From contig NZ_AMZQ01000012.1 of assembly GCF_000313615.1 (NCBI RefSeq), forward strand, positions 37,217-101,216: DNA of 64,000 nucleotides, given 5' to 3'. The DNA is from Campylobacter showae CSUNSWCD (lineage in GTDB: Bacteria > Campylobacterota > Campylobacteria > Campylobacterales > Campylobacteraceae). Positions 1 through 64,000 of the stretch are shown one piece after another. Position 1 is the stretch's first letter, and each line of letters starts with the position of its first letter. The position numbers were made by a program, and so were the translations under genes. Under the pieces are notes generated by a model, which was not told the DNA's origin, made no database searches, and worked only from the letters and a program-made list of their open reading frames with translations.

Positions 1-202
1 TTTTGATATCGGCAAATTTGCCTTGTCGCCGCACAGTTTCAACGACTCTATTTAACCCGCCAAATTTACGACCGACTGCCGAGCAATTTAACCGCCGAAT
101 TTACCAAATTTACGCCGCCGCGCTGGCTCAATCGATGATTAAAAAACCGATCAAGCCGAGCGCAAGCGACGCAAATTCGTCAAGTTTGGTTCAAATTTAC
201 CC

Positions 203-1522
203 TCACGCGTCCTTGCCGTTTATCGCGTATGCCGAGCGTAAAAACACGTCCGTGCCAGATAGCAGAGCGCTCTCGTCAAAGTCAAACGCACCGTTGTGAT
301 GCCCAGCGGCCAGCTTGGTGCCGATCATCAGGTAGCCGCTCTTGCCGCCTGCTTTTTGCACGGCGTGCATAAAGTGCGCGAAGTCCTCGCAAGCGCCGAA
401 ATTTAGATCCCGCACGATGAGCTCGTCCTTGATAAAAGGCGACTGACGCGCGGCGCGCTCGTAGATATCGGTGATCTCCTCGCTGCTGTCGCCTCCGCTC
501 GTGCCGCCGGTTAGCTTCACGTCGTACTGCACGCCGTACATCTGCGCAACGCCTGCAACGATATCCATACATTTTTTAAACATAAATTCGTTTAGCTCGG
601 TAGTTTCGCCGCGCGTTTCGCAGGCGATGTAGCCATTTGGTGCGATGACGTTTCGCCCCTCGCCCGCTCGCAAAACGCCCACGTTTATGCGCGTGACGCC
701 GTCTGCATGACGCGTGATACCGTGCATAGCTAGAGCAGCCTGGGCCGCGGCCAGTAGAGCGTTTGCGCCTTCTTGCGGAGCGCCCGCCGCGTGAGCCGAT
801 CTACCCGTAAAATTTACGTCAAATTTCGATGTCGCAAGAAGCTTGTTCGTGCCGCAGATGATGCCGCCGCTAGTCTTTGCCTGAAAGCCGATGTGACCGC
901 CTAGCAGGTAATCCACGCCCTCTAGCACGCCCGCTTGCTCCATCGGCACGGCGCCTCTGGTGCCCTCCTCGGCGGTTTGAAATATAAATCTAAATTTGCC
1001 CTCAAAATCGTCCAAATTTTGCGCGATGAGTTTAGCCATCGCTAGGCCAATCGTGATGTGCCCGTCATGCCCGCAGGCGTGCGTGATGCCGTCTATATCG
1101 GCTCTAAAGCCCTCCTTAAACGGCCTGTGCGCCTCATCCTTGCTCTCGGTCACGTCCACACCGTCGATGTCGAATCTAAACGCAAGCGTCTTGCCCGGCC
1201 TGCCCGTATCAAGCTCGGCTATTACGCCCGTTAGCCCATCCTCCATCACGGGCAAAAACTCTCGCTCATCAGCGCTTAGCAGGCTTTTTGCACGCTCTAG
1301 ATATTTTTCTTTATCTTTTTCGCTGCCAAGCCCAGCTCTAGCTTCAGGTTTCATTATCTCGCGTCCCATTTTTAGGCTGTAGCCGAGCTTTTTTAGCTCG
1401 CTAGCGATCTTTGCCGTCGTAAAAAACGTGAAAAAACCCGTCTCGGGATGAGAGTGAAAAAACCGCCTATTTTTCACCATTTCGTCTTTTAGCGCTTCTA
1501 CTTTTGCTGCTACCTCGTCCAT
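203..1522 (-). CDS. M20D amidohydrolase, AbgA-like
   Basis: A 439-residue cytoplasmic metallohydrolase of the M20D family, close in length to E. coli AbgA (p-aminobenzoyl-glutamate hydrolase subunit A). Visible motifs: HSHPETG near residues 23-29, FRFDIDG at 116-121, the metal site ACGHDGH at 149-155, the glutamate pair in QTAEEG at 182-187, GGH at 208-210, GRSAHA in the dimerisation domain, and a late His in AGHHNGAFD. The start follows an AAGGAG site 6 bases upstream. No AbgB or AbgT partner is adjacent, so the real substrate (an N-acyl or aminoacyl amide) is inferred only from family likeness. A candidate TATAAT lies upstream at 1569-1574. Confidence 0.85.
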   Translation of the reverse strand: MDEVAAKVEALKDEMVKNRRFFHSHPETGFFTFFTTAKIASELKKLGYSLKMGREIMKPEARAGLGSEKDKEKYLERAKSLLSADEREFLPVMEDGLTGVIAELDTGRPGKTLAFRFDIDGVDVTESKDEAHRPFKEGFRADIDGITHACGHDGHITIGLAMAKLIAQNLDDFEGKFRFIFQTAEEGTRGAVPMEQAGVLEGVDYLLGGHIGFQAKTSGGIICGTNKLLATSKFDVNFTGRSAHAAGAPQEGANALLAAAQAALAMHGITRHADGVTRINVGVLRAGEGRNVIAPNGYIACETRGETTELNEFMFKKCMDIVAGVAQMYGVQYDVKLTGGTSGGDSSEEITDIYERAARQSPFIKDELIVRDLNFGACEDFAHFMHAVQKAGGKSGYLMIGTKLAAGHHNGAFDFDESALLSGTDVFLRSAYAINGKDA

Positions 1523-1909
1523 TTTCGCTCCTTAAATTTGAAATTTTTATTATTTTTCTTAAAGATATATTATACATTAAGACTAATTTTAAAAGCTTAA
1601 ATTTAGGCTCTAAAATGATAAATTTGACTCTAATTTTTGTAGGGTGACCTTGCTTGGTGCAAATTTGTCTAGGACTGTTTTTTAAACCCCTATTTGCATA
1701 AAAGCGGTGCGGCTAATGTAAGGTAAAATTTGATCAAATGAAGCAAATTTGTATTTTAGCGGAGCGGTTTTGAGATAAAATTTAGGGTGCTAAATTTGAC
1801 TTAAATTTAAAATTTGCATCAAATTTGGTCGACGAATTTATAAAAATACAAAGAGCAAATTTGACTTCAGCTATCGTGCTAGAAACTCAAATTTACCCCC
1901 GCAATTGGC
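1523..1909. other. Noncoding gap between nagZ-like and abgA-like genes
   Basis: About 390 bases without a convincing gene. It carries the promoter of the amidohydrolase (minus-strand TATAAT at 1569-1574) and many copies of the AAATTTG word. Nothing else was recognised. Confidence 0.6.
1569..1574 (-). promoter_or_regulatory. Candidate -10 box (TATAAT) for abgA-like gene
   Basis: A perfect TATAAT on the minus strand, 47 bases upstream of the ATG at 1522, in an AT-rich stretch. Campylobacter sigma-70 promoters often lack a clear -35, and none is obvious here. Confidence 0.5.
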
Positions 1910-2995
1910 CTATTGTAAGCTATTTTTTAGTTTCATTATCCGCTCGTAGGATTCCTCGATACGCTCTTTTGGTATCTGCTTGGCGCCAACTGCGTCTACG
2001 ACTAGCTGCGTGACGAGCTCTGCGGTCCTGCGCCCGTCTATCTTGTAGTCGCTAAAGAGCATCACGTCGCCGCCTGCGTTGATAAAGTTTATCACCCTTT
2101 CTTGCAGCGCAAAGTCCTTTAGTCCGCCCATGAGCATGTCGTCGCTGATGACTACGCCGTCAAATTTTAGCTCGCCGCGCAGTAAGCCGTCGATGATCGC
2201 CGGCGAGAGCGAGGCCGGTAGCTCGGTATCGCGCTGCATGAGGTAGATGTGGCCGACCATTATCATCTTGGCTTCGTTTTTGCGAACCGCGTCAAAATAC
2301 GGCTTAAGCTCGGTATAGTCGAATTTTTCGATCACGACCTTGGCAGTGTGACTGTCGGCCTCGACGTTACCGTGGCCTGGAAAGTGCTTCATCGCAGCTA
2401 TCACGCCGCGAGCTTGCGAGGCCTTCATAAACTCGCTTGCGTACAGCGAAACCTCGTCTATATCGGCGCTAAACGCTCTGCCGCGCGAGCCGATGATGGT
2501 GGATTTTGGATTTAGCACGTCGGCTACTGGGGCGAAATTTACGTTCACGCCGACGTCTTTTAGTTGCTGCGCCATCTTAGCGTAAAGCTCGCCAGCAGCA
2601 GCTAGATCGAGCGTTTTTGCTACTTTTTGCGCCGAGATAAAGGTCTCAAACCCGCTCTTATCCTTAAATCTCGTGATTTGCCCGCCCTCCTCGTCGATAG
2701 CGATGAAAATGCCTTTTTGCGCCTCTTTAAATGCGCTTGTTAACGCCTTGAGGTTCTTTTTGTCCGAGATATTTTTACCGAGCAACATCACGCCGCCGAA
2801 ACGCTGATATTTGGCCTCCGAGACGGCTTCTTTGGCGGTTTTGGGATCAGAGCCGTTGAAGCCGACCATTATCATTTGGGCTATCATTTTGCGAAGAGTC
2901 GGCTTTTCTTGTGCTTGCGCATCTGTGGCGTTTAGCGCGGTCGGCAAACCCGCTAAAAATAGCGCCGAAAAAAGCGCGGCGATAAACTTTTTCAT
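1910..2995 (-). CDS. Exported GH3 beta-N-acetylhexosaminidase (NagZ-like)
   Basis: 361 residues. Glycoside hydrolase family 3 enzyme with the NagZ signature KHFPGHG at 203-209 followed by DSH at 214-216 (catalytic dyad), and the nucleophile Asp at about 285 in VISDDM. NagZ removes N-acetylglucosamine from muropeptides during peptidoglycan recycling. An N-terminal signal peptide is visible (Lys-Lys, hydrophobic core 5-22, AQA-type cleavage near 28). This suggests the enzyme works in the periplasm rather than the cytosol, where proteobacterial NagZ normally acts. Preceded by an AAGGA-like site. Family assignment is firm; substrate and location are inference. Confidence 0.85.
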   Translation of the reverse strand: MKKFIAALFSALFLAGLPTALNATDAQAQEKPTLRKMIAQMIMVGFNGSDPKTAKEAVSEAKYQRFGGVMLLGKNISDKKNLKALTSAFKEAQKGIFIAIDEEGGQITRFKDKSGFETFISAQKVAKTLDLAAAGELYAKMAQQLKDVGVNVNFAPVADVLNPKSTIIGSRGRAFSADIDEVSLYASEFMKASQARGVIAAMKHFPGHGNVEADSHTAKVVIEKFDYTELKPYFDAVRKNEAKMIMVGHIYLMQRDTELPASLSPAIIDGLLRGELKFDGVVISDDMLMGGLKDFALQERVINFINAGGDVMLFSDYKIDGRRTAELVTQLVVDAVGAKQIPKERIEESYERIMKLKNSLQ

Positions 2996-3181
2996 ATCTT
3001 TCCTTTTTTTGTTTTTGTGGATTTTACACTATTTTATATAAATTTAAGAAATTTGAAACGGGGGGTTAGGTGCTATTAGGCGCTTTTTGCGACTGATCGC
3101 TCATAAATTTAGATTGGCATTAATAAAATATTTGATATAATTTTTGAAAATATTGTTTAAAATTTAGTCAAAAGGGCATAT

Positions 3182-3751
3182 GTGATAAATTTAGATACTA
3201 ATTGTGCTATAAATATCCCGCCAAAAAACGATATCAAGCTAGATAAAGACGAGTATATTTTATGTGAATATAAGGAAAAACACATTAAAAATCTTTTTAT
3301 TAAATTTATATTTGCCGTGGTTTGTATAGCTGTATTTATATATACGGTAATATCTAAAGACTTCGCAGATCAAAGCCTATTTCTAAAGGTTTGCGCTGCT
3401 ATTTTTGTTATTTTTTGCATGTTATTAATATATATTTTTATTGTAAATTTGATCCACAAAGGCTTATATGTAACAAACAAAAACTTAATAGCTTTTAACG
3501 GGGCGAGATTTGATTTAGATTCTATTTTTATACTTGATACGAGTGCTCGTGAGCATACGGGATTTCGCATTTGCAAGGGATGGAGAAGTATTTTAGAGAT
3601 AAAATGTACGAATAACGACGCGCAACTAGATGCCTTTTTACTATCGCTATCTGCGGTTTCCGGCAATAAAATTATTTTAAGATTTGGCTCAAAAGAACTA
3701 AAAGAAAAAGCCGACTCGGCGAATTTGGTTAGATTTAAATTGACGACATAA
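3182..3751 (+). CDS. Hypothetical two-TM membrane protein
   Basis: 189 residues, not recognised as a named family. GTG start chosen because AAAGGG sits 6 bases upstream. Two hydrophobic segments at about 38-60 and 68-92 are followed by a soluble C-terminal half of about 95 residues (TNKNLIAFNGARFDLDSI and on), which looks like the membrane-anchored bacterial PH-type layout. That comparison is weak. The gene is visibly more AT-rich than its neighbours, with many TTT, ATA and AAA codons, and it stands alone between convergent or unrelated genes. This would fit horizontal acquisition. Confidence 0.7.
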   Translation: MINLDTNCAINIPPKNDIKLDKDEYILCEYKEKHIKNLFIKFIFAVVCIAVFIYTVISKDFADQSLFLKVCAAIFVIFCMLLIYIFIVNLIHKGLYVTNKNLIAFNGARFDLDSIFILDTSAREHTGFRICKGWRSILEIKCTNNDAQLDAFLLSLSAVSGNKIILRFGSKELKEKADSANLVRFKLTT

Positions 3752-3944
3752 AACAGACTAAATACTAGCCAGAATCCAAATTTTACGGCGCTTTAAATCC
3801 AAATCCAGCATAAAAATTCGGCAAATTTGGATTATTTAAACAAGCCAAAGAAGCCAGCTATTTAAAAACCGCTGTCCGCCATCAAATTTTCAAATTTTAT
3901 AGCAGCTGTGGGCCTCCGTAGAATGCACGACTTTAAACCAAAAT

Positions 3945-4835
3945 TTATTTTTTACTTAGTAGATCTCTCAGGCTTTCCTGCACGTCTTTACCGCGCAGCA
4001 TCGCCGCGACCTCGTTTACTATCGGCGTATAGATGCCCTTGCCGGCGGCGATCTTTTCTATCGCGTAGGAGGTATCCACGCCCTCTGCGACCTCGCCTAG
4101 ATCGTTTAGGATTTTATTGAGGCTCTCGTTTTTGGCAAGTCCTAAGCCTACGCGGTAGTTACGCGAGAGTACCGATGAAGCCGTGAGAAACAGATCGCCC
4201 GCCCCGCTAAGACCCAAAAAGGTCTGCTGCTGCGCGCCGAAATACTCGCCAAATCTCGCCATCTCGACGAGTCCGCGCGAAATAAGGCTGGCGCGAGCGC
4301 TATTGCCAAGCCCGAGTCCGTCGCAGATACCGCCTGCGATAGCGATGACGTTTTTATACGCGCCCGCGATCTCGGCACCGATAACGTCACTGCTAGCGTA
4401 GGCTTTGATATTTTGCGGGAAAAGCTCTGAGATCTCGCGTGCTAGGGCTTCGTTTTTGGAGTTTATCACAAGCGCGCAAGGAAGGTCGTTTTGTATCTCT
4501 TTAGCAAAGCTAGGGCCCGATAAAAAGGCCAAATTTGCCGCACTAACGTGCTGCTCGTAAATCTCATCCAAAAAACGTAAGCTCGATGTTTCGATACCTT
4601 TTGAGGCGACTAAAATTTTCTGTCCAAAGTTTTTAAAATGCTCTTTTAGCCAACCGCTAACGGACTGAGAAGGTATGGCAACGACCAGCAGATCACGCTT
4701 TAGCGCCTCCTCTAAGCCGACAAAATGCACGCCTTCAAGCTGTCTGCGCGAGCTGATAACGCAGTCGTTTCTTTGCGAAAGCGCATGAAAAAGCGCGCTG
4801 CCCCACTTCCCCGCTCCGATGATGGCTATTTTCAT
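3945..4835 (-). CDS. gpsA: Glycerol-3-phosphate dehydrogenase [NAD(P)+]
   Basis: 296 residues. Reduces dihydroxyacetone phosphate to sn-glycerol 3-phosphate, the backbone for phospholipid synthesis, in the cytosol. The Rossmann motif GAGKWGSALFHAL is at 7-19. LSGPSFAKE in the middle and the KNVIAIAGGICDGLGLG segment near the catalytic Lys are typical of GpsA, and the length is slightly short of the usual 330. The ATG follows an AAGAGA-type site. It lies 144 bases downstream of gatB on the same strand, as in many Campylobacter genomes. Confidence 0.93.
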   Translation of the reverse strand: MKIAIIGAGKWGSALFHALSQRNDCVISSRRQLEGVHFVGLEEALKRDLLVVAIPSQSVSGWLKEHFKNFGQKILVASKGIETSSLRFLDEIYEQHVSAANLAFLSGPSFAKEIQNDLPCALVINSKNEALAREISELFPQNIKAYASSDVIGAEIAGAYKNVIAIAGGICDGLGLGNSARASLISRGLVEMARFGEYFGAQQQTFLGLSGAGDLFLTASSVLSRNYRVGLGLAKNESLNKILNDLGEVAEGVDTSYAIEKIAAGKGIYTPIVNEVAAMLRGKDVQESLRDLLSKK

Positions 4836-4979
4836 TTTTTCTCTTTTTTGTGATTTACGTTTGTTTTAGCTAAATTTGACCGACCCACTCGCAAGTCCAA
4901 ATCTTACTTTTGCAAAAATTAAACGGATTAAATTTGACTACGCTGCCAAATAAAGTCAAAACAGCGGCGCAAGCCAAAT

Positions 4980-6401
4980 TTATCCTAATTTTTCTTTTAA
5001 AAGCTCATTTACTTTTGCGGGATTAAACGCGCCTTTGCCTTCTTTCATCGTTTGGCCGACGAAAAATCCAAAAAGCTTGTCCTTGCCGCTCTTATACTCA
5101 GCTACCTTGTCGGCGTTCGCACTTAAAATTTGATCTATTATCGCTACGATAGCCGAGTCGTCGCTCACCTGTTTTAATCCCAATTTTTCGATGACGCCGT
5201 CCACACTCGCGTCATTTTCCATAAGATAGTCAAGTACTTCTTTTGCCGCCTTGGCGCTTATCGTGCCGTCTTCTATGCGGCGCAAAAGCTCTATCATCTT
5301 AGCCGAATTTACTGGCGATGTCTCGATCGTAGCACCGTTTTTAAGACGCCCCAAAAGCTCGACGATGAGCCACGTTACGGCAAGCTTCGGCGATATCTTA
5401 GCATCCACGAGCTCCTCGAAATACTTCGCCGTCTCCACGCTGCTAGTTAAAATCAGCGCATCGTCCTCTTTGATGCCAAGCTCACGCTCGTATCTAGCGA
5501 CTTTTTGCTCGGCAAGCTCAGGGATCTTGATCGCTTCGTTATACATCTCCTCCGGGATCTCGACAGGTAGCAGGTCTGGATCTGGAAAATATCTATACTC
5601 GGCGCTATCTTCCTTGCCTCGCATAGAGCGCGTGACCAAATTTACGGTATCAAAAAGGCGAGTCTCTTGATAAACTTCTTCATCGTATTTGCCGTCTTCC
5701 CACGCCGCACTTTGACGCTCGACCTCGTAGTCGATCGCTTTTTGGATAAATCTAAACGAGTTTAAATTTTTAATCTCGACACGCGTATAAAGCTTGCTGT
5801 CGCCCTTTGGACGGATGGAGACGTTAGCGTCGCAGCGGAAGCTTCCTTCCTGCATATTGGCGTCGCTAATGTTTAAAAATCGCAAAATCGAGTGCAGTTT
5901 TTTTAGGTACGCGACCGCTTCGTCGGAGCTGCGCAAGTCAGGCTCGCTCACGATCTCAAGCAGCGGCGTGCCAGCGCGGTTTAGATCGACTAGGCTTTGT
6001 CCGCTCTCGTGGATGTTTTTGCCCGCGTCCTCTTCAAGGTGCGCGCGAGTGATGCCGATGCGTTTTTTCTCGCCGTTTACATCAATAAAAAGCTCGCCTT
6101 TTTCCACTATCGGTATCTCAAACTGCGAAATTTGATAGGCTTTTGGAAGGTCGGGATAAAAGTAATTTTTACGGTTAAAAACCGAGCGTTTATTTATAGT
6201 CGCATTTACCGCCGCGCCAAAGCTTATCGCCTTTCTCACGGCTTCTTTGTTTAGCACTGGCAAAGATCCAGGTAACGCCAGGCAGGTCGGACAAACGTGC
6301 GTATTTGCCTCATCGCCGAAGCTCGTGGAGCAAGAGCAGAAAATTTTAGTTTTTGTATTAAGCTGAGTGTGAACCTCAAGCCCGATAACGACTTCAAACA
6401 T
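4980..6401 (-). CDS. gatB: Aspartyl/glutamyl-tRNA amidotransferase subunit B
   Basis: 473 residues, normal length. With GatA and GatC it converts Glu-tRNA(Gln) and Asp-tRNA(Asn) to the correctly charged forms; epsilonproteobacteria depend on it. Visible signatures: [16 protein letters not shown] at 8-23 with the following CPTC zinc-type cysteines, the kinase-like core motif [17 protein letters not shown], and a C-terminal YqeY-like helical tail ending [17 protein letters not shown]. gatA and gatC are not in the window. An AAAGGC site precedes the ATG. Confidence 0.96.
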
Positions 6402-6526
6402 AATTTGCCTTTTATTTAAAATTTAGGGCTTATTTTAGCAGGATTTTTATTTAAGTTAGATAAAAAGAAGGGGTTGCGCCCGCCGATTTTAGCGTATTTT
6501 AGCTGGCGGACGCGTAAATTTAAATT

Positions 6527-7234
6527 TTAGTGCTCGTCGTGGCTGATTAAAATCGCGCCGGCAAGATACACGTAAGTAAGAATCATAAAGATAAATGTTT
6601 GCAAGCATGCCATAAACGTAAGCAAGACAAACGCCGGGAGCGCAGCGTAAGACGCGAGAGCAAGCACAACCAAAAGAAACAAATCATCGCCCTTGATGTT
6701 ACCGAAAAGTCGGAAAGAAAGCGATACTACGCGAGACAGATGCGAAACGATCTCGACGATAAACATTATCGGAGCTAGCCATTTGTTTGGCCCCATGAAG
6801 TGAGCAAAATACTTAACCACGCCGTTTACGCGGATACCTTCGTAGTGGTAAAACACGAAAACCACGAGTGCTAGAGTGAGGGTCAAATTTAAGCTCGAAG
6901 TCGGGGCCTCAAATCCAGGTATTATGCCTATTATGTTACTTACGAATACGATCAAACCGATGGTCGCGACTAGCGGCAGGTATTTTCTAGATAGCGCTTC
7001 GCTACCTAGCACGTCCTTGCCCATGGATACGACGCCTTCTAAATACGCTTCGAGGATGTTTTGCGTTCCGCGAGGCACGAGTTGCAAATTTTTAGTTGCA
7101 AATTTTGCCACGATGAGCACGATAATCGCGACTAAAACGAGATGTCCCGCGTAATTTACCGCGTGGATAACATGCTCGTTGTCGGTAAACAAAGAAGCGA
7201 TCCAACCTGTAAACAAAAACAAATTTTCTTGCAT
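6527..7234 (-). CDS. atpB: ATP synthase F0 subunit a
   Basis: 235 residues, polytopic inner-membrane protein of the F0 proton channel. The essential channel arginine is Arg175 in SLSFRLFGN. Five or six hydrophobic segments are visible, and the N terminus sits in an amphipathic stretch. In Campylobacter atpB is separate from the main atp operon, as here, where it stands alone between gatB and a TSUP permease. The start is supported by an AAGG site 7 bases upstream. Confidence 0.95.
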
Positions 7235-7381
7235 GGATTAACCTTAGATTTATGAAATTTATCGGCAATTTTATCCAAATAAACGTTAAAAGTTTTTTAA
7301 GCTTACCTCAAATTTCGCCCAAATTTTAGCTTTTTTGTCAAATTTAGCTCAAATTTCGATGTCGTTTTTTAAAATCAGCAC

Positions 7382-8149
7382 TCACGCGAAAAATCTATCG
7401 TAAACAAGCTTTAGTATCGTCGCACCTACGACGGCTAAAAACACGACTCTAACAAATTTAACGTCCTTTTTCATGACCATATTTGAGCCAAAGTACGCGC
7501 CTAAAACCTGCCCTACGCCCATCAAAAGCCCGACCGTCCAAAGTATCTGTCCGCCCGCGATGAAAACGACTAGAGAGACGATGTTGCTGGTAAAATTTAG
7601 GATTTTCGTATGCGCGACGGCTTTTTTCATATTTAGCCCGATGAGCGCAACCATCGCAAACGTCCAAAAACTGCCCGCTCCAGGCCCGAAAAATCCGTCG
7701 TAAAAGCCTAAAATTAGGCCAAATATCACGTAAAAGGCTCGCGCGTTCATTCGGGCAGCCCTATCCTCGTCGCCGACTTTTGGCATCAAAAGCGTATAGA
7801 TGAAAATCGCTATCAAACAAAACGGGATAATAACGCGCAAAAACTCGGCGCTCAAAAACAAAATAAGCACCGTGCCGATGCACGCGCCAATAAAGGTAAA
7901 AACGATGCCAATAAAAACTTCGCGGAAATTTATCATGCCTTTTTGAGCAAAATTTAGCGCCGCGGTGAAGCTACCGAAAGTGCCTTGAAGCTTGTTTGTA
8001 GCTAGCGCCACGTGAGGCGGTACGCCCATAGCCATGATCGTGGGTAGCGCGATCAGTCCGCCTCCGCCCGCGATCGCATCGACGAAGCCCGCCGCAAACG
8101 CCACCGCAAAAAATATCAAATACGCCGTAACGCCGAAGTCAAAGTCCAT
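7382..8149 (-). CDS. TSUP (TauE/SafE) family membrane permease
   Basis: 255 residues from the chosen ATG at 8149, which has AAGGGG 6 bases upstream. An upstream TTG at 8164 would add five residues but overlaps that ribosome site. About eight hydrophobic segments in two halves, with the family's glycine-rich first helix region (AFAAGFVDAIAGGGGLIALP) and its counterpart GFYDGFFGPGAGSF. Family members move sulfite, organosulfonates or other small anions across the inner membrane. The substrate cannot be told from sequence, and no sulfur-metabolism neighbour helps. Confidence 0.88.
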   Translation of the reverse strand: MDFDFGVTAYLIFFAVAFAAGFVDAIAGGGGLIALPTIMAMGVPPHVALATNKLQGTFGSFTAALNFAQKGMINFREVFIGIVFTFIGACIGTVLILFLSAEFLRVIIPFCLIAIFIYTLLMPKVGDEDRAARMNARAFYVIFGLILGFYDGFFGPGAGSFWTFAMVALIGLNMKKAVAHTKILNFTSNIVSLVVFIAGGQILWTVGLLMGVGQVLGAYFGSNMVMKKDVKFVRVVFLAVVGATILKLVYDRFFA

Positions 8150-8593
8150 TTTTCGCCCCTTCAAAAAACAAAATCATACTACGAAAAATTTAAAAATTTA
8201 TAAAATTTGGCTTTTTGTTTTATTGCGGTTAAAATTTAATAAAGCGGCGAGTAAATTTTGCCAAGCGGGATTAAATTTAGCAATTTGGGTTGCGGCGTAT
8301 TCTGTAAAATTTGCCGGCGCAGTCGGCGATTTTATTTTAAAATTTTGGAATAAATTTCGTAAATTTATATACCAAAATTTGAGTCAAATTTAATAAGGGT
8401 AAATTTGACATAGTTTTTAAAATTTCATTTGTAAAATAGCGCATAAATTTACATTTAAAAGATGCGAGGTTAAAAAGAAGGCTATCAAATTTAACGTCCA
8501 AAATGCTTTTAAGGCAAATTTAAATCGCGTCAAATTTGAGTAAGAAAAAGAAGTTCGCCGACCGCCAAGAGCGGCAAATCGGCGAATACGGGA
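8150..8593. other. Noncoding gap between tauE-like and sodC
   Basis: About 440 bases, AT-rich and full of AAATTT words. It holds the sodC terminator at its right end and the ribosome site of the permease at its left end. A 119-codon plus-strand reading frame across it has no ribosome site and biased low-complexity composition, so I do not call it a gene. Confidence 0.5.
8554..8586 (-). terminator. Intrinsic terminator of sodC
   Basis: Just downstream of the sodC stop on the minus strand. Arms TTCGCCGA and TCGGCGAA enclose an inner GCCGC/GGCGG stem with a TCTT loop, and the hairpin is followed by CTTCTTTTTCTT. Confidence 0.75.
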
Positions 8594-9142
8594 TTATTTT
8601 ATAACGCCGCAAACCATTCTAGCGCCGCCGCCGCCAAGAGGCTTTGGATGGTCGCTGTGGTTATCGCCGCCAACGTGGATCATTAGAGAGTGACCTTTTA
8701 GCTCATCGATAGTTTTGATTTTCGGAGCTAGCACAGGATAAACCGCGTTACCCTCGGCATCAACGAAAAGCGCAGGCAAATCGCCCTTGTGGCCGTTGTC
8801 ATCCCATGCAAAAGAGTGTTTTTTGGTGTCGCTTGGATCCCAGTGACCGCCCGCTTTCATGCCTAGACCCTTCTCATTTGCGCCGCAGTCAGCATTTTGA
8901 TGCACGTGAAATCCGTGCGCGCCGCCCTCAAGGCCTTTAAGGTTCGGGAATAACGCCACGCCGTAGTTAGTCTCGATCGCTACGACCTCGCCAACGACTG
9001 TGTTGCCTTTTTCGCTTAGTTGCTCCATAGTTACGACTAGGTGCTTGCCAGCCTTTGGATCAAAGACTTTTTCCTCGTGCGCAAGGGCGCTAGTGGCGAG
9101 TAGGCAGCCTAGAGCCGCGCTAGCTAAAACGATTTTTTTCAT
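8594..9142 (-). CDS. sodC: Periplasmic Cu/Zn superoxide dismutase
   Basis: 182 residues with a signal peptide cleaved near ALA-21. Dismutates superoxide in the periplasm. Expected metal ligands are present: His79 and His81 in HGFHVH and His156 for copper, His100 in GGHWDP as the bridge, and His109, His118 and Asp121 for zinc. Cys86 and Cys178 (MVCGVI) can form the structural disulfide. The C terminus [13 protein letters not shown] is typical. Strong AAGGAG ribosome site; monocistronic with its own terminator. Confidence 0.96.
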
Positions 9143-9276
9143 TTTTTCTCCTTAAAATGTAATTGCAAGGTAACTATAGCCTAAATTTGATTAATTTAGG
9201 CTTTAAATTTTCTTAAATTTAATGCGCCGTAAGGGCTTAACTTTCCTCCATTTAGCGCGAGAAAAACCCATCAAAT

Positions 9277-10038
9277 TTACTTTATCTCGCTTAAAATTTG
9301 CGCTAGTTCGCCGCTTTGCCCAATTCGGTAGAGCGAGAAGTCGTATTTGATCGGGTCGGCTGGGTCAAATTCGCAAAGCTTGTCCGTTAGCTCGCGCACG
9401 GCCCTAAAATCATAGCTTTTGCGAGAGATTAAGCCCAAATTTAGCGAAACTCGGTGCGTATGCACGTCAAGAGGCATGAGTAGCTTGCTTTTTGGTAGGC
9501 TTTTAAAGAGCCCAAGGTCGATGTCGCTATCGCGCACCATCCAGCGCAGGAACATATTGTAGCGTTTATACGGGCTTTGCGGCGCTTTTTCGTATGGCTT
9601 GCCAAAAAAAAACTCATACCCCTCCGAGCGGTAAGGGTTTAGCGAATAGATAAATTTAATAAGCTCGTTTACGCCATCTATCATCGAGCCGCTTTTTTCA
9701 AAGCCCGTTCTCACCGCACTCTCGATATCGCCGTGTTTTTTTAGGCGTGAAACGGTGATAAAAATCTGCCGCACGTCCTCGCAGCTTTGAAAGCGGTATT
9801 TGTGTCGCGTCAAATTTGAAATGATTTGCTCCTCGCTTTTATCCAGCAGCGAGAAGTCGAGAGAATTTAGAAAATTTACGATTAGCTTTGCGTTGCCGTA
9901 TGCAAAAAGCGCGCATATGAGCGAGATCTCGGGCGTTTTAAATTTGCTAGCGACTTGGAGCGGATCGGCTGCGGCAAACAGATCTGCATGAGTATTTTTA
10001 GAGATTACGTTTTGATCTAGGAGGGTTTTTAAGTCCAT
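9277..10038 (-). CDS. TIGR02757 (DUF2400) family protein
   Basis: 253 residues, normal for this family, whose function is unknown; helix-hairpin-helix glycosylase-like features have been suggested. Family-like segments include MLRWMVRDSDIDLGLF and MPLDVHTHRVSLNLGLI. The start at 10038 has AAAGGC 5 bases upstream, but that site lies inside the right arm of a perfect 15-bp hairpin (10039-10081), so translation may be gated. A run of nine A residues at 9604-9612 (Phe-Phe-Phe on the coding strand) is a possible slippage site. Confidence 0.85.
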   Translation of the reverse strand: MDLKTLLDQNVISKNTHADLFAAADPLQVASKFKTPEISLICALFAYGNAKLIVNFLNSLDFSLLDKSEEQIISNLTRHKYRFQSCEDVRQIFITVSRLKKHGDIESAVRTGFEKSGSMIDGVNELIKFIYSLNPYRSEGYEFFFGKPYEKAPQSPYKRYNMFLRWMVRDSDIDLGLFKSLPKSKLLMPLDVHTHRVSLNLGLISRKSYDFRAVRELTDKLCEFDPADPIKYDFSLYRIGQSGELAQILSEIK

Positions 10039-10081
10039 TTTTAGCCTTTTTGGACGAGATTTTAAACCAAAAAGGCTAAAA
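10039..10081 (-). promoter_or_regulatory. Perfect 15-bp hairpin between flgK and TIGR02757 gene
   Basis: Arms TTTTAGCCTTTTTGG (10039-10053) and CCAAAAAGGCTAAAA (10067-10081) match without mismatch around a 13-base loop. On the minus strand the second arm carries the AAAGGC ribosome site of the next gene and ends at its ATG. It may end flgK transcription, hide the ribosome site, or both. There is no clear U-run after it on the minus strand. Confidence 0.65.
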
Positions 10082-10092
10082 GAAATTTAAAT

Positions 10093-11946
10093 TTATTGCT
10101 TTAGCGTGAGCAAGGTATCGAGCATCTTTTCTACGGTCGTGATGATTTTAGCCGCCGCACCGTAACTGCTTTGAAAGCGTATGAGGTTTGTCAGCTCCTC
10201 GTTTAAATTTACGCCGCTAACCGACTGGTACTCAGACATAGCAACTTTATGGATAGCTGTATTTGCGTCGTTTAGATCATTATTTGCCTGAGTTTGGCTA
10301 GCTAGATCGGTGGTGATATAGCGGTAGTATCCCTCGACACTCTCCTCCTTGTCTGCATGCTTGTCGGAGTAAAATATGATTTTTTTATACTGCATTTGCA
10401 CCATATCGTTTGCGACTTCATTGTTGCCAGGAGTCGGATTTGAGTAGGCTTTTAGCTTGTGCGGATTTTCCATCAGCTCGCTTTTTACGCTCATATTTTT
10501 AGCTTTATCGCCCTCAAAAACCCTATTTAGTCCAATGATACCCGGGAAATTGGTACCTTTATCGACGAAAGCGACGCTGTATTCGCCGGCATTTCTTTTA
10601 GCTGTTACGCCAAACGTGCCTTTGCCCGTTGCTGCGTCGTATTGGTAGTTTGCCTGAAAATAATCGTCCACGTCGTTTAGCGAGTTATTGTCGCCGTTGT
10701 CGTCAGTGTCGGAGTTAAAGTCCCGCACGATAGAGTTGCCGCGAGTATTGTCATTTATAGTAGTAGAGGCGTTTATGTTTATCGTTTTTCGAGCGACCTC
10801 TTGACCTTGGTTGTTATAAACTACGACGTCAAAGCTACCGTGCTTGATATCGTCGTTAAAATTCATCAGCGTCCTAGAGTCGCTTAGACCGTCTAACTCG
10901 TCGGTTACGGCGTTTTCTACGGCCGATCTCGCGTAGATATTGTTTGTCTCATTTATGATACCTTTGGCGAAGGTATTTAGGTTGTCAATGTATTTTTGTA
11001 TGGTTCCGTCTTGAAATTCGCCGTTATCATCCACTCTTCGTCCGCGCAGATCTAGTGCGGCGCCTAGTTTACCGCCCGAGATTCGTCCGTTTAGATCGAC
11101 TTTCTTGCTATCGTCTCTTTCGAAAAATACACCTTTAAAATCGCTCTTGTCGCTTATCCTATCAACTGTTAGCGGATGATACGTCGTACCGTCTACGATA
11201 TTAAATCCTGAAATATTTATCTGATGCTTGGTACCCATATCGGTTACGGTCGGATCGATATTGTTGCTTTGTAGTTGCCCCTTAAATACGCTTATGCCGG
11301 CAAATTTCGACATCGCTAGTTCGAGCTGATCGCGTTTGTCGCGTAGGTCGTTTGCTCTAGTAGTGCCGACTGACTCGACACGCACGATCTCTTTATTTAT
11401 CTGCGCGATTTGCTTGGCGTATTTGTTTATTTCATTTACGGCAACTTCTATCTGCGAGTCCACGTCCTTTTGGATCTTGGTTAGCATATCGTGAGCTTTA
11501 CTTATGCTATTTGATAGCGTCGCGGCCGAATTTAGTAGATTTACCTTCTGAGAACCCTCGGTTGGGTTAGAAGCGAGGTTGTTCCATGCATTAAAATAAT
11601 TTTGCAAATCCCTGCCTATGCCTACGCTTTGTAGATCAGGGAAGCGCTGCGAAATCTCCTCTAAAATTTGCTTTTTGTATTCACTTGATTCTAAATTTAT
11701 ATTTGAAGTACGGAGCCTAGCAAAAGTAAACTCATCATGCACGCGTACGACCGTATCGACCTTGGTGCCAGTACCGATGTCACCCGGCATATCGTGAAAA
11801 GGCTCTCTAGCAGACTGCACAACGCGCTGTCTAGTGTAGTGCTCACTGTCGGCGTTTGTGATGTTGTGTCCTGTTGTAGTGATCTGCGTCTGCGCGGCAT
11901 CTAAACCGCTAACTCCAATATGTAAAGACGAAAATATATTAGCCAT
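10093..11946 (-). CDS. flgK: Flagellar hook-associated protein 1
   Basis: 617 residues. Joins the hook to the filament with FlgL. The N-terminal flagellar rod/hook signature is clear (IFSSLHIGVSGLDAAQTQ near 4-21, then TGHNITNADSEHYTRQRV), and the C-terminal coiled-coil half ends YQSVSGVNLNEELTNLIRFQSSYGAA...LLTLKQ. The central D2/D3 region is Asp/Asn-rich and variable, as usual. Three bases downstream of flgN and last of the flgI-flgJ-flgM-flgN-flgK run; an AAGGG site lies 7 bases upstream of the ATG. Exported by the flagellar type III system, so no Sec signal. Confidence 0.95.
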   Translation of the reverse strand: MANIFSSLHIGVSGLDAAQTQITTTGHNITNADSEHYTRQRVVQSAREPFHDMPGDIGTGTKVDTVVRVHDEFTFARLRTSNINLESSEYKKQILEEISQRFPDLQSVGIGRDLQNYFNAWNNLASNPTEGSQKVNLLNSAATLSNSISKAHDMLTKIQKDVDSQIEVAVNEINKYAKQIAQINKEIVRVESVGTTRANDLRDKRDQLELAMSKFAGISVFKGQLQSNNIDPTVTDMGTKHQINISGFNIVDGTTYHPLTVDRISDKSDFKGVFFERDDSKKVDLNGRISGGKLGAALDLRGRRVDDNGEFQDGTIQKYIDNLNTFAKGIINETNNIYARSAVENAVTDELDGLSDSRTLMNFNDDIKHGSFDVVVYNNQGQEVARKTININASTTINDNTRGNSIVRDFNSDTDDNGDNNSLNDVDDYFQANYQYDAATGKGTFGVTAKRNAGEYSVAFVDKGTNFPGIIGLNRVFEGDKAKNMSVKSELMENPHKLKAYSNPTPGNNEVANDMVQMQYKKIIFYSDKHADKEESVEGYYRYITTDLASQTQANNDLNDANTAIHKVAMSEYQSVSGVNLNEELTNLIRFQSSYGAAAKIITTVEKMLDTLLTLKQ

Positions 11947-11949
11947 TTT

Positions 11950-12378
11950 TTAAACCCTTGTTTTAAATAAACTTTCAGGCGTCAAGCCTTCTTTATCGTA
12001 GCTGCCGGACTCGCTTTTAAACATATTTTTTAGCAAGCTATCGAAAAATTCTTTCACTCCGACGACGTATTTTGCGTATTCTTTGTTTTTTGAGTAGAGC
12101 TCTTCAAGTTTTGAGCGCATAAGAGTTAGAGATGTTTTCACCTCATCATCAAGGATAGAGCTTAAATTTACCCCGCCGTTTTCCCTTGAGACTCTTAAAA
12201 GCTCTTTATCTAGCAGCGATTTTACGGATTCAAATTTTTTAACTAGCTCATTTTTGCGCCTGACACTATCATCGACCTTAGTGTGATCGGCTAGTTTTAT
12301 CTTTTCTATATCTTCCGTAGTTTGAGCGATGAGCTCGTCTAGTACGCCCATCGCCTCATCCAAATATCTTTTAAGCAT
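11950..12378 (-). CDS. flgN: Flagellar export chaperone FlgN-like protein
   Basis: 142 residues, almost wholly helical, with heptad-like leucines throughout and an N-terminal MLKRYLDEAMGVLDELIAQT pattern like FlgN. FlgN binds the C termini of FlgK and FlgL and delivers them to the export gate. Sequence identity in this family is low, so the call rests on helix pattern, length, and position immediately before flgK and after flgM, the conserved Campylobacter order. Confidence 0.75.
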   Translation of the reverse strand: MLKRYLDEAMGVLDELIAQTTEDIEKIKLADHTKVDDSVRRKNELVKKFESVKSLLDKELLRVSRENGGVNLSSILDDEVKTSLTLMRSKLEELYSKNKEYAKYVVGVKEFFDSLLKNMFKSESGSYDKEGLTPESLFKTRV

Positions 12379-12413
12379 TTTTGTCCTTTCTTTTTACGCA
12401 AGGACAAAAAATC

Positions 12414-12617
12414 TTATAAAAGCGTATCAGCAATGGCTTTTGCAGTCTTAGACATATCTAGTTTATATGTTCCGTTTGCGATCTGCTCGGCTATCTTTGC
12501 GACCTTGCTTTCTTCTTTGCCTTGTGTTTTTTCCATGTTTTCGCTCTTTTTTACGTCGTTTGAGCGAGTGATTTGCTGCGGGCTCATGCCCAGTTTAGCT
12601 CCCAAAGTTCCTATCAT
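12414..12617 (-). CDS. flgM: Anti-sigma-28 factor FlgM
   Basis: 67 residues from ATG 12617, with AAGG 7 bases upstream; a TTG at 12623 is too close to that site. FlgM holds sigma-28 (FliA) inactive until hook completion. The C-terminal sigma-binding part (KVAKIAEQIANGTYKLDMSK) matches the family pattern; the N-terminal part is short, as in other epsilonproteobacteria. A sigma-28-type promoter lies directly upstream (12648-12674), so FliA would raise its own inhibitor. Confidence 0.85.
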   Translation of the reverse strand: MIGTLGAKLGMSPQQITRSNDVKKSENMEKTQGKEESKVAKIAEQIANGTYKLDMSKTAKAIADTLL

Positions 12618-12647
12618 TTTCAAGCCTTTTTAGATTTGTTAGAAACT

Positions 12648-12674
12648 AAATCGGCAAATTTTGAAATTTCTTAA
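12648..12674 (-). promoter_or_regulatory. Sigma-28 promoter of flgM
   Basis: On the minus strand TTAA (12671-12674), 17 bases, then CGATTT (12648-12653) preceded by GC. This fits the FliA layout TAAA-N15-GCCGATAA with the right spacing. It overlaps the end of flgJ, so flgM-flgN-flgK can be transcribed late as well as from the flgI promoter. Confidence 0.65.
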
Positions 12675-12982
12675 GCCCTTTCTTTCAAATAATTGAATAA
12701 AAGTTCGCTAAAGCCTAAATTTCCGCTCAGAGCCTTGCTCATAGTATCGTTATACATCGAGTGATAGATCTCATCTCCGGCATCTTTGCCAAATAATGGA
12801 TTTTCGTCTTTTAGCGCGATATCCAGCACGCTTTTAACTAAAAACGCCTCAAAAGCGTCGGTTTGCTCTTTTAAAAGCGCATCTTGCTCGCTTTGAGGCT
12901 TATCTGCACGTCTATTTTCGATTGAACTAGTGGCAAATTTATTATACGAGCTTAAAGCCGCCGAAGTATCTACGTTTAGCAT
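12671..12982 (-). CDS. flgJ: Rod-binding protein FlgJ (N-terminal type)
   Basis: 103 residues covering only the rod-binding domain: QTDAFEAFLVKSVLDIAL, then HSMYNDTMSKALSGNLGFSELLFNYL. The C-terminal peptidoglycan hydrolase domain of enteric FlgJ is absent, which is normal for Campylobacter, where a separate muramidase does that job. It abuts flgI with a one-base overlap (ATG at 12982). Confidence 0.88.
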   Translation of the reverse strand: MLNVDTSAALSSYNKFATSSIENRRADKPQSEQDALLKEQTDAFEAFLVKSVLDIALKDENPLFGKDAGDEIYHSMYNDTMSKALSGNLGFSELLFNYLKERA

Positions 12983-14043
12983 TATATTATCTCCAAATTT
13001 ACGTGTATGGCGCCCACGCGTTTTAGATTTTCCATTATCGCGATGATATCGCTAGGTGTCGCGCCCATCTTACTTAGCGCCCTTGCGACGCTAGCTACGG
13101 TGGTTTTTTCGCCGCTGATTTTTAGCATATTAGTTAGCGGATCAACCGCTGCGCCGTCTTGCAGATCGATTGTTTGCTGATTTGCCGCCATATCGTCGTA
13201 TGAGCTAGGCTCTATCTTTATCGTGATATCGCCGTGGGTGATGACGACGGGATCAACAGTGATATTTATACCGCTTACTATCGTGCCGGTGCGCTCGTCG
13301 ATTACGATCTTATCTAGCGCTTTATAATCCACGTCCAAATTTAACACCCTGGCTACGAAATCAACCATATTTGCGCCGTTTGGCTTAGCGATCCTGATCG
13401 TTCGAGAGTCGACGGCTACGGCGCTATCGCCGCCTACATTTAAATTTACGGCTCTTTGGATATTTGAAGCAGTATCGAAATTTGACTCTTTTAAGCTTAA
13501 AAATATCGCTTCTTGATTGTAGATATCGTACGCTATCTCGCGCTCCACGATAGCGCCGCTTGGGATCGTGCCCGCGGTTACGTGGTTGCCGCCTTTACTT
13601 CCGCCTCCGCGAGATGCGGTTTTACCGCCTATGGTTAGCGACCCCTGTGCTAGAGCGTAAATGTCGCCGTCCACGCCTTTAAGCGGAGTCATCAAAAGCG
13701 TTCCGCCCTGAAGGCTCTTTGCATCGCCGATAGATGAGATCACGACATCAAGCTTATCGCCTTGCCTAGCAAACGGCGGTAGCTTTGCGATAACCATTAC
13801 CGCGGCGGTATTTTTTGATTTGATGTCGTCTGGCTTGATTTTTACGTTTACGCTTTGAAGCATATTTGAAAGAGACTGGATCGTAAACTCCGAGCTACTG
13901 CCGTCGCCAGAGCCGTTTAGACCGACGACCAGGCCGTATCCGATCAGCTGATTTTCCCTCACGCCCACGACGTTTGCGATGTCTTTTATCTGCGCAGCAA
14001 AAGCCGATATAGCAAGGGTTAGCAAGCATGCCGCTAGTTTCAT
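12982..14043 (-). CDS. flgI: Flagellar P-ring protein
   Basis: 353 residues from ATG 14043, which has AAGGAC 5 bases upstream; an in-frame TTG 13 codons earlier would precede the signal peptide and is rejected. Forms the periplasmic P ring around the rod. Sec signal peptide MKLAACLLTLAISAFA, then the typical IKDIANVVGVRENQLIGYGLVVGLNGSGD. The C-terminal VARALSKMGATPSDIIAIMENLKRVGAIHV is also diagnostic. First gene of the minus-strand flagellar run; a sigma-54 promoter lies upstream at 14077-14094. Confidence 0.96.
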   Translation of the reverse strand: MKLAACLLTLAISAFAAQIKDIANVVGVRENQLIGYGLVVGLNGSGDGSSSEFTIQSLSNMLQSVNVKIKPDDIKSKNTAAVMVIAKLPPFARQGDKLDVVISSIGDAKSLQGGTLLMTPLKGVDGDIYALAQGSLTIGGKTASRGGGSKGGNHVTAGTIPSGAIVEREIAYDIYNQEAIFLSLKESNFDTASNIQRAVNLNVGGDSAVAVDSRTIRIAKPNGANMVDFVARVLNLDVDYKALDKIVIDERTGTIVSGINITVDPVVITHGDITIKIEPSSYDDMAANQQTIDLQDGAAVDPLTNMLKISGEKTTVASVARALSKMGATPSDIIAIMENLKRVGAIHVNLEII

Positions 14044-14076
14044 TTTCGTCCTTAAATTTGTATTTTCAAGGAGTAA

Positions 14077-14094
14077 AAGCAATTAGCATTCCAA
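14077..14094 (-). promoter_or_regulatory. Sigma-54 promoter of flgI operon
   Basis: Minus-strand TTGGAA (14089-14094) and TTGCTT (14077-14082) place the invariant GG and GC exactly ten bases apart (GG-N10-GC), matching the Campylobacter RpoN consensus. It sits in the 66-base rsmD-flgI gap, 34 bases upstream of the flgI ATG. Confidence 0.85.
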
Positions 14095-14109
14095 ATTTGA
14101 CGCAAAAAT

Positions 14110-14676
14110 CTAAGAATAGTAGCTAAGCGAGGTGTTTCCGAATTTTTTAGATTTTAAAAGCGTAAATGCGCCGATATTTTCGGGTAAATTTAGATGGCTA
14201 GCATGCTCGAAAGCGATTATATAAATTTTATCTTTAGGCAAATTTCGCGCCAAATTTGCGCACTTTTCATAAACGTCCGCAAAGCCGTCTCTGATATCAA
14301 AAGGCGGGTCAAGATACAAGATAACGGGCAAATTTTGCCTCGCGACGATAGCTGGCGTCATCTCAAAAGTATCGCCGTTTACGATTTCCAGCTCGTCGCC
14401 GATAAGCTTGGCGTTTTGCAACGCGATTTTATAAGCGTTTTTGTCGATTTCTACCGCGTAGGCCTTTGCAGCGCCATTACTTAGCGCTTCTGCAGCCATC
14501 AGCGCGCTACCGCCGAAAGCCTCAACAAAAATTTTACCTGCTAGCTCGTAACGAAACGAGTCGAAAAACGAACCTTTGACGATGCTTTTGGTGCTTCTTG
14601 TAGTTTGAAGCGAGGGCAAAAGCAGCTTTTTACCTTTAAATTTACCACTTGAAATCGTGGCGTAGAGATTTTTCAA
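14110..14676 (-). CDS. rsmD: 16S rRNA (guanine(966)-N2)-methyltransferase
   Basis: 188 residues. Methylates G966 in the small ribosomal subunit RNA. The family start YATISSGKFKGKKLLLPSL leads to the SAM motif FVEAFGGSALMAAEALS (about 51-67), and the catalytic motif is LDPPF near 121-125. It overlaps the upstream small gene by four bases (ATGA). The run small gene-rsmD-flgI is conserved in Campylobacter, although the flagellar genes have their own promoter. Confidence 0.9.
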   Translation of the reverse strand: MKNLYATISSGKFKGKKLLLPSLQTTRSTKSIVKGSFFDSFRYELAGKIFVEAFGGSALMAAEALSNGAAKAYAVEIDKNAYKIALQNAKLIGDELEIVNGDTFEMTPAIVARQNLPVILYLDPPFDIRDGFADVYEKCANLARNLPKDKIYIIAFEHASHLNLPENIGAFTLLKSKKFGNTSLSYYS

Positions 14677-15059
14677 CGAGTTTTCCTTAAAAGTGCGAGC
14701 AGCTCTTCTTTAAATTTATCTATCAAATTTGAAACTTCAAGCTCCAAATTTGAGCCATTTTGCGGTGCGGCTTCTTCTTTTATAACAAATGCTGGCACGT
14801 TCGTGCGAGAAGGCGCAATGGGCTCTGAAAACTGAATCGCCGAATAAAACTCCTCAAGCGCGGAGATAAGGGCCTCTTTGCTAAAAGGGATTTTTAGATG
14901 CGGCGAATGCTCGGTGATCACGAAAACGGGCTTTTTGGCCTCTATCTTTTTATCCGCCACGATAAAGTCGCAATCTTTTCTAGGCGAGATAAAATCCCTC
15001 AAAAATAGCCTTAGCGACTCTCCTAGCAAAATACAGTCGCATTCAAACGAAATTTTCAC
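14673..15059 (-). CDS. Conserved Campylobacter protein of unknown function
   Basis: 128 residues with a GTG start 6 bases after AAGGAG. No named domain recognised. The first 65 residues look like a small alpha/beta fold (FECDCILLGESLRLFLRDFI, CDFIVADKKI, KPVFVITEHSPH, LKIPFSKEALISALEEF), resembling a receiver-like or Rossmann-like half domain without its aspartate set. The C terminus is helical (LEVSNLIDKFKEELLALLRK). Overlaps rsmD by four bases and is probably cotranscribed. C. jejuni keeps a similar small gene at the same place. Confidence 0.75.
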   Translation of the reverse strand: MKISFECDCILLGESLRLFLRDFISPRKDCDFIVADKKIEAKKPVFVITEHSPHLKIPFSKEALISALEEFYSAIQFSEPIAPSRTNVPAFVIKEEAAPQNGSNLELEVSNLIDKFKEELLALLRKTR

Positions 15060-15150
15060 GATTTCTCCTTTTTTCTCGCCTTAATTTAGGCTGGATTTTA
15101 ACAAATTTATGCGAAAATTTAAATTAAGCAAAAATTTTCCCGAACGGGGC

Positions 15151-15177
15151 TAAAAAAATTTACAAATTTGACGATAT
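15151..15177 (+). promoter_or_regulatory. Sigma-28 promoter of flaG-fliD-fliS
   Basis: TAAA at 15151-15154, 17 bases, then CGATAT at 15172-15177. This is the Campylobacter FliA promoter form (TAAA-N15-NNCGATWT). It lies 30 bases before the flaG ATG. Confidence 0.8.
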
Positions 15178-15207
15178 AGAAGCTAGCAAATATTTAAAGG
15201 AGAAAAT

Positions 15208-15579
15208 ATGGAAATTTTCAAAGTAGCAAGCCAACCGATGGCAAACGTAGCTACAAGCTCACACGCGCAAAGCTCTACGCAAACTAGAGAGGTCGAAAGG
15301 ACGCAGATCCAACAAGATACGACACGCAATCTAACCGAGCAAAACAACGAAACGCTAAGCAAAGAAGTAAAAGAAGCCACCGAAAAACTAAATAAACAAA
15401 TGGAAGATCTAGGCACTAGCATACGCTTTGGTTATAATGATAAGATAGGCGCGATGTACGTAAACGTCATGGAGATGAAAACGGGCGAAGTTATTCGCAA
15501 AATCCCGACCGAGCAGGCAATGAAGCTAAGCGAGTATTTTAAAGAAGCCGTCGGCGTATTATTTGACAAGGAGAGCTAA
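15208..15579 (+). CDS. flaG: FlaG family protein
   Basis: 123 residues. FlaG proteins affect filament length and stability in Campylobacter. The N-terminal half is Gln/Thr-rich and helical. The C-terminal FlaG domain has ATEKLNKQMEDLGTSIRFGYNDKIGAMYVNVMEMKTGEVIRKIPTEQ-type pattern in three short runs with the conserved IPTEQ-AMKLSEY end. Strong AAAGGAG site at the ATG. First gene of flaG-fliD-fliS behind a sigma-28 promoter; three bases separate it from fliD. Confidence 0.92.
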   Translation: MEIFKVASQPMANVATSSHAQSSTQTREVERTQIQQDTTRNLTEQNNETLSKEVKEATEKLNKQMEDLGTSIRFGYNDKIGAMYVNVMEMKTGEVIRKIPTEQAMKLSEYFKEAVGVLFDKES

Positions 15580-15581
15580 AA

Positions 15582-17315
15582 ATGGCACTAGGTAAGGTTT
15601 CTTCGCTTGGCTTTGGAAGCCAAGTTTTAACGCAAGACGTTATAGATAAGCTAAAAGCTGCTGACGAAGCGGGTCAGATAAAACCCGTAACCGCTAAAAT
15701 CACGGCAAATGCGACAAAGCAAAAAGATCTGACGGCTCTAAAAACACTAATAGGCACTTTTCGCTCCTCGGTTTCAACCCTAGCAGACGACAGCTCGTAT
15801 CAAAAAAGAACCACTAGCTCGGACGGTAAAAGCGCAGATATAAGCGTGAGTGCGGGCGTCGCAGTACAAGATATCGACATAGATGTTAAGCAATTAGCCA
15901 AAAAAGACGTTTATCAAAGTACTAAATTTGGCACCTCAAGCTCGTTTATTGGCAAAAACGGAACCTTTGGTATAAAAGTCGGAGACCAAACCTATAAAAT
16001 CGAGGTTAAAAACTCCACTACGCTAGAAGAGCTAGCCGATAAGATCAACGAGGTCACAAACGGCGCCGTCTCGGCAAAAGCGATGAAGGTTGGCGGCGAA
16101 GATCCGTATCAGCTTATATTGCAGTCCAAAGAAACTGGCGCGGAAAACAAGATCGAAATCACAGACGTAGATAGCGATGGATCGGCCCTAAGCGGCGCAT
16201 CGGACGTCTTGCAAAAGCTCGGCTGGGATAGCGCAAATATCGCTAACAATAAAATCTCAACGGCACAAGACGCCGAGTTCGTCTACAACGGCATTACGAT
16301 AAAACGAAGCGGCAACGAGGTAAAAGATCTAAATTTAGGAATGACGATAAAACTAAAAGATACGGGCAAGACGACTTTTAGCGTCAAAGAGGACACCAGC
16401 GCGATAAAAGAAAGCATGCAAAGCATGGTGACGGCGTATAACAATCTCGTAAACAACCTAAAAGTCGCTACAGATTATGATTCGGACACTAAAAAATCTG
16501 GTACATTCCAGGGCGTAAGCGAGATAAATACGATAAAATCGACGCTAAATAAAATTTTATTCGGCAATCAGACCTATACGAAAGATAACGTAACAAAGAC
16601 GGCAAATTTAGCCGACTACGGTCTAAGCCTAAATAAAGAAGGCCTGCTAGAGCTAAATAGCTCAAAGCTAACCTCAAAACTAGATCAAGACCTAGAAAGC
16701 GTGCAAAAGATATTTGCCGGCGGCACTACCTACGGCACGGCTCAGGTTCTTAGCTCAAAACCGGTAGATAGCGGCGCGCTCACTCTAGGCGGCGACGATC
16801 TAGTGATAAACGGCAAAAAGATAAATTTAGCCGCTACGCCTGCGTCAAATTCGGCAAAAGAAAACGCGCTAGCGCTGCTAAAAGCTATAAACGACGCCGG
16901 GATATCGGGCATACAAGCGACTCTAACCGCAAACGAAGACGGCATATCGCTAAAAACTGCAAACGGTACGGCGATAAGCATAAAAGGCTCTGCCGCAGCG
17001 CTAAATGCAGTGGGTTTTAGCGAATCGACCGTAACGCCGAAAAACACGACAGTAAACGGGATATTTGCGTCTACTAAAAAAGCCGTAGATAGACTAATTA
17101 ACTCAAAAGACGGTTCTTTAACCAAGTACAACCAAAGCCTGATCGACGAGAAAAAGTCGCTGGACTCGGAAAAAGAAAAAACGCAAAAGTCGCTCGATGC
17201 AAAATACGCCACGATGGAAGAGCGATTTTTGGCATACGACAAGATCATCAGCAAGCTAAACAACGACTTTTCGTCGCTAAAATCGATGATCGAAGCCGAA
17301 TATAACAAGAAATAA
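15582..17315 (+). CDS. fliD: Flagellar filament cap protein FliD (HAP2)
   Basis: 577 residues. Forms the pentameric cap that folds flagellin at the filament tip. The N terminus SSLGFGSQVLTQDVIDKLKAADE and C terminus (MEERFLAYDKIISKLNNDFSSLKSMIEAEYNKK region) are the conserved coiled-coil ends; the central FliD domains carry Thr/Ser-rich variable sequence, with SMVTAYNNLVNNLK typical. Somewhat shorter than C. jejuni FliD. The ribosome site AAGGAG overlaps the end of flaG (GGAGAGCTAAAAATG). Confidence 0.94.
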   Translation: MALGKVSSLGFGSQVLTQDVIDKLKAADEAGQIKPVTAKITANATKQKDLTALKTLIGTFRSSVSTLADDSSYQKRTTSSDGKSADISVSAGVAVQDIDIDVKQLAKKDVYQSTKFGTSSSFIGKNGTFGIKVGDQTYKIEVKNSTTLEELADKINEVTNGAVSAKAMKVGGEDPYQLILQSKETGAENKIEITDVDSDGSALSGASDVLQKLGWDSANIANNKISTAQDAEFVYNGITIKRSGNEVKDLNLGMTIKLKDTGKTTFSVKEDTSAIKESMQSMVTAYNNLVNNLKVATDYDSDTKKSGTFQGVSEINTIKSTLNKILFGNQTYTKDNVTKTANLADYGLSLNKEGLLELNSSKLTSKLDQDLESVQKIFAGGTTYGTAQVLSSKPVDSGALTLGGDDLVINGKKINLAATPASNSAKENALALLKAINDAGISGIQATLTANEDGISLKTANGTAISIKGSAAALNAVGFSESTVTPKNTTVNGIFASTKKAVDRLINSKDGSLTKYNQSLIDEKKSLDSEKEKTQKSLDAKYATMEERFLAYDKIISKLNNDFSSLKSMIEAEYNKK

Positions 17316-17327
17316 AAAGGTAAATTT

Positions 17328-17720
17328 ATGCAATACAACACTGCACACGCGGCGTATTCGCAAAATACGGTAGGCGGCATCGAGTCGCCTACCAAGCTCA
17401 TCGAGATGCTTTACGAGGGTGTTTTGAGATTTATTTTTAGAGCTAGAAAAGCAATGCAAGATAACGACGTGGAGAAAAAAGTATATTTCATAAACCGCAC
17501 GAACGCCATTTTTATCGAGCTTTTAAACTCGCTAGACTACAACCAAGGTAGCATCGCGCACTATCTAAGCGGGCTTTATACGAGGCAGATCCAACTGCTG
17601 TCAATGGCAAATATAAACAACGACGAGCAGAGCCTAAACGAGGTCGTGAGTGTAACCAAACAGCTGCTTGAAGCATGGAAAGAGACGACAAACGCAGGAC
17701 AAGCCGATGTGGCTGGATGA
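17328..17720 (+). CDS. fliS: Flagellin export chaperone FliS
   Basis: 130 residues, all helical. Binds flagellin C termini before export. The family pattern is clear: YNTAHAAYSQNTVGGIESPTKLIEMLYEGVLRFIFRA near the N terminus, then FIELLNSLDYNQGSIAHYLSGLYTRQIQLL. Follows fliD by 12 bases; AAAAGG precedes the ATG. Its last 14 bases overlap the next gene. Confidence 0.94.
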   Translation: MQYNTAHAAYSQNTVGGIESPTKLIEMLYEGVLRFIFRARKAMQDNDVEKKVYFINRTNAIFIELLNSLDYNQGSIAHYLSGLYTRQIQLLSMANINNDEQSLNEVVSVTKQLLEAWKETTNAGQADVAG

Positions 17721-17925
17721 GCTAAAAATAGCCGTCGCTAGCAATGACGCGGAGGCTATCGCGGCACTAGCGGGCGAGACTCCTAGTAAATTTGACAGCC
17801 TAGAGGAAGCCCTGCAAGCTCAGGAACTCCTCGGCGCAGCGATAAATTTGATACAAAAAAACAGAACCGAGCTCGGCAAAGAGCTAGAAAAACTAAAAAA
17901 CGTAAAAAAATATATAGCGTCGTAA
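17707..17925 (+). CDS. Small FliT-like helical protein
   Basis: 72 residues from ATG 17707, which lies inside the end of fliS. An upstream ATG at 17668 lies well inside fliS and is less likely. Two or three helices with an Ala/Glu/Leu/Lys-rich pattern (EALQAQELLGAAINLIQKNRTELGKELEKLK). Position directly after fliS suggests a FliT-type chaperone for FliD, but sequence alone does not prove it. Its stop codon lies within the terminator that ends the operon. Confidence 0.65.
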   Translation: MWLDELKIAVASNDAEAIAALAGETPSKFDSLEEALQAQELLGAAINLIQKNRTELGKELEKLKNVKKYIAS

Positions 17926-17953
17926 ATAATTTCTCAAATTTACGGCGCTTTTT
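17916..17953 (+). terminator. Intrinsic terminator of flaG-fliD-fliS operon
   Basis: Arms AGCGTCGTAAAT (17916-17927) and ATTTACGGCGCT (17938-17949) pair over 12 bases with one G-U, 10-base loop, followed by TTTTT. The left arm contains the stop codon of the last gene. Confidence 0.85.
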
Positions 17954-17996
17954 ATCTCAAATTCTCTTCTAAATTTTATCCCGCAAAGGCAAAGAT

Positions 17997-18413
17997 ATGA
18001 CGAAAAATGCTATAAAGGACGCTTTAAAAAATAGACTCGGCGCGGATATAGCGGGCGATTTTAGAGTGCTAAAGGAGCACGAGCTAGTTAAATTTAACGA
18101 TGAAGCGAAATTTGTCTTTGAAGGCGAGAGCGAGATATTGCGAGAGTTTTATATCTTTGCAGATACTGGCACGGGCGATCTTTGGCTTGTCTGTTTAGAT
18201 GACGGCAAGGTTGCTTTTTACGACCACGACGCGGGATATCTTTGCGCGTCAAATTTGGTTAAATTTAATCTGGATATGGCAGGCTGGCTTGAGATCGCCG
18301 AGATGTTTGGAAAATTTGAAACCATAAACGAGCCAAACGACGAACAAAAATCTAAATTTAAGCTAGCCGTTAATACTATGTGCCCGCAAATTTTAGAAAT
18401 TTGGAGTATTTAG
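17997..18413 (+). CDS. SMI1/KNR4 (SUKH)-like hypothetical protein
   Basis: 138 residues, not firmly recognised. The order of features (N-terminal helices; FNDEAKFVFEGESEILREFYIFADTG; then TGDLWLVCLDDGKVAFYDHDAG with paired strands and acidic loops; then helical WLEIAEMFGKFE) resembles the SUKH/SMI1 fold, which is common among immunity proteins and cytosolic regulators. AAAGGCAAAG precedes the ATG. It stands alone between the flagellar terminator and the RNase P RNA gene, with no toxin gene adjacent, so an immunity role is only a possibility. Confidence 0.6.
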   Translation: MTKNAIKDALKNRLGADIAGDFRVLKEHELVKFNDEAKFVFEGESEILREFYIFADTGTGDLWLVCLDDGKVAFYDHDAGYLCASNLVKFNLDMAGWLEIAEMFGKFETINEPNDEQKSKFKLAVNTMCPQILEIWSI

Positions 18414-18650
18414 GCTCCAAAAACGCGCCTTGCGCCGTTTCAAACTTAAACCCTGTCCGTAGCCGTCAAATTTAAACCCGATTCCGCCTCGCCAAATTTG
18501 ATCAAATTTTACTCTGCTGCTCGCCGCAAACCTCAGCTTAAATTTGCCAAGCTTCGCAAAACGCGCCGTCCAGATAGCGGTTTATCGCAACCAAACCCAC
18601 GAATTTAAAAAATCCAAGCTAGCTAAATTTGATGAAATAAAAGTAGTAAA

Positions 18651-18972
18651 AAGGCATGGCGATAAGCCGAGTTCTGTCGTGAGTGATTATTTATCTACTC
18701 CAAATTTTACAATTTGGCTCTAGCGAAGGGTTTGACATAAGACTCAAAACCATCCCTTCTTGCTGCGAGTTGGGTTTATATAGCCGCCGCGCTTGCACGC
18801 CGCGCTGGTGGGCTCTTACCCCGCCGTTTCACCTTTACCGCCGAAGCGGCAGTTTGCTTTCTGTTACACTGTCCCTTGGGTCGCCCCAGCCATCCGTTAG
18901 ATGGAACTCCGTCTTATTGCAGCTCGGACTTTCCTCTTTTGCCTACGCAAAAGCAATCACTTGCCATACCTT
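18651..18972 (-). ncRNA. rnpB: RNase P RNA (class A)
   Basis: Catalytic RNA that matures tRNA 5' ends. Read on the minus strand, the 5' part holds GAGGAAAGTCCGAGCT near 18920-18935 and the 3' part holds ACAGAACTCGGCTTAT near 18663-18680, the two conserved blocks forming the P4 pseudoknot. The ends GGTATGGC and GCCATGCC pair to close P1. Length about 320 bases. The 5' end is set about seven bases after a TATAAT at 18980-18985; the 3' end is placed after P1 and could be off by several bases. Confidence 0.92.
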
Positions 18973-18979
18973 GGGCGCG

Positions 18980-18985
18980 ATTATA
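18980..18985 (-). promoter_or_regulatory. -10 box of rnpB
   Basis: Perfect TATAAT on the minus strand, preceded by GC, 7-8 bases before the predicted RNA start. No consensus -35, which is usual for Campylobacter. Confidence 0.7.
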
Positions 18986-19011
18986 GCTTTTTCGGGTTTA
19001 AGGATAGCTTT

Positions 19012-19617
19012 TTAACGCACGCTATAATGCCCTAAAGTATTTATTTGAATCATATTAAACTCGGGATATAAAATCACCTCATGATCATATTTTATCGGCT
19101 GCCCCCACGGTATATGATCCTCTTTGTGCCATATCTGTCTTTTGTCGTTCATTAACACGGTTAGGTTTAAATTTTCAGTCGAACCGTAAATCAAATACTC
19201 CCGACTGCCGGCATAGTGATAAAACGGTGCTACCCACGATAATTTCAATTCATGTAAATTTTTAGTTTGTGCTACACAGTCGGACTTGGGAACAAGATCA
19301 TAGCCATCTAGCGTCATCGTTTGTTGCGTTGTAGTAAAAGGCCCATCCGCTTTTATAAAATGCGTATAACAGATACAAGTCTGCCATTTATTAAAACAAA
19401 CACCATCAGGAACTTTCTTGCGATATATCAGTAGAGTTTTGCCTTCTAAACCAGTCAATGCTTTAAATTTAATCAAATCTCGATCTTTTACGTACGGAAA
19501 TTTAAAAAACGGCGAAATTTGAATAGCTAAATACGCTATCAATAAGAAAAACAGTACAACAACTATAAAAAACGCCGCAATCTTAACAACTCTGCTTAAT
19601 ATTTTTAATATATACAT
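19012..19617 (-). CDS. Hypothetical membrane-anchored protein
   Basis: 201 residues from ATG 19617 (AAAGACGG upstream); a GTG at 19662 would add 15 basic residues and cannot be excluded. One strong N-terminal membrane segment (IAAFFIVVVLFFLLIAYLAIQ), then about 165 residues outside with four cysteines (GVCFNKWQTCICYTHF, SDCVAQT) that suggest an oxidised periplasmic domain. No family recognised. AT-rich relative to neighbours. It ends close to the rnpB promoter region, so rnpB is transcribed in the same direction downstream. Confidence 0.65.
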   Translation of the reverse strand: MYILKILSRVVKIAAFFIVVVLFFLLIAYLAIQISPFFKFPYVKDRDLIKFKALTGLEGKTLLIYRKKVPDGVCFNKWQTCICYTHFIKADGPFTTTQQTMTLDGYDLVPKSDCVAQTKNLHELKLSWVAPFYHYAGSREYLIYGSTENLNLTVLMNDKRQIWHKEDHIPWGQPIKYDHEVILYPEFNMIQINTLGHYSVR

Positions 19618-19676
19618 ATCCGTCTTTAATAAACGACTTGCACGCCGCCAGCGCATAATCACCGCGCAAATTTAAA

Positions 19677-19886
19677 CTAAGCCTTCTTTAAAAACTCCGT
19701 CTTTAGCACGATAACGCCCATTTTATCGATTCTGCCTTCTATCTCTTTGTCATTATCCGTGATTTTTATATTTTTTACCATAGTTCCGCGCTTTAGCGTA
19801 GCGCCCGCGCCTTTTACTTTTAGGTCTTTGATTAGAGTTACGTTATCTCCGGCGTTTAGTTCGGTTCCGTTTGCGTCTTTTGGCAT
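19677..19886 (-). CDS. PhnA/YjdM C-terminal domain protein
   Basis: 69 residues from ATG 19886, chosen for its AAAGGAG site; the open frame continues 29 codons upstream without a better site. Matches the PhnA (YjdM) C-terminal SH3-like barrel: DANGTELNAGDNVTLIKDLKVKG then LKRGTMVKNIKIT and EGRIDKMGVIVLKTEFLKK. The zinc-ribbon half found in E. coli YjdM is missing, as in many short homologues. Despite the old name, a role in phosphonate use is not supported; function unknown. Confidence 0.82.
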   Translation of the reverse strand: MPKDANGTELNAGDNVTLIKDLKVKGAGATLKRGTMVKNIKITDNDKEIEGRIDKMGVIVLKTEFLKKA

Positions 19887-20142
19887 ATTTTCTCCTTTAA
19901 ATTTAGCGCTCATTTTACTAAAAAATAAACAAAAAACAAAGCTTAAACTGTTAAAATTAAAAAAACGAGCCAAATTTACATGTTGTCGTTAAGTAAAGTC
20001 GTTAATTTGATTTTATTTTGGTAAGCTTGCGATAGTCGAAACAGTAAACTCTTCTCCAAATTTTAAACAGAAAGCTTTTGGAGATTTTAATTTTTAAAAT
20101 TTAAGGCAAAAGGAATCAAATTTGACCCCTTTGCCGTTAAAT

Positions 20143-21261
20143 TTAAATAAGCTTTTTGATGACGTCTAGCACTAGGTTGCATTTTGGCACTACAGAGCTA
20201 GCGTCCATATACTCGTTTTTAGTGTGCATATTTCCGCCAGTAGGCCCCAGTCCGTCGATCGTCGGGCAGCCAGCCGATGCCGTGATGTTACCGTCGCTTA
20301 GACCGCCGGCGTCCACCCAGCTCACCTTCATGCCCGTTTCTTTGGCGACCTCGTCAAAGACCGCTTTGATCCTCGGCAAATTTTGCTCGTCTATCATCGG
20401 CGCTTCTTCGTTGATTAGTACCTTTTTATGCGTTACTCCGTTTATGAACGGCTTGCTTAGGATTTCGTCCAGCTTTTTATTAAAAAACTCGACCGAGGAG
20501 GCAAATTTATACCTCATCTCGCAGGTCACGCTAGCAAACTCTGGCACGACGTTGTGCGCAGTGCCGCCGTTTGTGATGATGGAGTTAAAGGTATGTCCCG
20601 CCGCAAAATCAGTCAGCTTGGATAGCTCGACTACGAAATTTGCCGCCTCGACTAGCGCCGAACGGCCAAGCTCGGGGTGATTGCCCGCATGCGCGCCCAC
20701 GCCGTGAAAATCTATCACGTAGGTCATCACGCCCTTTCTAGTCGCCACCATCGAGCCGTCCTCGCGAGCAGGCTCCATCACGAGGCAAAATTTGGACTTT
20801 CTTGCGTATTCACGGATCTTTTCTTTGGCAAAATTTGACCCCGTCTCCTCGTGTGAGTTTAAAAACAAAGCGATGTTGATTTTGCTAAGATCAAGCTCCT
20901 TGATGACGTAGAGCGACAGTAGCGCACTGCCCTTGTCGTCGATGACGCCTAGCGCGTTTACCCTGCCCTCATTTTGGGTAAAAGGAGTGTTTTGCACCGA
21001 GCCTACAGGAAAAACCGTATCCATGTGTGCGACGAAAAGCACGTCAAATTTCGCCGCGTTCGGGTTGTTTGAGATGAGCAGGCAGTCAGCGACCTTATCG
21101 GTGCCCAGTGCGACCTTTTCATGCTTTAGGCCGAGCGTTTCTGCCTTATTCATAAACCACTTCGCGACGCTGTTTACACCCTCTACGCTAGACGTCGGAC
21201 TCTCGATATCGGTTAGCTCCTTTAGCTCAGCTAGATATTGTTTTAGCTCCTCTTGTTTCAT
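20143..21261 (-). CDS. M20 family peptidase, carboxypeptidase G2-like
   Basis: 372 residues. Zinc exopeptidase with metal and catalytic motifs in order: FVAHMDTVFP (His79, Asp81), GVIDDKGS (Asp108), SHEETGS (Glu138/Glu139), MEPAR near 176, and a late MHTKNEY His. The lid domain carries FHGVGAHAGNHPELG. No signal peptide, so cytosolic. It lies 10 bases downstream of a YjiG/YjiH membrane pair on the same strand, which suggests that the pair imports or moves the peptide or acyl-amino acid that this enzyme cleaves. Substrate is unknown; CPG2-type enzymes release C-terminal glutamate. Confidence 0.88.
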   Translation of the reverse strand: MKQEELKQYLAELKELTDIESPTSSVEGVNSVAKWFMNKAETLGLKHEKVALGTDKVADCLLISNNPNAAKFDVLFVAHMDTVFPVGSVQNTPFTQNEGRVNALGVIDDKGSALLSLYVIKELDLSKINIALFLNSHEETGSNFAKEKIREYARKSKFCLVMEPAREDGSMVATRKGVMTYVIDFHGVGAHAGNHPELGRSALVEAANFVVELSKLTDFAAGHTFNSIITNGGTAHNVVPEFASVTCEMRYKFASSVEFFNKKLDEILSKPFINGVTHKKVLINEEAPMIDEQNLPRIKAVFDEVAKETGMKVSWVDAGGLSDGNITASAGCPTIDGLGPTGGNMHTKNEYMDASSVVPKCNLVLDVIKKLI

Positions 21262-21271
21262 AGACCGTCCT

Positions 21272-21736
21272 TTATACGATGAGGCTCATGACAAACATCG
21301 CTAGATAGGCGTTTAGGATACATATGCCAAATAACACCAAGTAGTGCTTGCCAGGGATGCCCAGTACGCCCAGCACGCGTCCCATATACTGCACCGTAGA
21401 GCCTACTAGCGCCATGCCAGGGATCAGTACAGCGATATCTGGAGCCGTTAGGGTACCGCCCTGAACTAGCGCTACTAGTACGCCAGCAGATCCGCCCCAG
21501 CTAAGAAACGCCGCCATGATAACCGCTATCGACTCGCCAGGAAGCCCAAGCGGCAGCATAACAAAGCCAAGATACTTGCCTATGATATCAAGCGCGCCCG
21601 AGACCTTTAGGATGTGGATGATCACAAAAGCCATAAGGACATTTGGGATAGTGTTGTGAACAGCGATATCCCAGCCCTTTCTAGCGCCTTCTACGAAAAC
21701 GTCGGTTAATAATTTATTATTAGCTTGCTCGCTCAT
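21272..21736 (-). CDS. YjiG family inner-membrane protein
   Basis: 154 residues with four hydrophobic segments, matching the YjiG half of the nucleoside-recognition (Gate) domain group: IHILKVSGALDIIGKYLG, LPGESIAVIMAAFLSWGGSAGV and VGSTVQYMGRVLGVLG. In E. coli yjiH-yjiG sits beside iadA, an isoaspartyl dipeptidase. Here the partner is an M20 peptidase. It overlaps yjiH-like by four bases (ATGA). Transport role inferred. Confidence 0.85.
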   Translation of the reverse strand: MSEQANNKLLTDVFVEGARKGWDIAVHNTIPNVLMAFVIIHILKVSGALDIIGKYLGFVMLPLGLPGESIAVIMAAFLSWGGSAGVLVALVQGGTLTAPDIAVLIPGMALVGSTVQYMGRVLGVLGIPGKHYLVLFGICILNAYLAMFVMSLIV

Positions 21737-22371
21737 GCTTCAGTCTCCCCGTCTTTTACGAATTTTTTAACGTAAAGTCTCATCAAATTTGCCCCAAATA
21801 CCTTAAACACCAAAATGATTCCCAAGCCAGCCGCGATAGATATAGGCGCTAGGGCTCCATTTTTATCGGCTACCGTGAGCAACGGAGCGAAAGATGCTAG
21901 GAAATTCGTGATCATCGCGCCTGCGCTAAACTGAAACGCGGCAAATATCAAAAGCTCTTTGTGAGTAATCTTGCCGTCTTGTCGTAAAAATTTAGCCGTA
22001 GAGCTACCTGCGTCGGTGCTTTGCGTACTAGCTATGAGCGAGATCGAGCAGCAGCCCGGGATACCGATGAGAGGCTTTAGCACGGGAGTGAGCCAGCGTG
22101 AAGCCGCGTAAAGCGCGTAATATCTCTCAAATATCGCAACAAACCCGAGAGCGAGCATGATCGCTGGAACCAAGCTAAGCGCAAATATAAAACCGCCCTT
22201 AGCGCTTGTACCGCCTGCGGTCTTAAACCACTCCGGAAACTGACCGGTTAACTTACCGAAATCAAAAATACCGCCCGCGACATCCTTTAAGAAACCGCCG
22301 AAAAAGACGATAGCTAGGATCAAGGCAACGGTGCCGATCGCTAGCTTTTTGCCGTCGTTTGCCTCTTGCAT
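21733..22371 (-). CDS. YjiH family inner-membrane protein
   Basis: 212 residues, five or six hydrophobic segments, with the nucleoside-recognition domain signature (IPGCCSISLIASTQSTDAGSST, then FSAGAMITNFLASF). Probable partner of the YjiG-like protein in one transporter. Strong AAGGAG site 5 bases before the ATG; first gene of a three-gene operon ending in the M20 peptidase. Confidence 0.87.
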   Translation of the reverse strand: MQEANDGKKLAIGTVALILAIVFFGGFLKDVAGGIFDFGKLTGQFPEWFKTAGGTSAKGGFIFALSLVPAIMLALGFVAIFERYYALYAASRWLTPVLKPLIGIPGCCSISLIASTQSTDAGSSTAKFLRQDGKITHKELLIFAAFQFSAGAMITNFLASFAPLLTVADKNGALAPISIAAGLGIILVFKVFGANLMRLYVKKFVKDGETEA

Positions 22372-22886
22372 AAAGCCTCCTTAAAAATAAAGTAAATACA
22401 TAGGTAATATACAGTCGCGAACCTTAGGAATGATTAAAAAGGAAATTAAGATAATGAATAATATTTAGTTCTTTTAGTTAATGTTACTTTTAGATACTTT
22501 GATTTTAAAACGATCAAATTTAATAAAAACAATCGTAAATTTGTAGCTTTAATAATACGAGCGCGAGGCATGAGGCAAGCTAGCAATAGAGTTGAAATTT
22601 GACAAAAACAAGGCAAGCGGCTCATCTAGTCAAATTTAATGCTCTACTGTAGTCGCCAAAATTTAAAGTAGAAATTTGCAAATTTAACCGAATATAACGC
22701 CAAATTTGAACATAGAAAGTTAGGGCGAAGTATCTTGAGACGGTTCTTGGGGTTGTGCAGATAAAATTTTGCGTAAACTAGACTTTGCTTGAAGTCGCTA
22801 GCAAAGCGAAGCATAAATAGTCTGCCGAGCGAAATTTTAGCAAACCACACAAAAGTACTCCAAAATACAAGCCGTTTTGTTCTAGA
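22372..22886. other. Noncoding gap upstream of yjiH-like gene
   Basis: About 515 bases. It should hold the promoter of the yjiH operon; a weak TATATT lies on the minus strand at 22406-22411. A 68-codon minus-strand frame at 22644-22850 lacks a ribosome site. Otherwise AT-rich, with AAATTT words. Confidence 0.5.
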
Positions 22887-24011
22887 TTATTCAAAAATAT
22901 TTTTGTGTAAAATTTCCTCCAGCACCACCGTCGCGTAGCTTCCTTTTTGCAGCGTGAAATTTATCGTAAAATGCGCCTTTTCCTCGTTGTATTTGTAACC
23001 GGCATCCTCCAAATAACACCACGCAAAGCGCCTTGAGCCCGTCATCTTGGCTTTATATTCATTCGCCTGCGCGAAAATTTGATCCTCTACCACCTTCGCC
23101 GCACCCTGCGCCTCATACGCCTTAGCGCCCGCGATCAGCCCGCAGCTAGTGATATCTCTCGCGTCAAAGCGTGCCCCCTCCGCGTCCAAATCCTCGCACA
23201 AAAAGCACTTGCCGTGCGGGTAATGCCCTAAAACTTCGCCCTCAATAAGCTTAAAAAATCTCTTTTGCGATTTTAAATTTTTCAAAATCGCGCCGTCAAA
23301 ATAAGGGTAAATTTGAGCTAACTCAGAGAGGCTAAAATCCTGCGCAAATCTCGAGATTTCAACGCGTTTGCTAAGCCAGCGGTTAAAAAGATCGCTTTGA
23401 TATGCCGAGATCAAAAAGTCGTTTAGCTTTGGATTTTTGCTCTTTTTGCCATTTACGGTACCCGATTTTAGCAGCTCCAGCCCACTTTGCGCGTTATCTC
23501 CGTATTTGCCGAAGCGCTGATAGCCAAAGTAGTTAGCATATCCCGCCTCACCCACGTTTCGCACGGCTTGTTCCAGCTTTGCCGCCTCGCTTGGCATCAC
23601 CTTTTTTAGGCGGATGAAAAAACTATTGCCCTTTAGGTGCCCGATGCGAAGTTTATTGTCGTGTGCGGCTAGGCTTAAAATTTTCATCTTATCGTGGCTA
23701 AAATTTGCAAGAGCCGCCTCAAATTTACGCGGCATCGAGATAAACTGCGTCGTCATACCCTGCTTGTCTTTTAGCCCCGCGTAGCCAAAATCACGCATCT
23801 TTACGCCGCTAACCTCGCTTAGAGCGTGCAAGGCTTCTTGCGTCGTCATATCTTTTTTGCAGATTTCTACGATGAGGTGCTCGCCCTGCCCGCTAAATGC
23901 GTAAAGCGGGATCTCGCGCACCACAAAATCGTCCGAATTTTTACTAAAATACGCGTTAATGGGCGCGTGAGTGAGCGCGTAGAGAGGCTTAAAAATGGTG
24001 GTTTCTTGCAT
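22887..24011 (-). CDS. truD: tRNA pseudouridine(13) synthase
   Basis: 374 residues from ATG 24011, which overlaps the end of thiL; the AAAGGA site is rather far (about 13 bases), and a TTG at 24044 is an alternative. Makes pseudouridine 13 in tRNA(Glu). The catalytic Asp is Asp82 in [11 protein letters not shown]. Other family motifs: [26 protein letters not shown], and the [18 protein letters not shown] segment. Normal length for the TruD family. Confidence 0.93.
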
Positions 24012-24822
24012 TGCTTTTAAATTTTCCTTTCGTGATTTTGGCAAAGATCGTGATTTTTGTGCGGGTTTTGCGAGCGAGGCTTAAAATTTTGGCGCGGTTT
24101 TTCGGACTAAATGTAAATAAAATCTCGTACTCCTCGCCGCTATTTAGCTCTTGCTTACTTAGCCGCTTGATAAATTTAGCACCACACCGACTCTGCGCGC
24201 AAAGCTTGGCTAGATCAGTGCAAAGCCCGTCTGAGACGTCCATAGCGGCGTTTATCTTATCCGCTGCGGCATAGAAAAATTTATCTTTTAAAACGGGTCT
24301 TTTAAAGCGTGAATTTGACGCGATCCGCCCGCCGTTTAAAAGCGTCCTAAGACCTTTTAGACTCTGACCTAGCTCGCCGGTAAAAGCGACTAGATCGCCT
24401 TTTTTCGCGCCGCTTCGCAAAACCGCCTTGCCGCAAAGCCGAGAGATAACGGTAACGCTAAGTAAAATTTTATCGCTGCCGATCGTGTCGCCGCCGATGA
24501 TAGTTACGCCGTATTCGTCGCAAACGTCCGCAAATCCCTTGCGTAGCGCCGATATCTGCGCCGCGCTCGTTTTTTTGGGCAGCCCAAGCCCCAAAAGCGC
24601 AAATTTAGGCTCGGCGTTCATCGCGACGGCATCGGAGAGATTTACGAGCATCGCCTTGCGCGCGATCTCCTCCATGCTAAGCCAGCCTGCTAGGAAGTGC
24701 GTCCCCTCGCAAAAAAGATCCTTGCTATACACCCACTCTCCGCGCTCATGCGCCACTACAGCGCCGTCGTCGCCGATGAAGGAGTTGCTAAATTTATCGA
24801 TTATTAGGCGTTCTTTATCCAT
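23989..24822 (-). CDS. thiL: Thiamine-monophosphate kinase
   Basis: 277 residues. Phosphorylates thiamine phosphate to the diphosphate cofactor. Motifs: FIGDDGAVV near 15-23, the Asp-rich [31 protein letters not shown] and the MDVSDGL active-site motif near 192-198. Slightly shorter than E. coli ThiL (325). Overlaps truD by 23 bases. Confidence 0.9.
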
Positions 24823-24923
24823 TTTGCGATTTTATAAAATTCGGGCTAAAAAGGCGCTTGAAAAACAAATTTATTTAAGCGGCTCGGCAAATTTAACCTC
24901 TCAAATTTGCCGAGTTTAAAAAT

Positions 24924-26732
24924 CTATCCGAAAATCTCAAATTTGCTAAACAGCTCTGGCTCATCTTTCACCACGCCACGCTTCACAAGAGTAGCCACCA
25001 CTTCGCGGTCGCAGTCAGTTTGCATAGGCCAGCCACGTGTATAGCCCTCTAGCTCGTCCTTGCTCGTCGCATCTACGCAAAAATGCTCGCCATCTGCGTA
25101 GATATCACGCATGGCGTCGATGTTATTTGTCACGCGCCAAAGCAGCATATATGGGTTTTCCAGGCGGTTTTCGGGACCGACGAAAACAAGTAGTTTAAAG
25201 TGCTCTTTAAATTTCAAAAGCTCATCAAAAACCTCTTTTACTAGGCGATTTTTGTCAAATTTGACGACGCAAATCGGTGTTTTGGTGTTTGTTTTAAACT
25301 GCACGAGCTGCGTTAAATTTGGCTCTACTTCTTTAAATTTAGCAAGTAGCGCGGCATCATCCAAAAGCACGGGCGCAGGCGTAGAAAAGTCCTGCGTAGC
25401 GTCGATTCCCAGCTTACCGCCAAAGCACGAGTTTGGGCTCGCGTGATCAAGCTGATCGCACACGCCCTCGCTGATTAGTAGGCTTTTATCGCCGAAACGG
25501 TTTAAAATATACTCCGTAAGCGCGTCATAATCGCTCAAATTTGGCCCATCCTCGCCCACAAAAACCGCGTGTTTGACGAAGCTCATCTGCCCCACGCCCC
25601 AAAACGCGTGCATCGCCTGCTTTGCGTGCGCTGGATAAAGGGCATTTATCTTAGCTAGGATAAGGTTGTGAAAGACGCCATTTTCAGGCATGTTGTAGTC
25701 AAGTAGCTCAGGCACGGTCGTTCGCAAAAGTGGTAAGAAGATGCGCTCCGTCGCCCAGCCCATGTACTTATCTTCAAGCGGCGGCTTGCCAACTACGGTC
25801 GCGTGAAACAGGGGCTCACGCTTGCTAGTTATCGCCGTGACCTCCATCACCGGAAACGGCTCGATCGGTGTATAAAAGCCGGTGTGATCGCCAAACGGTC
25901 CCTCAAGCTCAAATTTATCCGTATCAACAAAGCCCTCGATCACGTAGTCCGCGTCGTGCGGGACGTAAATTTCATTAGTGAGCGACTTTACTAGCTTTGC
26001 TGGCTCTTTACGGATAAAGCCATAAAGCAGCAGCTCAAAGACGCCCTTTGGCAGCGGAGCCTGACCGCACCAGATATATAGCGGATCGCCACCGATCGCT
26101 ACTGAGACTGGCATCTTTTTACCCGCACGCTTATACTCGTGAAAGAAATTTGCGCCGTCTTTGTGTATCTGCCAGTGCATACCAAGGCGGTTTTTATCAT
26201 AAATTTGCAGTCTATACATGCCTAAATTTTGCAGCGCGCCATCTAGGCTTTGCGTATAGACCTGCCCCATCGTGATAAAAGCGCCTCCGTCATGCGGCCA
26301 GGTCTTTAGCGCAGGCAGGCTCAAAAGATCGGCCTGCTCGCCTATAAATTTGACCTGCTGGCACTCGCCCTCGCCCTTTAGCCTTTTGGTAAATATCTTT
26401 CTCATATTAAAAAGATAAGATAAAAAGTCAAGCTTTTCTTTGAAATTCTCAGGTTTTTTGGGCTTTAAAAGCTTTTCTATCTCGCTTGCGATCTCGTCTG
26501 GCTCGCGTCCAAAGATAAGCTCTAAAGCGCGCTTTGAGCCGTAGATGTTTGTTAGCACGGGGGCAAATTTACGCCCCGTTTTTTTGCAGATGGGATTTGT
26601 AAAAAGTAGCGCCTGCGAGTTTTCGCGCTTGACCTCGATGTAGCTTGCGTGCGCGATCTCCAGATCGATATCCGCGGGCTCGTAGATGACGCGCAACAGG
26701 CCGTTATCTTTTAGAAGCTTGATATAGTCCAT
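24924..26732 (-). CDS. UbiD-family decarboxylase (menaquinone biosynthesis)
   Basis: 602 residues from ATG 26732 (AAAGGCG upstream). Prenyl-FMN-dependent decarboxylase: INQ-like fold motifs such as MYRLQIYDKNRLGMHWQIHKDG, VSVAIGGDPLYIWCGQAPLP, EGPFGDHTGFY and FPVMEVTAI are visible. The long form belongs to the SCO4490-like group that acts late in the futalosine route to menaquinone, the quinone used by Campylobacter; a ubiquinone role is unlikely in this genus. In C. jejuni a ubiD gene follows hemC, as here, apart from the broken gene inserted between them. Confidence 0.88.
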   Translation of the reverse strand: MDYIKLLKDNGLLRVIYEPADIDLEIAHASYIEVKRENSQALLFTNPICKKTGRKFAPVLTNIYGSKRALELIFGREPDEIASEIEKLLKPKKPENFKEKLDFLSYLFNMRKIFTKRLKGEGECQQVKFIGEQADLLSLPALKTWPHDGGAFITMGQVYTQSLDGALQNLGMYRLQIYDKNRLGMHWQIHKDGANFFHEYKRAGKKMPVSVAIGGDPLYIWCGQAPLPKGVFELLLYGFIRKEPAKLVKSLTNEIYVPHDADYVIEGFVDTDKFELEGPFGDHTGFYTPIEPFPVMEVTAITSKREPLFHATVVGKPPLEDKYMGWATERIFLPLLRTTVPELLDYNMPENGVFHNLILAKINALYPAHAKQAMHAFWGVGQMSFVKHAVFVGEDGPNLSDYDALTEYILNRFGDKSLLISEGVCDQLDHASPNSCFGGKLGIDATQDFSTPAPVLLDDAALLAKFKEVEPNLTQLVQFKTNTKTPICVVKFDKNRLVKEVFDELLKFKEHFKLLVFVGPENRLENPYMLLWRVTNNIDAMRDIYADGEHFCVDATSKDELEGYTRGWPMQTDCDREVVATLVKRGVVKDEPELFSKFEIFG

Positions 26733-26804
26733 ATTTCGCCTTTTTGATTTTTGGGCGATTTTAGCCAAAAATAGCTGAAAAAGGCGAAGTAAAGCCTAAA
26801 ATGG

Positions 26805-27312
26805 TTATTTATCGCACGCGCCGATAGCTCGCAAGATGGCGATCATACCCTCGGCCGCCACGTCGTTCGTGATCTTGCCAGCGTCGTTAAAATAGTAAAA
26901 ATTCATCACTCTAGCGCTAAATTTACGCCCAGTCGCTACAACGCCCGCAAAGTCATACTCATGCGTACCAGTGCAGAGCCAATACACCGCCACGCAGCGC
27001 TCGTCGGCCACCATGTCTTGCATCGCTCACTGCACATCAGGAAAACTATCTCGCATCATCTTTACTACCGCAAAGTACCCCTCTCCGCCGTAAAGCGGCT
27101 CCGGCGAAGCAGGCGTGAGAAATGGCGCCTTGGGATCTACCAGCTCTTTTAGAGTCGCCGCGTCTGCGCTGTTTATAGCTTTTTCAAAGCGCTCCACCCA
27201 GGCTTTTATTTTGCGATATTTTATCTGCGTTTTGGCTTGCGGCATTTAGCGTACCAGGTAGCGCCACAGCTCCCGAAACGGCGGCAAATTTTAGAAAATT
27301 TCGTCTTTTCAT
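26805..27312 (-). pseudogene. Broken Tat-exported SnoaL-like (NTF2-fold) protein gene
   Basis: Reading from ATG 27312 (AAGGAG 6 bases upstream) gives a twin-arginine signal, MKRRNFLKFAAVSGAVALPG. The frame is lost at an AAAA run (27204-27207 on the plus strand as TTTT), where removing one A rejoins it to the SnoaL-like body (AWVERFEKAINSADAATLKELVDP, then YGGEGYFAVVKMMRDSFPDVQ). A TGA at 27027-27029 then falls where this family usually has Trp (FPDVxW). The rest continues in frame (MVADERCVAVYWLCTGTHEYDFAGVVATGR) to the natural stop. Two lesions, so about 168 residues are no longer made in one piece. Confidence 0.8.
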
Positions 27313-27820
27313 CTTGTCTCCTTTTAAAAATATCCAACATCAAATTTTACCCACAAATTTGATTTAAGTCGTATTAAAAAAGATAGCATTTAGAATTTGA
27401 TCAAAGCCGCTCTGTCATTATAAACTCGCCAGGGCTTATCTGAGGCAGATCAGCCTCGTTTTGGACGCGCAAAAGTCGAGTCTTATTATCTGTCACGCCA
27501 CTGATAATAAGTTTAAAAATTTATCCTATTTATAGGCGTGTGATAGGTGCAACTTTTTAGTATCGGCCTGCGTTACTTCGCCGTTTTTAGAAGTGAGTGA
27601 GATACGAAATATCCTGCTAGACTATTCGCTTTGCCCAAGCTTTGCGATGTTTATCTAGTCAAATTTACCCGGCGAGTAAAAGTTATTTTTGAGGCAGTCT
27701 CGCATTTCAATCTTCAAATTTGAGCTTTTGTAAAAATTTTTATAAGTAAAAAGCTAGTGCACGGGCTCTAAATCAATCTACGCAAAAAGTGAGGAGATAA
27801 AGAGCCCATGCGGATTTCCC
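27313..27820. other. Noncoding gap between hemC and SnoaL-like pseudogene
   Basis: About 508 bases without a supported gene. It contains a perfect 9-bp inverted repeat, CTTATTATC (27482-27490) and GATAATAAG (27503-27511), and a 5-bp GAGGC/GCCTC hairpin at 27442-27457. Either could end hemC transcription; neither has a good U-run on the minus strand. Confidence 0.5.
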
Positions 27821-28756
27821 TCACGAATTAGCCATCTCCTCGGCGCGTTTTAGCAGCTCTTTTGCGCCCCTGCCGATAAATATCCGTCCAAGCGCGGCAC
27901 CCACACTCTTCCACTCGCTTTTTTGCGCGACGATATTTTCACGTATGCTCTCGCTGCCGTCGGGTAGTCCCACTACCGCGCGTATCTCGATCTTGTCGCC
28001 GTTTAAATTTGCATTTACGCCGATAGGCACCTGGCAGCCGCCCTCTAGCATCGCAACAAAATCACGCTCCACGGTCGTCTCTATCACGGCTTTTTCGTCT
28101 TTTAGAAACTCTATCAAATTTAAAATTTCAGCGTCATCTCTAGCCTCGATGCCTAGCGCACCCTGCCCCATCGCAGGAACCATCTGATCTAGCTCAAACG
28201 GCACGATATGCACGACTTCGGAGCGTAAATTTAAGCGGTTCACGCCCGCCATCGCTAGGATAATGGCGTCAAATTCGCCCTCTTTTAGCTTGCGCAGGCG
28301 TGTTTGGACGTTGCCTCGCAGCGAGATTATCTCAAGATCGGGCCGCATCGCTAAAAGCTGCATTTTGCGGCGTAGGCTCGTAGTGCCTACTCGCGCGCCC
28401 TCGGGCAGATCCTCAAATTTAGCGTATTTTTCGCTTAGCATCGCGTCCCTAACGTCCTCGCGCGAGCAGATCGCGGCCAGCACCAGCCCCTCTGGAAAAA
28501 CGACAGGCACGTCTTTTAGACTATGTACGGCGATGTGCGTTTCGCCGCTTAACATGCTATCTTCTAGCTCTTTTGTAAACAGTCCCTTGCCGCCGATCTT
28601 TGCTAGCGGGGTGTCAAGGATCACGTCGCCTTTGGTTTTCATGCCTGTTAGCTCGACCGCGATTTGCGGATAGCGTGATAGAATTTTATCCCTGATATGC
28701 TCGCTCTGCCACATCGCCAGCACGCTTTTTCTCGTTGCGATTTTTAGTTTTTCCAT
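27821..28756 (-). CDS. hemC: Hydroxymethylbilane synthase
   Basis: 311 residues. Joins four porphobilinogens into hydroxymethylbilane in haem synthesis. The cofactor-binding cysteine is Cys241 in EGGCQVPIG. Other family features: IATRKSVLAMWQSEHI at 6-21, HSLKDVP at 78-84, GTTSLRR at 124-130 and RGNVQTRL at 147-154. It overlaps fxsA-like by 13 bases and belongs to the run ispB-like-hemA-proS-fxsA-hemC, conserved in Campylobacter. Confidence 0.96.
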   Translation of the reverse strand: MEKLKIATRKSVLAMWQSEHIRDKILSRYPQIAVELTGMKTKGDVILDTPLAKIGGKGLFTKELEDSMLSGETHIAVHSLKDVPVVFPEGLVLAAICSREDVRDAMLSEKYAKFEDLPEGARVGTTSLRRKMQLLAMRPDLEIISLRGNVQTRLRKLKEGEFDAIILAMAGVNRLNLRSEVVHIVPFELDQMVPAMGQGALGIEARDDAEILNLIEFLKDEKAVIETTVERDFVAMLEGGCQVPIGVNANLNGDKIEIRAVVGLPDGSESIRENIVAQKSEWKSVGAALGRIFIGRGAKELLKRAEEMANS

Positions 28757-29181
28757 ATTTGCCTCTTTTCTTCTACGACTTCGACGTCAATGATCTCGCC
28801 ATCATCGCGCGGTTTGTCACGTCCGCTTTCAAATTTTCCGTAATAATATTCGCTCCCGCCCTTGCGTTCGCCGCCGTTTTTTAAATTTGCAAAAAATGCG
28901 ACCGCTACGATCGCCGCGCCCAAAACGTCGGTGATAAGCCCCGGGATAAACATAAAAAATCCCCCGATCGCCATACCTACGCTACTAAAAACGTCTGCGG
29001 GCTTAAAAAATGCGATATTGCTCGTGAGCTGAAAAAATCCGACACGAAATATAAAAAATAGTCCCAAAACGGCCGACGCGATGACCTCTAGGACTAAATT
29101 TAAAAATCCGTACGCGTGGATGAAAAAATACGCCGCTACGATCTCCAAAATGACGTAGGGCGTAAAAAAATGCCTTATCAT
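28744..29181 (-). CDS. FxsA family membrane protein
   Basis: 145 residues with three to four hydrophobic segments. The FxsA pattern is clear: [24 protein letters not shown] and then [17 protein letters not shown], followed by a hydrophilic tail rich in Gly, Arg and Glu. E. coli FxsA overexpression relieves phage T7 exclusion by F; the normal role is unknown. Overlaps proS by four bases (ATGA). Confidence 0.87.
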
Positions 29182-30890
29182 AAGCTCTTTAGTCGCGCTA
29201 AAATTTCGCTCACTTTGACGGTTTCTTTAGTTAGCCCGTCACGCGTAACGAGCTCGACCGTGCCCTCTGCTAGTCCTTTGCCCACGATCACGGCATAAGG
29301 AAATCCCATTAGTTCAAAATCGTTCATCTTTACGCCAAAGCGCTCGTTTCTATCGTCAAGCAGCACAGAAATGCCAGCCGCGCGCAAGTCCTCGTAAAGC
29401 CCCTGAGCAAATTTGACTCCCTCTTCGTCTTTTAAATTTGAGACGATGATTTCAAATTTAAACGGAGCTAGGGTTTCGTTCCAGATTATGCCCTTTTCGT
29501 CGTGCTTGGCCTCGACGGCGACGGCAACCAGGCGGCTGATGCCGATACCGTAGCAGCCCATGATAAACGGTTTTGCCTTGCCGTTTTCATCTAAAAACGT
29601 CGCACCCATCGGCTCAGAGTACTTAGTACCTAGCTTAAATATATGTCCAACCTCGATACCTTTACTAACGCTTAAATTTCCGCCGCAGCAAGGGCACTTA
29701 TCGCCGGCTTTGACCGCGGTTAGGTCTTTGAAACGATCGGCGTTAAAGCTACTAACGCTAACGCCGACGAAGTGATAATCCCGCTCGTTTGCGCCGCAGA
29801 TCATCTGCGATTCGCCTTCAAGCTCTTTGTCGATGTAAAACTCCACGCCTTTTAGCCCGACCGGCCCGCAAAATCCGCCCACAAGCCCGGCTGCCGCGAT
29901 CTGGGATTCAGTCGCATCCGCTAGCTCGAGCGCTCCGCACGCGTTTTGCGCTTTAACCTCTTGTAGTTCGTCCTCGCCGCGCACGAAAAATACCACGATT
30001 TTCTCGCTCTTTTCGCCTTTATCGTCGATAAAAATCGCCTTTTTTATCACCGCTTTTATACAGTAAAACTCATCAACTCTAAAAAACTCCGCCACGTCTT
30101 TGATGGTTTTGGCGTTTGGAGTTAAAAATTTAGCCGCGTCAGCCTCGGGCCGCTCAGCCTGCGTCGTTCGTTTTGCGCGGGTTGCGGCCTCTATGTTTGC
30201 GGCATAGTCGCAGTTTTCGCAGACGATGATGTCGTCCTCGCCGCTATTTGCAAGCACCATAAACTCTTTACTTCCGCTGCCGCCTATCGCGCCGCTATCG
30301 GCTCTAACCGCGCGGAAATTTAGCCCAAGGCGAGTAAAAATTTTGCTATAAGTTTTCTCCATCAGGTCAAATTCACGGTCCAGATCCTCGGCGCTTGCAT
30401 GAAAGCTATATCCGTCCTTCATCAAAAACTCGCGCCCTCTAAGTAGCCCAAATCTCGGCCTCGCTTCATCTCTAAATTTGGTATTGATCTGATACAAATT
30501 TAGCGGCAGCTGCTTATAGGACGTCACTTTGCCTCGCACGAGCGCGACGACGCTCTCTTCGTTGGTCGGGCTTAGGACGAAGTCGTTTTCCTTGCGGTCC
30601 TTAAAGCGCAAAAGCTCCTTGCCATAGACGTCAAAGCGTCCGCTCTCGCGCCAAAGATCAGCCGACGTCACGAAGCTCATCGAGATCTCCTGCGCGCCCG
30701 CCTCGTCAAGCTCCTCTTTGACGATATTTTTTATATTTTCAAGCACTCGTTTTCCAAGCGGCAAAAAGTTGTAAAGTCCGCTACCTACCTGCTCGGCGTA
30801 GCCCGCTCGGAGCAAAAATTTATGACTTGCCAGGCTTGCGTCTTTTGGCGCTTCTTTTGCTGTCGGCGCGTAAAATTTGCTAAATTTCAT
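29178..30890 (-). CDS. proS: Prolyl-tRNA synthetase
   Basis: 570 residues from ATG 30890, preceded by GGGAG; it overlaps the hemA stop as ATGA. Class II synthetase of the bacterial type: motif 1 region [19 protein letters not shown], motif 2 [21 protein letters not shown], an inserted YbaK-like editing domain between about 230 and 390, motif 3 [13 protein letters not shown], and a C-terminal anticodon-binding domain. Charges tRNA(Pro) and would clear Ala-tRNA(Pro). Confidence 0.96.
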
Positions 30891-32179
30891 TCGTTCTCCC
30901 ATTCAAATTCATTATTTTCTTCTTGCGGCGTTTGCTCCGCGATGTTAAAGATTTCCCCGATAGCTCTTAACTGCGCTTCGCTTCCCGCAGCGCCCGCTAG
31001 GTTTTTTAAATTTATCGTCGGCGAGTGCAAAAACGCCTTAAAAACCTGATGTATGAGGCGGTACGCTTCCTCTTTATCGCTATGTTTTAGATAGCCCTTT
31101 TTTAGGGCTTTTGCGAGTTCTCTTTCGGCGCACTCTTTAGCCTGTTCTCTGATGCCTTTGATTAGCGGCGTGACTGCTAGTTCGCGCAGCATTTGGAAAA
31201 ATGCCGCCGTATTTCGCCCGACGATACCGTATGCGATCTGCGCCTGTTCCTCACGCAGGGCGAGATTTTTATTTACGATCTCCTGCAGGTCGTCCACGGC
31301 GTAAATTTTGATATTTTCACTCTCCGTGATAGCGACATCGCGCGGCACGGCGATGTCGAAAAAATAACGCTTAAACTCCCTAGTCTCAACCATAGAGTCG
31401 ATCAAAACGGGATGCGGCGCGGCAGTCGCGGAAAATATGATTTGATATTTGTTAATATACTGCGCTACGTTTGAAAGTGCGTCGTATTCGTTATTATCCC
31501 CCAGCGTCAGGGCTAAATTTTTAGCGCGCTCTTTGTTTCGGCTGACGATTATCGTTCGCGCGCCGCTTGCTATTAGATGTTTTGCGGCTAGCTCCGCCAT
31601 CTCTCCAGCTCCCACTATCACGGCAACCATGCCGTTTAATGTGCCAAAAATCTCCTTTGCCTTCGCCACTGCAACGCTTGAGACCGAGATCGGATTTTTG
31701 GAGATTTCAGTTTTGTTTCGCACCTCCGCCGCACACTTAAAGGCAAACTCCATCGCCCTGCCAAGCTTTGCGCCGCATTTGCCGTTAGCGCGGGCAAATT
31801 TATACGCCTCTTTTAGCTGACCTGCGATCTGCGTCTCGCCGATGACTAGGCTATCTAGCGAACTAGCTACGGCAAAGAGGTGGTGCACGGCGCCGTTATC
31901 CTCGTAGATGTCGGCTCTGCTTTGCAGCTCCTCAAAAGGGATGCCGCAGATGAGCGACATGCAGGCGATGATGTGCTTGCTAGCGCCTTCAACAGTCTTA
32001 ACGCTAGCGATGATCTCGACGCGGTTGCAGGTGCTAAGCACCATACATTCGTTGATATTTTGGCTGGAGCTAATGAGGCGTAAAATTTCGTTTTTGCGCT
32101 CGATGTTAGAAAAAGAGAGCTTTTCGCGCACGGAGATATCGGTGTTTTTGTGCGTAAAGCTCACGCTTGCGTAATGCAT
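30887..32179 (-). CDS. hemA: Glutamyl-tRNA reductase
   Basis: 430 residues. Reduces Glu-tRNA to glutamate-1-semialdehyde, the first step of C5 haem synthesis. Catalytic Cys51 in [13 protein letters not shown] site [17 protein letters not shown]; specificity segment [18 protein letters not shown]-terminal dimerisation helices present. Its ATG overlaps the stop of the prenyl synthase gene by one base (TAATG), so translation is probably coupled. Confidence 0.96.
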
Positions 32180-33072
32180 TAAAATTCCCTATCTATCATT
32201 GATTTTACGATGTTTTCTAGGCCGTCTATGTTAAATTTCTCTACCGATTTTATCGCCTGCTCGCCTAAATTTTTAGCCACTTCTATGCTTTTTTTTATCG
32301 CGCCCGTTTCGTCCATCTTTGCCCTTACCCAGCCGCGCTCGGCCTCGCTAAGATCCTTTTTAAATAGGCTTTTTAGCTTCTCTTTGTCCGCTTCGCTTAA
32401 GCTTTCGTAAAGATAAATGTAAGGCAGCGTCGTTTTACCCTCTTTAAAGTCGCTAAAATTCGGTTTTCCAAGCGTCGTGGCGTCTTGTGTGACGTCTAGG
32501 ATGTCGTCGATTATCTGAAATGCTAGGCCTAAATTTTTGCCGTAAATTTTAAAATTACGCGCGTCAAGCCCAGCCAGCATCGCTCCGACCGCGGCAGCAG
32601 CCTCGATCAAAACGGCGGTTTTATAGTAGATCATCGTTTCGTATGCGAACTTGTCTTCGTTAAATTTAGCCGAGAGATCCACGTCCATCATCTCGCCCAC
32701 GCTTAGTTTGCTAACCGCGCCCGATATCTCTCCCGCGATCTCGTGCGGAAATTTAGATAGCTCGTAAAAGCCCTTCGAGTAGAGGATATCGCCCAGCATC
32801 ACGGCGTTTTTGGTGCCAAAGCTCGCATTTATACTAGGGCTTCCACGCCTGGTGTTCGCGTCGTCTATTACGTCGTCGTGAAGTAAACTAGCTAGGTGAA
32901 TAAGCTCGATAATCGCGCAAATTTTGAGACTTTGCTCGCTTTCGCCCGCTATTTTTAAAAGTAGCTTAGAGCGCAGCTTTTTACCCGAATTTATCCGCGC
33001 AAACATCGCATTTGCAGGCTCGTAGCCAAGCTCTGCGATAAAATTTTTCATTATCAGATCGATTTTTTCCAT
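32179..33072 (-). CDS. ispB: Polyprenyl diphosphate synthase
   Basis: 297 residues. Trans-prenyl synthase building the long chain for menaquinone. First Asp-rich motif LLHDDVIDDANTRRG (Asp66-Asp71) and second FQIIDDILDVT near 186-196 are intact; GKKLRSKLLL at 30-39 binds the homoallylic substrate. It could be octaprenyl or another chain length; the residues near the first motif do not settle it. Sits directly before hemA, as in C. jejuni. Confidence 0.88.
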   Translation of the reverse strand: MEKIDLIMKNFIAELGYEPANAMFARINSGKKLRSKLLLKIAGESEQSLKICAIIELIHLASLLHDDVIDDANTRRGSPSINASFGTKNAVMLGDILYSKGFYELSKFPHEIAGEISGAVSKLSVGEMMDVDLSAKFNEDKFAYETMIYYKTAVLIEAAAAVGAMLAGLDARNFKIYGKNLGLAFQIIDDILDVTQDATTLGKPNFSDFKEGKTTLPYIYLYESLSEADKEKLKSLFKKDLSEAERGWVRAKMDETGAIKKSIEVAKNLGEQAIKSVEKFNIDGLENIVKSMIDREF

Positions 33073-33095
33073 TTATGCTCACTTAAATTTTGCTT

Positions 33096-33551
33096 TTATC
33101 TGGCGTTTTGCGCGCTGTTTTGAGCGCCGCCCTGCTTTTTTGGCGGGTCCAAAAACTCTACGTCCACGCGCTGTTCATCGTCGTTTATCAGCACGCGAAA
33201 TTTCGCCACGCCTTGCTTAAAATCCTCAAAAACGAGATAAAGCGCGACGCGGTCGCTAGGCGGATACTTGAGGTCAGGTATCAAAGTCTGCTTATAGGTT
33301 TCAAGGCCGCGCCTTAGCGACATAACAAGCTGGCGAGGATAGTTTCGGTAGCGCGAATGAACGATAATGTTCGTGTTATCAAAAAGCGTCCAGCGAAAGT
33401 CGAAGCTCTCACGCTCGTCCGTACCCTTTTTAGTGACGAAAACCCGTGCCCACTCGTCTTTTTTGAGCTCAAAAAGGTGCTCTTCCTCGAAATTTACCGC
33501 GCCGAAAGCCAGCGATAAAAACAACGAAAATATAACGGCTATTTTACTCAT
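33096..33551 (-). CDS. Conserved exported protein of unknown function
   Basis: 151 residues with a clear signal peptide (MSKIAVIFSLFLSLAFGA). The mature part is beta-rich and charged (FELKKDEWARVFVTKKGTDERESFDFRWTLFDNTNIIVHSRYRNYPRQLVMSLRRG in short runs) and ends in a low-complexity Gly/Gln/Asn/Ala tail. Not a named family to me. It keeps its place between the DUF2018 gene and the prenyl synthase gene as in other Campylobacter. Starts within the last 8 bases of the upstream gene. Confidence 0.8.
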   Translation of the reverse strand: MSKIAVIFSLFLSLAFGAVNFEEEHLFELKKDEWARVFVTKKGTDERESFDFRWTLFDNTNIIVHSRYRNYPRQLVMSLRRGLETYKQTLIPDLKYPPSDRVALYLVFEDFKQGVAKFRVLINDDEQRVDVEFLDPPKKQGGAQNSAQNAR

Positions 33552-33801
33552 TTTGACTTAAAATATCCCCACTAAGCCCGATATAAATGTCGTTTAGACG
33601 CTCATTTATCAGGGTTTGATTTTGAGAAATAAACGAATTTTGCGCCGTTTCGTCAAAGCCGTTTTTTTCACAAAATTCGCTCATTGCGATAAATTTTTCA
33701 AAGGTCTTTTCAAGCTCGTTTTCGACTAAGTTTTTGTTCGCGTTAAATAAAATTTCAAAGAATTTTTCTCTCGGACTTTGAGAAAATATATCATAATCCA
33801 T
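33544..33801 (-). CDS. DUF2018 family protein
   Basis: 85 residues, helical and acidic, of a small family found in epsilonproteobacteria (YDIFSQSPREKFFEILFNAN start is typical). No function known. It overlaps the exported protein gene by 8 bases and probably starts the transcription unit leading to ispB, hemA, proS, fxsA-like and hemC. Confidence 0.82.
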   Translation of the reverse strand: MDYDIFSQSPREKFFEILFNANKNLVENELEKTFEKFIAMSEFCEKNGFDETAQNSFISQNQTLINERLNDIYIGLSGDILSQNE

Positions 33802-33891
33802 AAATTTTAAAACCTTTTGTAAATCTTAAAATACATACTATTTTTTGTAAAATCTTACCTAAAATCATACGCACTATAATACGCTAAATTT

Positions 33892-34515
33892 TTATAACTT
33901 CTCGATATATAGGGCTGCCTCAGCCACCGTAAAGACATTGTCGCAGCTTGGACTTTGACTACCAAAGCCCCAGCAAACGTTTAGATATTTCATATCAGCA
34001 TTGCGTGCGGCAAGCTCATCTTTTTTACTATCTCCGACAAATATCGCTTTATCAAATTTTCCTGATTTTAATATCAAATTTAGCATCGCGGGATCTGGTT
34101 TTTGAGGTACGTTTTCGTCCGCTCCTACTATAAGATCAAAAAATTTAAATATTCTGCTTCTTTGTAAAATTTCATCCAAAGTATATCTTGGCGCATTGCT
34201 AGCTAGAGCGACGAAGTGCCCCGCCTCTTTTAGTCCTGCTAGCAGTCCATCGACGCCATCATATGCAGTAGCGTATTCGCGGTAATTTTTCTTAAATTTG
34301 GCTTCAAAGTTATCCCGCAGTTTCATATCCGGCTTATCGATACCGTAAAAGTCAAGCCCCAAATTTCGCCCCGGCTCGTTTATGGCCTTTACGATAAACT
34401 CGGCCGCCAGATCGCCATCAAGCCCTAGCTCGCGCCGCACCTCGTTTACCGTCTTGCAGATCGCTTTTGCGCTATCTATGAGCGTGCCGTCCATGTCAAA
34501 TATCACGCATTTCAC
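33892..34515 (-). CDS. HAD family hydrolase, phosphoglycolate phosphatase-like
   Basis: 207 residues. HAD motif I is FDMDGTLIDS with Asp7 and Asp9; motif II ALASNAPRY near 104; motif III Lys in PQKPDPAML; motif IV FVGDSKKDELAARNA. A helical cap domain lies between motifs I and II. Family includes Gph and other small phosphatases; the substrate cannot be fixed. Overlaps the upstream gene by four bases (ATGA). Confidence 0.87.
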   Translation of the reverse strand: MKCVIFDMDGTLIDSAKAICKTVNEVRRELGLDGDLAAEFIVKAINEPGRNLGLDFYGIDKPDMKLRDNFEAKFKKNYREYATAYDGVDGLLAGLKEAGHFVALASNAPRYTLDEILQRSRIFKFFDLIVGADENVPQKPDPAMLNLILKSGKFDKAIFVGDSKKDELAARNADMKYLNVCWGFGSQSPSCDNVFTVAEAALYIEKL

Positions 34516-34844
34516 TCTTCGTCCTTATATTTTTTTCTATGTTTTTCTTTTTTATACGTTTTTTGATTTTTTAGCTTTTCTAGCGCGTTGGCGTAGGCTA
34601 TTAGCTCGGCTCTCTCGCCGCCTTTTACGACCAAATTTACGAAATTTTCAAGAGATTTCGAGTAGGCGTTATCTAAAAAAACGGGCTCGATCTTGCGTAA
34701 AATTTCGGCGTTTTTGCCGACCCTAGCGCGAAATTCGCCCTCGTTAAAATCCTCTCTTTTTAGCGCGCTAATCGCTGCTTTTGCGAATTTTTCCAAGCCG
34801 CGCAGGTATTTTACGCGCTTAAATTTGTCGTTTTGTTCAGCCAT
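34512..34844 (-). CDS. Small charged helical protein, unknown
   Basis: 110 residues, rich in Lys, Glu, Ala and Leu, probably all helical, ending in a very basic Lys/Tyr/His tail (KKEKHRKKYKDEE). Start supported by AAAGGAAAAA. Not recognised. Coupled with the HAD phosphatase gene by ATGA overlap. Confidence 0.7.
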   Translation of the reverse strand: MAEQNDKFKRVKYLRGLEKFAKAAISALKREDFNEGEFRARVGKNAEILRKIEPVFLDNAYSKSLENFVNLVVKGGERAELIAYANALEKLKNQKTYKKEKHRKKYKDEE

Positions 34845-34891
34845 TTTTTCCTTTCAAAAGCCCAATTATACCAATTTAAACATTTAGCGGT

Positions 34892-34897
34892 TATAAT
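34892..34897 (+). promoter_or_regulatory. -10 box of metY
   Basis: Perfect TATAAT, 27 bases before the metY ATG. No consensus -35 and no visible S-box or other riboswitch upstream; the gap is only 79 bases. Confidence 0.65.
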
Positions 34898-34923
34898 GCG
34901 CGCAAATTTTACAAGGAGAAAAG

Positions 34924-36195
34924 ATGCAAAAAGAGACGATCGCCACGCACTATGGCTACGACACCAAGGCAGGCCCCGGCGCCATGGCGGTGCCGATTTA
35001 CCAGACTACGGCTTATGATTTCGGTAGCGCCGAGACGGCCGCGGCGAGATTTCAGCTAGAAGCTCCTGGCCACATCTATACAAGGCTGGGCAACCCAACG
35101 ACGGACGTGCTAGAGAGCCGTATAGCCGCGCTCGAGGAGGGCTCAGCCTCTATCGTGACGGCCAGCGGTCAGGCGGCGATTTTTTACTCGATCGCAAATT
35201 TAGCCGCAGTCGGCGACAACATCATCGTGGCAAAGAAAATTTACGGTGGCACGATGGTTCTTTTTATGCACACGCTTAAGCGTTTCGGTATCGAGGCGCG
35301 AGTGTTTGACAGCGACAGCGCGGACGATCTTGAAAATTTGATCGACGATAAAACTCGCGCGATATTTTTCGAGACGCTATCAAACCCGCAAATCGCAATA
35401 CCAAATTTTAAAAAGATCGTCGAGATCGCGGACAAGCACGGCGTCGTAACGATCGCCGATAACACCGTGCCTACGCCGATCATTTTCCAGCCGCTAAATC
35501 ACGGCGTAGACGTCGTCGTGCATAGCGCTAGCAAATATATCTGCGGCCAAGGTCTAAGCCTATCTGGCGCGGTCGTCGCTAGCAAAAATTTAAACGCTAA
35601 GTTAGTCGGTAACGCCAGGTACGCGCACTTTAACGAGCCTGATGAGAGCTATCACGGGCTAGTTTACGCGCAAATGGCGGATAAATTTGACATCTATACG
35701 CTGCGCATGAGAGTGGCTTTGGTGCGCGACATAGGCGCTACGATCTCGCCTTTTAACTCATGGCAGCTGATACAGGGGCTTGAGACGTTAAGCGTTCGTA
35801 TCGAGAGACACTCGCAAAATGCGCGCAAGATCGCCGAGTTTTTAAACTCGCATAAACATGTCAAGCGCGTAACCTACCCTGCGCTAAAAAGCGATCCCGA
35901 GCACGAAAAGGCGCAAAAATACTTTAAAGACGGTATGGCTAGCGGGCTAATGTGCTTTGAAACCGATAGCTTTGAACGCGCCGTAAAGATGCTGGGCAAA
36001 GTAAAGCTATTTAAAATCGTCGTAAATATCGGCGACTCAAAGTCACTCATCACGCACCCGGCCTCCACTACGCATCAGCAGCTCTCGAGCGAGGAGCTAA
36101 CGAAAGCTGGCATAACAAAAGAACTAATCAGAATAAGCGTCGGCCTAGAAAACGCCGACGACCTCATCGCCGATCTGGCGCAGGCTTTGGAGTAA
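34924..36195 (+). CDS. metY: O-acetylhomoserine sulfhydrylase (MetY)
   Basis: 423 residues. PLP enzyme of the Cys/Met metabolism family making homocysteine from O-acetylhomoserine and sulfide. PLP lysine is Lys204 in HSASKYICGQG; YTRLGNPTTDVLE near 52-64 and ASGQAAIFYSIANL near 80-93 are typical, and the C terminus RISVGLENADDLIADL is diagnostic. Slightly longer than MetB/MetC types, which supports MetY. Strong AAGGAG site. Convergent with the phase-variable gene downstream. Confidence 0.92.
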   Translation: MQKETIATHYGYDTKAGPGAMAVPIYQTTAYDFGSAETAAARFQLEAPGHIYTRLGNPTTDVLESRIAALEEGSASIVTASGQAAIFYSIANLAAVGDNIIVAKKIYGGTMVLFMHTLKRFGIEARVFDSDSADDLENLIDDKTRAIFFETLSNPQIAIPNFKKIVEIADKHGVVTIADNTVPTPIIFQPLNHGVDVVVHSASKYICGQGLSLSGAVVASKNLNAKLVGNARYAHFNEPDESYHGLVYAQMADKFDIYTLRMRVALVRDIGATISPFNSWQLIQGLETLSVRIERHSQNARKIAEFLNSHKHVKRVTYPALKSDPEHEKAQKYFKDGMASGLMCFETDSFERAVKMLGKVKLFKIVVNIGDSKSLITHPASTTHQQLSSEELTKAGITKELIRISVGLENADDLIADLAQALE

Positions 36196-36251
36196 AATAA
36201 GGCTAAATTTGAAAGATAAATTCGGCTAAATTTAAGCTAAATTCAAATATA

Positions 36252-36279
36252 CCCCTTCGGCGGTTTCACCGCCCTGGGG
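36252..36279. repeat. Nested GC-rich hairpin downstream of metY
   Basis: CCCC (36252-36255) pairs with GGGG (36276-36279) around an inner GGCGG/CCGCC stem with a 5-base loop. It lies 57 bases after the metY stop and may act with the next hairpin as a bidirectional terminator. Confidence 0.5.
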
Positions 36280-36302
36280 CTAAACGCTAGATTGTTAAAT
36301 TT

Positions 36303-36327
36303 GATCAAGAGGGCTTCCCTCTTGATC
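36303..36327. terminator. Perfect 11-bp hairpin between convergent genes
   Basis: GATCAAGAGGG (36303-36313) and CCCTCTTGATC (36317-36327) pair fully around a 3-base loop between metY and the phase-variable gene. There is no strong T-run on either side, so the terminator role is inferred from position. Confidence 0.55.
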
Positions 36328-36358
36328 CTTGGCTCGTCCAAACTCAAATTTGAGCAGG

Positions 36359-36819
36359 CTACTTGTCCTTGTTCTTATCGGCTTTTTCCTTTATCTCTTC
36401 CGCCGCCTTTAAGTCTAGTTGCGCCTGCTTAAACGCTTTACGTGCCTTATCTACCCGGCGAGAGTTTTTAACGCTGGCGTCATCGGTATAAACCTTTTCT
36501 GCTTCCTCAAGCTCGGTTTTAGCCTTACCGAAATTCTGCTGCGCTGCCTCAAGCTTATTAGTAGCTTTGTCGCCGCCTGCTAGCTCGGCTTTTGACGTTA
36601 CCTTGCCAGTTACTGGGTTTCTGCCGATAGTCATATCAAGCTCGCGTTTGGCGCGCTCCGCAGTGCCGCGATTAACGCCGCACTCTTCCTTGCCGCCCAT
36701 CATAACCCCCCCCCAATATATTTAGGTCTATTTTTCGGGTCATCGCAATCAACCTTAGCAAAAGCGCTTAAATTAAACGCGCTTAAAAGTAAAGTTATAA
36801 TTAGTGCTTTATTTTTCAT
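36359..36819 (-). CDS. Phase-variable exported coiled-coil protein (poly-G tract, currently off)
   Basis: Reading from ATG 36819 (AAAGGCG upstream) gives a signal peptide, MKNKALIITLLLSAFNLSAFA, then VDCDDPKNRPKYIGGG encoded at a run of nine G (36706-36714). With nine G the frame runs into TGA at 36700-36702 and gives only about 39 residues. With ten G it continues into a 114-codon open frame to 36359, making a 153-residue protein with two cysteines (25 and 47) and an Ala/Lys/Glu-rich helical C-terminal half. Long G tracts are the standard contingency switch in Campylobacter, so this is most likely an on/off gene rather than a dead one. Family not recognised; probably periplasmic. Confidence 0.75.
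36706..36714 (-). repeat. Homopolymeric G9 contingency tract
   Basis: Nine consecutive G on the coding (minus) strand within codons for Gly-Gly-Gly. Gain of one G restores the downstream frame. Confidence 0.9.
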
Positions 36820-36919
36820 CTTTAACGCCTTTCTCTTTATTTTTATTAAGTCCTTTTTTATTTCTTATTCTACGAAATGCGCTTGAAAATGTAGATAAGG
36901 TCATTTCCTCAAATTTCAT
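36809..36919 (-). CDS. Possible 36-residue leader ORF
   Basis: ATG 36919 follows an AAAGGAAA site 7 bases upstream. It encodes 36 residues, basic in the second half (SSAFRRIRNKKGLNKNK), and its end overlaps the ATG of the phase-variable gene by 11 bases. Too short for firm recognition; spacing, ribosome site and overlap suggest translational coupling. Confidence 0.45.
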   Translation of the reverse strand: MKFEEMTLSTFSSAFRRIRNKKGLNKNKEKGVKDEK

Positions 36920-36961
36920 TTCTATTTCCTTTCTTTAAATTTTACGCAAATGGCAACAAAT

Positions 36962-38407
36962 TTACGCCGTAAACGTCTTTAAGGTTTCGTTGTATTTGTT
37001 TTCGTCCTCGCACTGGATCAGTAGCAAGTCGCCATCCTCAAATACTGATGAGCCCGTCGGTTTGATGTATTCGCCCTTTCGCTTGATGAGTAGCACCAAA
37101 AAGTCGCTAGGAAGCTCGAGCTCGGCTAGGTTTTTACCCACGACTTCGGCGTCAAAGCGTATAGTGTGCTGACGTAAAGTGTGGTAAAAGATCGGCAAGT
37201 TCGACATCTCGACCTCTTCGGCTACGACCTCTTCTTTGACGCCGCATTTTTGCGCGACCTTTTCTAGCGTCATACCTTGGATGATGATCGAGACGAACAC
37301 GACGAAAAATATCGTGTTAAAAATCAGCTCCGAGTTTGGCAAATTTGCCCCGAACGGATAGGTCGCAAGTACGATAGGAACGACGCCGCGAAGCCCGACC
37401 CACGAGATAAACATCTTTTCTTTCACGTTGTAACGCGAAAAAAGTAACGACGCGAAAACGCCCACCGGACGCGCGATAAACATGATCCAAAACGCGATCA
37501 CTGTGCCCGCAAGCGCGACGGCGGGCAGCTGAGAAGGATTTACCAAAAGTCCCAGCGTCAAAAAGATGACGATCTGCATCGCCCACGCGATACCGTCGTG
37601 AAAACCGATCAAATTTTTCTTATGCGCGAACTCTTTTTTATTTATAAACATACCCGCGATATAAACAGCCAAAAAGCCGTTGCCGCCGACCTTGCCCGCT
37701 AGCACGTATAAAAGCATCACCCAAGCCATCGAAAAAACAGGATATAGCCCCCAGTACTCAAGCCTTAGACGGTTAAAAAGCCCAGGTAGCGCGACGCCAA
37801 ATACATAGCCCATCAGCCCGCCGAGTAAAAACTGCTTGATGAGTGCGACAGTGATGTCAGAGGCGTCTGGGACGGTGTTTAGGGCGATGATTTGTATCAT
37901 TGTGACAGTGAGGAAAATCGCCATCGGATCGTTTGAGCCAGATTCTAGCTCCAAAAGCGGTCGGATGTTATTTTTTAGCAAAATTTCCTTCGCTCCAAGG
38001 ATCGCAAACACCGCCGCAGCGTCGGTCGAGGAGATGATCGCTCCAAAAAGCAAGGCTTCAAGCCAAGTTAGCCCTAGTAAAAATTTAACCAAAAGTGCGA
38101 CCAGAGCCGCCGTCAGCACGACGCCAACGGTCGCGAGCATGATGCCACTCATCATGATAGGCTTTATCGATTTTAAATTCGTATCAAGCCCGCCAGTGTA
38201 GAGGATAAAAATAAGTGCGATTATGCCCACATCATGAGCGATGAGCTGGCTATCAAAGGCGATGCCTAGCAGTCCGTCCGAGCCAGCCAGCATCCCAACC
38301 GCCAAAAATACGACTAACGACGGGATACCGAATCTATCTGAAACCTTGCTAGAGACGATACAAGCGATAAGTAGAATAGAAAAAAATAGTAAAAAAGTTT
38401 CTAACAT
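36962..38407 (-). CDS. Cation/proton antiporter with C-terminal TrkA-C domain (NhaP2-like)
   Basis: 481 residues. CPA1-type membrane exchanger with about twelve hydrophobic segments; the ion-site region holds LESGSNDPMAIFL (about 153-165) and the family stretch WVGLRGVVPIVLATYPF near 350. The last 80 residues form an RCK-C/TrkA-C ligand domain (NLAELELPSDFLVLLIKRKGEYIKPTG). Best fit is K+/H+ antiport as in NhaP2/CvrA. In C. jejuni a Kef-like gene follows hspR at the same place. Confidence 0.88.
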   Translation of the reverse strand: MLETFLLFFSILLIACIVSSKVSDRFGIPSLVVFLAVGMLAGSDGLLGIAFDSQLIAHDVGIIALIFILYTGGLDTNLKSIKPIMMSGIMLATVGVVLTAALVALLVKFLLGLTWLEALLFGAIISSTDAAAVFAILGAKEILLKNNIRPLLELESGSNDPMAIFLTVTMIQIIALNTVPDASDITVALIKQFLLGGLMGYVFGVALPGLFNRLRLEYWGLYPVFSMAWVMLLYVLAGKVGGNGFLAVYIAGMFINKKEFAHKKNLIGFHDGIAWAMQIVIFLTLGLLVNPSQLPAVALAGTVIAFWIMFIARPVGVFASLLFSRYNVKEKMFISWVGLRGVVPIVLATYPFGANLPNSELIFNTIFFVVFVSIIIQGMTLEKVAQKCGVKEEVVAEEVEMSNLPIFYHTLRQHTIRFDAEVVGKNLAELELPSDFLVLLIKRKGEYIKPTGSSVFEDGDLLLIQCEDENKYNETLKTFTA

Positions 38408-38532
38408 TGTCCCTCATTTGAGTTCAAAGCGGGGCAAATTTAAGGCTAAATTTAGTACCACTAAAGCCTCAAATTTGGCGCGTTTTGTAAGTAAATTTTA
38501 CCCGATTTTACCTTTTTTAACGATAAAAAGGA

Positions 38533-38910
38533 TTAATTTTTATCATCATAAAAGATGAGATCAAAGCTATTTTTGCGCTTTACCAGAGCCTTTTTAGACG
38601 GCACGCCGCCCTGCTCCATTTTAGCCAGCTCCTCTTTCATCTGCTTTATCATGACTTCAGACTGCTCGATCTGCTCTTTTAACTGCAAGATGATATCCAC
38701 GCCTGCTAAATTTACACCCAGATCGCGCGTTAGACTCAGTATCATCTTGATACGATCCATGTCTTTTTCGGAGTAAAGACGCATCTTGCCCTCGGTTCTT
38801 GATGGCTCTAGCAGCCCCTCGCGCTCGTATTGGCGCAGCGTCTGCGGATGTATGGAGAGCACCTTTGCTACGACGCTGATTAGATATACTGGTTCTTCGT
38901 ATTGTTTCAT
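38533..38910 (-). CDS. hspR: MerR-type heat-shock repressor HspR
   Basis: 125 residues. Winged-helix DNA-binding domain at the N terminus (ISVVAKVLSIHPQTLRQYEREGLLEPSRT), then RLYSEKDMDRIKMILSLTRDLGVNLAGVDIIL and a coiled coil. In Campylobacter and Helicobacter HspR represses chaperone genes. It follows cbpA with a one-base gap, the usual cbpA-hspR pair. I did not find a clean HAIR operator (CTTGAGT-N7-ACTCAAG) in the cbpA-htrA gap. Confidence 0.93.
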   Translation of the reverse strand: MKQYEEPVYLISVVAKVLSIHPQTLRQYEREGLLEPSRTEGKMRLYSEKDMDRIKMILSLTRDLGVNLAGVDIILQLKEQIEQSEVMIKQMKEELAKMEQGGVPSKKALVKRKNSFDLIFYDDKN

Positions 38911-38911
38911 C

Positions 38912-39784
38912 TTATGCCTCCGGGAGTTTTTGCTTCATAAGTTCGGCTAGCTCGCCGTCTAGGGCATTTACGTCCGGCAATGACACGCGCGCTCGCAGAT
39001 ACAGATCGCCGAATATCCCGCTTTTTCTATTTTGCACGCCGTATCCTTTAAGCCTGATTTTTTGCCCGGATTTTGAGTTTTCGGCGATTTTTATCGTTAC
39101 GTCTTTTTTAGGCGTTTTTACGTCTATCTTACCGCCAAACATCATCGTTTTTAGCGGGATTAGCACGTCTTTATATAGATCGTCGCCGTCTCTTTCGTAT
39201 TCGTCGCTAGGCGCGATATTTACGGTTAGTATCAGATCTCCGCGTCCGCCGCTACCTTTGCCTTTTATGCGTAGCTTTTCGCCGTCATTTATGCCGTTTG
39301 GGATTTTTATTTTGATGTTTTCGCCGTTAAAATTTATCGAGTGTTCGCCACCTTTTACCGCTACGTCAAACGGGATAGTTACCTTTGCGCGGGAGTCTAG
39401 ATCCTCATCGTCCTCAAAACCGCTAAATCCGCCAGTTTGCCTAAAGCCACCAAATCCGCCTCTGCTAGAAAAGGCGCCAAAACCGCCTCCGCCGAAGATA
39501 TTTTTTAAAATTTCGTCCAAATTTCCCATACCCGAGCTGCTCGCAAAGTCATGGAAATTTTGCCCGCCAAACATCGCGTCGCCGTGCCTGTCGTACTGCG
39601 CGCGCTTTTTTTCGTCGCTTAAAATTTCATACGCGGCGTTTATTTCTTTAAATTTATCCTCCGCGCCTGGGTCTTTGTTGATATCGGGATGATACTTTCG
39701 AGCCAGCCTGCGATAGGCCTTTTTGATCTCGTCGCCGGTGGCCTTTTCGGACACCCCTAACGTTTCGTAAAGACTATTGCTCAT
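38912..39784 (-). CDS. cbpA: DnaJ-like co-chaperone CbpA
   Basis: 290 residues. J domain at 5-70 with His32-Pro33-Asp34 and the [10 protein letters not shown] end; a Gly/Phe-rich linker (about 85-125); then two beta-sandwich substrate domains without the zinc-finger cysteines of DnaJ, which defines CbpA. Partner of DnaK. Divergent from htrA and followed by hspR. A TATAAT lies upstream at 39818-39823. Confidence 0.93.
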
Positions 39785-39817
39785 GTTATGTCCTTATAGT
39801 CAATTAATTTTACAGCG

Positions 39818-39823
39818 ATTATA
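39818..39823 (-). promoter_or_regulatory. -10 box of cbpA-hspR
   Basis: Perfect TATAAT on the minus strand, preceded by GC, 34 bases upstream of the cbpA ATG. Confidence 0.6.
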
Positions 39824-39917
39824 GCATAAAAGTTTAGCGTATGTCAATCAAGTATAGTAAATAAAACGATTTTAAACGACTTAAATAATAATTAACTTTA
39901 CGTTGAGCTTAGCGCCA

Positions 39918-39923
39918 TATAAT
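39918..39923 (+). promoter_or_regulatory. -10 box of htrA
   Basis: Perfect TATAAT, 35 bases before the htrA ATG in the divergent cbpA-htrA gap. A TTGAG half-site at 39903-39907 overlaps the region where a regulator could bind, but no complete operator was found. Confidence 0.6.
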
Positions 39924-39958
39924 CGCGCTTTGAAAAAATTTTATCAAAAGGAAAAGTA

Positions 39959-41374
39959 ATGAAAAAGATAACCGTATTATCTTTGGCTACTTCTTGCGCA
40001 ATCTTTGCCGCAAGCATAAATTTTAACGAACCAGCAGAGGATTTCACTAGAGTAAATCCGGAATTTAACAAAAACGTCGTACTGTCCTACAACAGTTCTA
40101 TCGCCGACGCTAAAAAATCAGTCGTAAATATCTCCACCACAAAAACCGTCAGCAGCAACGTAGCAGATATGAACGATATGTTTAGCGATCCGTTTTTCAA
40201 GGACTTTTTCGGATTTCAGTTTAATATCCCTCAAGAAAAACAAAAAAGCAGCTCGCTGGGATCAGGCGTCGTCATATCTAGCGACGGCTACATCGTGACA
40301 AACAACCACGTCGTAGAAGATAGCGACGAGATCGTCGTCACGCTGCTAGATAGCGACAAAGAGTATAAAGCCAAAATCGTCGGCACCGACCCTAAAACCG
40401 ACTTAGCCATCATCAAAATAGACGCAAAAGAGCTAAAAGCCATACCATTTGCCGACTCGGCTAAGTTAATGGAAGGCGATATAGTATTTGCCATCGGAAA
40501 TCCGTTCGGCGTAGGCGGCAGTATCACTCAGGGCATAGTTTCCGGCCTAAATAAAGACAACATCGGTCTAAATCAATACGAAAATTTCATCCAGACAGAC
40601 GCCTCGATAAACCCGGGTAACTCGGGCGGCGCGCTAGTCGATAGCCGCGGCTATCTAGTAGGCATAAACTCAGCCATACTTAGCCGCAGTGGCGGAAACA
40701 ACGGCATCGGCTTTGCTATCCCGTCAAATATGACTAAAGATATCGCCAAAAAACTCATCGAAGACGGCAAGATTGAGCGTGGATATATCGGCGTGATGAT
40801 AGCAAATCTAAACGAAGAGCAAAAAGAGATATACAAAAACAAAGAAGGCGCGCTCATTAGCAGCGTAGAAAGCGGCCTTCCTGCGGATGTTGCGGGACTA
40901 AAACGAGGCGATCTCGTAATCAAAATCGACGATAAAGAGATCAAAAACGCAAATGATCTAAAAAATCTCATCGGCTCGCTAGCTCCAAACAAAGAGATCA
41001 CGCTAACCTATGAACGCTCCGGTAAAATCGAAACCGCCAAGATAAAACTAGCTAACGCAAACGCGAAATCAAGCGCTCCGGCGGCAAAAAACGGCACGGC
41101 TATCGAGGGTCTTAGCGTCACGGCGATCGACGACAACGCAAGGTACAAATACCGCCTACCTGCAGACGCTGCCGGTATCCTAGTAACTGACGTAAAAGCG
41201 GGCTCGAATGCTGAAAAAATCGGCTTTGAAAAAGGCGACATCATCATACAAATCGCCGAGGAAAATATCAAAAATATGGATGATTTTAACAAAGCCCTAG
41301 CAAACGCGAAAGGCAAAAAGACCCTCGTTTGGGTTAATCGCGGCGGACTTTTCCAAGGTCTTGTTATAAAATAA
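39959..41374 (+). CDS. htrA: Periplasmic serine protease/chaperone HtrA (Do)
   Basis: 471 residues. Signal peptide (MKKITVLSLATSCAIFAA), then a trypsin-like domain with His117 (TNNHVV), Asp148 (KTDLAII) and Ser222 (NPGNSGGAL), followed by two PDZ domains (about 280-365 and 385-465). Degrades or refolds damaged periplasmic proteins; in C. jejuni it is also secreted and cleaves host junction proteins. AAAGGAAAAG site; ends in a clear terminator. Confidence 0.97.
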   Translation: MKKITVLSLATSCAIFAASINFNEPAEDFTRVNPEFNKNVVLSYNSSIADAKKSVVNISTTKTVSSNVADMNDMFSDPFFKDFFGFQFNIPQEKQKSSSLGSGVVISSDGYIVTNNHVVEDSDEIVVTLLDSDKEYKAKIVGTDPKTDLAIIKIDAKELKAIPFADSAKLMEGDIVFAIGNPFGVGGSITQGIVSGLNKDNIGLNQYENFIQTDASINPGNSGGALVDSRGYLVGINSAILSRSGGNNGIGFAIPSNMTKDIAKKLIEDGKIERGYIGVMIANLNEEQKEIYKNKEGALISSVESGLPADVAGLKRGDLVIKIDDKEIKNANDLKNLIGSLAPNKEITLTYERSGKIETAKIKLANANAKSSAPAAKNGTAIEGLSVTAIDDNARYKYRLPADAAGILVTDVKAGSNAEKIGFEKGDIIIQIAEENIKNMDDFNKALANAKGKKTLVWVNRGGLFQGLVIK

Positions 41375-41786
41375 TTTCTACCTTTAGGCGCGGGAAACTG
41401 CGCCTTTTTCTTCAATTAAATTTTAGTACGTTTTAAATTTTATACTATTAGAACATCAACAGTTAAATTTTCTAATTTCATATGACAAATTTGATAGCAA
41501 AATTCAGAGACAAAATCTAGCGGAAAAATTAAAGGCACTAAATTTTACGCACTATAATTTTCATTTTATACGCCACGTGTTTTTGGTATTTTTACATTTT
41601 TTTAAAGTTGATCTTCGTAGGCACTATAACGCTATTTTTGGTTTTTGAATAAAATAGTACAATATTATACGAGCGATCTCTCAAATTTTTAATAATTTTC
41701 GCATCCATTTTTATAGGCTGATATTGACGAAAATATACAAAACCAGCAAAGCTACACTATATACGTAGCTTCTCAAGGCATTAACT
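41375..41786. other. Noncoding gap between htrA and lolA
   Basis: About 410 AT-rich bases between convergent genes. Contains the htrA terminator and, near lolA, a 7-bp AAGCTAC/GTAGCTT hairpin around 41750-41774 that may end lolA. No gene seen. Confidence 0.5.
41386..41409 (+). terminator. Intrinsic terminator of htrA
   Basis: AGGCGC (41386-41391), 8-base loop, GCGCCT (41400-41405), then TTTT. Confidence 0.85.
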
Positions 41787-42299
41787 TTATTGGTTTATGA
41801 CATCATAATACGACGGTATCACCGGCGTCAGCAAATCATCGTTTATCTTAAAATCCTTTTTTGTGTTGCTTAGCGTGATTTTGATTTTATTGCCGAGCTT
41901 GTCCTCGTAGTCGATCCTTGTCGGGATGTAGTTTTTGACGGTGATTAGATACTCTACGCCGTCGTATTTGGCTTTATAAAGCGTATCAGTGATCTTAACC
42001 GCGTTTCTAACGACGTCGATTAGATTGGGCGCCTTTTCAAATTTTGAGATGATCGCTTGCTCGAGCGCATCCTCGATCACGACGACGCGGTTTTTATCAA
42101 AGTAGATTTTTTTAGGCGTCGGACGCTCATAGATCCAGTAGGCGCGGTTGTTACTTTTTGCGTAAAATTTACCAAAATAATCAACCGTTTCGTTCTCGCT
42201 CGTGATGGTTTGCACGAAGTCGCTTTGAAGCGTGACGAAATTTAACGTAACTGCGAAAGCCGAGGCGCAAAAGAGCAAAAATGCTAAAATTTTTTTCAT
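41787..42299 (-). CDS. lolA: Outer-membrane lipoprotein carrier LolA
   Basis: 170 residues with a signal peptide (MKKILAFLLFCASAFA). Carries lipoproteins across the periplasm. LolA-like features: LQSDFVQTITSENETVDYFGKFYAKSNNRAYWIYERP in short runs, the later KNYIPTRIDYEDKLGNKI and the C-terminal strand set. Divergent from secA and near a Lol permease gene, which supports the call; family identity is low overall. Confidence 0.85.
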   Translation of the reverse strand: MKKILAFLLFCASAFAVTLNFVTLQSDFVQTITSENETVDYFGKFYAKSNNRAYWIYERPTPKKIYFDKNRVVVIEDALEQAIISKFEKAPNLIDVVRNAVKITDTLYKAKYDGVEYLITVKNYIPTRIDYEDKLGNKIKITLSNTKKDFKINDDLLTPVIPSYYDVINQ

Positions 42300-42388
42300 A
42301 TATTTTCCTTTATCGGGCGAAATTCTAGCTAAGTTTAAATAATAAAATGTTAAAATCCAAGCTTTAACAAAATTTAAAAAGGCTAAAA

Positions 42389-44974
42389 ATGATAACGGCG
42401 TTTATGCAGAAGGTATTTGGCACAAAAAACGACAGGGAAGTAAAAAAATATTTCAAACGAGTCGCCTACATAAACTCACTTGAAAGCAAATATCAAGCGA
42501 TGAGCGACGATGAACTGAAAGCAAAATTTAACGAATTTAAAGCGCAGGTGCAAAACGGAGAAAAGAGTCAGGACGAGCTGCTAGACGATGTGTTTGCCAT
42601 CGTGCGAGAGGTTGGTAAAAGAACGCTAAATATGCGCCATTTCGATGTTCAGCTAATCGGCGGCATGGTGCTAAACGACGGCAAGATTGCCGAGATGAAA
42701 ACGGGCGAAGGCAAAACCCTCGTAGCAAGCTTGCCCGTCGTACTAAACGCGATGGGCGGCAAGGGCGTGCACGTCGTGACCGTAAATGACTACCTAGCTA
42801 AGCGCGACGCGACGCAAATGGGCGAAATTTATAAATTTCTAGGCCTTAGCGTCGGCGTGATACTAGGCGGCGAATATGACGACGCAGCGCGCAAAGCCGC
42901 ATACGACAGCGACATAACGTACGGCACGAATAACGAATTCGGCTTTGACTACCTACGCGATAATATGAAAATGGATTTCAAAGACAAGGTGCAAAGAGAG
43001 CACAACTTCGTCATCGTGGATGAGGTCGATAGTATCCTCATCGACGAGGCCAGGACGCCGCTCATCATCTCGGGCCCTACAAACCGCACGCTAGATGGCT
43101 ACATCAAAGCAAACGAGGTCGCGCGCCAGATGAAGCGAGGCGAACCGCCTGCGACTCCGCAAGAAAAGGCTACGGGCGACTTTACCGTAGATGAAAAAAA
43201 CCGCACGATAGCGATCACCGAAGAAGGCATCTCAAAGGCTGAAAAGCTCTTTGGCGTGGGAAATCTTTACGATATGGAAAACGCGATTTTGAGCCACCAT
43301 CTAGACCAAGCTCTAAAAGCGCACAATCTCTTTGAAAAGGACGTGCACTACGTCGTTCGTGATGGGCAAGTCGTCATAGTCGACGAATTTACGGGACGTC
43401 TTAGCGAAGGTCGAAGATTTAGCGAGGGCTTGCACCAAGCGCTCGAGGCTAAAGAGGGCGTAAAGATCCAAGAAGAGAGCCAAACGCTAGCCGATATTAC
43501 ATTTCAAAACTACTTTAGACTTTACAAAAAACTATCGGGCATGACGGGTACGGCGCAGACGGAGGCGACCGAGTTTTCGCAAATTTACAAGCTTGACGTC
43601 GTATCCATCCCGACAAACGTGCCGGTAATCAGAAAAGACAACAACGATCTCATCTATAAAACGGAAAACGAGAAATTTAAAGCCGTGATCGACGAGATCA
43701 AAAAAGCTCACGACCGCGGTCAGCCCGTACTCGTGGGTACCGCCTCGATCGAAAAGAGCGAAAAGTTGCATAACCTACTCGTAAAAGAAAAGATCCCGCA
43801 CTCCGTGTTAAACGCTAAAAACCACGAAAAAGAGGCCGAGATCATCGCTCAGGCCGGCGCTCGCGGCGCGGTTACGATCGCGACGAATATGGCCGGACGC
43901 GGCGTAGATATCCGTATCGACGACGAGGTGCGAAACCTAGGCGGTCTATACATCATCGGTACCGAAAGGCACGAAAGCCGCCGTATCGACAACCAGCTGC
44001 GAGGCCGCTCTGGACGTCAGGGCGATCCCGGAGTGAGCCGCTTTTATCTAAGCCTTGAGGATAATCTACTTCGGATATTCGGTAGCGACCGCATCAAGGC
44101 GATAATGACGCGCCTTGGTATCGAAGAAGGCGAAAGCATCGACTCAAAAATGGTCACAAGAGCCGTCGAAAATGCGCAAAAAAAGGTCGAAAGCCTGCAC
44201 TTTGAAGCGCGAAAACACATCCTCGAGTACGACGACGTCGCAAACGAGCAGAGAAAAACGGTGTATAAATTTAGAAACGAGCTACTTGATCCAAATTTTG
44301 AAGTTGGCGAAAAAATCAAACAAAATCGTGCCGAATTTGTCGAGCATCTGCTAGCTCAGGCCGAAATTTACGCAGGCGAGCCAAAGAGCGAATACAACCT
44401 CGAAAAACTAAGCTCCGTGATAATCTCAAGCGGCGCGTTCATGCGGCCAGATGACCTAAAAGATCTCGACTACGCCGAGCTTGCCGAGAAGATAACGGCT
44501 AAATTTGAAGCCGACTATGAAGAAAAAATGGGCGTCATAGGCGAGGGTCAGCGCAGATACCTAGAAAAGGTGCTTTGCCTGCAAGTACTAGACACTGCAT
44601 GGCGCGAACATCTATATCAGATGGACATCCTAAAAACCGGCATCGGACTGCGCGGCTACAATCAAAAAGACCCGCTCACCGAGTATAAAAAAGAGAGCTT
44701 TAACCTCTTTATGGAGCTTGTTAGTCGCATCAAATTTGAGAGCATCAAGATACTAACGGCCGTGCGCCTAAGCTTCTCCGAGCCTAGTGAGTCTGCACCG
44801 CAGGAAGTGCAAGATAGCGAGACCGTCGGTGCACCTGAGAGTGAAGAAAAGCCTGGTAAAAAAGTATCGCGAAACGACCCGTGCCCGTGCGGAAGCGGCA
44901 AGAAATACAAAGACTGCCACGGCAAGAGCGGCCCTAAAAAAGGAGCTTTTGCTGAGGATTGGGATAAAATTTAG
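42389..44974 (+). CDS. secA: Preprotein translocase ATPase SecA
   Basis: 861 residues. Motor of Sec protein export. Walker A GEGKT at 106-110, [15 protein letters not shown] near 209-223, the helicase motif GRGVDIR, the IRR1/scaffold regions, and a C-terminal zinc site [14 protein letters not shown] followed by a short basic tail. Normal epsilonproteobacterial length. A terminator follows directly. Confidence 0.98.
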
Positions 44975-44986
44975 CTTTGGCGTTTT

Positions 44987-45031
44987 GGCGGCGACTTGCT
45001 AAATTTAGCATTTAAATTTGCCGCCTTTTTT
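44987..45031 (+). terminator. Intrinsic terminator of secA
   Basis: GGCGGC (44987-44992) and GCCGCC (45020-45025) with an inner TGCTAAATTTAGCA palindrome in the loop, then TTTTTT. Confidence 0.8.
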
Positions 45032-45215
45032 ATAGCGGCGCGGAATCGTAACGTAAATTTAAAGCGCCTAGCGTTTGTAAGCGGTTTTTGAAATTTGACG
45101 TCAAATTTGTGTGAGTAGATAAATTTAACGCGCTTGTCGTAAATTTAAAATAAAATCGAGCGACGCAAAAATAGCGAGCAAGCCAAAGCCCAAATTTAAA
45201 ACAACGGAAAAACAA

Positions 45216-46412
45216 ATGAGCCTAACCAAATATCTACTTTTTAAATATCTACGGTTTGACAAAACCCAGCCGTTTATCATGCTTTCGGCGCTTTTGGCGT
45301 TTCTAGGTGTGGGCGTCGGGCTCATGGTGCTCATCGTTGCGATGGCGATCATGAACGGCTTTGATAAAGAATTTGAGCGCAAACTTTTTACGATGAACTA
45401 CCCGATCACAATCCTCTCCACCATACGCGGCAACATCGACGAGAGCGACGTTAGCGAGCTAAAACAGAAGTTTCCGAATCTCAAATTTAGCCCGTACATC
45501 ATGAGTCAAGTTATCATCAAAGGCGCAAATAGCTTCGAGGGCGGACTGCTTTTTGGCGTAAATTCAGCCGACGAAAAGCAGATAAACTCGGTCGTAGCAG
45601 CCGGTCTTGGTGACCGCGAGCTAGACGGATACGGCCTGCTCGTCGGGCAAGGCGTCAAAAATGAGATGATGATAAACGAAAATGACAAACTCACGCTCAT
45701 TTTTACCAAAAACGACCCGAGCGGCTTCGCGCTAACGCCCAAAATGAAGCGCTTTGACGTCGTGAGCTCGTTTAGCTCGGGGCTTGTGGCCTACGATAAA
45801 AGCTATCTATACACGAGTGTCGAGGCGCTGCGTAAGATACTTGAGTACGACGAGGGTAAATTTGACGGCATACACGTGTTTTCAAACGATCCGTTCGTCG
45901 ACATCGAAAAGATCTCGCGCGAGCTACGTCTGGGGCAAAAAGCTATCGGCTGGTGGCAGCAAAACGGCAACTTTTTCTCCGCTTTGGCGCTTGAAAAACG
46001 CGCGCTTTTTATAGTTTTGATGCTCATCATCCTGGTTGCCTCGCTAAATATCGTAAGCTCGCTGCTCATGACTGTCATGAACCGCCGCCAAGAGATCGCA
46101 CTACTACTCTCGCTGGGCGCTAGCAAGGCCGAGATCAAAAAGAGCTTTTTTGCCCTAGGAGCCACGATAGGTGGAGGCGGGATAGTGTTTGGGCTCGTGC
46201 TCGGGCTCTTTGGCGTATGGCTGCTCGGTAGCTTTGATATCGTAAATTTGCCAGCCGACGTTTACGGCAGCGCGAAGCTTCCTATGGAGTTATCCTTGCT
46301 CGATCTTGTTATGATTTTGATCGGAGCGGTCGTTATTGTGGCGTTTTCGTCGTTTTACCCTGCTAAAAAAGCCGCTCAGATAAACGTGCTCGAGACGCTT
46401 AGGAATGAATAA
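45216..46412 (+). CDS. Lipoprotein-releasing ABC transporter permease (LolC/E-like)
   Basis: 398 residues. One N-terminal and three C-terminal membrane segments around a periplasmic domain, the LolC/LolE/MacB layout. N-terminal YLLFKYLRFDKTQPFIMLSALLAFLGVGVGLM and C-terminal FYPAKKAAQINVLETLRNE are typical. Sends lipoproteins from the inner membrane to LolA with a LolD ATPase, which is not here. Whether one protein serves as both C and E is not decidable from this window. Same strand as secA, but a terminator separates them. Confidence 0.88.
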   Translation: MSLTKYLLFKYLRFDKTQPFIMLSALLAFLGVGVGLMVLIVAMAIMNGFDKEFERKLFTMNYPITILSTIRGNIDESDVSELKQKFPNLKFSPYIMSQVIIKGANSFEGGLLFGVNSADEKQINSVVAAGLGDRELDGYGLLVGQGVKNEMMINENDKLTLIFTKNDPSGFALTPKMKRFDVVSSFSSGLVAYDKSYLYTSVEALRKILEYDEGKFDGIHVFSNDPFVDIEKISRELRLGQKAIGWWQQNGNFFSALALEKRALFIVLMLIILVASLNIVSSLLMTVMNRRQEIALLLSLGASKAEIKKSFFALGATIGGGGIVFGLVLGLFGVWLLGSFDIVNLPADVYGSAKLPMELSLLDLVMILIGAVVIVAFSSFYPAKKAAQINVLETLRNE

Positions 46413-46508
46413 ATCGGTATTTTAGTGAAATGCTTTTGGGTTAAATTTGAGCGAATAAAAATTTGCTGTTTTGATCGCGCTGGCTCGTCTATTTTTTGAA
46501 TTATATAA

Positions 46509-46548
46509 AAAGCGGCGAAATTTTATTTATATAAAAACACGCCGCTTT
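46509..46548 (+). terminator. Hairpin terminator of lolC-like gene
   Basis: AAAGCGGCG (46509-46517) and CGCCGCTTT (46540-46548) pair fully around an AT-rich loop of 22 bases. Confidence 0.6.
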
Positions 46549-46844
46549 AAATTATTTTCGTTCAAGTTTTTATTCTCGTGCGTGTAAATTTTTAAATTTA
46601 AGCTGCAGTCGGCGTCAAATTTACCATCCAAACTAGAAATTGTACATCGTACAAAGTATCCACAACCAAGTAGTAGCCGTAAGTTTGCCTATGTTTTTTA
46701 TACTGCAACGGTTGCTAAATTTACTTACGGCATTTAGAAAGCCATGCTTAAGGTCGGCACTTATGCTAAATTTACTCCATATTCGACTGCTGTTTTGAAG
46801 TGAATTGTATCAATTTGCAAGCAAAAATTTGAGACCCTTTAAGA

Positions 46845-46850
46845 TATAAT
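46845..46850 (+). promoter_or_regulatory. -10 box upstream of damaged gene block
   Basis: Perfect TATAAT, 32 bases before the ATG at 46882. Its survival suggests that the block was recently active. Confidence 0.5.
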
Positions 46851-46881
46851 GCTCAAAATTTAATCCAAATTTGAGGCGAAA

Positions 46882-47059
46882 ATGACGAATTTCGAGTACG
46901 CGCGCCGCATTGACGAGGCTGCAGGACTTAGATTGCAAAGAGATAGATCTGCAGGATAAGTTTTACGGGCTTTTTCAGTGCTTTATGCCTGACGGAGTCG
47001 GCGTGGAGGCGATGTTTGCGCTGCTGCAAAACGACTCCGAGCTGCGCAAGCACGCATAA
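46882..47059 (+). pseudogene. Damaged small gene, unknown family (1 of 3)
   Basis: ATG 46882 reads MTNFEYARRIDEAAG and then loses frame at a GG pair (46924-46925). Removing one G gives DLDCKEIDLQDKFYGLF and CFMPDGVGVEAMFALLQNDSELRKHA up to the TAA at 47057-47059, about 58 residues in all. GAGGCG precedes the ATG. The stop overlaps the next start (TAATG), the normal sign of an operon. Confidence 0.6.
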
Positions 47060-47551
47060 TGCCGATCTACGCAGTCACGGCGTAGCAGACGCAAGAGGCG
47101 TTTGGTCGGGGCGTGGCGCCCGGGTATTTTTGCCCGCCATAGGATCCGAAATTTAGTGGCGAAGCGCTTAAGAGCCTAGCTTTAGCGCGCGTTCGAAATT
47201 TAAAAATTTTCGCAGAATTTCTAGGCAAGAGCGAGCTTTTAAAGATGCTTGAGCGGGTAAAATCCGTGCGCGTGCAGGAAAGTTTTGACTTTAGGGATAT
47301 GAAGATGAACTTGCGAACGCCGTATACGGGGCGAGTGGATGATAGATTCGCAGGGGCTCGATGCGAAGCTATGGGTGCTCGGCGAAGCGTATTATTCGAT
47401 CGACTGCGACTACCTGCTACCTGCACACTTGCAGTATCCAAACTACGCGCAAAGGCCGCAGGAGGACTTCTTAAAGCCCTACTTCGAGCTGTATCTAGCG
47501 GGACGGCAGATCGCCTTTGAGCGCGGCGAGGTCGTGGTTTTTACGCGATAA
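47059..47551 (+). pseudogene. Damaged gene, unknown family (2 of 3)
   Basis: ATG 47059 reads MPIYAVTA, then TAG at 47083-47085 and again at 47140-47142. The same frame continues with FSGEALKSLALARVRNLKIF and ESFDFRDMKMNLRTPYTG. At a GGGG run (47328-47331) one base too many shifts the frame; removing it gives EWMIDSQGLDAKLWVLGEAY and LPAHLQYPNYAQRPQEDFLK to the stop at 47551. Restored length is about 163 residues. Two nonsense codons plus a frameshift make this clearly broken. Not a family I know. Confidence 0.65.
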
Positions 47552-47574
47552 ATTTACACAGACAAGGAAAATAA

Positions 47575-48269
47575 ATGCATACGGACGCTTTTAGATGGCT
47601 AAAATTTGAGCTCTGCGAGTATATAAAACTATACGATGCGGGCTAAAAAAGCCAGCAAACGAGCATCTAAAGGGCACTGTGAGTAAATTTAAAAGCGAAT
47701 TTAGCCAGACGCAGCGTGACCGTGCACTAGGCGAACTTTGCCGCGAAATTTTAGACGAAAATAAAAGCGAGCTAAAAAATCTAAAAAACCGCGGCAACGG
47801 CGAGCTACCTTTTGAGCTCGGTGAGCTAGTCGACGAGTATCTAAAAGGGCGTTGCGACGCAGGCGAGATGCCGCATCTGCGCTGGGCGTACCAGATCTGC
47901 ACGCGCGGCTTGCAGGAGCTTGATAGGAATGAGCTTTTGCGCCGTGCATACCGCCATGAGCATTGCGACGCACGAACTGTGGAGTTATACTTTTGCATGT
48001 TATTAGACGTGCTAGACTGGGGCGTGCACCACTTTCCTGAGGGTTGCCTGATCGAGCGCCCATACTATGAGCAACTAATCCGCAAAGCTCGCGACGTAAT
48101 GCAAAAGCACGAGATAAGCGAGCGGCTAAACTTAGGGTTTGAATACTTCGTAAAGCTTTACGAATGCTATTTTGAGTTTAAATCTCGCGGCGGCGAGGTT
48201 GATTTTTACGCGCTGCGTGAAAAAGCGGGGCTAAATTTCGCGCCCGTAAAGTCTTTTTATTATGAGTAG
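47575..48269 (+). pseudogene. Damaged or shortened gene, unknown family (3 of 3)
   Basis: ATG 47575 (AAGGAA upstream) reads MHTDAFRWLKFELCEYIKL and YDAG, then TAA at 47644. Adding one G at GGG (47640-47642) joins it to the long frame that otherwise starts only at GTG 47679. The restored protein has about 231 residues, helical and charged, with GELCREILDENKSELKNL, YLKGRCDAGEMPHLRWAYQI and VELYFCMLLDVLDWGVHHFP. A 196-residue product from GTG 47679 (AAGGG upstream) may still be made, so this gene may be only N-terminally trimmed. Function unknown. Confidence 0.6.
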
Positions 48270-48454
48270 TGAACGGTTGCTAAATTTGACTATAAATTTG
48301 AAACGAGCGCCAAATTTATAGCTCAAAATTTGGAGTTTAGTTAGTCGCAAACGATACGCTAAATTTTAAAATTTAAGCAAATGTGACTCGTTTTAAATTT
48401 TAGCTTAAATTTACCACGCGTGCCGCAAATTTGACAAAACGCTCAAATTTACGC

Positions 48455-49693
48455 CTACGCCGCGATATTTTGCAGATTTTCAAAGCTAAACACGTTTAGC
48501 CCGTTTTTGTATTCGTAGCTTAGAGTTAGCTTATGAGCTTTGATTATATTTTCTACGATATAGAGCCCCAGGCCAAAGCTCTTTTGTGCGCTTTCGCCTT
48601 TGGTAAAAGGCTCGACGTAGTGCCGCAGCTCCTTTGACAGCCGCTCGCCTTCGTTGATAAATTTGATAGATTCGCGCGTGATAGTTATATTTACGTGCTT
48701 GTTTGGGGAGTATTTTAGCGCGTTATCGATCATATTTTTGGCGGCGATCGCTAGCAGCTTAAAGTCGGCGTTTAGGCTCACGTCCTCTAGTTTGCTGATC
48801 GTGACCTGTCCGGGATCGACCATTGCGATATCCAGAGCCTCGTCGATGACGTCGTCGATACGGCAAATTTTGGTGTTATTCAGCGCGATGTTTGATGTGA
48901 CTTGCTCGACTGCGGCAAATTCGTTTATGAGATTTTCAAGTTTTATAAACACCGACACGAGTCGCTCTTGGTTTTTGCTTTTTTCGATCATTTCGGCAGC
49001 GAGGCGGCCTTTGGTGATCGGCGTTTTTAGTTCGTGCATTATGTTTCTTAAAAACAGCTTGCGCGATGCGTTTAGGTTTTTGATCTGGGACACCGCGTCG
49101 TAAAATGCCTCCGCAACCTCGGAAATCTCGTCGTTACCGCTGCTGACGTTTTGCACTTCGTCGATCTCGCCTGCGGCAAATTTGGCTATCTGGCGCTTTA
49201 GTTTTCTTAGCGGTTTTAGCTTCCTGATAACAAAAACGTAAGCGGCCAAAAGTATGATCGCGACTAACAAAAAGATGATCTTGATGATGTCGTAGCGGTA
49301 TGGCTGGTAGTCGTTATCCTTTAAAAGCAGGATTTTATCCACGTGCTGGACTTTGAGATAGTGGTGGTTTTGATAGATCATTATAGCGCTAGAGCCGATG
49401 TCCGCGGAGATCTCCTCAAGCACTGTTGCGTTTGCTAGGATCTCTTCTTTTTGCTGCTCGTTTGTGATCTCAGGCATCTTAAAGTCGCCCGTTTGACGCT
49501 CGTATTCTTTTTCGTTTATGATACCGCTCATCAAAAATAGCTGATTTCTAGCGATCGTAGAGTACTTGGCGTTTAGCTCGCGCGCGTAATTTTGCTTGTC
49601 GTAGTCCATCAGCCACAAAAACGCGAGAAATATGCTTGTTAGCGCCAAAGCAAAGATAAAAGTGATAGTGTAAAAAACCGATGAGCGTTTCAT
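48455..49693 (-). CDS. Sensor histidine kinase (ArsS/CprS-like)
   Basis: 412 residues. Membrane segments at about 9-30 and 136-156 flank a periplasmic sensor of about 105 residues; HAMP region follows; phospho-acceptor His220 in MHELKTP; N box KNMIDNALKYSP; G box FGLGLYIVENI. It forms a pair with the response regulator 21 bases upstream. The layout matches the ArsRS/CprRS group of epsilonproteobacteria; in C. jejuni cprRS lies beside htrA, whereas here htrA is about 8 kb away. Signal unknown. Confidence 0.88.
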   Translation of the reverse strand: MKRSSVFYTITFIFALALTSIFLAFLWLMDYDKQNYARELNAKYSTIARNQLFLMSGIINEKEYERQTGDFKMPEITNEQQKEEILANATVLEEISADIGSSAIMIYQNHHYLKVQHVDKILLLKDNDYQPYRYDIIKIIFLLVAIILLAAYVFVIRKLKPLRKLKRQIAKFAAGEIDEVQNVSSGNDEISEVAEAFYDAVSQIKNLNASRKLFLRNIMHELKTPITKGRLAAEMIEKSKNQERLVSVFIKLENLINEFAAVEQVTSNIALNNTKICRIDDVIDEALDIAMVDPGQVTISKLEDVSLNADFKLLAIAAKNMIDNALKYSPNKHVNITITRESIKFINEGERLSKELRHYVEPFTKGESAQKSFGLGLYIVENIIKAHKLTLSYEYKNGLNVFSFENLQNIAA

Positions 49694-49714
49694 TTGCGGG
49701 GCTTTAAGTCAAAT

Positions 49715-50407
49715 TTACTGCATCAGCTTGTAGCCGATGCCGCGGATGGCGTGGATGTATTTTGGCTCTTTTGGGTCGTCGCCCAGCTTGCCTCTGATGC
49801 GTCCGATGATGACGTCGATGCTCTTGTTCGTCGAGTCCTCACTGATGCTCGCGCAGTTGTAGATGAACTCCTCGCGCGTGATGGCGCCGCCTTCTTTTTG
49901 TAGCATGTATTTTAGGATGTCGTACTCGGCCGCGGTCAAATTTAACGGCTCGCCTTTTAGCGTGATGACGTGTTTAAAATCATCAACTGCGATGTCTTTC
50001 TCGCGTGCGCTCTCTTTTGTACCGCTTAAATTTGCACCCGCTACAGTGCTTTGGCGGCGCAGATGGCTTTTGATACGAGCTAGCAGCTCCTGCGGGTCGT
50101 AAGGCTTTGGCAGATAGTCGTCCGCGCCGTTATCTAGGGCATTTACCTTGTCGGTGATGTCGTGGCGCGCGCTTGAGATGATGATGGGTACGTCGTGGCG
50201 CTTTCGGATCTCTTTGCACACTTCTAGGCCGTCAAGTCCCGGTAGCGTGAGGTCTAGGATCACGAGGTCAAATTTTTCTACGTTTAATGTCGAAAGCCCG
50301 ATATACGGCTCCTCCGCCGTCGTTACGTTCATATCGCTTTTTGCTAAAAACTCGGTCAAAATTTCCGCCAGCTCCAGGTCGTCTTCTATCATCAGAATTT
50401 TTATCAT
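49715..50407 (-). CDS. OmpR-family response regulator (CprR/ArsR-like)
   Basis: 230 residues. Receiver domain with acidic pair Glu8/Asp9, phospho-acceptor Asp52 (VILDLTLPG), SSAR and the Lys in YLPKPYDP, then a winged-helix output domain (LNLTAAEYDILKYMLQ, then NKSIDVIIGRIRGKL and IRGIGYKL). First gene of the pair with the sensor kinase. AAGGAC ribosome site and a TATAAT upstream. Targets unknown; CprR in C. jejuni affects the cell envelope and biofilm. Confidence 0.9.
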   Translation of the reverse strand: MIKILMIEDDLELAEILTEFLAKSDMNVTTAEEPYIGLSTLNVEKFDLVILDLTLPGLDGLEVCKEIRKRHDVPIIISSARHDITDKVNALDNGADDYLPKPYDPQELLARIKSHLRRQSTVAGANLSGTKESAREKDIAVDDFKHVITLKGEPLNLTAAEYDILKYMLQKEGGAITREEFIYNCASISEDSTNKSIDVIIGRIRGKLGDDPKEPKYIHAIRGIGYKLMQ

Positions 50408-50855
50408 TTTATGTCCTTTTGGAGATTATAGCGAGTTTTGACTAAATTTAATGGCGAGTCTAGCTTGTGTTTTATATTATGTTTAGCCTTAGAGCGCATA
50501 CCGCCATAACTCAAACACAAAGAAATATCGCCAAAATCTTTTTGCACATTACAGATTACTTATTCCGCTTCATCTACAAACCAAGCCAAGACGATTGATA
50601 TTTAAACAATTTTCAGTACAAATAAAATATCGGAAAAATGAATTTGACTACATCAAATTCAGTGTTGTGAAGACGTATGTATAAGTAAATAAAAATCGTA
50701 AATTTGACTTCAAATTGAGATAGATAGTCAAAAGTTAATCAAAGCTAGATGATTTTAGCGCCGTATAATAAAATTTAGCAAAGATAAATTGATAGTTCAT
50801 TAAGTCAAATTTTACCAATTTATCAAAAAAGGCTCGAGGCAAGCCGTTATTAAGC
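50408..50855. other. Noncoding gap upstream of response regulator
   Basis: About 450 AT-rich bases. Contains the -10 box of the two-component operon at 50425-50430. Nothing else was recognised. Confidence 0.5.
50425..50430 (-). promoter_or_regulatory. -10 box of two-component operon
   Basis: Perfect TATAAT on the minus strand, preceded by GC, 17 bases before the regulator ATG, implying a very short leader. Confidence 0.55.
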
Positions 50856-51359
50856 CTAATGCTCGCCAAAATCCTTGCCAAAATCATCTATCTGATTTAA
50901 ATCCATCGGCTTAAGCTGGTTTTTATTTCCTCGCAAGATATCCTCGACCTGCTCTTTTTGCGATCTTTTTGAACCCGTAGTTTTGACGTTTTTTAGCGCT
51001 TCAAGCAGCTCTTCGATATTTGGTTCACGCACGGTTTTTAGCGAGATGATGAGTACCTCGTCGATATCGACCGAGTGCTTTTTGGCAGTGTATTTGGCTA
51101 GCGTTTCTTTAAATTTTTCCTTGCCGAGCGAAGTTAGCAGATCTTCGACGTAAAAGCTACCGATAACGACGTTTAGCGCGTCAAGCACGTAGGCTTCGTT
51201 ATCCACGACGTCGCGCCCCTCCAGACGCAGGCTTATACTTACTTTTTTGATCGAGCTTTTGGCATCTCTGGAGTACAGATCGGTTTCAAAGTTGTCGATA
51301 TTTAGCGTCTCGGCAAAGGCCATAACCGCGGCAAAAGCCAACGCAAAAATCTTTTTCAT
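50856..51359 (-). CDS. Exported protein with FliL-like periplasmic domain
   Basis: 167 residues with a signal peptide (MKKIFALAFAAVMAFA). The middle (KKVSISLRLEGRDVVDNEAY, then VLDALNVVIGSFYVEDLLTSLGKEKFKE and VDIDEVLIISLKTV) follows the FliL periplasmic-domain order of strand, helix with LxxLG-K, strand. No membrane anchor beyond the signal peptide. The tail is charged and probably disordered. It overlaps the Pif1-like gene by four bases, so the two are coexpressed; why a helicase and an exported protein should be coupled is unclear. Homology call is tentative. Confidence 0.65.
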   Translation of the reverse strand: MKKIFALAFAAVMAFAETLNIDNFETDLYSRDAKSSIKKVSISLRLEGRDVVDNEAYVLDALNVVIGSFYVEDLLTSLGKEKFKETLAKYTAKKHSVDIDEVLIISLKTVREPNIEELLEALKNVKTTGSKRSQKEQVEDILRGNKNQLKPMDLNQIDDFGKDFGEH

Positions 51360-52678
51360 ACGTCTTCCTTAATGTTTTCAAATTTGTTTTCGAGATAGAA
51401 TTTCTCGACCTCTTCGTCTATTTTAACGACGCTTTGCAAATACTCTCTAAACGGCCGACTTTTGCCGTAAAATATCCTAAGCTTTTTTGGATCGATCACC
51501 CGCGAGAGCGCGACGTAGAGCTGCCCGTTGGCAAAGATATGATTTAGGTCGCAGACTAAATTTTCAATACTCATGCCTTGGGATTTATGTATCGTGATCG
51601 CGTAGGCTAGCTTTAGCGGAAACTGCGTCAAAGACGCCCTAGCGCGCTCTTCGAGATGTTCGCCCGCCATCACGAATTCGCTCATGTCAAATCTCGCGCG
51701 CTCCACCTCGACGATCTCGCCGTTAGCTTTTTGCACGATGACGCTTTTTATCTCGCCGTTTTCTTTTAAAATTTGCATTATCTGCCCGCGCTCGCCGTTA
51801 TAGTACTCGCCCCATTTATTTACGGTAAATATAACTTTCGCGCCGATTTTTATATTTAAAATTTCAGGCGCGTAGAGATTTGCGATCCAGCGATCCAGCG
51901 CGTTTTCGTTTAAATTTTCATCGTAAATTTCCACTAGCGCCTCGGCTCTTTCAAGCGGCGCGGGTAGTTTAGAGAGCATCTTGTTATTTAGCTCGTCGGC
52001 TTCGTAATTTCGCCCAAAAAGCACGCTTGTATCGTCATCTACCTGCACGCTTGGCACGCGTAAATTTTCGATATAGCTAAACACCTCTTCGCTCAGTCGC
52101 CCGACGCGAAGCATAGATAAGATATCGTAAAATTTCTTGTCTTTCGTACGTTTTGAGACGACTAGTTCGATATTTTTAAACTCAAATTCATGCCACGAGC
52201 TTGAGTTAAAAGCGTAGTGAAATTTAAAGAGCGAGCTACCGTCTTCGCCGTTTTTTCGCACGGGCGGTAGCTGATAAAAGTCGCCCACGAGCATCACGCG
52301 CCCGACAAATCGCGAGCTCATCAAGCGGTAATAAATCATATCCATCAGCCCCGCGCTGATCATCGAGATCTCATCTATCACGATGAGATCACAGGCGTCT
52401 AGCATCTTTTTTAGTTCGCCGAGTTTCCCGCGCTGTTTGCGGTCGTAGCCTCTTAACTCCTCAAGGCTTGAGCAAATGCCGAATTTAAAAAAACTATGCA
52501 CGCTCACTCCGCCGACGTTTACCGCCGCGATGCCGGTGCTGCCAAGTACGACTACGTTTTTTAGTTCGCTTTTATAGTGCTTGATAACAGCTTGCGTGAG
52601 GTGGCTTTTGCCTACTCCGCCGCGCCCGGTGAGAAAAACATTTGATTTTTTTAATATTTCTAAGAGCTGATTTAGCAC
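51356..52678 (-). CDS. Pif1/RecD-like superfamily 1B DNA helicase
   Basis: 440 residues. Walker A GRGGVGKS at 18-25; GSTGIAAVNVGGVSVHSFF (Pif1 motif Ia region); Walker B LIVIDEISMIS; VGDFYQLPPV motif III; C-terminal UvrD-like part LAYAITIHKSQGMSIENLVCDL and YVALSRV. Predicted 5'-3' helicase acting on stalled forks or structured DNA. A TATAAT lies at 52702-52707 on the minus strand. Conserved in Campylobacter as a stand-alone helicase. Confidence 0.9.
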   Translation of the reverse strand: MLNQLLEILKKSNVFLTGRGGVGKSHLTQAVIKHYKSELKNVVVLGSTGIAAVNVGGVSVHSFFKFGICSSLEELRGYDRKQRGKLGELKKMLDACDLIVIDEISMISAGLMDMIYYRLMSSRFVGRVMLVGDFYQLPPVRKNGEDGSSLFKFHYAFNSSSWHEFEFKNIELVVSKRTKDKKFYDILSMLRVGRLSEEVFSYIENLRVPSVQVDDDTSVLFGRNYEADELNNKMLSKLPAPLERAEALVEIYDENLNENALDRWIANLYAPEILNIKIGAKVIFTVNKWGEYYNGERGQIMQILKENGEIKSVIVQKANGEIVEVERARFDMSEFVMAGEHLEERARASLTQFPLKLAYAITIHKSQGMSIENLVCDLNHIFANGQLYVALSRVIDPKKLRIFYGKSRPFREYLQSVVKIDEEVEKFYLENKFENIKEDV

Positions 52679-52701
52679 AAATTTCCCTAACTTTTTGTAA
52701 A

Positions 52702-52707
52702 ATTATA
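52702..52707 (-). promoter_or_regulatory. -10 box of pif1-like gene
   Basis: Perfect TATAAT preceded by GC on the minus strand, 24 bases before the ATG at 52678, in the 50-base divergent gap. Confidence 0.55.
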
Positions 52708-52728
52708 GCTTATTTTTAAGGAGTAAGA

Positions 52729-54798
52729 TTGAAAATTAATAAATTTATGCTTTCTACGGCGGTAGCGTTAGTAATGCTAGGCGGTTGCGCATCGTCAAAA
52801 GATGCCTCTAGTGCGGTAAATTTACCCGATCAAGGTGCCAATACAGCGTCGGCATACGATATGCCCGAGGAGAGTGCGGACGAAAATTTAGGCCACATCA
52901 GCTATCTAAAATTTGACGTCGATCAAAATATAAATGCGTTGCCGATACTGCCTTTTGAGGCTCAAAGTAGCGGCCAAACACTGCTACAAAAACGCTTTAA
53001 TTCGCTTGATCTAAAAGCACCCTCAACCACCGCAAAAGATGCATTTTGGGCTCTGGACTACTATAAAAATACGGCAAAAAGGCAGTATTATTTCTCAAAT
53101 ATGCGCAAAATCCCGAACGAATGGTTTGAAAAAGTGCGCAAAAACGCTAATGTGGAGAGCTTCGGTAAAGTCTCTCTACCTGCGATAACGACAGCAAATA
53201 CTAGCCTGCGAAATATACCGACCGACGAGGCCGTACTCTATAATCCGGCACGCGCCGGCGAGGGACTACCGTTTGATTACGCCCAGCTATCTTTCGTCTC
53301 TATCGGATATCCGCTTTACGTTTCGCACTTTTCGGCCGACGGCGCGTGGGCATTCGTAGGTAGCGACGCCGCATGGGCCTGGGTGAAATCGACCGAAATC
53401 AAAATTTTAAGCGCAGACGCCGTGCAAGAGCTAAAAAACTCTAAATTTTTAAGCATTATCAAAGACGAAGAGCCTATCTACGACAAAAACGGCAACTTTT
53501 TGTTTTACGGGCGCATAGGGGCGATTTTGCCCTTTCAAAGCGAGGATCAGTTTAAATTTTACGGCAAAATCCAGACCCAAAACGGGCTAAGAAACTACGA
53601 GATCTCAAAACAAAGTGCTAGCCGCTTTCCGCTTAAATTTAGCGACGAAAATGTAAGAATGCTAGCATCATCGCTGCTCGGGCAAAGCTACGGCTGGGGC
53701 GGGTTTGGCGGTAAGCGCGACTGCTCGCTGTTTTTGCAGGATTTTCTCGGTAGCTTTGGCGTGTGGTTGCCGCGAAACTCAAAGGCACAAGGTCAAATCG
53801 GCAAGGTCGTAAGCCTAGCAAATCTAAGCGCGGAAGAAAAACTAAATGTCATCAAAACGCAGGCAGTGCCGTATAGAACGCTGTTTCACATGAATGGACA
53901 CATCATGCTCTACGCCGGTCTGCGCGGAGACGAACCGCTTGCGGTACACGACGTCTGGGGTATCCGCACGAAAGATAACGGCAGGGCCATGATCGGCGGC
54001 GTGGCGATCACGACGCTAAAAATCGGCTCGGATGTCTCCGATATCGATCCAAAACGTTTGCTAGTTTCGCGTATAAACTCCATGAACACCTTTGAAATAG
54101 CTAGCGGCGAAGAGGCGCAGCGCGCGAAACAATCGGCGATCGAAAAAGCTTACGGCGTGAAAATAGTCGGCAACGAGGTAATTTTTTCAGACGGCACTAA
54201 GATCAAATTTGACGACGGCGAGATAAAAGATACTGCGCACCTGCTAAATCTTGCCGACGTCGAGGACACTTTTGCGCAGCCTTATCCGCTATTTAAGCCT
54301 CTAGCACTACCTAGCAATGACGCGGGTAGATACCGAAACTACGAGCTTTTGGATAAAATTTACGGCGCGAATGAGGCGGAAGTAAAGGCAAATTTAACGG
54401 ACGTCGTTTGGCTAAAAAATCATGGTGGCAAGACGTTTAAATTTAACTCCAAAAACGGCGCGGCAGCTGCTTTACAAGCCGTTTCAAACGAGCTTGACGC
54501 ACTAGCCCTGCAAAAGCCAGAGCTGCTAAAATTTCTCGATAATCCATCAGGTACGTTTAACTGGCGCGTGATCGAGGGCACAAAGCGCAAGAGCTCCCAC
54601 TCCTACGGCATCGCGATCGACATAAATACCGACAAAAGCGACTACTGGCGCTGGAGCAAGGGCGGCCGCTACCGCAATCAAATCCCCGAGGAGATCGTGC
54701 GCGTCTTTGAAAAGCACGGCTTCATCTGGGGCGGGCGCTGGGTTAGCTTTGATACGATGCACTTTGAGTATAGACCGGAATTTGGGCATCTAAGGTAA
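52729..54798 (+). CDS. Lipoprotein with SH3b, NlpC/P60 and M15 peptidase domains
   Basis: 689 residues, TTG start 5 bases after AAGGAG. Lipobox LGGC with Cys20. Residues about 60-300 hold the NlpC/P60 N-terminal stabilising and SH3-like domains (LYNPARAGEGLPFDYAQLS, then WAFVGSDAAWAWVKSTEI). The C40 peptidase at 305-430 has Cys332 (KRDCSLFLQ), His391 (NGHIMLYAG) and His408. A linker of about 100 residues leads to an M15 (VanY-like) domain at 575-685 with His624 and Asp631 (SSHSYGIAIDI) and His678 (DTMHFEYRP). Both active sites look complete, so it should cut peptidoglycan stem peptides at two places in the periplasm. Such fusions are uncommon to my knowledge; the C40 part alone is common. Confidence 0.88.
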   Translation: MKINKFMLSTAVALVMLGGCASSKDASSAVNLPDQGANTASAYDMPEESADENLGHISYLKFDVDQNINALPILPFEAQSSGQTLLQKRFNSLDLKAPSTTAKDAFWALDYYKNTAKRQYYFSNMRKIPNEWFEKVRKNANVESFGKVSLPAITTANTSLRNIPTDEAVLYNPARAGEGLPFDYAQLSFVSIGYPLYVSHFSADGAWAFVGSDAAWAWVKSTEIKILSADAVQELKNSKFLSIIKDEEPIYDKNGNFLFYGRIGAILPFQSEDQFKFYGKIQTQNGLRNYEISKQSASRFPLKFSDENVRMLASSLLGQSYGWGGFGGKRDCSLFLQDFLGSFGVWLPRNSKAQGQIGKVVSLANLSAEEKLNVIKTQAVPYRTLFHMNGHIMLYAGLRGDEPLAVHDVWGIRTKDNGRAMIGGVAITTLKIGSDVSDIDPKRLLVSRINSMNTFEIASGEEAQRAKQSAIEKAYGVKIVGNEVIFSDGTKIKFDDGEIKDTAHLLNLADVEDTFAQPYPLFKPLALPSNDAGRYRNYELLDKIYGANEAEVKANLTDVVWLKNHGGKTFKFNSKNGAAAALQAVSNELDALALQKPELLKFLDNPSGTFNWRVIEGTKRKSSHSYGIAIDINTDKSDYWRWSKGGRYRNQIPEEIVRVFEKHGFIWGGRWVSFDTMHFEYRPEFGHLR

Positions 54799-55129
54799 AT
54801 TTGACGCGGTTTTAACGATAAATTTGAGTGAAATTTAGCTCAAATTTATCGTTACTTTTCGGCTAGCGGCAGGATGTCGCCGCTTTGCCCTCTGTTAAAA
54901 TTTGAGCTCTAATCAAAGCGGTAAGCAGCATGCAAATTTTAAATTTAAAGTTAGTCGTACGGTAACCCGCGTGCAGATTTTTAGTTTAAGTAAATTTGCC
55001 GAATTTGAGATTTTTTAAATTTCAAGCGGTAATTTTTCCAAAGTCGCGCTAGAAATTTTATACGCCCAAATTTATAACGACGTTTGTGCCGCTCTAGCAA
55101 CCTGATTCTAGCTACTTAATTTTTCCGCC
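54799..55129. other. Noncoding gap downstream of C40/M15 lipoprotein
   Basis: About 330 bases between convergent genes, with one strong terminator at its left end and otherwise only AT-rich sequence with AAATTT words. Confidence 0.5.
54814..54853 (+). terminator. Perfect 15-bp terminator hairpin after lipoprotein gene
   Basis: AACGATAAATTTGAG (54814-54828) and CTCAAATTTATCGTT (54839-54853) pair without mismatch around a 10-base loop, followed by ACTTTTC. Confidence 0.7.
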
Positions 55130-55453
55130 CTATGCTACCGCGACTGTGAATCTTTTACTTATAAACGCCTCTTGCAGCTCGCTCTCAAACATCCGCTTGA
55201 TCTCGCTTCCAAGCACGCAGTTGCCATCTCGCCAGGGGCGGCAGATCACGTTGCCTTCTTCGCCTGCGCTTAGGCAGACGCAGTTAAAATAGCTCTTGTC
55301 CGAAGCATTGCACGAGATAAGGCAAACAAGCCCGTTTTCGGGGATAAAATTTCCCTCTGCCAGCCCGCACGGCGTGGGCATTATCCTAATTGCTGCCCCG
55401 GCGTAAAATTTCGCGCCGTCCAATATGTCTTTAGCATTTATCCACTCGGCCAT
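55130..55453 (-). CDS. Cysteine-rich small protein, unknown
   Basis: 107 residues with seven cysteines spread between about residues 29 and 78 (PTPCGLAEG, LISCNAS, FNCVCLSAGEEGNVICRPWRDGNCVLG). No signal peptide. Unrecognised; the cysteines could bind a metal. It starts inside the last 23 bases of the DUF523 gene and is therefore likely cotranscribed with it. Confidence 0.65.
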   Translation of the reverse strand: MAEWINAKDILDGAKFYAGAAIRIMPTPCGLAEGNFIPENGLVCLISCNASDKSYFNCVCLSAGEEGNVICRPWRDGNCVLGSEIKRMFESELQEAFISKRFTVAVA

Positions 55454-55928
55454 TTTCTGCTTCTTTTTCTAAATTTAGCTCCGCAAGCGTACTCTCGCCA
55501 ACTACCAAAACGCCAAGTTTTTTTAGCGCCGCTGCGGTTAGTCCGTCGCCGCTAACGATCCGCCCGGTAAAGCTTCCGTCGTAGATCTCGCCGCTTCCGC
55601 AGCTTGGGCTTCGCTCTTTTAAAACCGCGATTTTACAGCCGTTTTCACTAGCGATATCGGCGCAAATTTGAGCACCCAAAATAAACTCATCCGTCACGTC
55701 GCGACCGCTAAATTTAGTTATCACTCGTCCATTTACGCAAATTTCGGCAGGTTCGCGCGGAGTTGTTAATCCGCCCAGATACTCCGGACAAACAGCGATG
55801 AGCTCGTAAATTTGCCTAAGTTTGGCAAGTTCGCCAGCGCAAATCGCGTCTGCGTTATTGCCGCCGTTATATTTGCAGTTTTCGCCGAGCAAACAGGCGC
55901 TGATTAAAATTTTGGGTTTATTTTTCAT
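55431..55928 (-). CDS. DUF523 family protein
   Basis: 165 residues. The DUF523 pattern is clear: KILISACLLGENCKYNGGNN with Cys12 and Cys18, CPEYLGGLTTPREPAEI, and LKERSPSCGSGEIYDGSFTG. Conserved cysteines suggest metal or Fe-S binding; function unproven. Coupled by overlap with a Cys-rich small protein. Confidence 0.88.
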   Translation of the reverse strand: MKNKPKILISACLLGENCKYNGGNNADAICAGELAKLRQIYELIAVCPEYLGGLTTPREPAEICVNGRVITKFSGRDVTDEFILGAQICADIASENGCKIAVLKERSPSCGSGEIYDGSFTGRIVSGDGLTAAALKKLGVLVVGESTLAELNLEKEAENGRVDKC

Positions 55929-56173
55929 CGTTAGTTCCGAACTTTGATGGTCGACAAGCGTTATTTTGGTTCAAATTTACTAACGCTTCGGACGGCAAAT
56001 TTACTGCCGATTGGTTAAGCCAAATTTGACGAATTTGGGCTTAAATTTAACACACATCGTGTCAAATTTGACGACCCAATTTGCCAAAGCTTTTTGCGAG
56101 CTAGTCGCCAAATTTGGCAAATTTCAAGTCGCCTCACGCAAAGCACAAGGCAGTCTTAAATGTCAAATTTAGC

Positions 56174-57028
56174 CTAAAGCCCAGCCTCTTTTTTGATCTT
56201 ATCTATATACATCTGCCTTAGTATCGGCACGTATTTGCCGACTTTGCCGCCGTTTATCGGCTTGCCGTCGGCCTTGACGACGGGCAGTAGCGGCAGCGTC
56301 GCAGCCGAGATAAACACCTCGTCGGCATCGTAAACGTCCTGCATCGTAAACGGTCGCTGCCTGATCTCCAGCCCCGCCTTTTCGGCAAAACCTAAAATCA
56401 CCTTGCGGCGGATACCAGGCAAAATCTCATTTGAAAGCGGTTTGGTTATGAGGACGTTATCTTTTATGATAAACGCAGACGAGCTAGTCGCCTCGGTTAC
56501 AAAGCCGTTTTCGACCATAAAACCCTCGTAGGCGCCGGCTTTTACGGCTTGTTCTTTGGCGTAGCACTGCGCTAAAAGCGAGATGGACTTGATATCGCGG
56601 CGCTTCCAGCGGATATCCTCGACGCTAACGACTTTGATGCCGGTTGCGGCGTCGGGGTTTGCGACTATATCTTTTTCGTAGCAAAAGACAAAACAAGTCG
56701 GCTTTAGGCCTTTTATAAATTTAAAATCCCTATCGGCGACGCCGCGGGTGATCTGCATATAAACGCCGCCTTCTTTTAGGTTATTTCGCCAGACTACTTC
56801 CTCTAAAACACCCTGAAAATCACTCTTTGAAACCGGCAAGCTTAGCTCGATCGCAGCCAAGCTTCTCTCAAATCTCTCCCAAAAATCCTCCCTATCAACA
56901 AGGCGTCCGTTTAGCACCGGCACTACCTCGTAGATGCCGTCGCCAAAGATAAATCCGCGGTCAAACGCGCTAACTTTAGCCGCCGCCGCGTCTATAAATT
57001 CGCCGTTTAGGTATACCATTCCGTTCAT
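56174..57028 (-). CDS. dat: D-amino-acid transaminase (class IV PLP enzyme)
   Basis: 284 residues. Interconverts D-alanine and D-glutamate with their keto acids, supplying peptidoglycan precursors. PLP Lys in RRDIKSISLLAQ near 146; the other class IV marks are AFDRGFIFGDGIYEVVPV near 21-38 and NGFVTEATSSSAFII near 176. Length fits bacterial DAAT. Branched-chain transaminase is the main alternative, but the GDGIYEVVPV start favours DAAT. AAGGAG site. Confidence 0.88.
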   Translation of the reverse strand: MNGMVYLNGEFIDAAAAKVSAFDRGFIFGDGIYEVVPVLNGRLVDREDFWERFERSLAAIELSLPVSKSDFQGVLEEVVWRNNLKEGGVYMQITRGVADRDFKFIKGLKPTCFVFCYEKDIVANPDAATGIKVVSVEDIRWKRRDIKSISLLAQCYAKEQAVKAGAYEGFMVENGFVTEATSSSAFIIKDNVLITKPLSNEILPGIRRKVILGFAEKAGLEIRQRPFTMQDVYDADEVFISAATLPLLPVVKADGKPINGGKVGKYVPILRQMYIDKIKKEAGL

Positions 57029-57123
57029 TTTTTCTCCTTAAAATTTAAGTAATTTTAGCTCAAATACTCTTAAAAAAGCGTTGCCTTAAGGCCAAATTTT
57101 AGCTTGGATTACGAAGTTTTTGC

Positions 57124-57129
57124 TATAAT
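57124..57129 (+). promoter_or_regulatory. -10 box of membrane protein gene at 57159
   Basis: Perfect TATAAT preceded by GC, 29 bases before the chosen ATG. Confidence 0.55.
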
Positions 57130-57158
57130 TGAGGCTAAATTTAAGGATAATCATAAAT

Positions 57159-57668
57159 ATGAAAAATAACGCGTTTAAAAATTTAATCCTAGAAAATATC
57201 TTTGTTATCTCGAAGCAACCCGTGCTGTTTCGCGATCTGCTCGAGGCTAACTGCCTTTTTAACGAAGGCATGTTAGTAGATCCTGCTAAGCTAAATTTTA
57301 AATTTCGCTACGCAAGAACTTACCTAGTTTACGGGCTTTTGTGCTTTGTAGTGTTTTTTATTTTACTGCTTTTGACGCATCATATTTTTACCAAGCTTGA
57401 CTTTCACCTCTCGATCGTTAGCGCCGTAGCGGGCACATCGGCCGTTTTTATCGGGTTTGATATGTTTAAAATTTGGGCGAGAAAAGCTGTGAGCAAAGAG
57501 CTCATAAAAAAAGCTTGGAGCGTGCATTTTCCGTATTTTAGCTATGAAAAATACTCTACAAAAGTCGAAATGATCTACAACGAAGCGGTAAAAAACGAGA
57601 TCCCGCGCAAAGACTTGGAGCAATACGTCCTAGAGCGTCTAGTCGCGCAGTCTGAGGCCGGGATTTAG
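57159..57668 (+). CDS. Hypothetical two-TM membrane protein
   Basis: 169 residues from ATG 57159; a TTG at 57129 overlaps the promoter and is rejected. An N-terminal cytoplasmic stretch of about 60 residues, two hydrophobic segments (about 60-82 and 88-110), then a helical C-terminal part (KKAWSVHFPYFSYEKYSTKVEMIYNEAV). No family recognised. Convergent with the FtsL-like gene. Confidence 0.72.
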   Translation: MKNNAFKNLILENIFVISKQPVLFRDLLEANCLFNEGMLVDPAKLNFKFRYARTYLVYGLLCFVVFFILLLLTHHIFTKLDFHLSIVSAVAGTSAVFIGFDMFKIWARKAVSKELIKKAWSVHFPYFSYEKYSTKVEMIYNEAVKNEIPRKDLEQYVLERLVAQSEAGI

Positions 57669-57950
57669 CTATTGCAAGATGAGCGGATCTAAAATTTGAT
57701 TTTTATATTTCATCCTCTCGAGTTTTAGGCGAAGCTCTCTGTTTTCTTCGAGCAAGACGTCGCGTTTGCCGCTTAGATCGCCGATTTCGCGGCTGATGTA
57801 ATAAATTTGATTTGTGATGTAAATTTTAGGTAAAAACAAAGCAAGCGCGATAAAAAGCCCCAAATACGCCGTCGCTAGCGTTTTGTAGTCTAAATTTCGC
57901 TCCTTTTTTTGCTCGCCGCTAAACTCTAAAAGCTCATTTTTATTTTGCAT
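57669..57950 (-). CDS. FtsL-like division protein (single TM plus coiled coil)
   Basis: 93 residues: a charged cytoplasmic start, one membrane segment at about 26-48 (LATAYLGLFIALALFLPKIY), then a coiled coil (REIGDLSGKRDVLLEENRELRLKLERM) ending LDPLILQ. This is the FtsL/DivIC layout, and it overlaps the 3' end of rsmH by 11 bases, the usual place of ftsL. FtsL proteins have too little sequence conservation for certainty. If correct it would join FtsQ and FtsB in the divisome. Confidence 0.7.
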   Translation of the reverse strand: MQNKNELLEFSGEQKKERNLDYKTLATAYLGLFIALALFLPKIYITNQIYYISREIGDLSGKRDVLLEENRELRLKLERMKYKNQILDPLILQ

Positions 57951-58872
57951 TTTTACCTCTTGAAATTTTAAAAATCCTCATTTTCGCGCAGCTTGAGCGC
58001 GGATTTGCCTTGACTTCGGCAGTGCTTGGCGTTATTGCCTTTTTACTGACTATTTTACCTAGCGCGTTATCCCCTCCGCACGTGCATCTAAGAGCTTGCG
58101 GCGGACAAATGCAGCTTTGCGCCCACTGTCTAAATTTATTTTTTACGATGCGATCTTCTAGCGAATGAAAGCTGATTATCGCCACGACGCACTCGTCGAT
58201 CTGCGAATCCTCGATGCTTTGGAGCAAATTTTGCAGCTCGCCAAGCTCGTTGTTTACCTCTATCCTTATTGCCTGAAAAGCTAACGTCGCCGCACTAACG
58301 CTGCGTCCGTTTACGCCCTTTAGTCCGATTATTTGCGCGAGACGTTCAGCGCTTTTTATCTCGCCACTTTGCCTAGCTTCTATGATTTTAGCGGCAAATT
58401 TAGCCGGATTTGGCAGCTCGCCGTAGTCGGCAAAGATACGCTCTAGCTCTTTTGCGCTATAAAAATTTACAATGTCGTAAGCTGAAATTTTAGCCTGCTC
58501 GTCCATGCGCATATCTAAATTTTCGCTCTTTAGTCCAAACCCTCGCTCGTTTTTATCTAACTGCAACGACGAAACGCCGATGTCGGCTAGGATGCCTCGA
58601 ATCTGACTTTGCTCTACTTTGCCTAAAATTTCTGAAAATTTACTCTTAAAAATTTGCGCTCTTTGACCGAATTTTTTCAGTCTTTCGGAGCTAAATTTGA
58701 TCGCTTCTTCGTCTTGATCGCAGGCTATCAAATTTACGTTTTGATTTTGCTCTAAAATCGCGCTGGAATGCCCGCCGTATCCGAGCGTACAATCAACAAT
58801 CGCGCCGCTTTTTATATCCTCAAAAGCTCGTAAAACTTCATCAAGCAGCACTGGAACATGTGGGGAGTTCAA
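57940..58872 (-). CDS. rsmH: 16S rRNA (cytosine(1402)-N4)-methyltransferase
   Basis: 310 residues. Also called MraW. N-terminal HVPVLLDEVLRAF, SAM motif DCTLGYGGHSSAIL near 24-37, and late FHSLEDRIVKNKFRQW; C-terminal KANPRSSCAKMRIFK is typical. Methylates the decoding site. Followed by the FtsL-like gene; divergent from the aldolase-like gene. Confidence 0.95.
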   Translation of the reverse strand: MNSPHVPVLLDEVLRAFEDIKSGAIVDCTLGYGGHSSAILEQNQNVNLIACDQDEEAIKFSSERLKKFGQRAQIFKSKFSEILGKVEQSQIRGILADIGVSSLQLDKNERGFGLKSENLDMRMDEQAKISAYDIVNFYSAKELERIFADYGELPNPAKFAAKIIEARQSGEIKSAERLAQIIGLKGVNGRSVSAATLAFQAIRIEVNNELGELQNLLQSIEDSQIDECVVAIISFHSLEDRIVKNKFRQWAQSCICPPQALRCTCGGDNALGKIVSKKAITPSTAEVKANPRSSCAKMRIFKISRGKNAK

Positions 58873-58893
58873 ATTTAGCCTTTATTTTTTGTG

Positions 58894-58899
58894 TATAAT
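58894..58899 (+). promoter_or_regulatory. -10 box of aldolase-like gene
   Basis: TATAAT preceded by TG, 27 bases before the ATG at 58927, in the 54-base divergent gap with rsmH. Confidence 0.55.
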
Positions 58900-58926
58900 A
58901 ACAAAAAAAGTTTATAAAAGGTTAAA

Positions 58927-59514
58927 ATGGACTTAAAATACTGCGCACGCGAGATTAGCAATATCGCTCTTTCGATGTTTAGAAAAAATTTTTTTGGCGT
59001 CTTTCACGGCTCTATTTCAGCTAGAATTCAGCACGACTCTTTTTTGATTAATAAAAGAACGACAATTTTTGATAATCTTAAAGAAGAAGACTTGATCATG
59101 CTAAATTCAAAAAGGGATTATCGCTGGAACGACGCAAGCATAGATGCAGACATACACCTAAATATATACAAAAATATAAACGAAGCCAAATATATCTGCT
59201 ACGCTATGCCACCTTATTTAACGGCTTATACTTTAGGGCATTCTTTTATCCGCCCTAGGGATTATTTCGGATACATAAAGCATCACGAGATCCCGATTTA
59301 TGATCCAAAGCAGTTTGACGACTGGTACGAGCGCGCAGATACGGAAATTTATCGCTACATGCTAGAAAACAAAACTAACATAATGATCATCAAAGGCTAC
59401 GGCGTATACGTGCATAGCAGGACTCCGTATCAATTAGCAAAAGACGTCGCAATTCTTGAAAATACATGCAAATTGCTAAGCGTAGCTCGCCTTTACGAAT
59501 CTGAACGAAACTAA
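58927..59514 (+). CDS. Class II aldolase/adducin-fold protein, probably not catalytic
   Basis: 195 residues with the overall aldolase II order (NFFGVFHGSISARI near 20-33, then IDADIHLNIYKNINEAKYICYA and the C-terminal VYVHSRTPYQLAKDVAILENTC). The usual zinc motif HxH before a small-residue helix is replaced by AMPPYLTAYTL, and the later NHG is KGYG, so the metal site seems lost. It sits just before ppiD-ftsA-ftsZ, as in other Campylobacter, and may have a structural or regulatory task instead. Confidence 0.75.
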   Translation: MDLKYCAREISNIALSMFRKNFFGVFHGSISARIQHDSFLINKRTTIFDNLKEEDLIMLNSKRDYRWNDASIDADIHLNIYKNINEAKYICYAMPPYLTAYTLGHSFIRPRDYFGYIKHHEIPIYDPKQFDDWYERADTEIYRYMLENKTNIMIIKGYGVYVHSRTPYQLAKDVAILENTCKLLSVARLYESERN

Positions 59515-59633
59515 CGTCTTTAAAAATGTTAATTTTTTTGAAATTTTATCGATAAAAAGCGCGTTTTTAAGGTGATATTTACGATATTTCAGTAAAATAA
59601 TGCATAAAATTTTTATGAATTTGAAGGAACTAG

Positions 59634-61100
59634 ATGATAACTTGGATGCAAAAGCATAGAAAATATCTCGTCGTGACGATTTGGATAAGCACGATAGCCT
59701 TTGTCGGAGCAGGCTTCGTCGGATGGGGAGCATACGATCTAAACGCGAGCAGAGCTAGCTCAGTAGCCAAGGTCGGGCACAGAAATATAAGCATCCAAGA
59801 GTTTCAAAGCAAATACGGTCAGCTTCATGCATACTATAGTCAGCTTTTTGACGGGCAGTTAAGCGACGAACAAGCAAAAGAACTAGGTATAGAAAATTTA
59901 GCCCTAGAGGCATTGGTAAACGAAACTATGCTTTTAAATTTTGCCGATGACTTGGGGCTGGGCGTAAACGACGAAGACATAGTAAAATACATCATCGCCG
60001 ATCAAAATTTCCACTCAAACGGCAAATTTGACAAAGAGCTTTACAAAAATACTTTAAAAAGAGCCAGAACTACTGAAAGCGAATACGAGGAAAGCCTAAA
60101 AAACGTAATACTTTTAGATAAGCTAAGACATGCTATAAATTTACCCGCAAACGCTCAAGATATAGATATGCTAACGGCTAGCTTTTTGATGCAGGATAAA
60201 ATCTCCATGAAAGTCGTAGAGGCTAGCGCAGACGAAATAAAAATAGATGAAGATGCAGTCAAAAAACTCTGGGAAGAACACAAGAACGAATACAAAACCA
60301 TGACCGAATTTAAGCTTGATACCAAATTTATCCCGGCTATATCAAGCGATGCAAATACTAACGAGCTAACAGAATTTTACAACGAAAACAAAAACGAATA
60401 CAAAGGTAGCGACGACAAGATAAAAGAATTTGAGGCTGTTAAAGATGAAGTACTAAAAGACTACAATCTCAAACAAACTAAAAAAGTCGCCCTTGAAGAG
60501 TATCTAAAAATCAAGAAAGACGAGAAGCAAGCGGACGTATCGATAGCTACATTTGAAGATAATGCAAGCTTGCCGATGGATGAGCTAAAACTAGCAAAAA
60601 AAGGCGATACCCTAAAGCCGTTTGAATACGAAGACGGCTATATGATAGTAAAGGTAAAAGAGATCGTAGCTCCGAGAGTAATGAGCTTTAATGAGGCAAA
60701 AGATCAAATTTTAGAACTTTACAAAGAACAAAAAACAAGAGAAATCGTAGAAGCAAAAGCAAAAGAGTTGCTTGAAAAAGGATTTCAAGGTACCGATATA
60801 GGATTTGTTAGTAGAGATACCGTGAAGGCCGAAGGTGGGTTAAGCGAGGGCGAGTTTAATATATTCGTCAATCGCCTTTTTGAAAAAAGCAATAAAAAGG
60901 GCTACGTAGTACTCGGCAATAAAGCAGTAGTTTATGAGATAATAGAGCAAAAACTAACAAATACCGACAAAGATAAAGAATACAAAGAAATAATAACACA
61001 AAATGTGGGCTACTTGAAAAATAACGAGCTTATTAGAGATTTAACAACCGCACTAACCAAGCGCTATCAAGTAACATATTTCTACACAAAAAAACAATAA
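59634..61100 (+). CDS. ppiD: Periplasmic chaperone PpiD (SurA-N domain)
   Basis: 488 residues. An N-terminal membrane anchor at 11-31 (YLVVTIWISTIAFVGAGFVGWG), then a SurA-N-like helical domain (NISIQEFQSKYGQLHAYYSQL, then ALVNETMLLNFADDLGLGVNDEDI), and a middle region where the parvulin domain would be (AKKGDTLKPFEYEDGYMIVKVKEIVAPR). Helps fold exported outer-membrane proteins near the Sec exit. The gene lies 13 bases before ftsA, as in C. jejuni. Confidence 0.9.
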   Translation: MITWMQKHRKYLVVTIWISTIAFVGAGFVGWGAYDLNASRASSVAKVGHRNISIQEFQSKYGQLHAYYSQLFDGQLSDEQAKELGIENLALEALVNETMLLNFADDLGLGVNDEDIVKYIIADQNFHSNGKFDKELYKNTLKRARTTESEYEESLKNVILLDKLRHAINLPANAQDIDMLTASFLMQDKISMKVVEASADEIKIDEDAVKKLWEEHKNEYKTMTEFKLDTKFIPAISSDANTNELTEFYNENKNEYKGSDDKIKEFEAVKDEVLKDYNLKQTKKVALEEYLKIKKDEKQADVSIATFEDNASLPMDELKLAKKGDTLKPFEYEDGYMIVKVKEIVAPRVMSFNEAKDQILELYKEQKTREIVEAKAKELLEKGFQGTDIGFVSRDTVKAEGGLSEGEFNIFVNRLFEKSNKKGYVVLGNKAVVYEIIEQKLTNTDKDKEYKEIITQNVGYLKNNELIRDLTTALTKRYQVTYFYTKKQ

Positions 61101-61113
61101 GAAGGCATTTATT

Positions 61114-62544
61114 TTGAGTACTAAAATTTTAGGCATTGACGTAGGTTCTGTTCAAATTTGCGCCGTAATAGGACAACATGATGAAACAGGACTAAAAATA
61201 ATCGGCATAGGAACCTCAAAAACTCAAGGTATAAAAAAGGGCGTAATAACCAATATTGAACTCGCATCAAAATCAATAAAAAGTGCTTTAATCGATGCTC
61301 AAAGAGTAGCAGGTACAAGATATGAAAAAGTAGTCGTTTCAATTTCTGGAGCCTATACAAAAAGCGTTGACAGTAACGGTGTGGTAAATGTTCCCACGTA
61401 TGAAATAGGCATAAAAGAGATACAACGCTCGATGTCCGAGTCTGAGCGAAGGGCGCAAATCCACAGCGATTATGAAAAACTGCATATACTTCCTTATAAT
61501 TTTAAAGTAGACGACCAAGAGCATATAGAAGATCCTTTGGGCATGAACGGAAGCAGGCTTGAAGTGCAAACACATATCATAATGGCGCAAAAATCATCTC
61601 TTAGTAACCTAAGAAAAGCGTTAAATTTAGCAGGAGTCGAACCTGATAATATTGTACTTTCCAGCTACGCTTCAGCTATCGCGACACTAAATCAAGACGA
61701 AAAAGATTTAGGCGTAGCTTTTATAGATATGGGCGGTGCAACTTGCAATATGATAATTCATTCTGGAAATTCGATAAGATATAACGAATTTTTAGGCATA
61801 GGTTCGTCAAATATAACCAATGATCTATCAGCAGCGCTTCATACGCCTATTTTAAAAGCTGAAGATATAAAATTAAATTACGGAATTTTGCTAAATAATG
61901 CCAACGAACTAGTTGAGATCCCGCCTATTAACGAAGATGGCAAGGTGCAGGAAGTATCTCTTGATGTTATTTCAAACGTCATATATGCAAGAGCCGAAGA
62001 GACACTAATGATACTTGCAAAAATGCTCGAGGATAGCGGATACAAAAACTCAATAGCCGCAGGCGTAGTTCTTACGGGCGGCATGACTAAGCTTGAAGGC
62101 ATCAGAGAGCTTGCTGTAGCAGTATTTGACAATATGCCGGTGCGAATAGCAAGACCAAAGGAAATGGAAGGGCTATATGAAATTTTAAGAGATCCGGCAA
62201 ATTCTTGTGCGATCGGACTTTGTATGTACGGTGCAGGCTACTTTACGCCTTATGAAATCGACTCTGAAAAGAAAATGCGATATAAAGACGAGATTGTAGT
62301 AAAAAATAAGATTTTAAAAGATATAGTCTACGACAATGGAGTAAAAATCGAAGATAAAAAAAATATCGAAGAAGTCGATAATAAAATCTTTAGGGGAAGC
62401 ACTCTAGATGATAACTATATAGATGATTTAAGAATCGATGATGACAGAACTTTGCAAGACGAACTAAATGAAGATTTAAACAAAAAAGAAAAAAAACCAA
62501 ATATTTTTTCTGTGATTTGGAATAAAATAACACAACTATTTTAA
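61114..62544 (+). CDS. ftsA: Cell division protein FtsA
   Basis: 476 residues, TTG start after GAAGG. Actin-like membrane tether for FtsZ. ATPase motifs: ILGIDVGSVQICAVIG at 5-20, KKGVITNIELASKSIKSAL, GVAFIDMGGATCNMII near 208, and VLTGGMTKLEGI near 325. A charged linker leads to the C-terminal amphipathic helix (IFSVIWNKITQLF) that binds membrane. Followed by ftsZ after 18 bases. Confidence 0.96.
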   Translation: MSTKILGIDVGSVQICAVIGQHDETGLKIIGIGTSKTQGIKKGVITNIELASKSIKSALIDAQRVAGTRYEKVVVSISGAYTKSVDSNGVVNVPTYEIGIKEIQRSMSESERRAQIHSDYEKLHILPYNFKVDDQEHIEDPLGMNGSRLEVQTHIIMAQKSSLSNLRKALNLAGVEPDNIVLSSYASAIATLNQDEKDLGVAFIDMGGATCNMIIHSGNSIRYNEFLGIGSSNITNDLSAALHTPILKAEDIKLNYGILLNNANELVEIPPINEDGKVQEVSLDVISNVIYARAEETLMILAKMLEDSGYKNSIAAGVVLTGGMTKLEGIRELAVAVFDNMPVRIARPKEMEGLYEILRDPANSCAIGLCMYGAGYFTPYEIDSEKKMRYKDEIVVKNKILKDIVYDNGVKIEDKKNIEEVDNKIFRGSTLDDNYIDDLRIDDDRTLQDELNEDLNKKEKKPNIFSVIWNKITQLF

Positions 62545-62562
62545 AAGGAGATTGGATCAACT

Positions 62563-63717
62563 ATGGGTAACTTTATGGTAGAAGAGAAAAAGCCTTCATA
62601 CGGCGCAAAGATAAAAGTAGTAGGCGTAGGCGGCGGCGGCGGAAATATGATAAATCATATTATTAGAGAAAAAGGCGATGAAATGGATATCGATCTAATA
62701 GTTGCCAACACCGATGTAAAGGCACTTGATAGCTCTTTGGCCTTTACAAAACTTCAACTCGGCGAAAAGATTACAAAAGGTCTTGGTGCCGGTATGAATC
62801 CTGACGTAGGAACCAAAGCCGCCCAGGAAAGTTACGAAGAGATCAAATCTACACTTGAGTACTCAGATATCGTATTTATAGCATCAGGCCTTGGAGGCGG
62901 TACTGGTACAGGCGCAGCTCCGGTAGTAGCACAGGCAGCTAAAGAGATCGGCGCTCTAACAATCTCAGTAGTTACTATGCCGTTTGATTTTGAGGGTAAA
63001 AAGCGCTACAATCTAGCCCTAAAAGGTCTTAACGAGCTAAAAAAAGAGTCCGACTCTATAGTTGTGATACCAAACCAAAGACTAAAATCCCTTATAGACA
63101 AAAAGGCTGGTATAAAAGAAAGTTTTAAAATAGTTGATAACGTTTTAGCTCGAGCCGTCAGCGGTATGTGTACCATAGTTCTTGATTCGGGAAATAGCGA
63201 TATAAATTCTGACTTTGCCGACGTCAAAAAAGTCATGGAACACCGCGGTATGGCACTACTTGGCATAGGCGAATCAGAAGGTGAAGGCGCAGCCCAGGAA
63301 GCAATCAAAAATGCAATACAATCTCCACTACTAAGCGACATTACCATAAACGGCGCAGTGGGCGTTCTGGTACACTTCAAATATCACCCAGATTCTCCTT
63401 TCAGTGATATAGAGGAAGCTATGTGCCTAGTACAAAATGCTGTAGATGATGATGCTGATATTATATTCGGTACCACAAGCGACGAAAGTTTTGAGAATAA
63501 CAAAATTCAAGTTACTATAATAGCCACCGGCTTTAGAGACAAAGAGGAAGAAAGACCTACGCCCGTAGCCTCTACGCCCGACGCTGCATTTAAAAAGTCA
63601 AGAAATCCGATTTTAGATGAAAGAATCAGCAGACTAAAGGTTAGTGGCGGATACAATAGCGAAGAAGCAACTAATATGCTAGAAACACCATCGTATATCA
63701 GAAACCAAATGGATTAA
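62563..63717 (+). CDS. ftsZ: Cell division protein FtsZ
   Basis: 384 residues. Tubulin-like GTPase forming the Z ring. VGVGGGGGNMINH near 20-32, the tubulin signature GGGTGTGAAP near 109-118, and the C-terminal conserved peptide region ending TPSYIRNQMD, which binds FtsA. AAGGAG lies about 12 bases before this ATG; a second ATG four codons later is possible. Last gene of the ppiD-ftsA-ftsZ run. Confidence 0.98.
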   Translation: MGNFMVEEKKPSYGAKIKVVGVGGGGGNMINHIIREKGDEMDIDLIVANTDVKALDSSLAFTKLQLGEKITKGLGAGMNPDVGTKAAQESYEEIKSTLEYSDIVFIASGLGGGTGTGAAPVVAQAAKEIGALTISVVTMPFDFEGKKRYNLALKGLNELKKESDSIVVIPNQRLKSLIDKKAGIKESFKIVDNVLARAVSGMCTIVLDSGNSDINSDFADVKKVMEHRGMALLGIGESEGEGAAQEAIKNAIQSPLLSDITINGAVGVLVHFKYHPDSPFSDIEEAMCLVQNAVDDDADIIFGTTSDESFENNKIQVTIIATGFRDKEEERPTPVASTPDAAFKKSRNPILDERISRLKVSGGYNSEEATNMLETPSYIRNQMD

Positions 63718-63721
63718 TAAG

Positions 63722-63760
63722 AAGGATTGGGTTTATTCACCCCCCCCAATCCTTTCTATA
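63722..63760 (+). terminator. Intrinsic terminator of ftsZ with C8 run in loop
   Basis: AAGGATTGGG (63722-63731) pairs with CCCAATCCTT (63745-63754) around a loop containing part of a run of eight C (63740-63747), then TTTCTATATA. Extra or missing C would change loop size and register of the stem. Confidence 0.75.
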
Positions 63761-64000
63761 TATTATTTTATTGCCATTTTAAAATACCTAATATAACGCA
63801 AATTTACCATCCACATCCTAATTCTAATATTTTAATATTATCGAATAATTCAACAAAATTTTCCTAAACCAAATCACGCAAGTACCGCAAATTCCATCCA
63901 TACTATCTGGAATAATTAAATTTTATAAATATTAAAGGCTCAAGATAAGTTAAAAACTTTCAAAGGAGTTTTTCTCAAAGAGTGTGCAAGCACAAGAACT

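What the first reader, a model, noticed from the sequence alone, without database searches (positions are those of the whole stretch)
36359..36819. Poly-G phase-variable exported protein gene
From ATG 36819 the frame codes a signal peptide and then meets nine G at 36706-36714. With nine G a TGA follows at once; with ten G a further 114-codon open frame is joined, giving a 153-residue secreted, Ala/Lys/Glu-rich helical protein with two cysteines. Poly-G switches are well known in Campylobacter surface genes, but I do not recognise this protein. An on/off exported protein downstream of heat-shock genes is the best candidate here for something undescribed.
Basis: partly seen in the sequence, partly recalled or inferred. 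Interest (0 to 1): 0.75.

Follow-up and report, generated by a model that had tools for sequence, protein, structure and literature searches.

The report
Switchable exported gene from plasmid machinery
A small exported-protein gene of a Campylobacter, split in this assembly at a run of nine G that differs in length between relatives, belongs to an unnamed family found next to plasmid-transfer genes, so it may be a switchable barrier to incoming plasmids.

Summary
A signal-peptide frame (36700-36819, minus) runs through nine G (36706-36714) to a stop, and a second frame (36359-36703) continues from there. Homologues lie in 11 of 48 genus genomes. Of 15 copies of this subfamily, own included, 11 are read in one frame, signal peptide included; the four broken ones break at a G run in the same Gly-Gly stretch. 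At this locus three genomes have 7, 8 and 9 G. The downstream frame looks selected even between two broken copies (dN/dS 0.14), and G runs of nine or more exceed expectation here (8 seen, about 0.9 expected). A contingency gene is likely; switching itself is not shown. No Pfam, NCBIfam, PHROG, PADLOC or PDB match is significant, but some members sit directly behind a polytopic membrane protein in type IV secretion-like clusters, and its C-terminal part plus the exported gene can recur as one block (similar arrays with another exported family). The layout resembles conjugative entry-exclusion genes; no homology to TraY or ExcA was found. Exclusion is an inference.

The parts
36700..36819 (-). 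5' frame: signal peptide, first Cys, DPKNRP segment, ends in TGA one codon after the G run
   Evidence: homologous to the 5' part of one-frame relatives
36706..36714 (-). run of nine G in the Gly-Gly stretch where the frame is lost
   Evidence: 7, 8 and 9 G at the same locus in three genomes
36359..36703 (-). 3' frame, 114 codons: second Cys, TIGRNPVTGKV segment, C-terminal helical hairpin
   Evidence: hairpin from the model of relative L015
36809..36919 (-). 36-codon remnant of a plasmid-type gene (matches the C-terminal part of an 89-aa ORF that has a sub-threshold DUF5338 match), overlapping the start codon
   Evidence: (68% identity over 25 residues, E 1.9e-7); also present in L115
36303..36327 (-). 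perfect-stem hairpin 3' of the gene, possible end of transcript
   Evidence: (z-score of the 119-nt region -3.8); the consensus terminator scan did not list it
36962..38407 (-). upstream neighbour, Na+/H+ exchanger; its 3' side is a variable insertion site in relatives
34924..36195 (+). downstream neighbour, Cys/Met metabolism PLP enzyme, convergent

Best explanation
The locus carries a chromosomal, stand-alone member of a small exported-protein family, some members of which belong to Campylobacter-type conjugative (type IV secretion-like) clusters. In this assembly it is in an interrupted (off) state. Slippage at the G run probably moves it between interrupted and one-frame states over generations (inferred). 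When made, the protein is exported, has two cysteines and a two-helix hairpin, and most likely acts in the recipient envelope as a specificity-type partner of the polytopic transfer protein encoded next to its relatives, i.e. as an entry-exclusion-like barrier to related conjugative elements (inferred). Shown: frames, tract, relatives, frame conservation, genomic link. Inferred: switching within a strain, location, exclusion.
For: One-frame relatives with signal peptides. The 4 broken copies among 15 all break at G runs in the same short stretch. Tract lengths 7, 8 and 9 at one locus. dN/dS 0.14 (dS about 1.1) between two broken copies. Excess of runs of nine or more, with three of the others inside a cytosine methylase, an N6-methylase/specificity and a type I specificity frame. 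Members lie 76 bp (G008) and 109 bp (G131) behind a polytopic protein; in G008, upstream of it lies a VirD4/TrbC-type ATPase gene, and G131 holds a homologue of part of that ATPase. A remote relative lies 77 bp behind the polytopic protein on plasmid pCORI-1. A 1.23-kb block of that protein's C-terminus plus the family gene recurs in the G008 chromosome at 90% nucleotide identity. A repeated array of C-terminal fragment plus exported gene occurs in G140. The coupling ATPase is homologous to R64 TrbC (E 6e-22 for the single comparison), and in R64 excA follows traY after 70 bp. Exclusion genes are often adjacent to the gene of their VirB6/TraG/TraY target (PMC11493245, passages; PMC8923210, passages).
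Against: No reads or colonies examined; tract length in a 23-contig draft can be wrong. The low dN/dS is an average over history, so recent breakage of each copy is not excluded. No sequence match of the family to ExcA, or of the polytopic neighbour to R64 TraY or the DotA_TraY model; structure models gave no significant match. MOB-suite calls all 12 plasmid records with the neighbour protein non-mobilizable, so 'conjugative' rests on gene content. Only 4 of 17 copies are next to the transfer protein or its fragment; 13 stand alone. In 2 of the 5 closest transfer clusters the slot holds an unrelated gene. The own genome has no match to that protein.
Confidence: 0.42

Rival explanations
1. Phase-variable exported protein whose job has nothing to do with conjugation: a surface or secreted factor facing the human host or other bacteria, carried by mobile elements as cargo.
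For: 13 of 17 copies stand alone; C. concisus has another exported protein carried both by a plasmid and by the chromosome, Csep1 (PMC5893538, parts 1-2 of 6 and passages); G runs are common in Campylobacter surface genes (recalled).
Against: The same slot behind the transfer protein in two genera and, for a remote relative, on pCORI-1, and a block shared with that protein's C-terminus, are not expected of free cargo.
Confidence: 0.25
2. A structural accessory of the transfer apparatus (VirB5-like or chaperone-like) kept by chance in chromosomes.
For: Signal peptide plus helical hairpin. The remote relatives (G131, G047, pCORI-1) share a KPSYDMPGGKGSLDRI-type segment with the protein encoded just before the polytopic one (best 17 residues, E 3e-7 for the single comparison); the four concisus/showae members compared did not show it.
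Against: The slot is occupied by different protein families in related clusters; chromosome copies keep a conserved frame although the own genome has no match to the transfer protein.
Confidence: 0.15
3. A dying gene: G runs in Gly codons slip by mutation bias and the copies are pseudogenes in early decay; no switching.
For: Interrupted in 4 of 15 copies; a fifth copy (L017) is cut short by a late stop.
Against: Both halves remain open, and the 3' frame has dN/dS 0.14-0.21 at dS 0.74-1.24 among the three copies of this locus and 0.23 between the two broken C. concisus copies; the breaks sit at G runs; G runs of 6-7 are otherwise rarer than expected in this genome while runs of nine or more are in excess.
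Confidence: 0.13
4. Assembly or sequencing error in a homopolymer; the gene is always in one frame in the living strain.
For: Draft of 23 contigs; one contig (C17) ends exactly in a G run.
Against: Three other genomes also have broken copies at G runs (G008, G022, G039), one of them a single-contig genome (G039).
Confidence: 0.08

Closest known systems
Poly-G contingency genes of Campylobacter (restriction-modification and surface genes; recalled)
   Same: Coding G run of nine, length differs between relatives, frame lost at the run; three other nine-G runs of this genome lie in methylase or specificity frames
   Different: Within-strain switching not tested; product is of an unnamed family
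Conjugative entry exclusion: TraY/ExcA of IncI R64, TraG/Eex of SXT/R391 and IncC, TrbK of RP4 and pKPC_UVA01
   Same: Small exported protein encoded directly behind a polytopic transfer protein, 76-109 bp here and 70 bp in R64; coupling ATPase homologous to R64 TrbC; partner fragment and gene recur as one block
   Different: No detectable homology to ExcA or TraY; stand-alone chromosomal copies; G run; no functional test
Orphan surface-exclusion factors Sfx on mobilizable elements
   Same: An exclusion-type gene without its transfer machinery (PMC11493245, passages)
   Different: Sfx acts against TraN; no G run mentioned in the passages seen; sequence relation not tested
Csep1 of C. concisus
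   Same: Exported, on plasmid or chromosome, same genus
   Different: 216-223 aa with three disulfide hairpins against about 140-173 aa and two conserved Cys here; the PDB sequence searches gave no significant relative (whether that copy holds the Csep1 entry was not checked)

Membership tests
Poly-G phase-variable gene | Coding homopolymer beyond chance | tested here: met
Poly-G phase-variable gene | Length differs between close relatives at the same site and changes the frame | tested here: met
   7, 8 and 9 G at the same locus, one of three in one frame
Poly-G phase-variable gene | Mixed lengths within one strain | not testable with these tools
   no reads held
Poly-G phase-variable gene | Coding potential kept under selection on both sides | tested here: inconclusive
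   3' side dN/dS 0.14 between two broken copies; the 5' side is open but its selection was not measured
Conjugative entry-exclusion protein | Gene adjacent to the VirB6/TraG/TraY-type target gene | tested here: inconclusive
   4 of 17 copies adjacent to a polytopic protein of a T4SS-like cluster or to its fragment, but that protein matches no TraG/VirB6/DotA_TraY model
Conjugative entry-exclusion protein | Sequence relation to a known exclusion protein | tested here: not met
   no Pfam or NCBIfam match at cut-off; hhalign to R64 ExcA E 0.48
Conjugative entry-exclusion protein | Reduces uptake of related plasmids in the recipient | not testable with these tools
   needs mating assays
DotA/TraY (for the neighbour protein) | NCBIfam TIGR04346 at cut-off, or profile match to R64 TraY | tested here: not met
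   0 of 8 genomes over cut-off, one weak hit (E 1.03) elsewhere in G045; hhalign probability 0.8%
Csep1 | About 220 aa, six cysteines in three hairpins | tested here: not met
   140-173 aa, two conserved Cys

The most novel reading that the evidence does not exclude
A chromosomal exclusion gene captured from conjugative elements and put under poly-G control, so that single cells of one clone toggle between refusing and admitting related conjugative plasmids, beside G-run control of restriction-modification genes in the same genome: a bet-hedged gate for gene uptake. On the elements themselves, exclusion partners are exchanged as C-terminal-module plus exported-protein cassettes, leaving arrays of spare cassettes.
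Probability: 0.2. Interest if true: 0.82.

Novelty: new variant of a known kind. Interest (0 to 1): 0.55.

Why it matters
If exclusion is right, conjugation barriers could be phase-variable, which would make plasmid spread in Campylobacter a cell-by-cell lottery and give a direct way to ask whether cells hedge between keeping out and taking in foreign DNA. Even without that, it defines an unnamed exported family and a cassette-exchange pattern in Campylobacter-type transfer systems.

Tried and rejected
Csep1 identity: rejected on size and cysteine pattern. Phage origin: no match of one member (L012) among 50,697 phage records, none confirmed in one viral-contig scan (18 stretches matched a pattern), PHROG hits weak (best E 0.015). 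Plasmid collection: no match with L012 (this search does not reach the remote pCORI-1 relative), while the neighbour protein matched 12 records. Family fold: pLDDT 64, no match at E 0.001 or better, generic helical hairpins at the top. Neighbour fold: pLDDT 57, no match at E 0.001 or better. Weak library hits were taken as noise: NCBIfam PgrA surface-exclusion domain in 9 of 12 members (best E 0.007) and eight other models in 1 to 5 members each, best E 0.0055, cut-offs not reached in the one member shown in full; Pfam five models in 1-2 of 13 members, best E 0.013; PADLOC one model in 1 of 13, E 0.005; PDB best E 0.007. Promoter and terminator consensus scans near chance. Papers: the searches listed nothing that by title or start of abstract describes this family or phase-variable exclusion in Campylobacter; beyond listings I saw only the papers named in the report (PMC5893538 parts 1-2 of 6 and passages; PMC12904459 abstract and sections 6-7; PMC11493245, PMC8923210, PMC12624023 passages).

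Full report
What is there. On the minus strand an ATG at 36819 opens a frame with a Sec-type signal peptide (by eye), a cysteine and a DPKNRP segment; it meets nine G (36706-36714) and, after one more codon, a TGA. A second frame, 36703-36359 (114 codons), goes on from there.

Relatives. The 3' part alone found homologues in 11 of 48 genus genomes (16 matches). A profile of intact relatives found 12 of 153 family genomes and 7 of 398 order genomes, in 2 of 87 genera. The named records are five loci from four genomes, three Campylobacter concisus and one C. showae. I count 17 copies in 12 genomes. Leaving out the two remote copies (G047, G131), 15 remain, the own one included: 11 are read in one frame from signal peptide on (one of these, L017, ends early at a TAA), and 4 (own, L013, L014, L023) are broken. 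The four breaks lie in the Gly-Gly stretch at a G run of six or more; two intact copies also have a run there. At the very locus of the window three genomes have runs of 7, 8 and 9 G, and one of the three is in one frame; in C. concisus copies a second run a few codons on has 6, 6 and 9 G, one of three in one frame. L023 differs from its intact relative in the A run beside the G run as well, so its break may not be a G change.

Is it more than chance. In the own genome, exact G runs of 6, 7 and 8 number 25, 4 and 4, and there are 8 tracts of nine or more, two of them 13 long. A first-order expectation extrapolated from the window gives 127, 23, 4.2 and about 0.9. Of the seven besides the window's own, three nine-G runs lie inside a C-5 cytosine methylase, an N6-methylase/specificity and a type I specificity frame; one 13-G run lies inside an 87-codon frame of no clear meaning, one nine-G and one 13-G run at the edges of frames, and one nine-G run ends a contig. 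The 3' frame shows dN 0.156, dS 1.09 (ratio 0.14) between the own copy and L014, both broken, 0.17 and 0.21 in the pairs with L015, and 0.23 between the two broken C. concisus copies L013 and L023. dS near 1 makes these rough, and the ratio is an average over history, so it does not exclude recent breakage. This is the pattern of a gene that is used at least part of the time.

Where the family comes from. Upstream lies, after one more gene, a VirD4-type ATPase (in G008: TrbC model E 1.1e-29 but below cut-off; TraG-D_C over cut-off; in G131 the homologous ORF is a 129-residue piece). On plasmid pCORI-1 the gene in the same slot encodes an exported protein with two cysteines that matches the G047 member at E 5e-10 in a single comparison. 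I read the next gene at 14 loci of the polytopic protein. Leaving out the two most distant, G128 and G151, it encodes a protein with an apparent signal peptide (by eye) at 7 of 12: G008, G131, pCORI-1/G004, three in G140 and one in G034; at G065, G001, G106, G045 and G089 it does not or no gene is close. G151 could be read as an eighth (8 of 14). Only G008, G131 and, remotely, pCORI-1 are of this family. Against the label 'conjugative', MOB-suite calls all 12 plasmid records with the polytopic protein non-mobilizable.

Cassette behaviour. In G008 contig C1, a 1.23-kb block holding the last 203 residues of the polytopic protein (98.5% identical) plus a family gene matches the C11 cluster at 90% nucleotide identity, between chromosomal genes that look like ribonucleotide reductases (by eye). 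In G140 a full-length polytopic protein is followed by exported protein, C-terminal fragment, exported protein, C-terminal fragment, exported protein; those exported proteins are another family. Such arrays of spare C-terminal modules with a partner gene are what one expects when a recognition domain and its cognate partner are swapped together (inference).

The window's locus. The intergenic space upstream holds a 36-codon remnant of which 25 residues match the C-terminal part of an 89-residue ORF found upstream of C. concisus copies (68%, E 1.9e-7); that ORF has a sub-threshold DUF5338 match (E 1.8e-4). The site 3' of the exchanger gene carries the family gene in three genomes and other DNA in the two next closest (G035, G038), which have no family match. 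The 5' halves at this one locus are of different types by eye, so alleles look mosaic. The own genome has no match to the polytopic protein.

How it most likely works. Shown: exported-type protein, interrupted at a G run whose length differs between genomes, conserved reading frames, link of some members to transfer clusters. Inferred: slippage switches expression; the product sits in the envelope; it recognises a transfer protein and blocks entry of related elements. Published statements that exclusion genes are often adjacent to the gene of their target (VirB6-type TraG, or TraY), and that orphan exclusion factors exist on mobilizable elements, fit this (PMC11493245 and PMC8923210, passages only; PMC12624023, passages). 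In R64, excA follows traY after 70 bp; here the gaps are 76 bp (G008), 109 bp (G131) and 77 bp (pCORI-1). Against it: no sequence relation to ExcA or TraY, no DotA_TraY match (0 of 8 genomes over cut-off), no significant fold match, 13 of 17 copies stand alone, and the shared motif segment of the remote relatives was not seen in the four concisus/showae members compared.

Judgement. Phase-variable gene: about 0.75. Conjugation-derived family: about 0.7. Exclusion as the function: about 0.4. The whole chain, as written under best explanation: 0.42 at most, since the steps depend on one another.

Noticed in passing
G140:C24, locus L144 2546-8323: Array of a full-length polytopic transfer protein and two C-terminal fragments alternating with three exported ankyrin-like proteins (ankyrin-like by eye).
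   Followed up: partly
L063 12177-13817 and 9474-9884; L101 8820-10004 and 12286-12834: A KPSYDMPGGKGSLDRI-type segment is shared by the protein before the polytopic one and the exported protein after it (E 3e-7 in G131, 0.006 within pCORI-1).
   Followed up: partly
window 63740-63747: A second G run (eight, minus strand) outside long frames near the window end, within inverted arms AAGGATTGGG and CCCAATCCTT.
   Followed up: partly
L107, L112, L113 (own genome): Nine-G runs inside an N6-methylase/specificity, a cytosine methylase and a type I specificity frame: likely phase-variable restriction-modification.
   Followed up: partly
G000 contig C17 end (L109): A contig ends exactly in a nine-G run, as if the assembly broke there.
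   Followed up: no
G008:C11 (L094-L097): The 66-kb contig with the transfer cluster also carries a relaxase-like ORF and what look like type III CRISPR and reverse-transcriptase genes (by eye).
   Followed up: no
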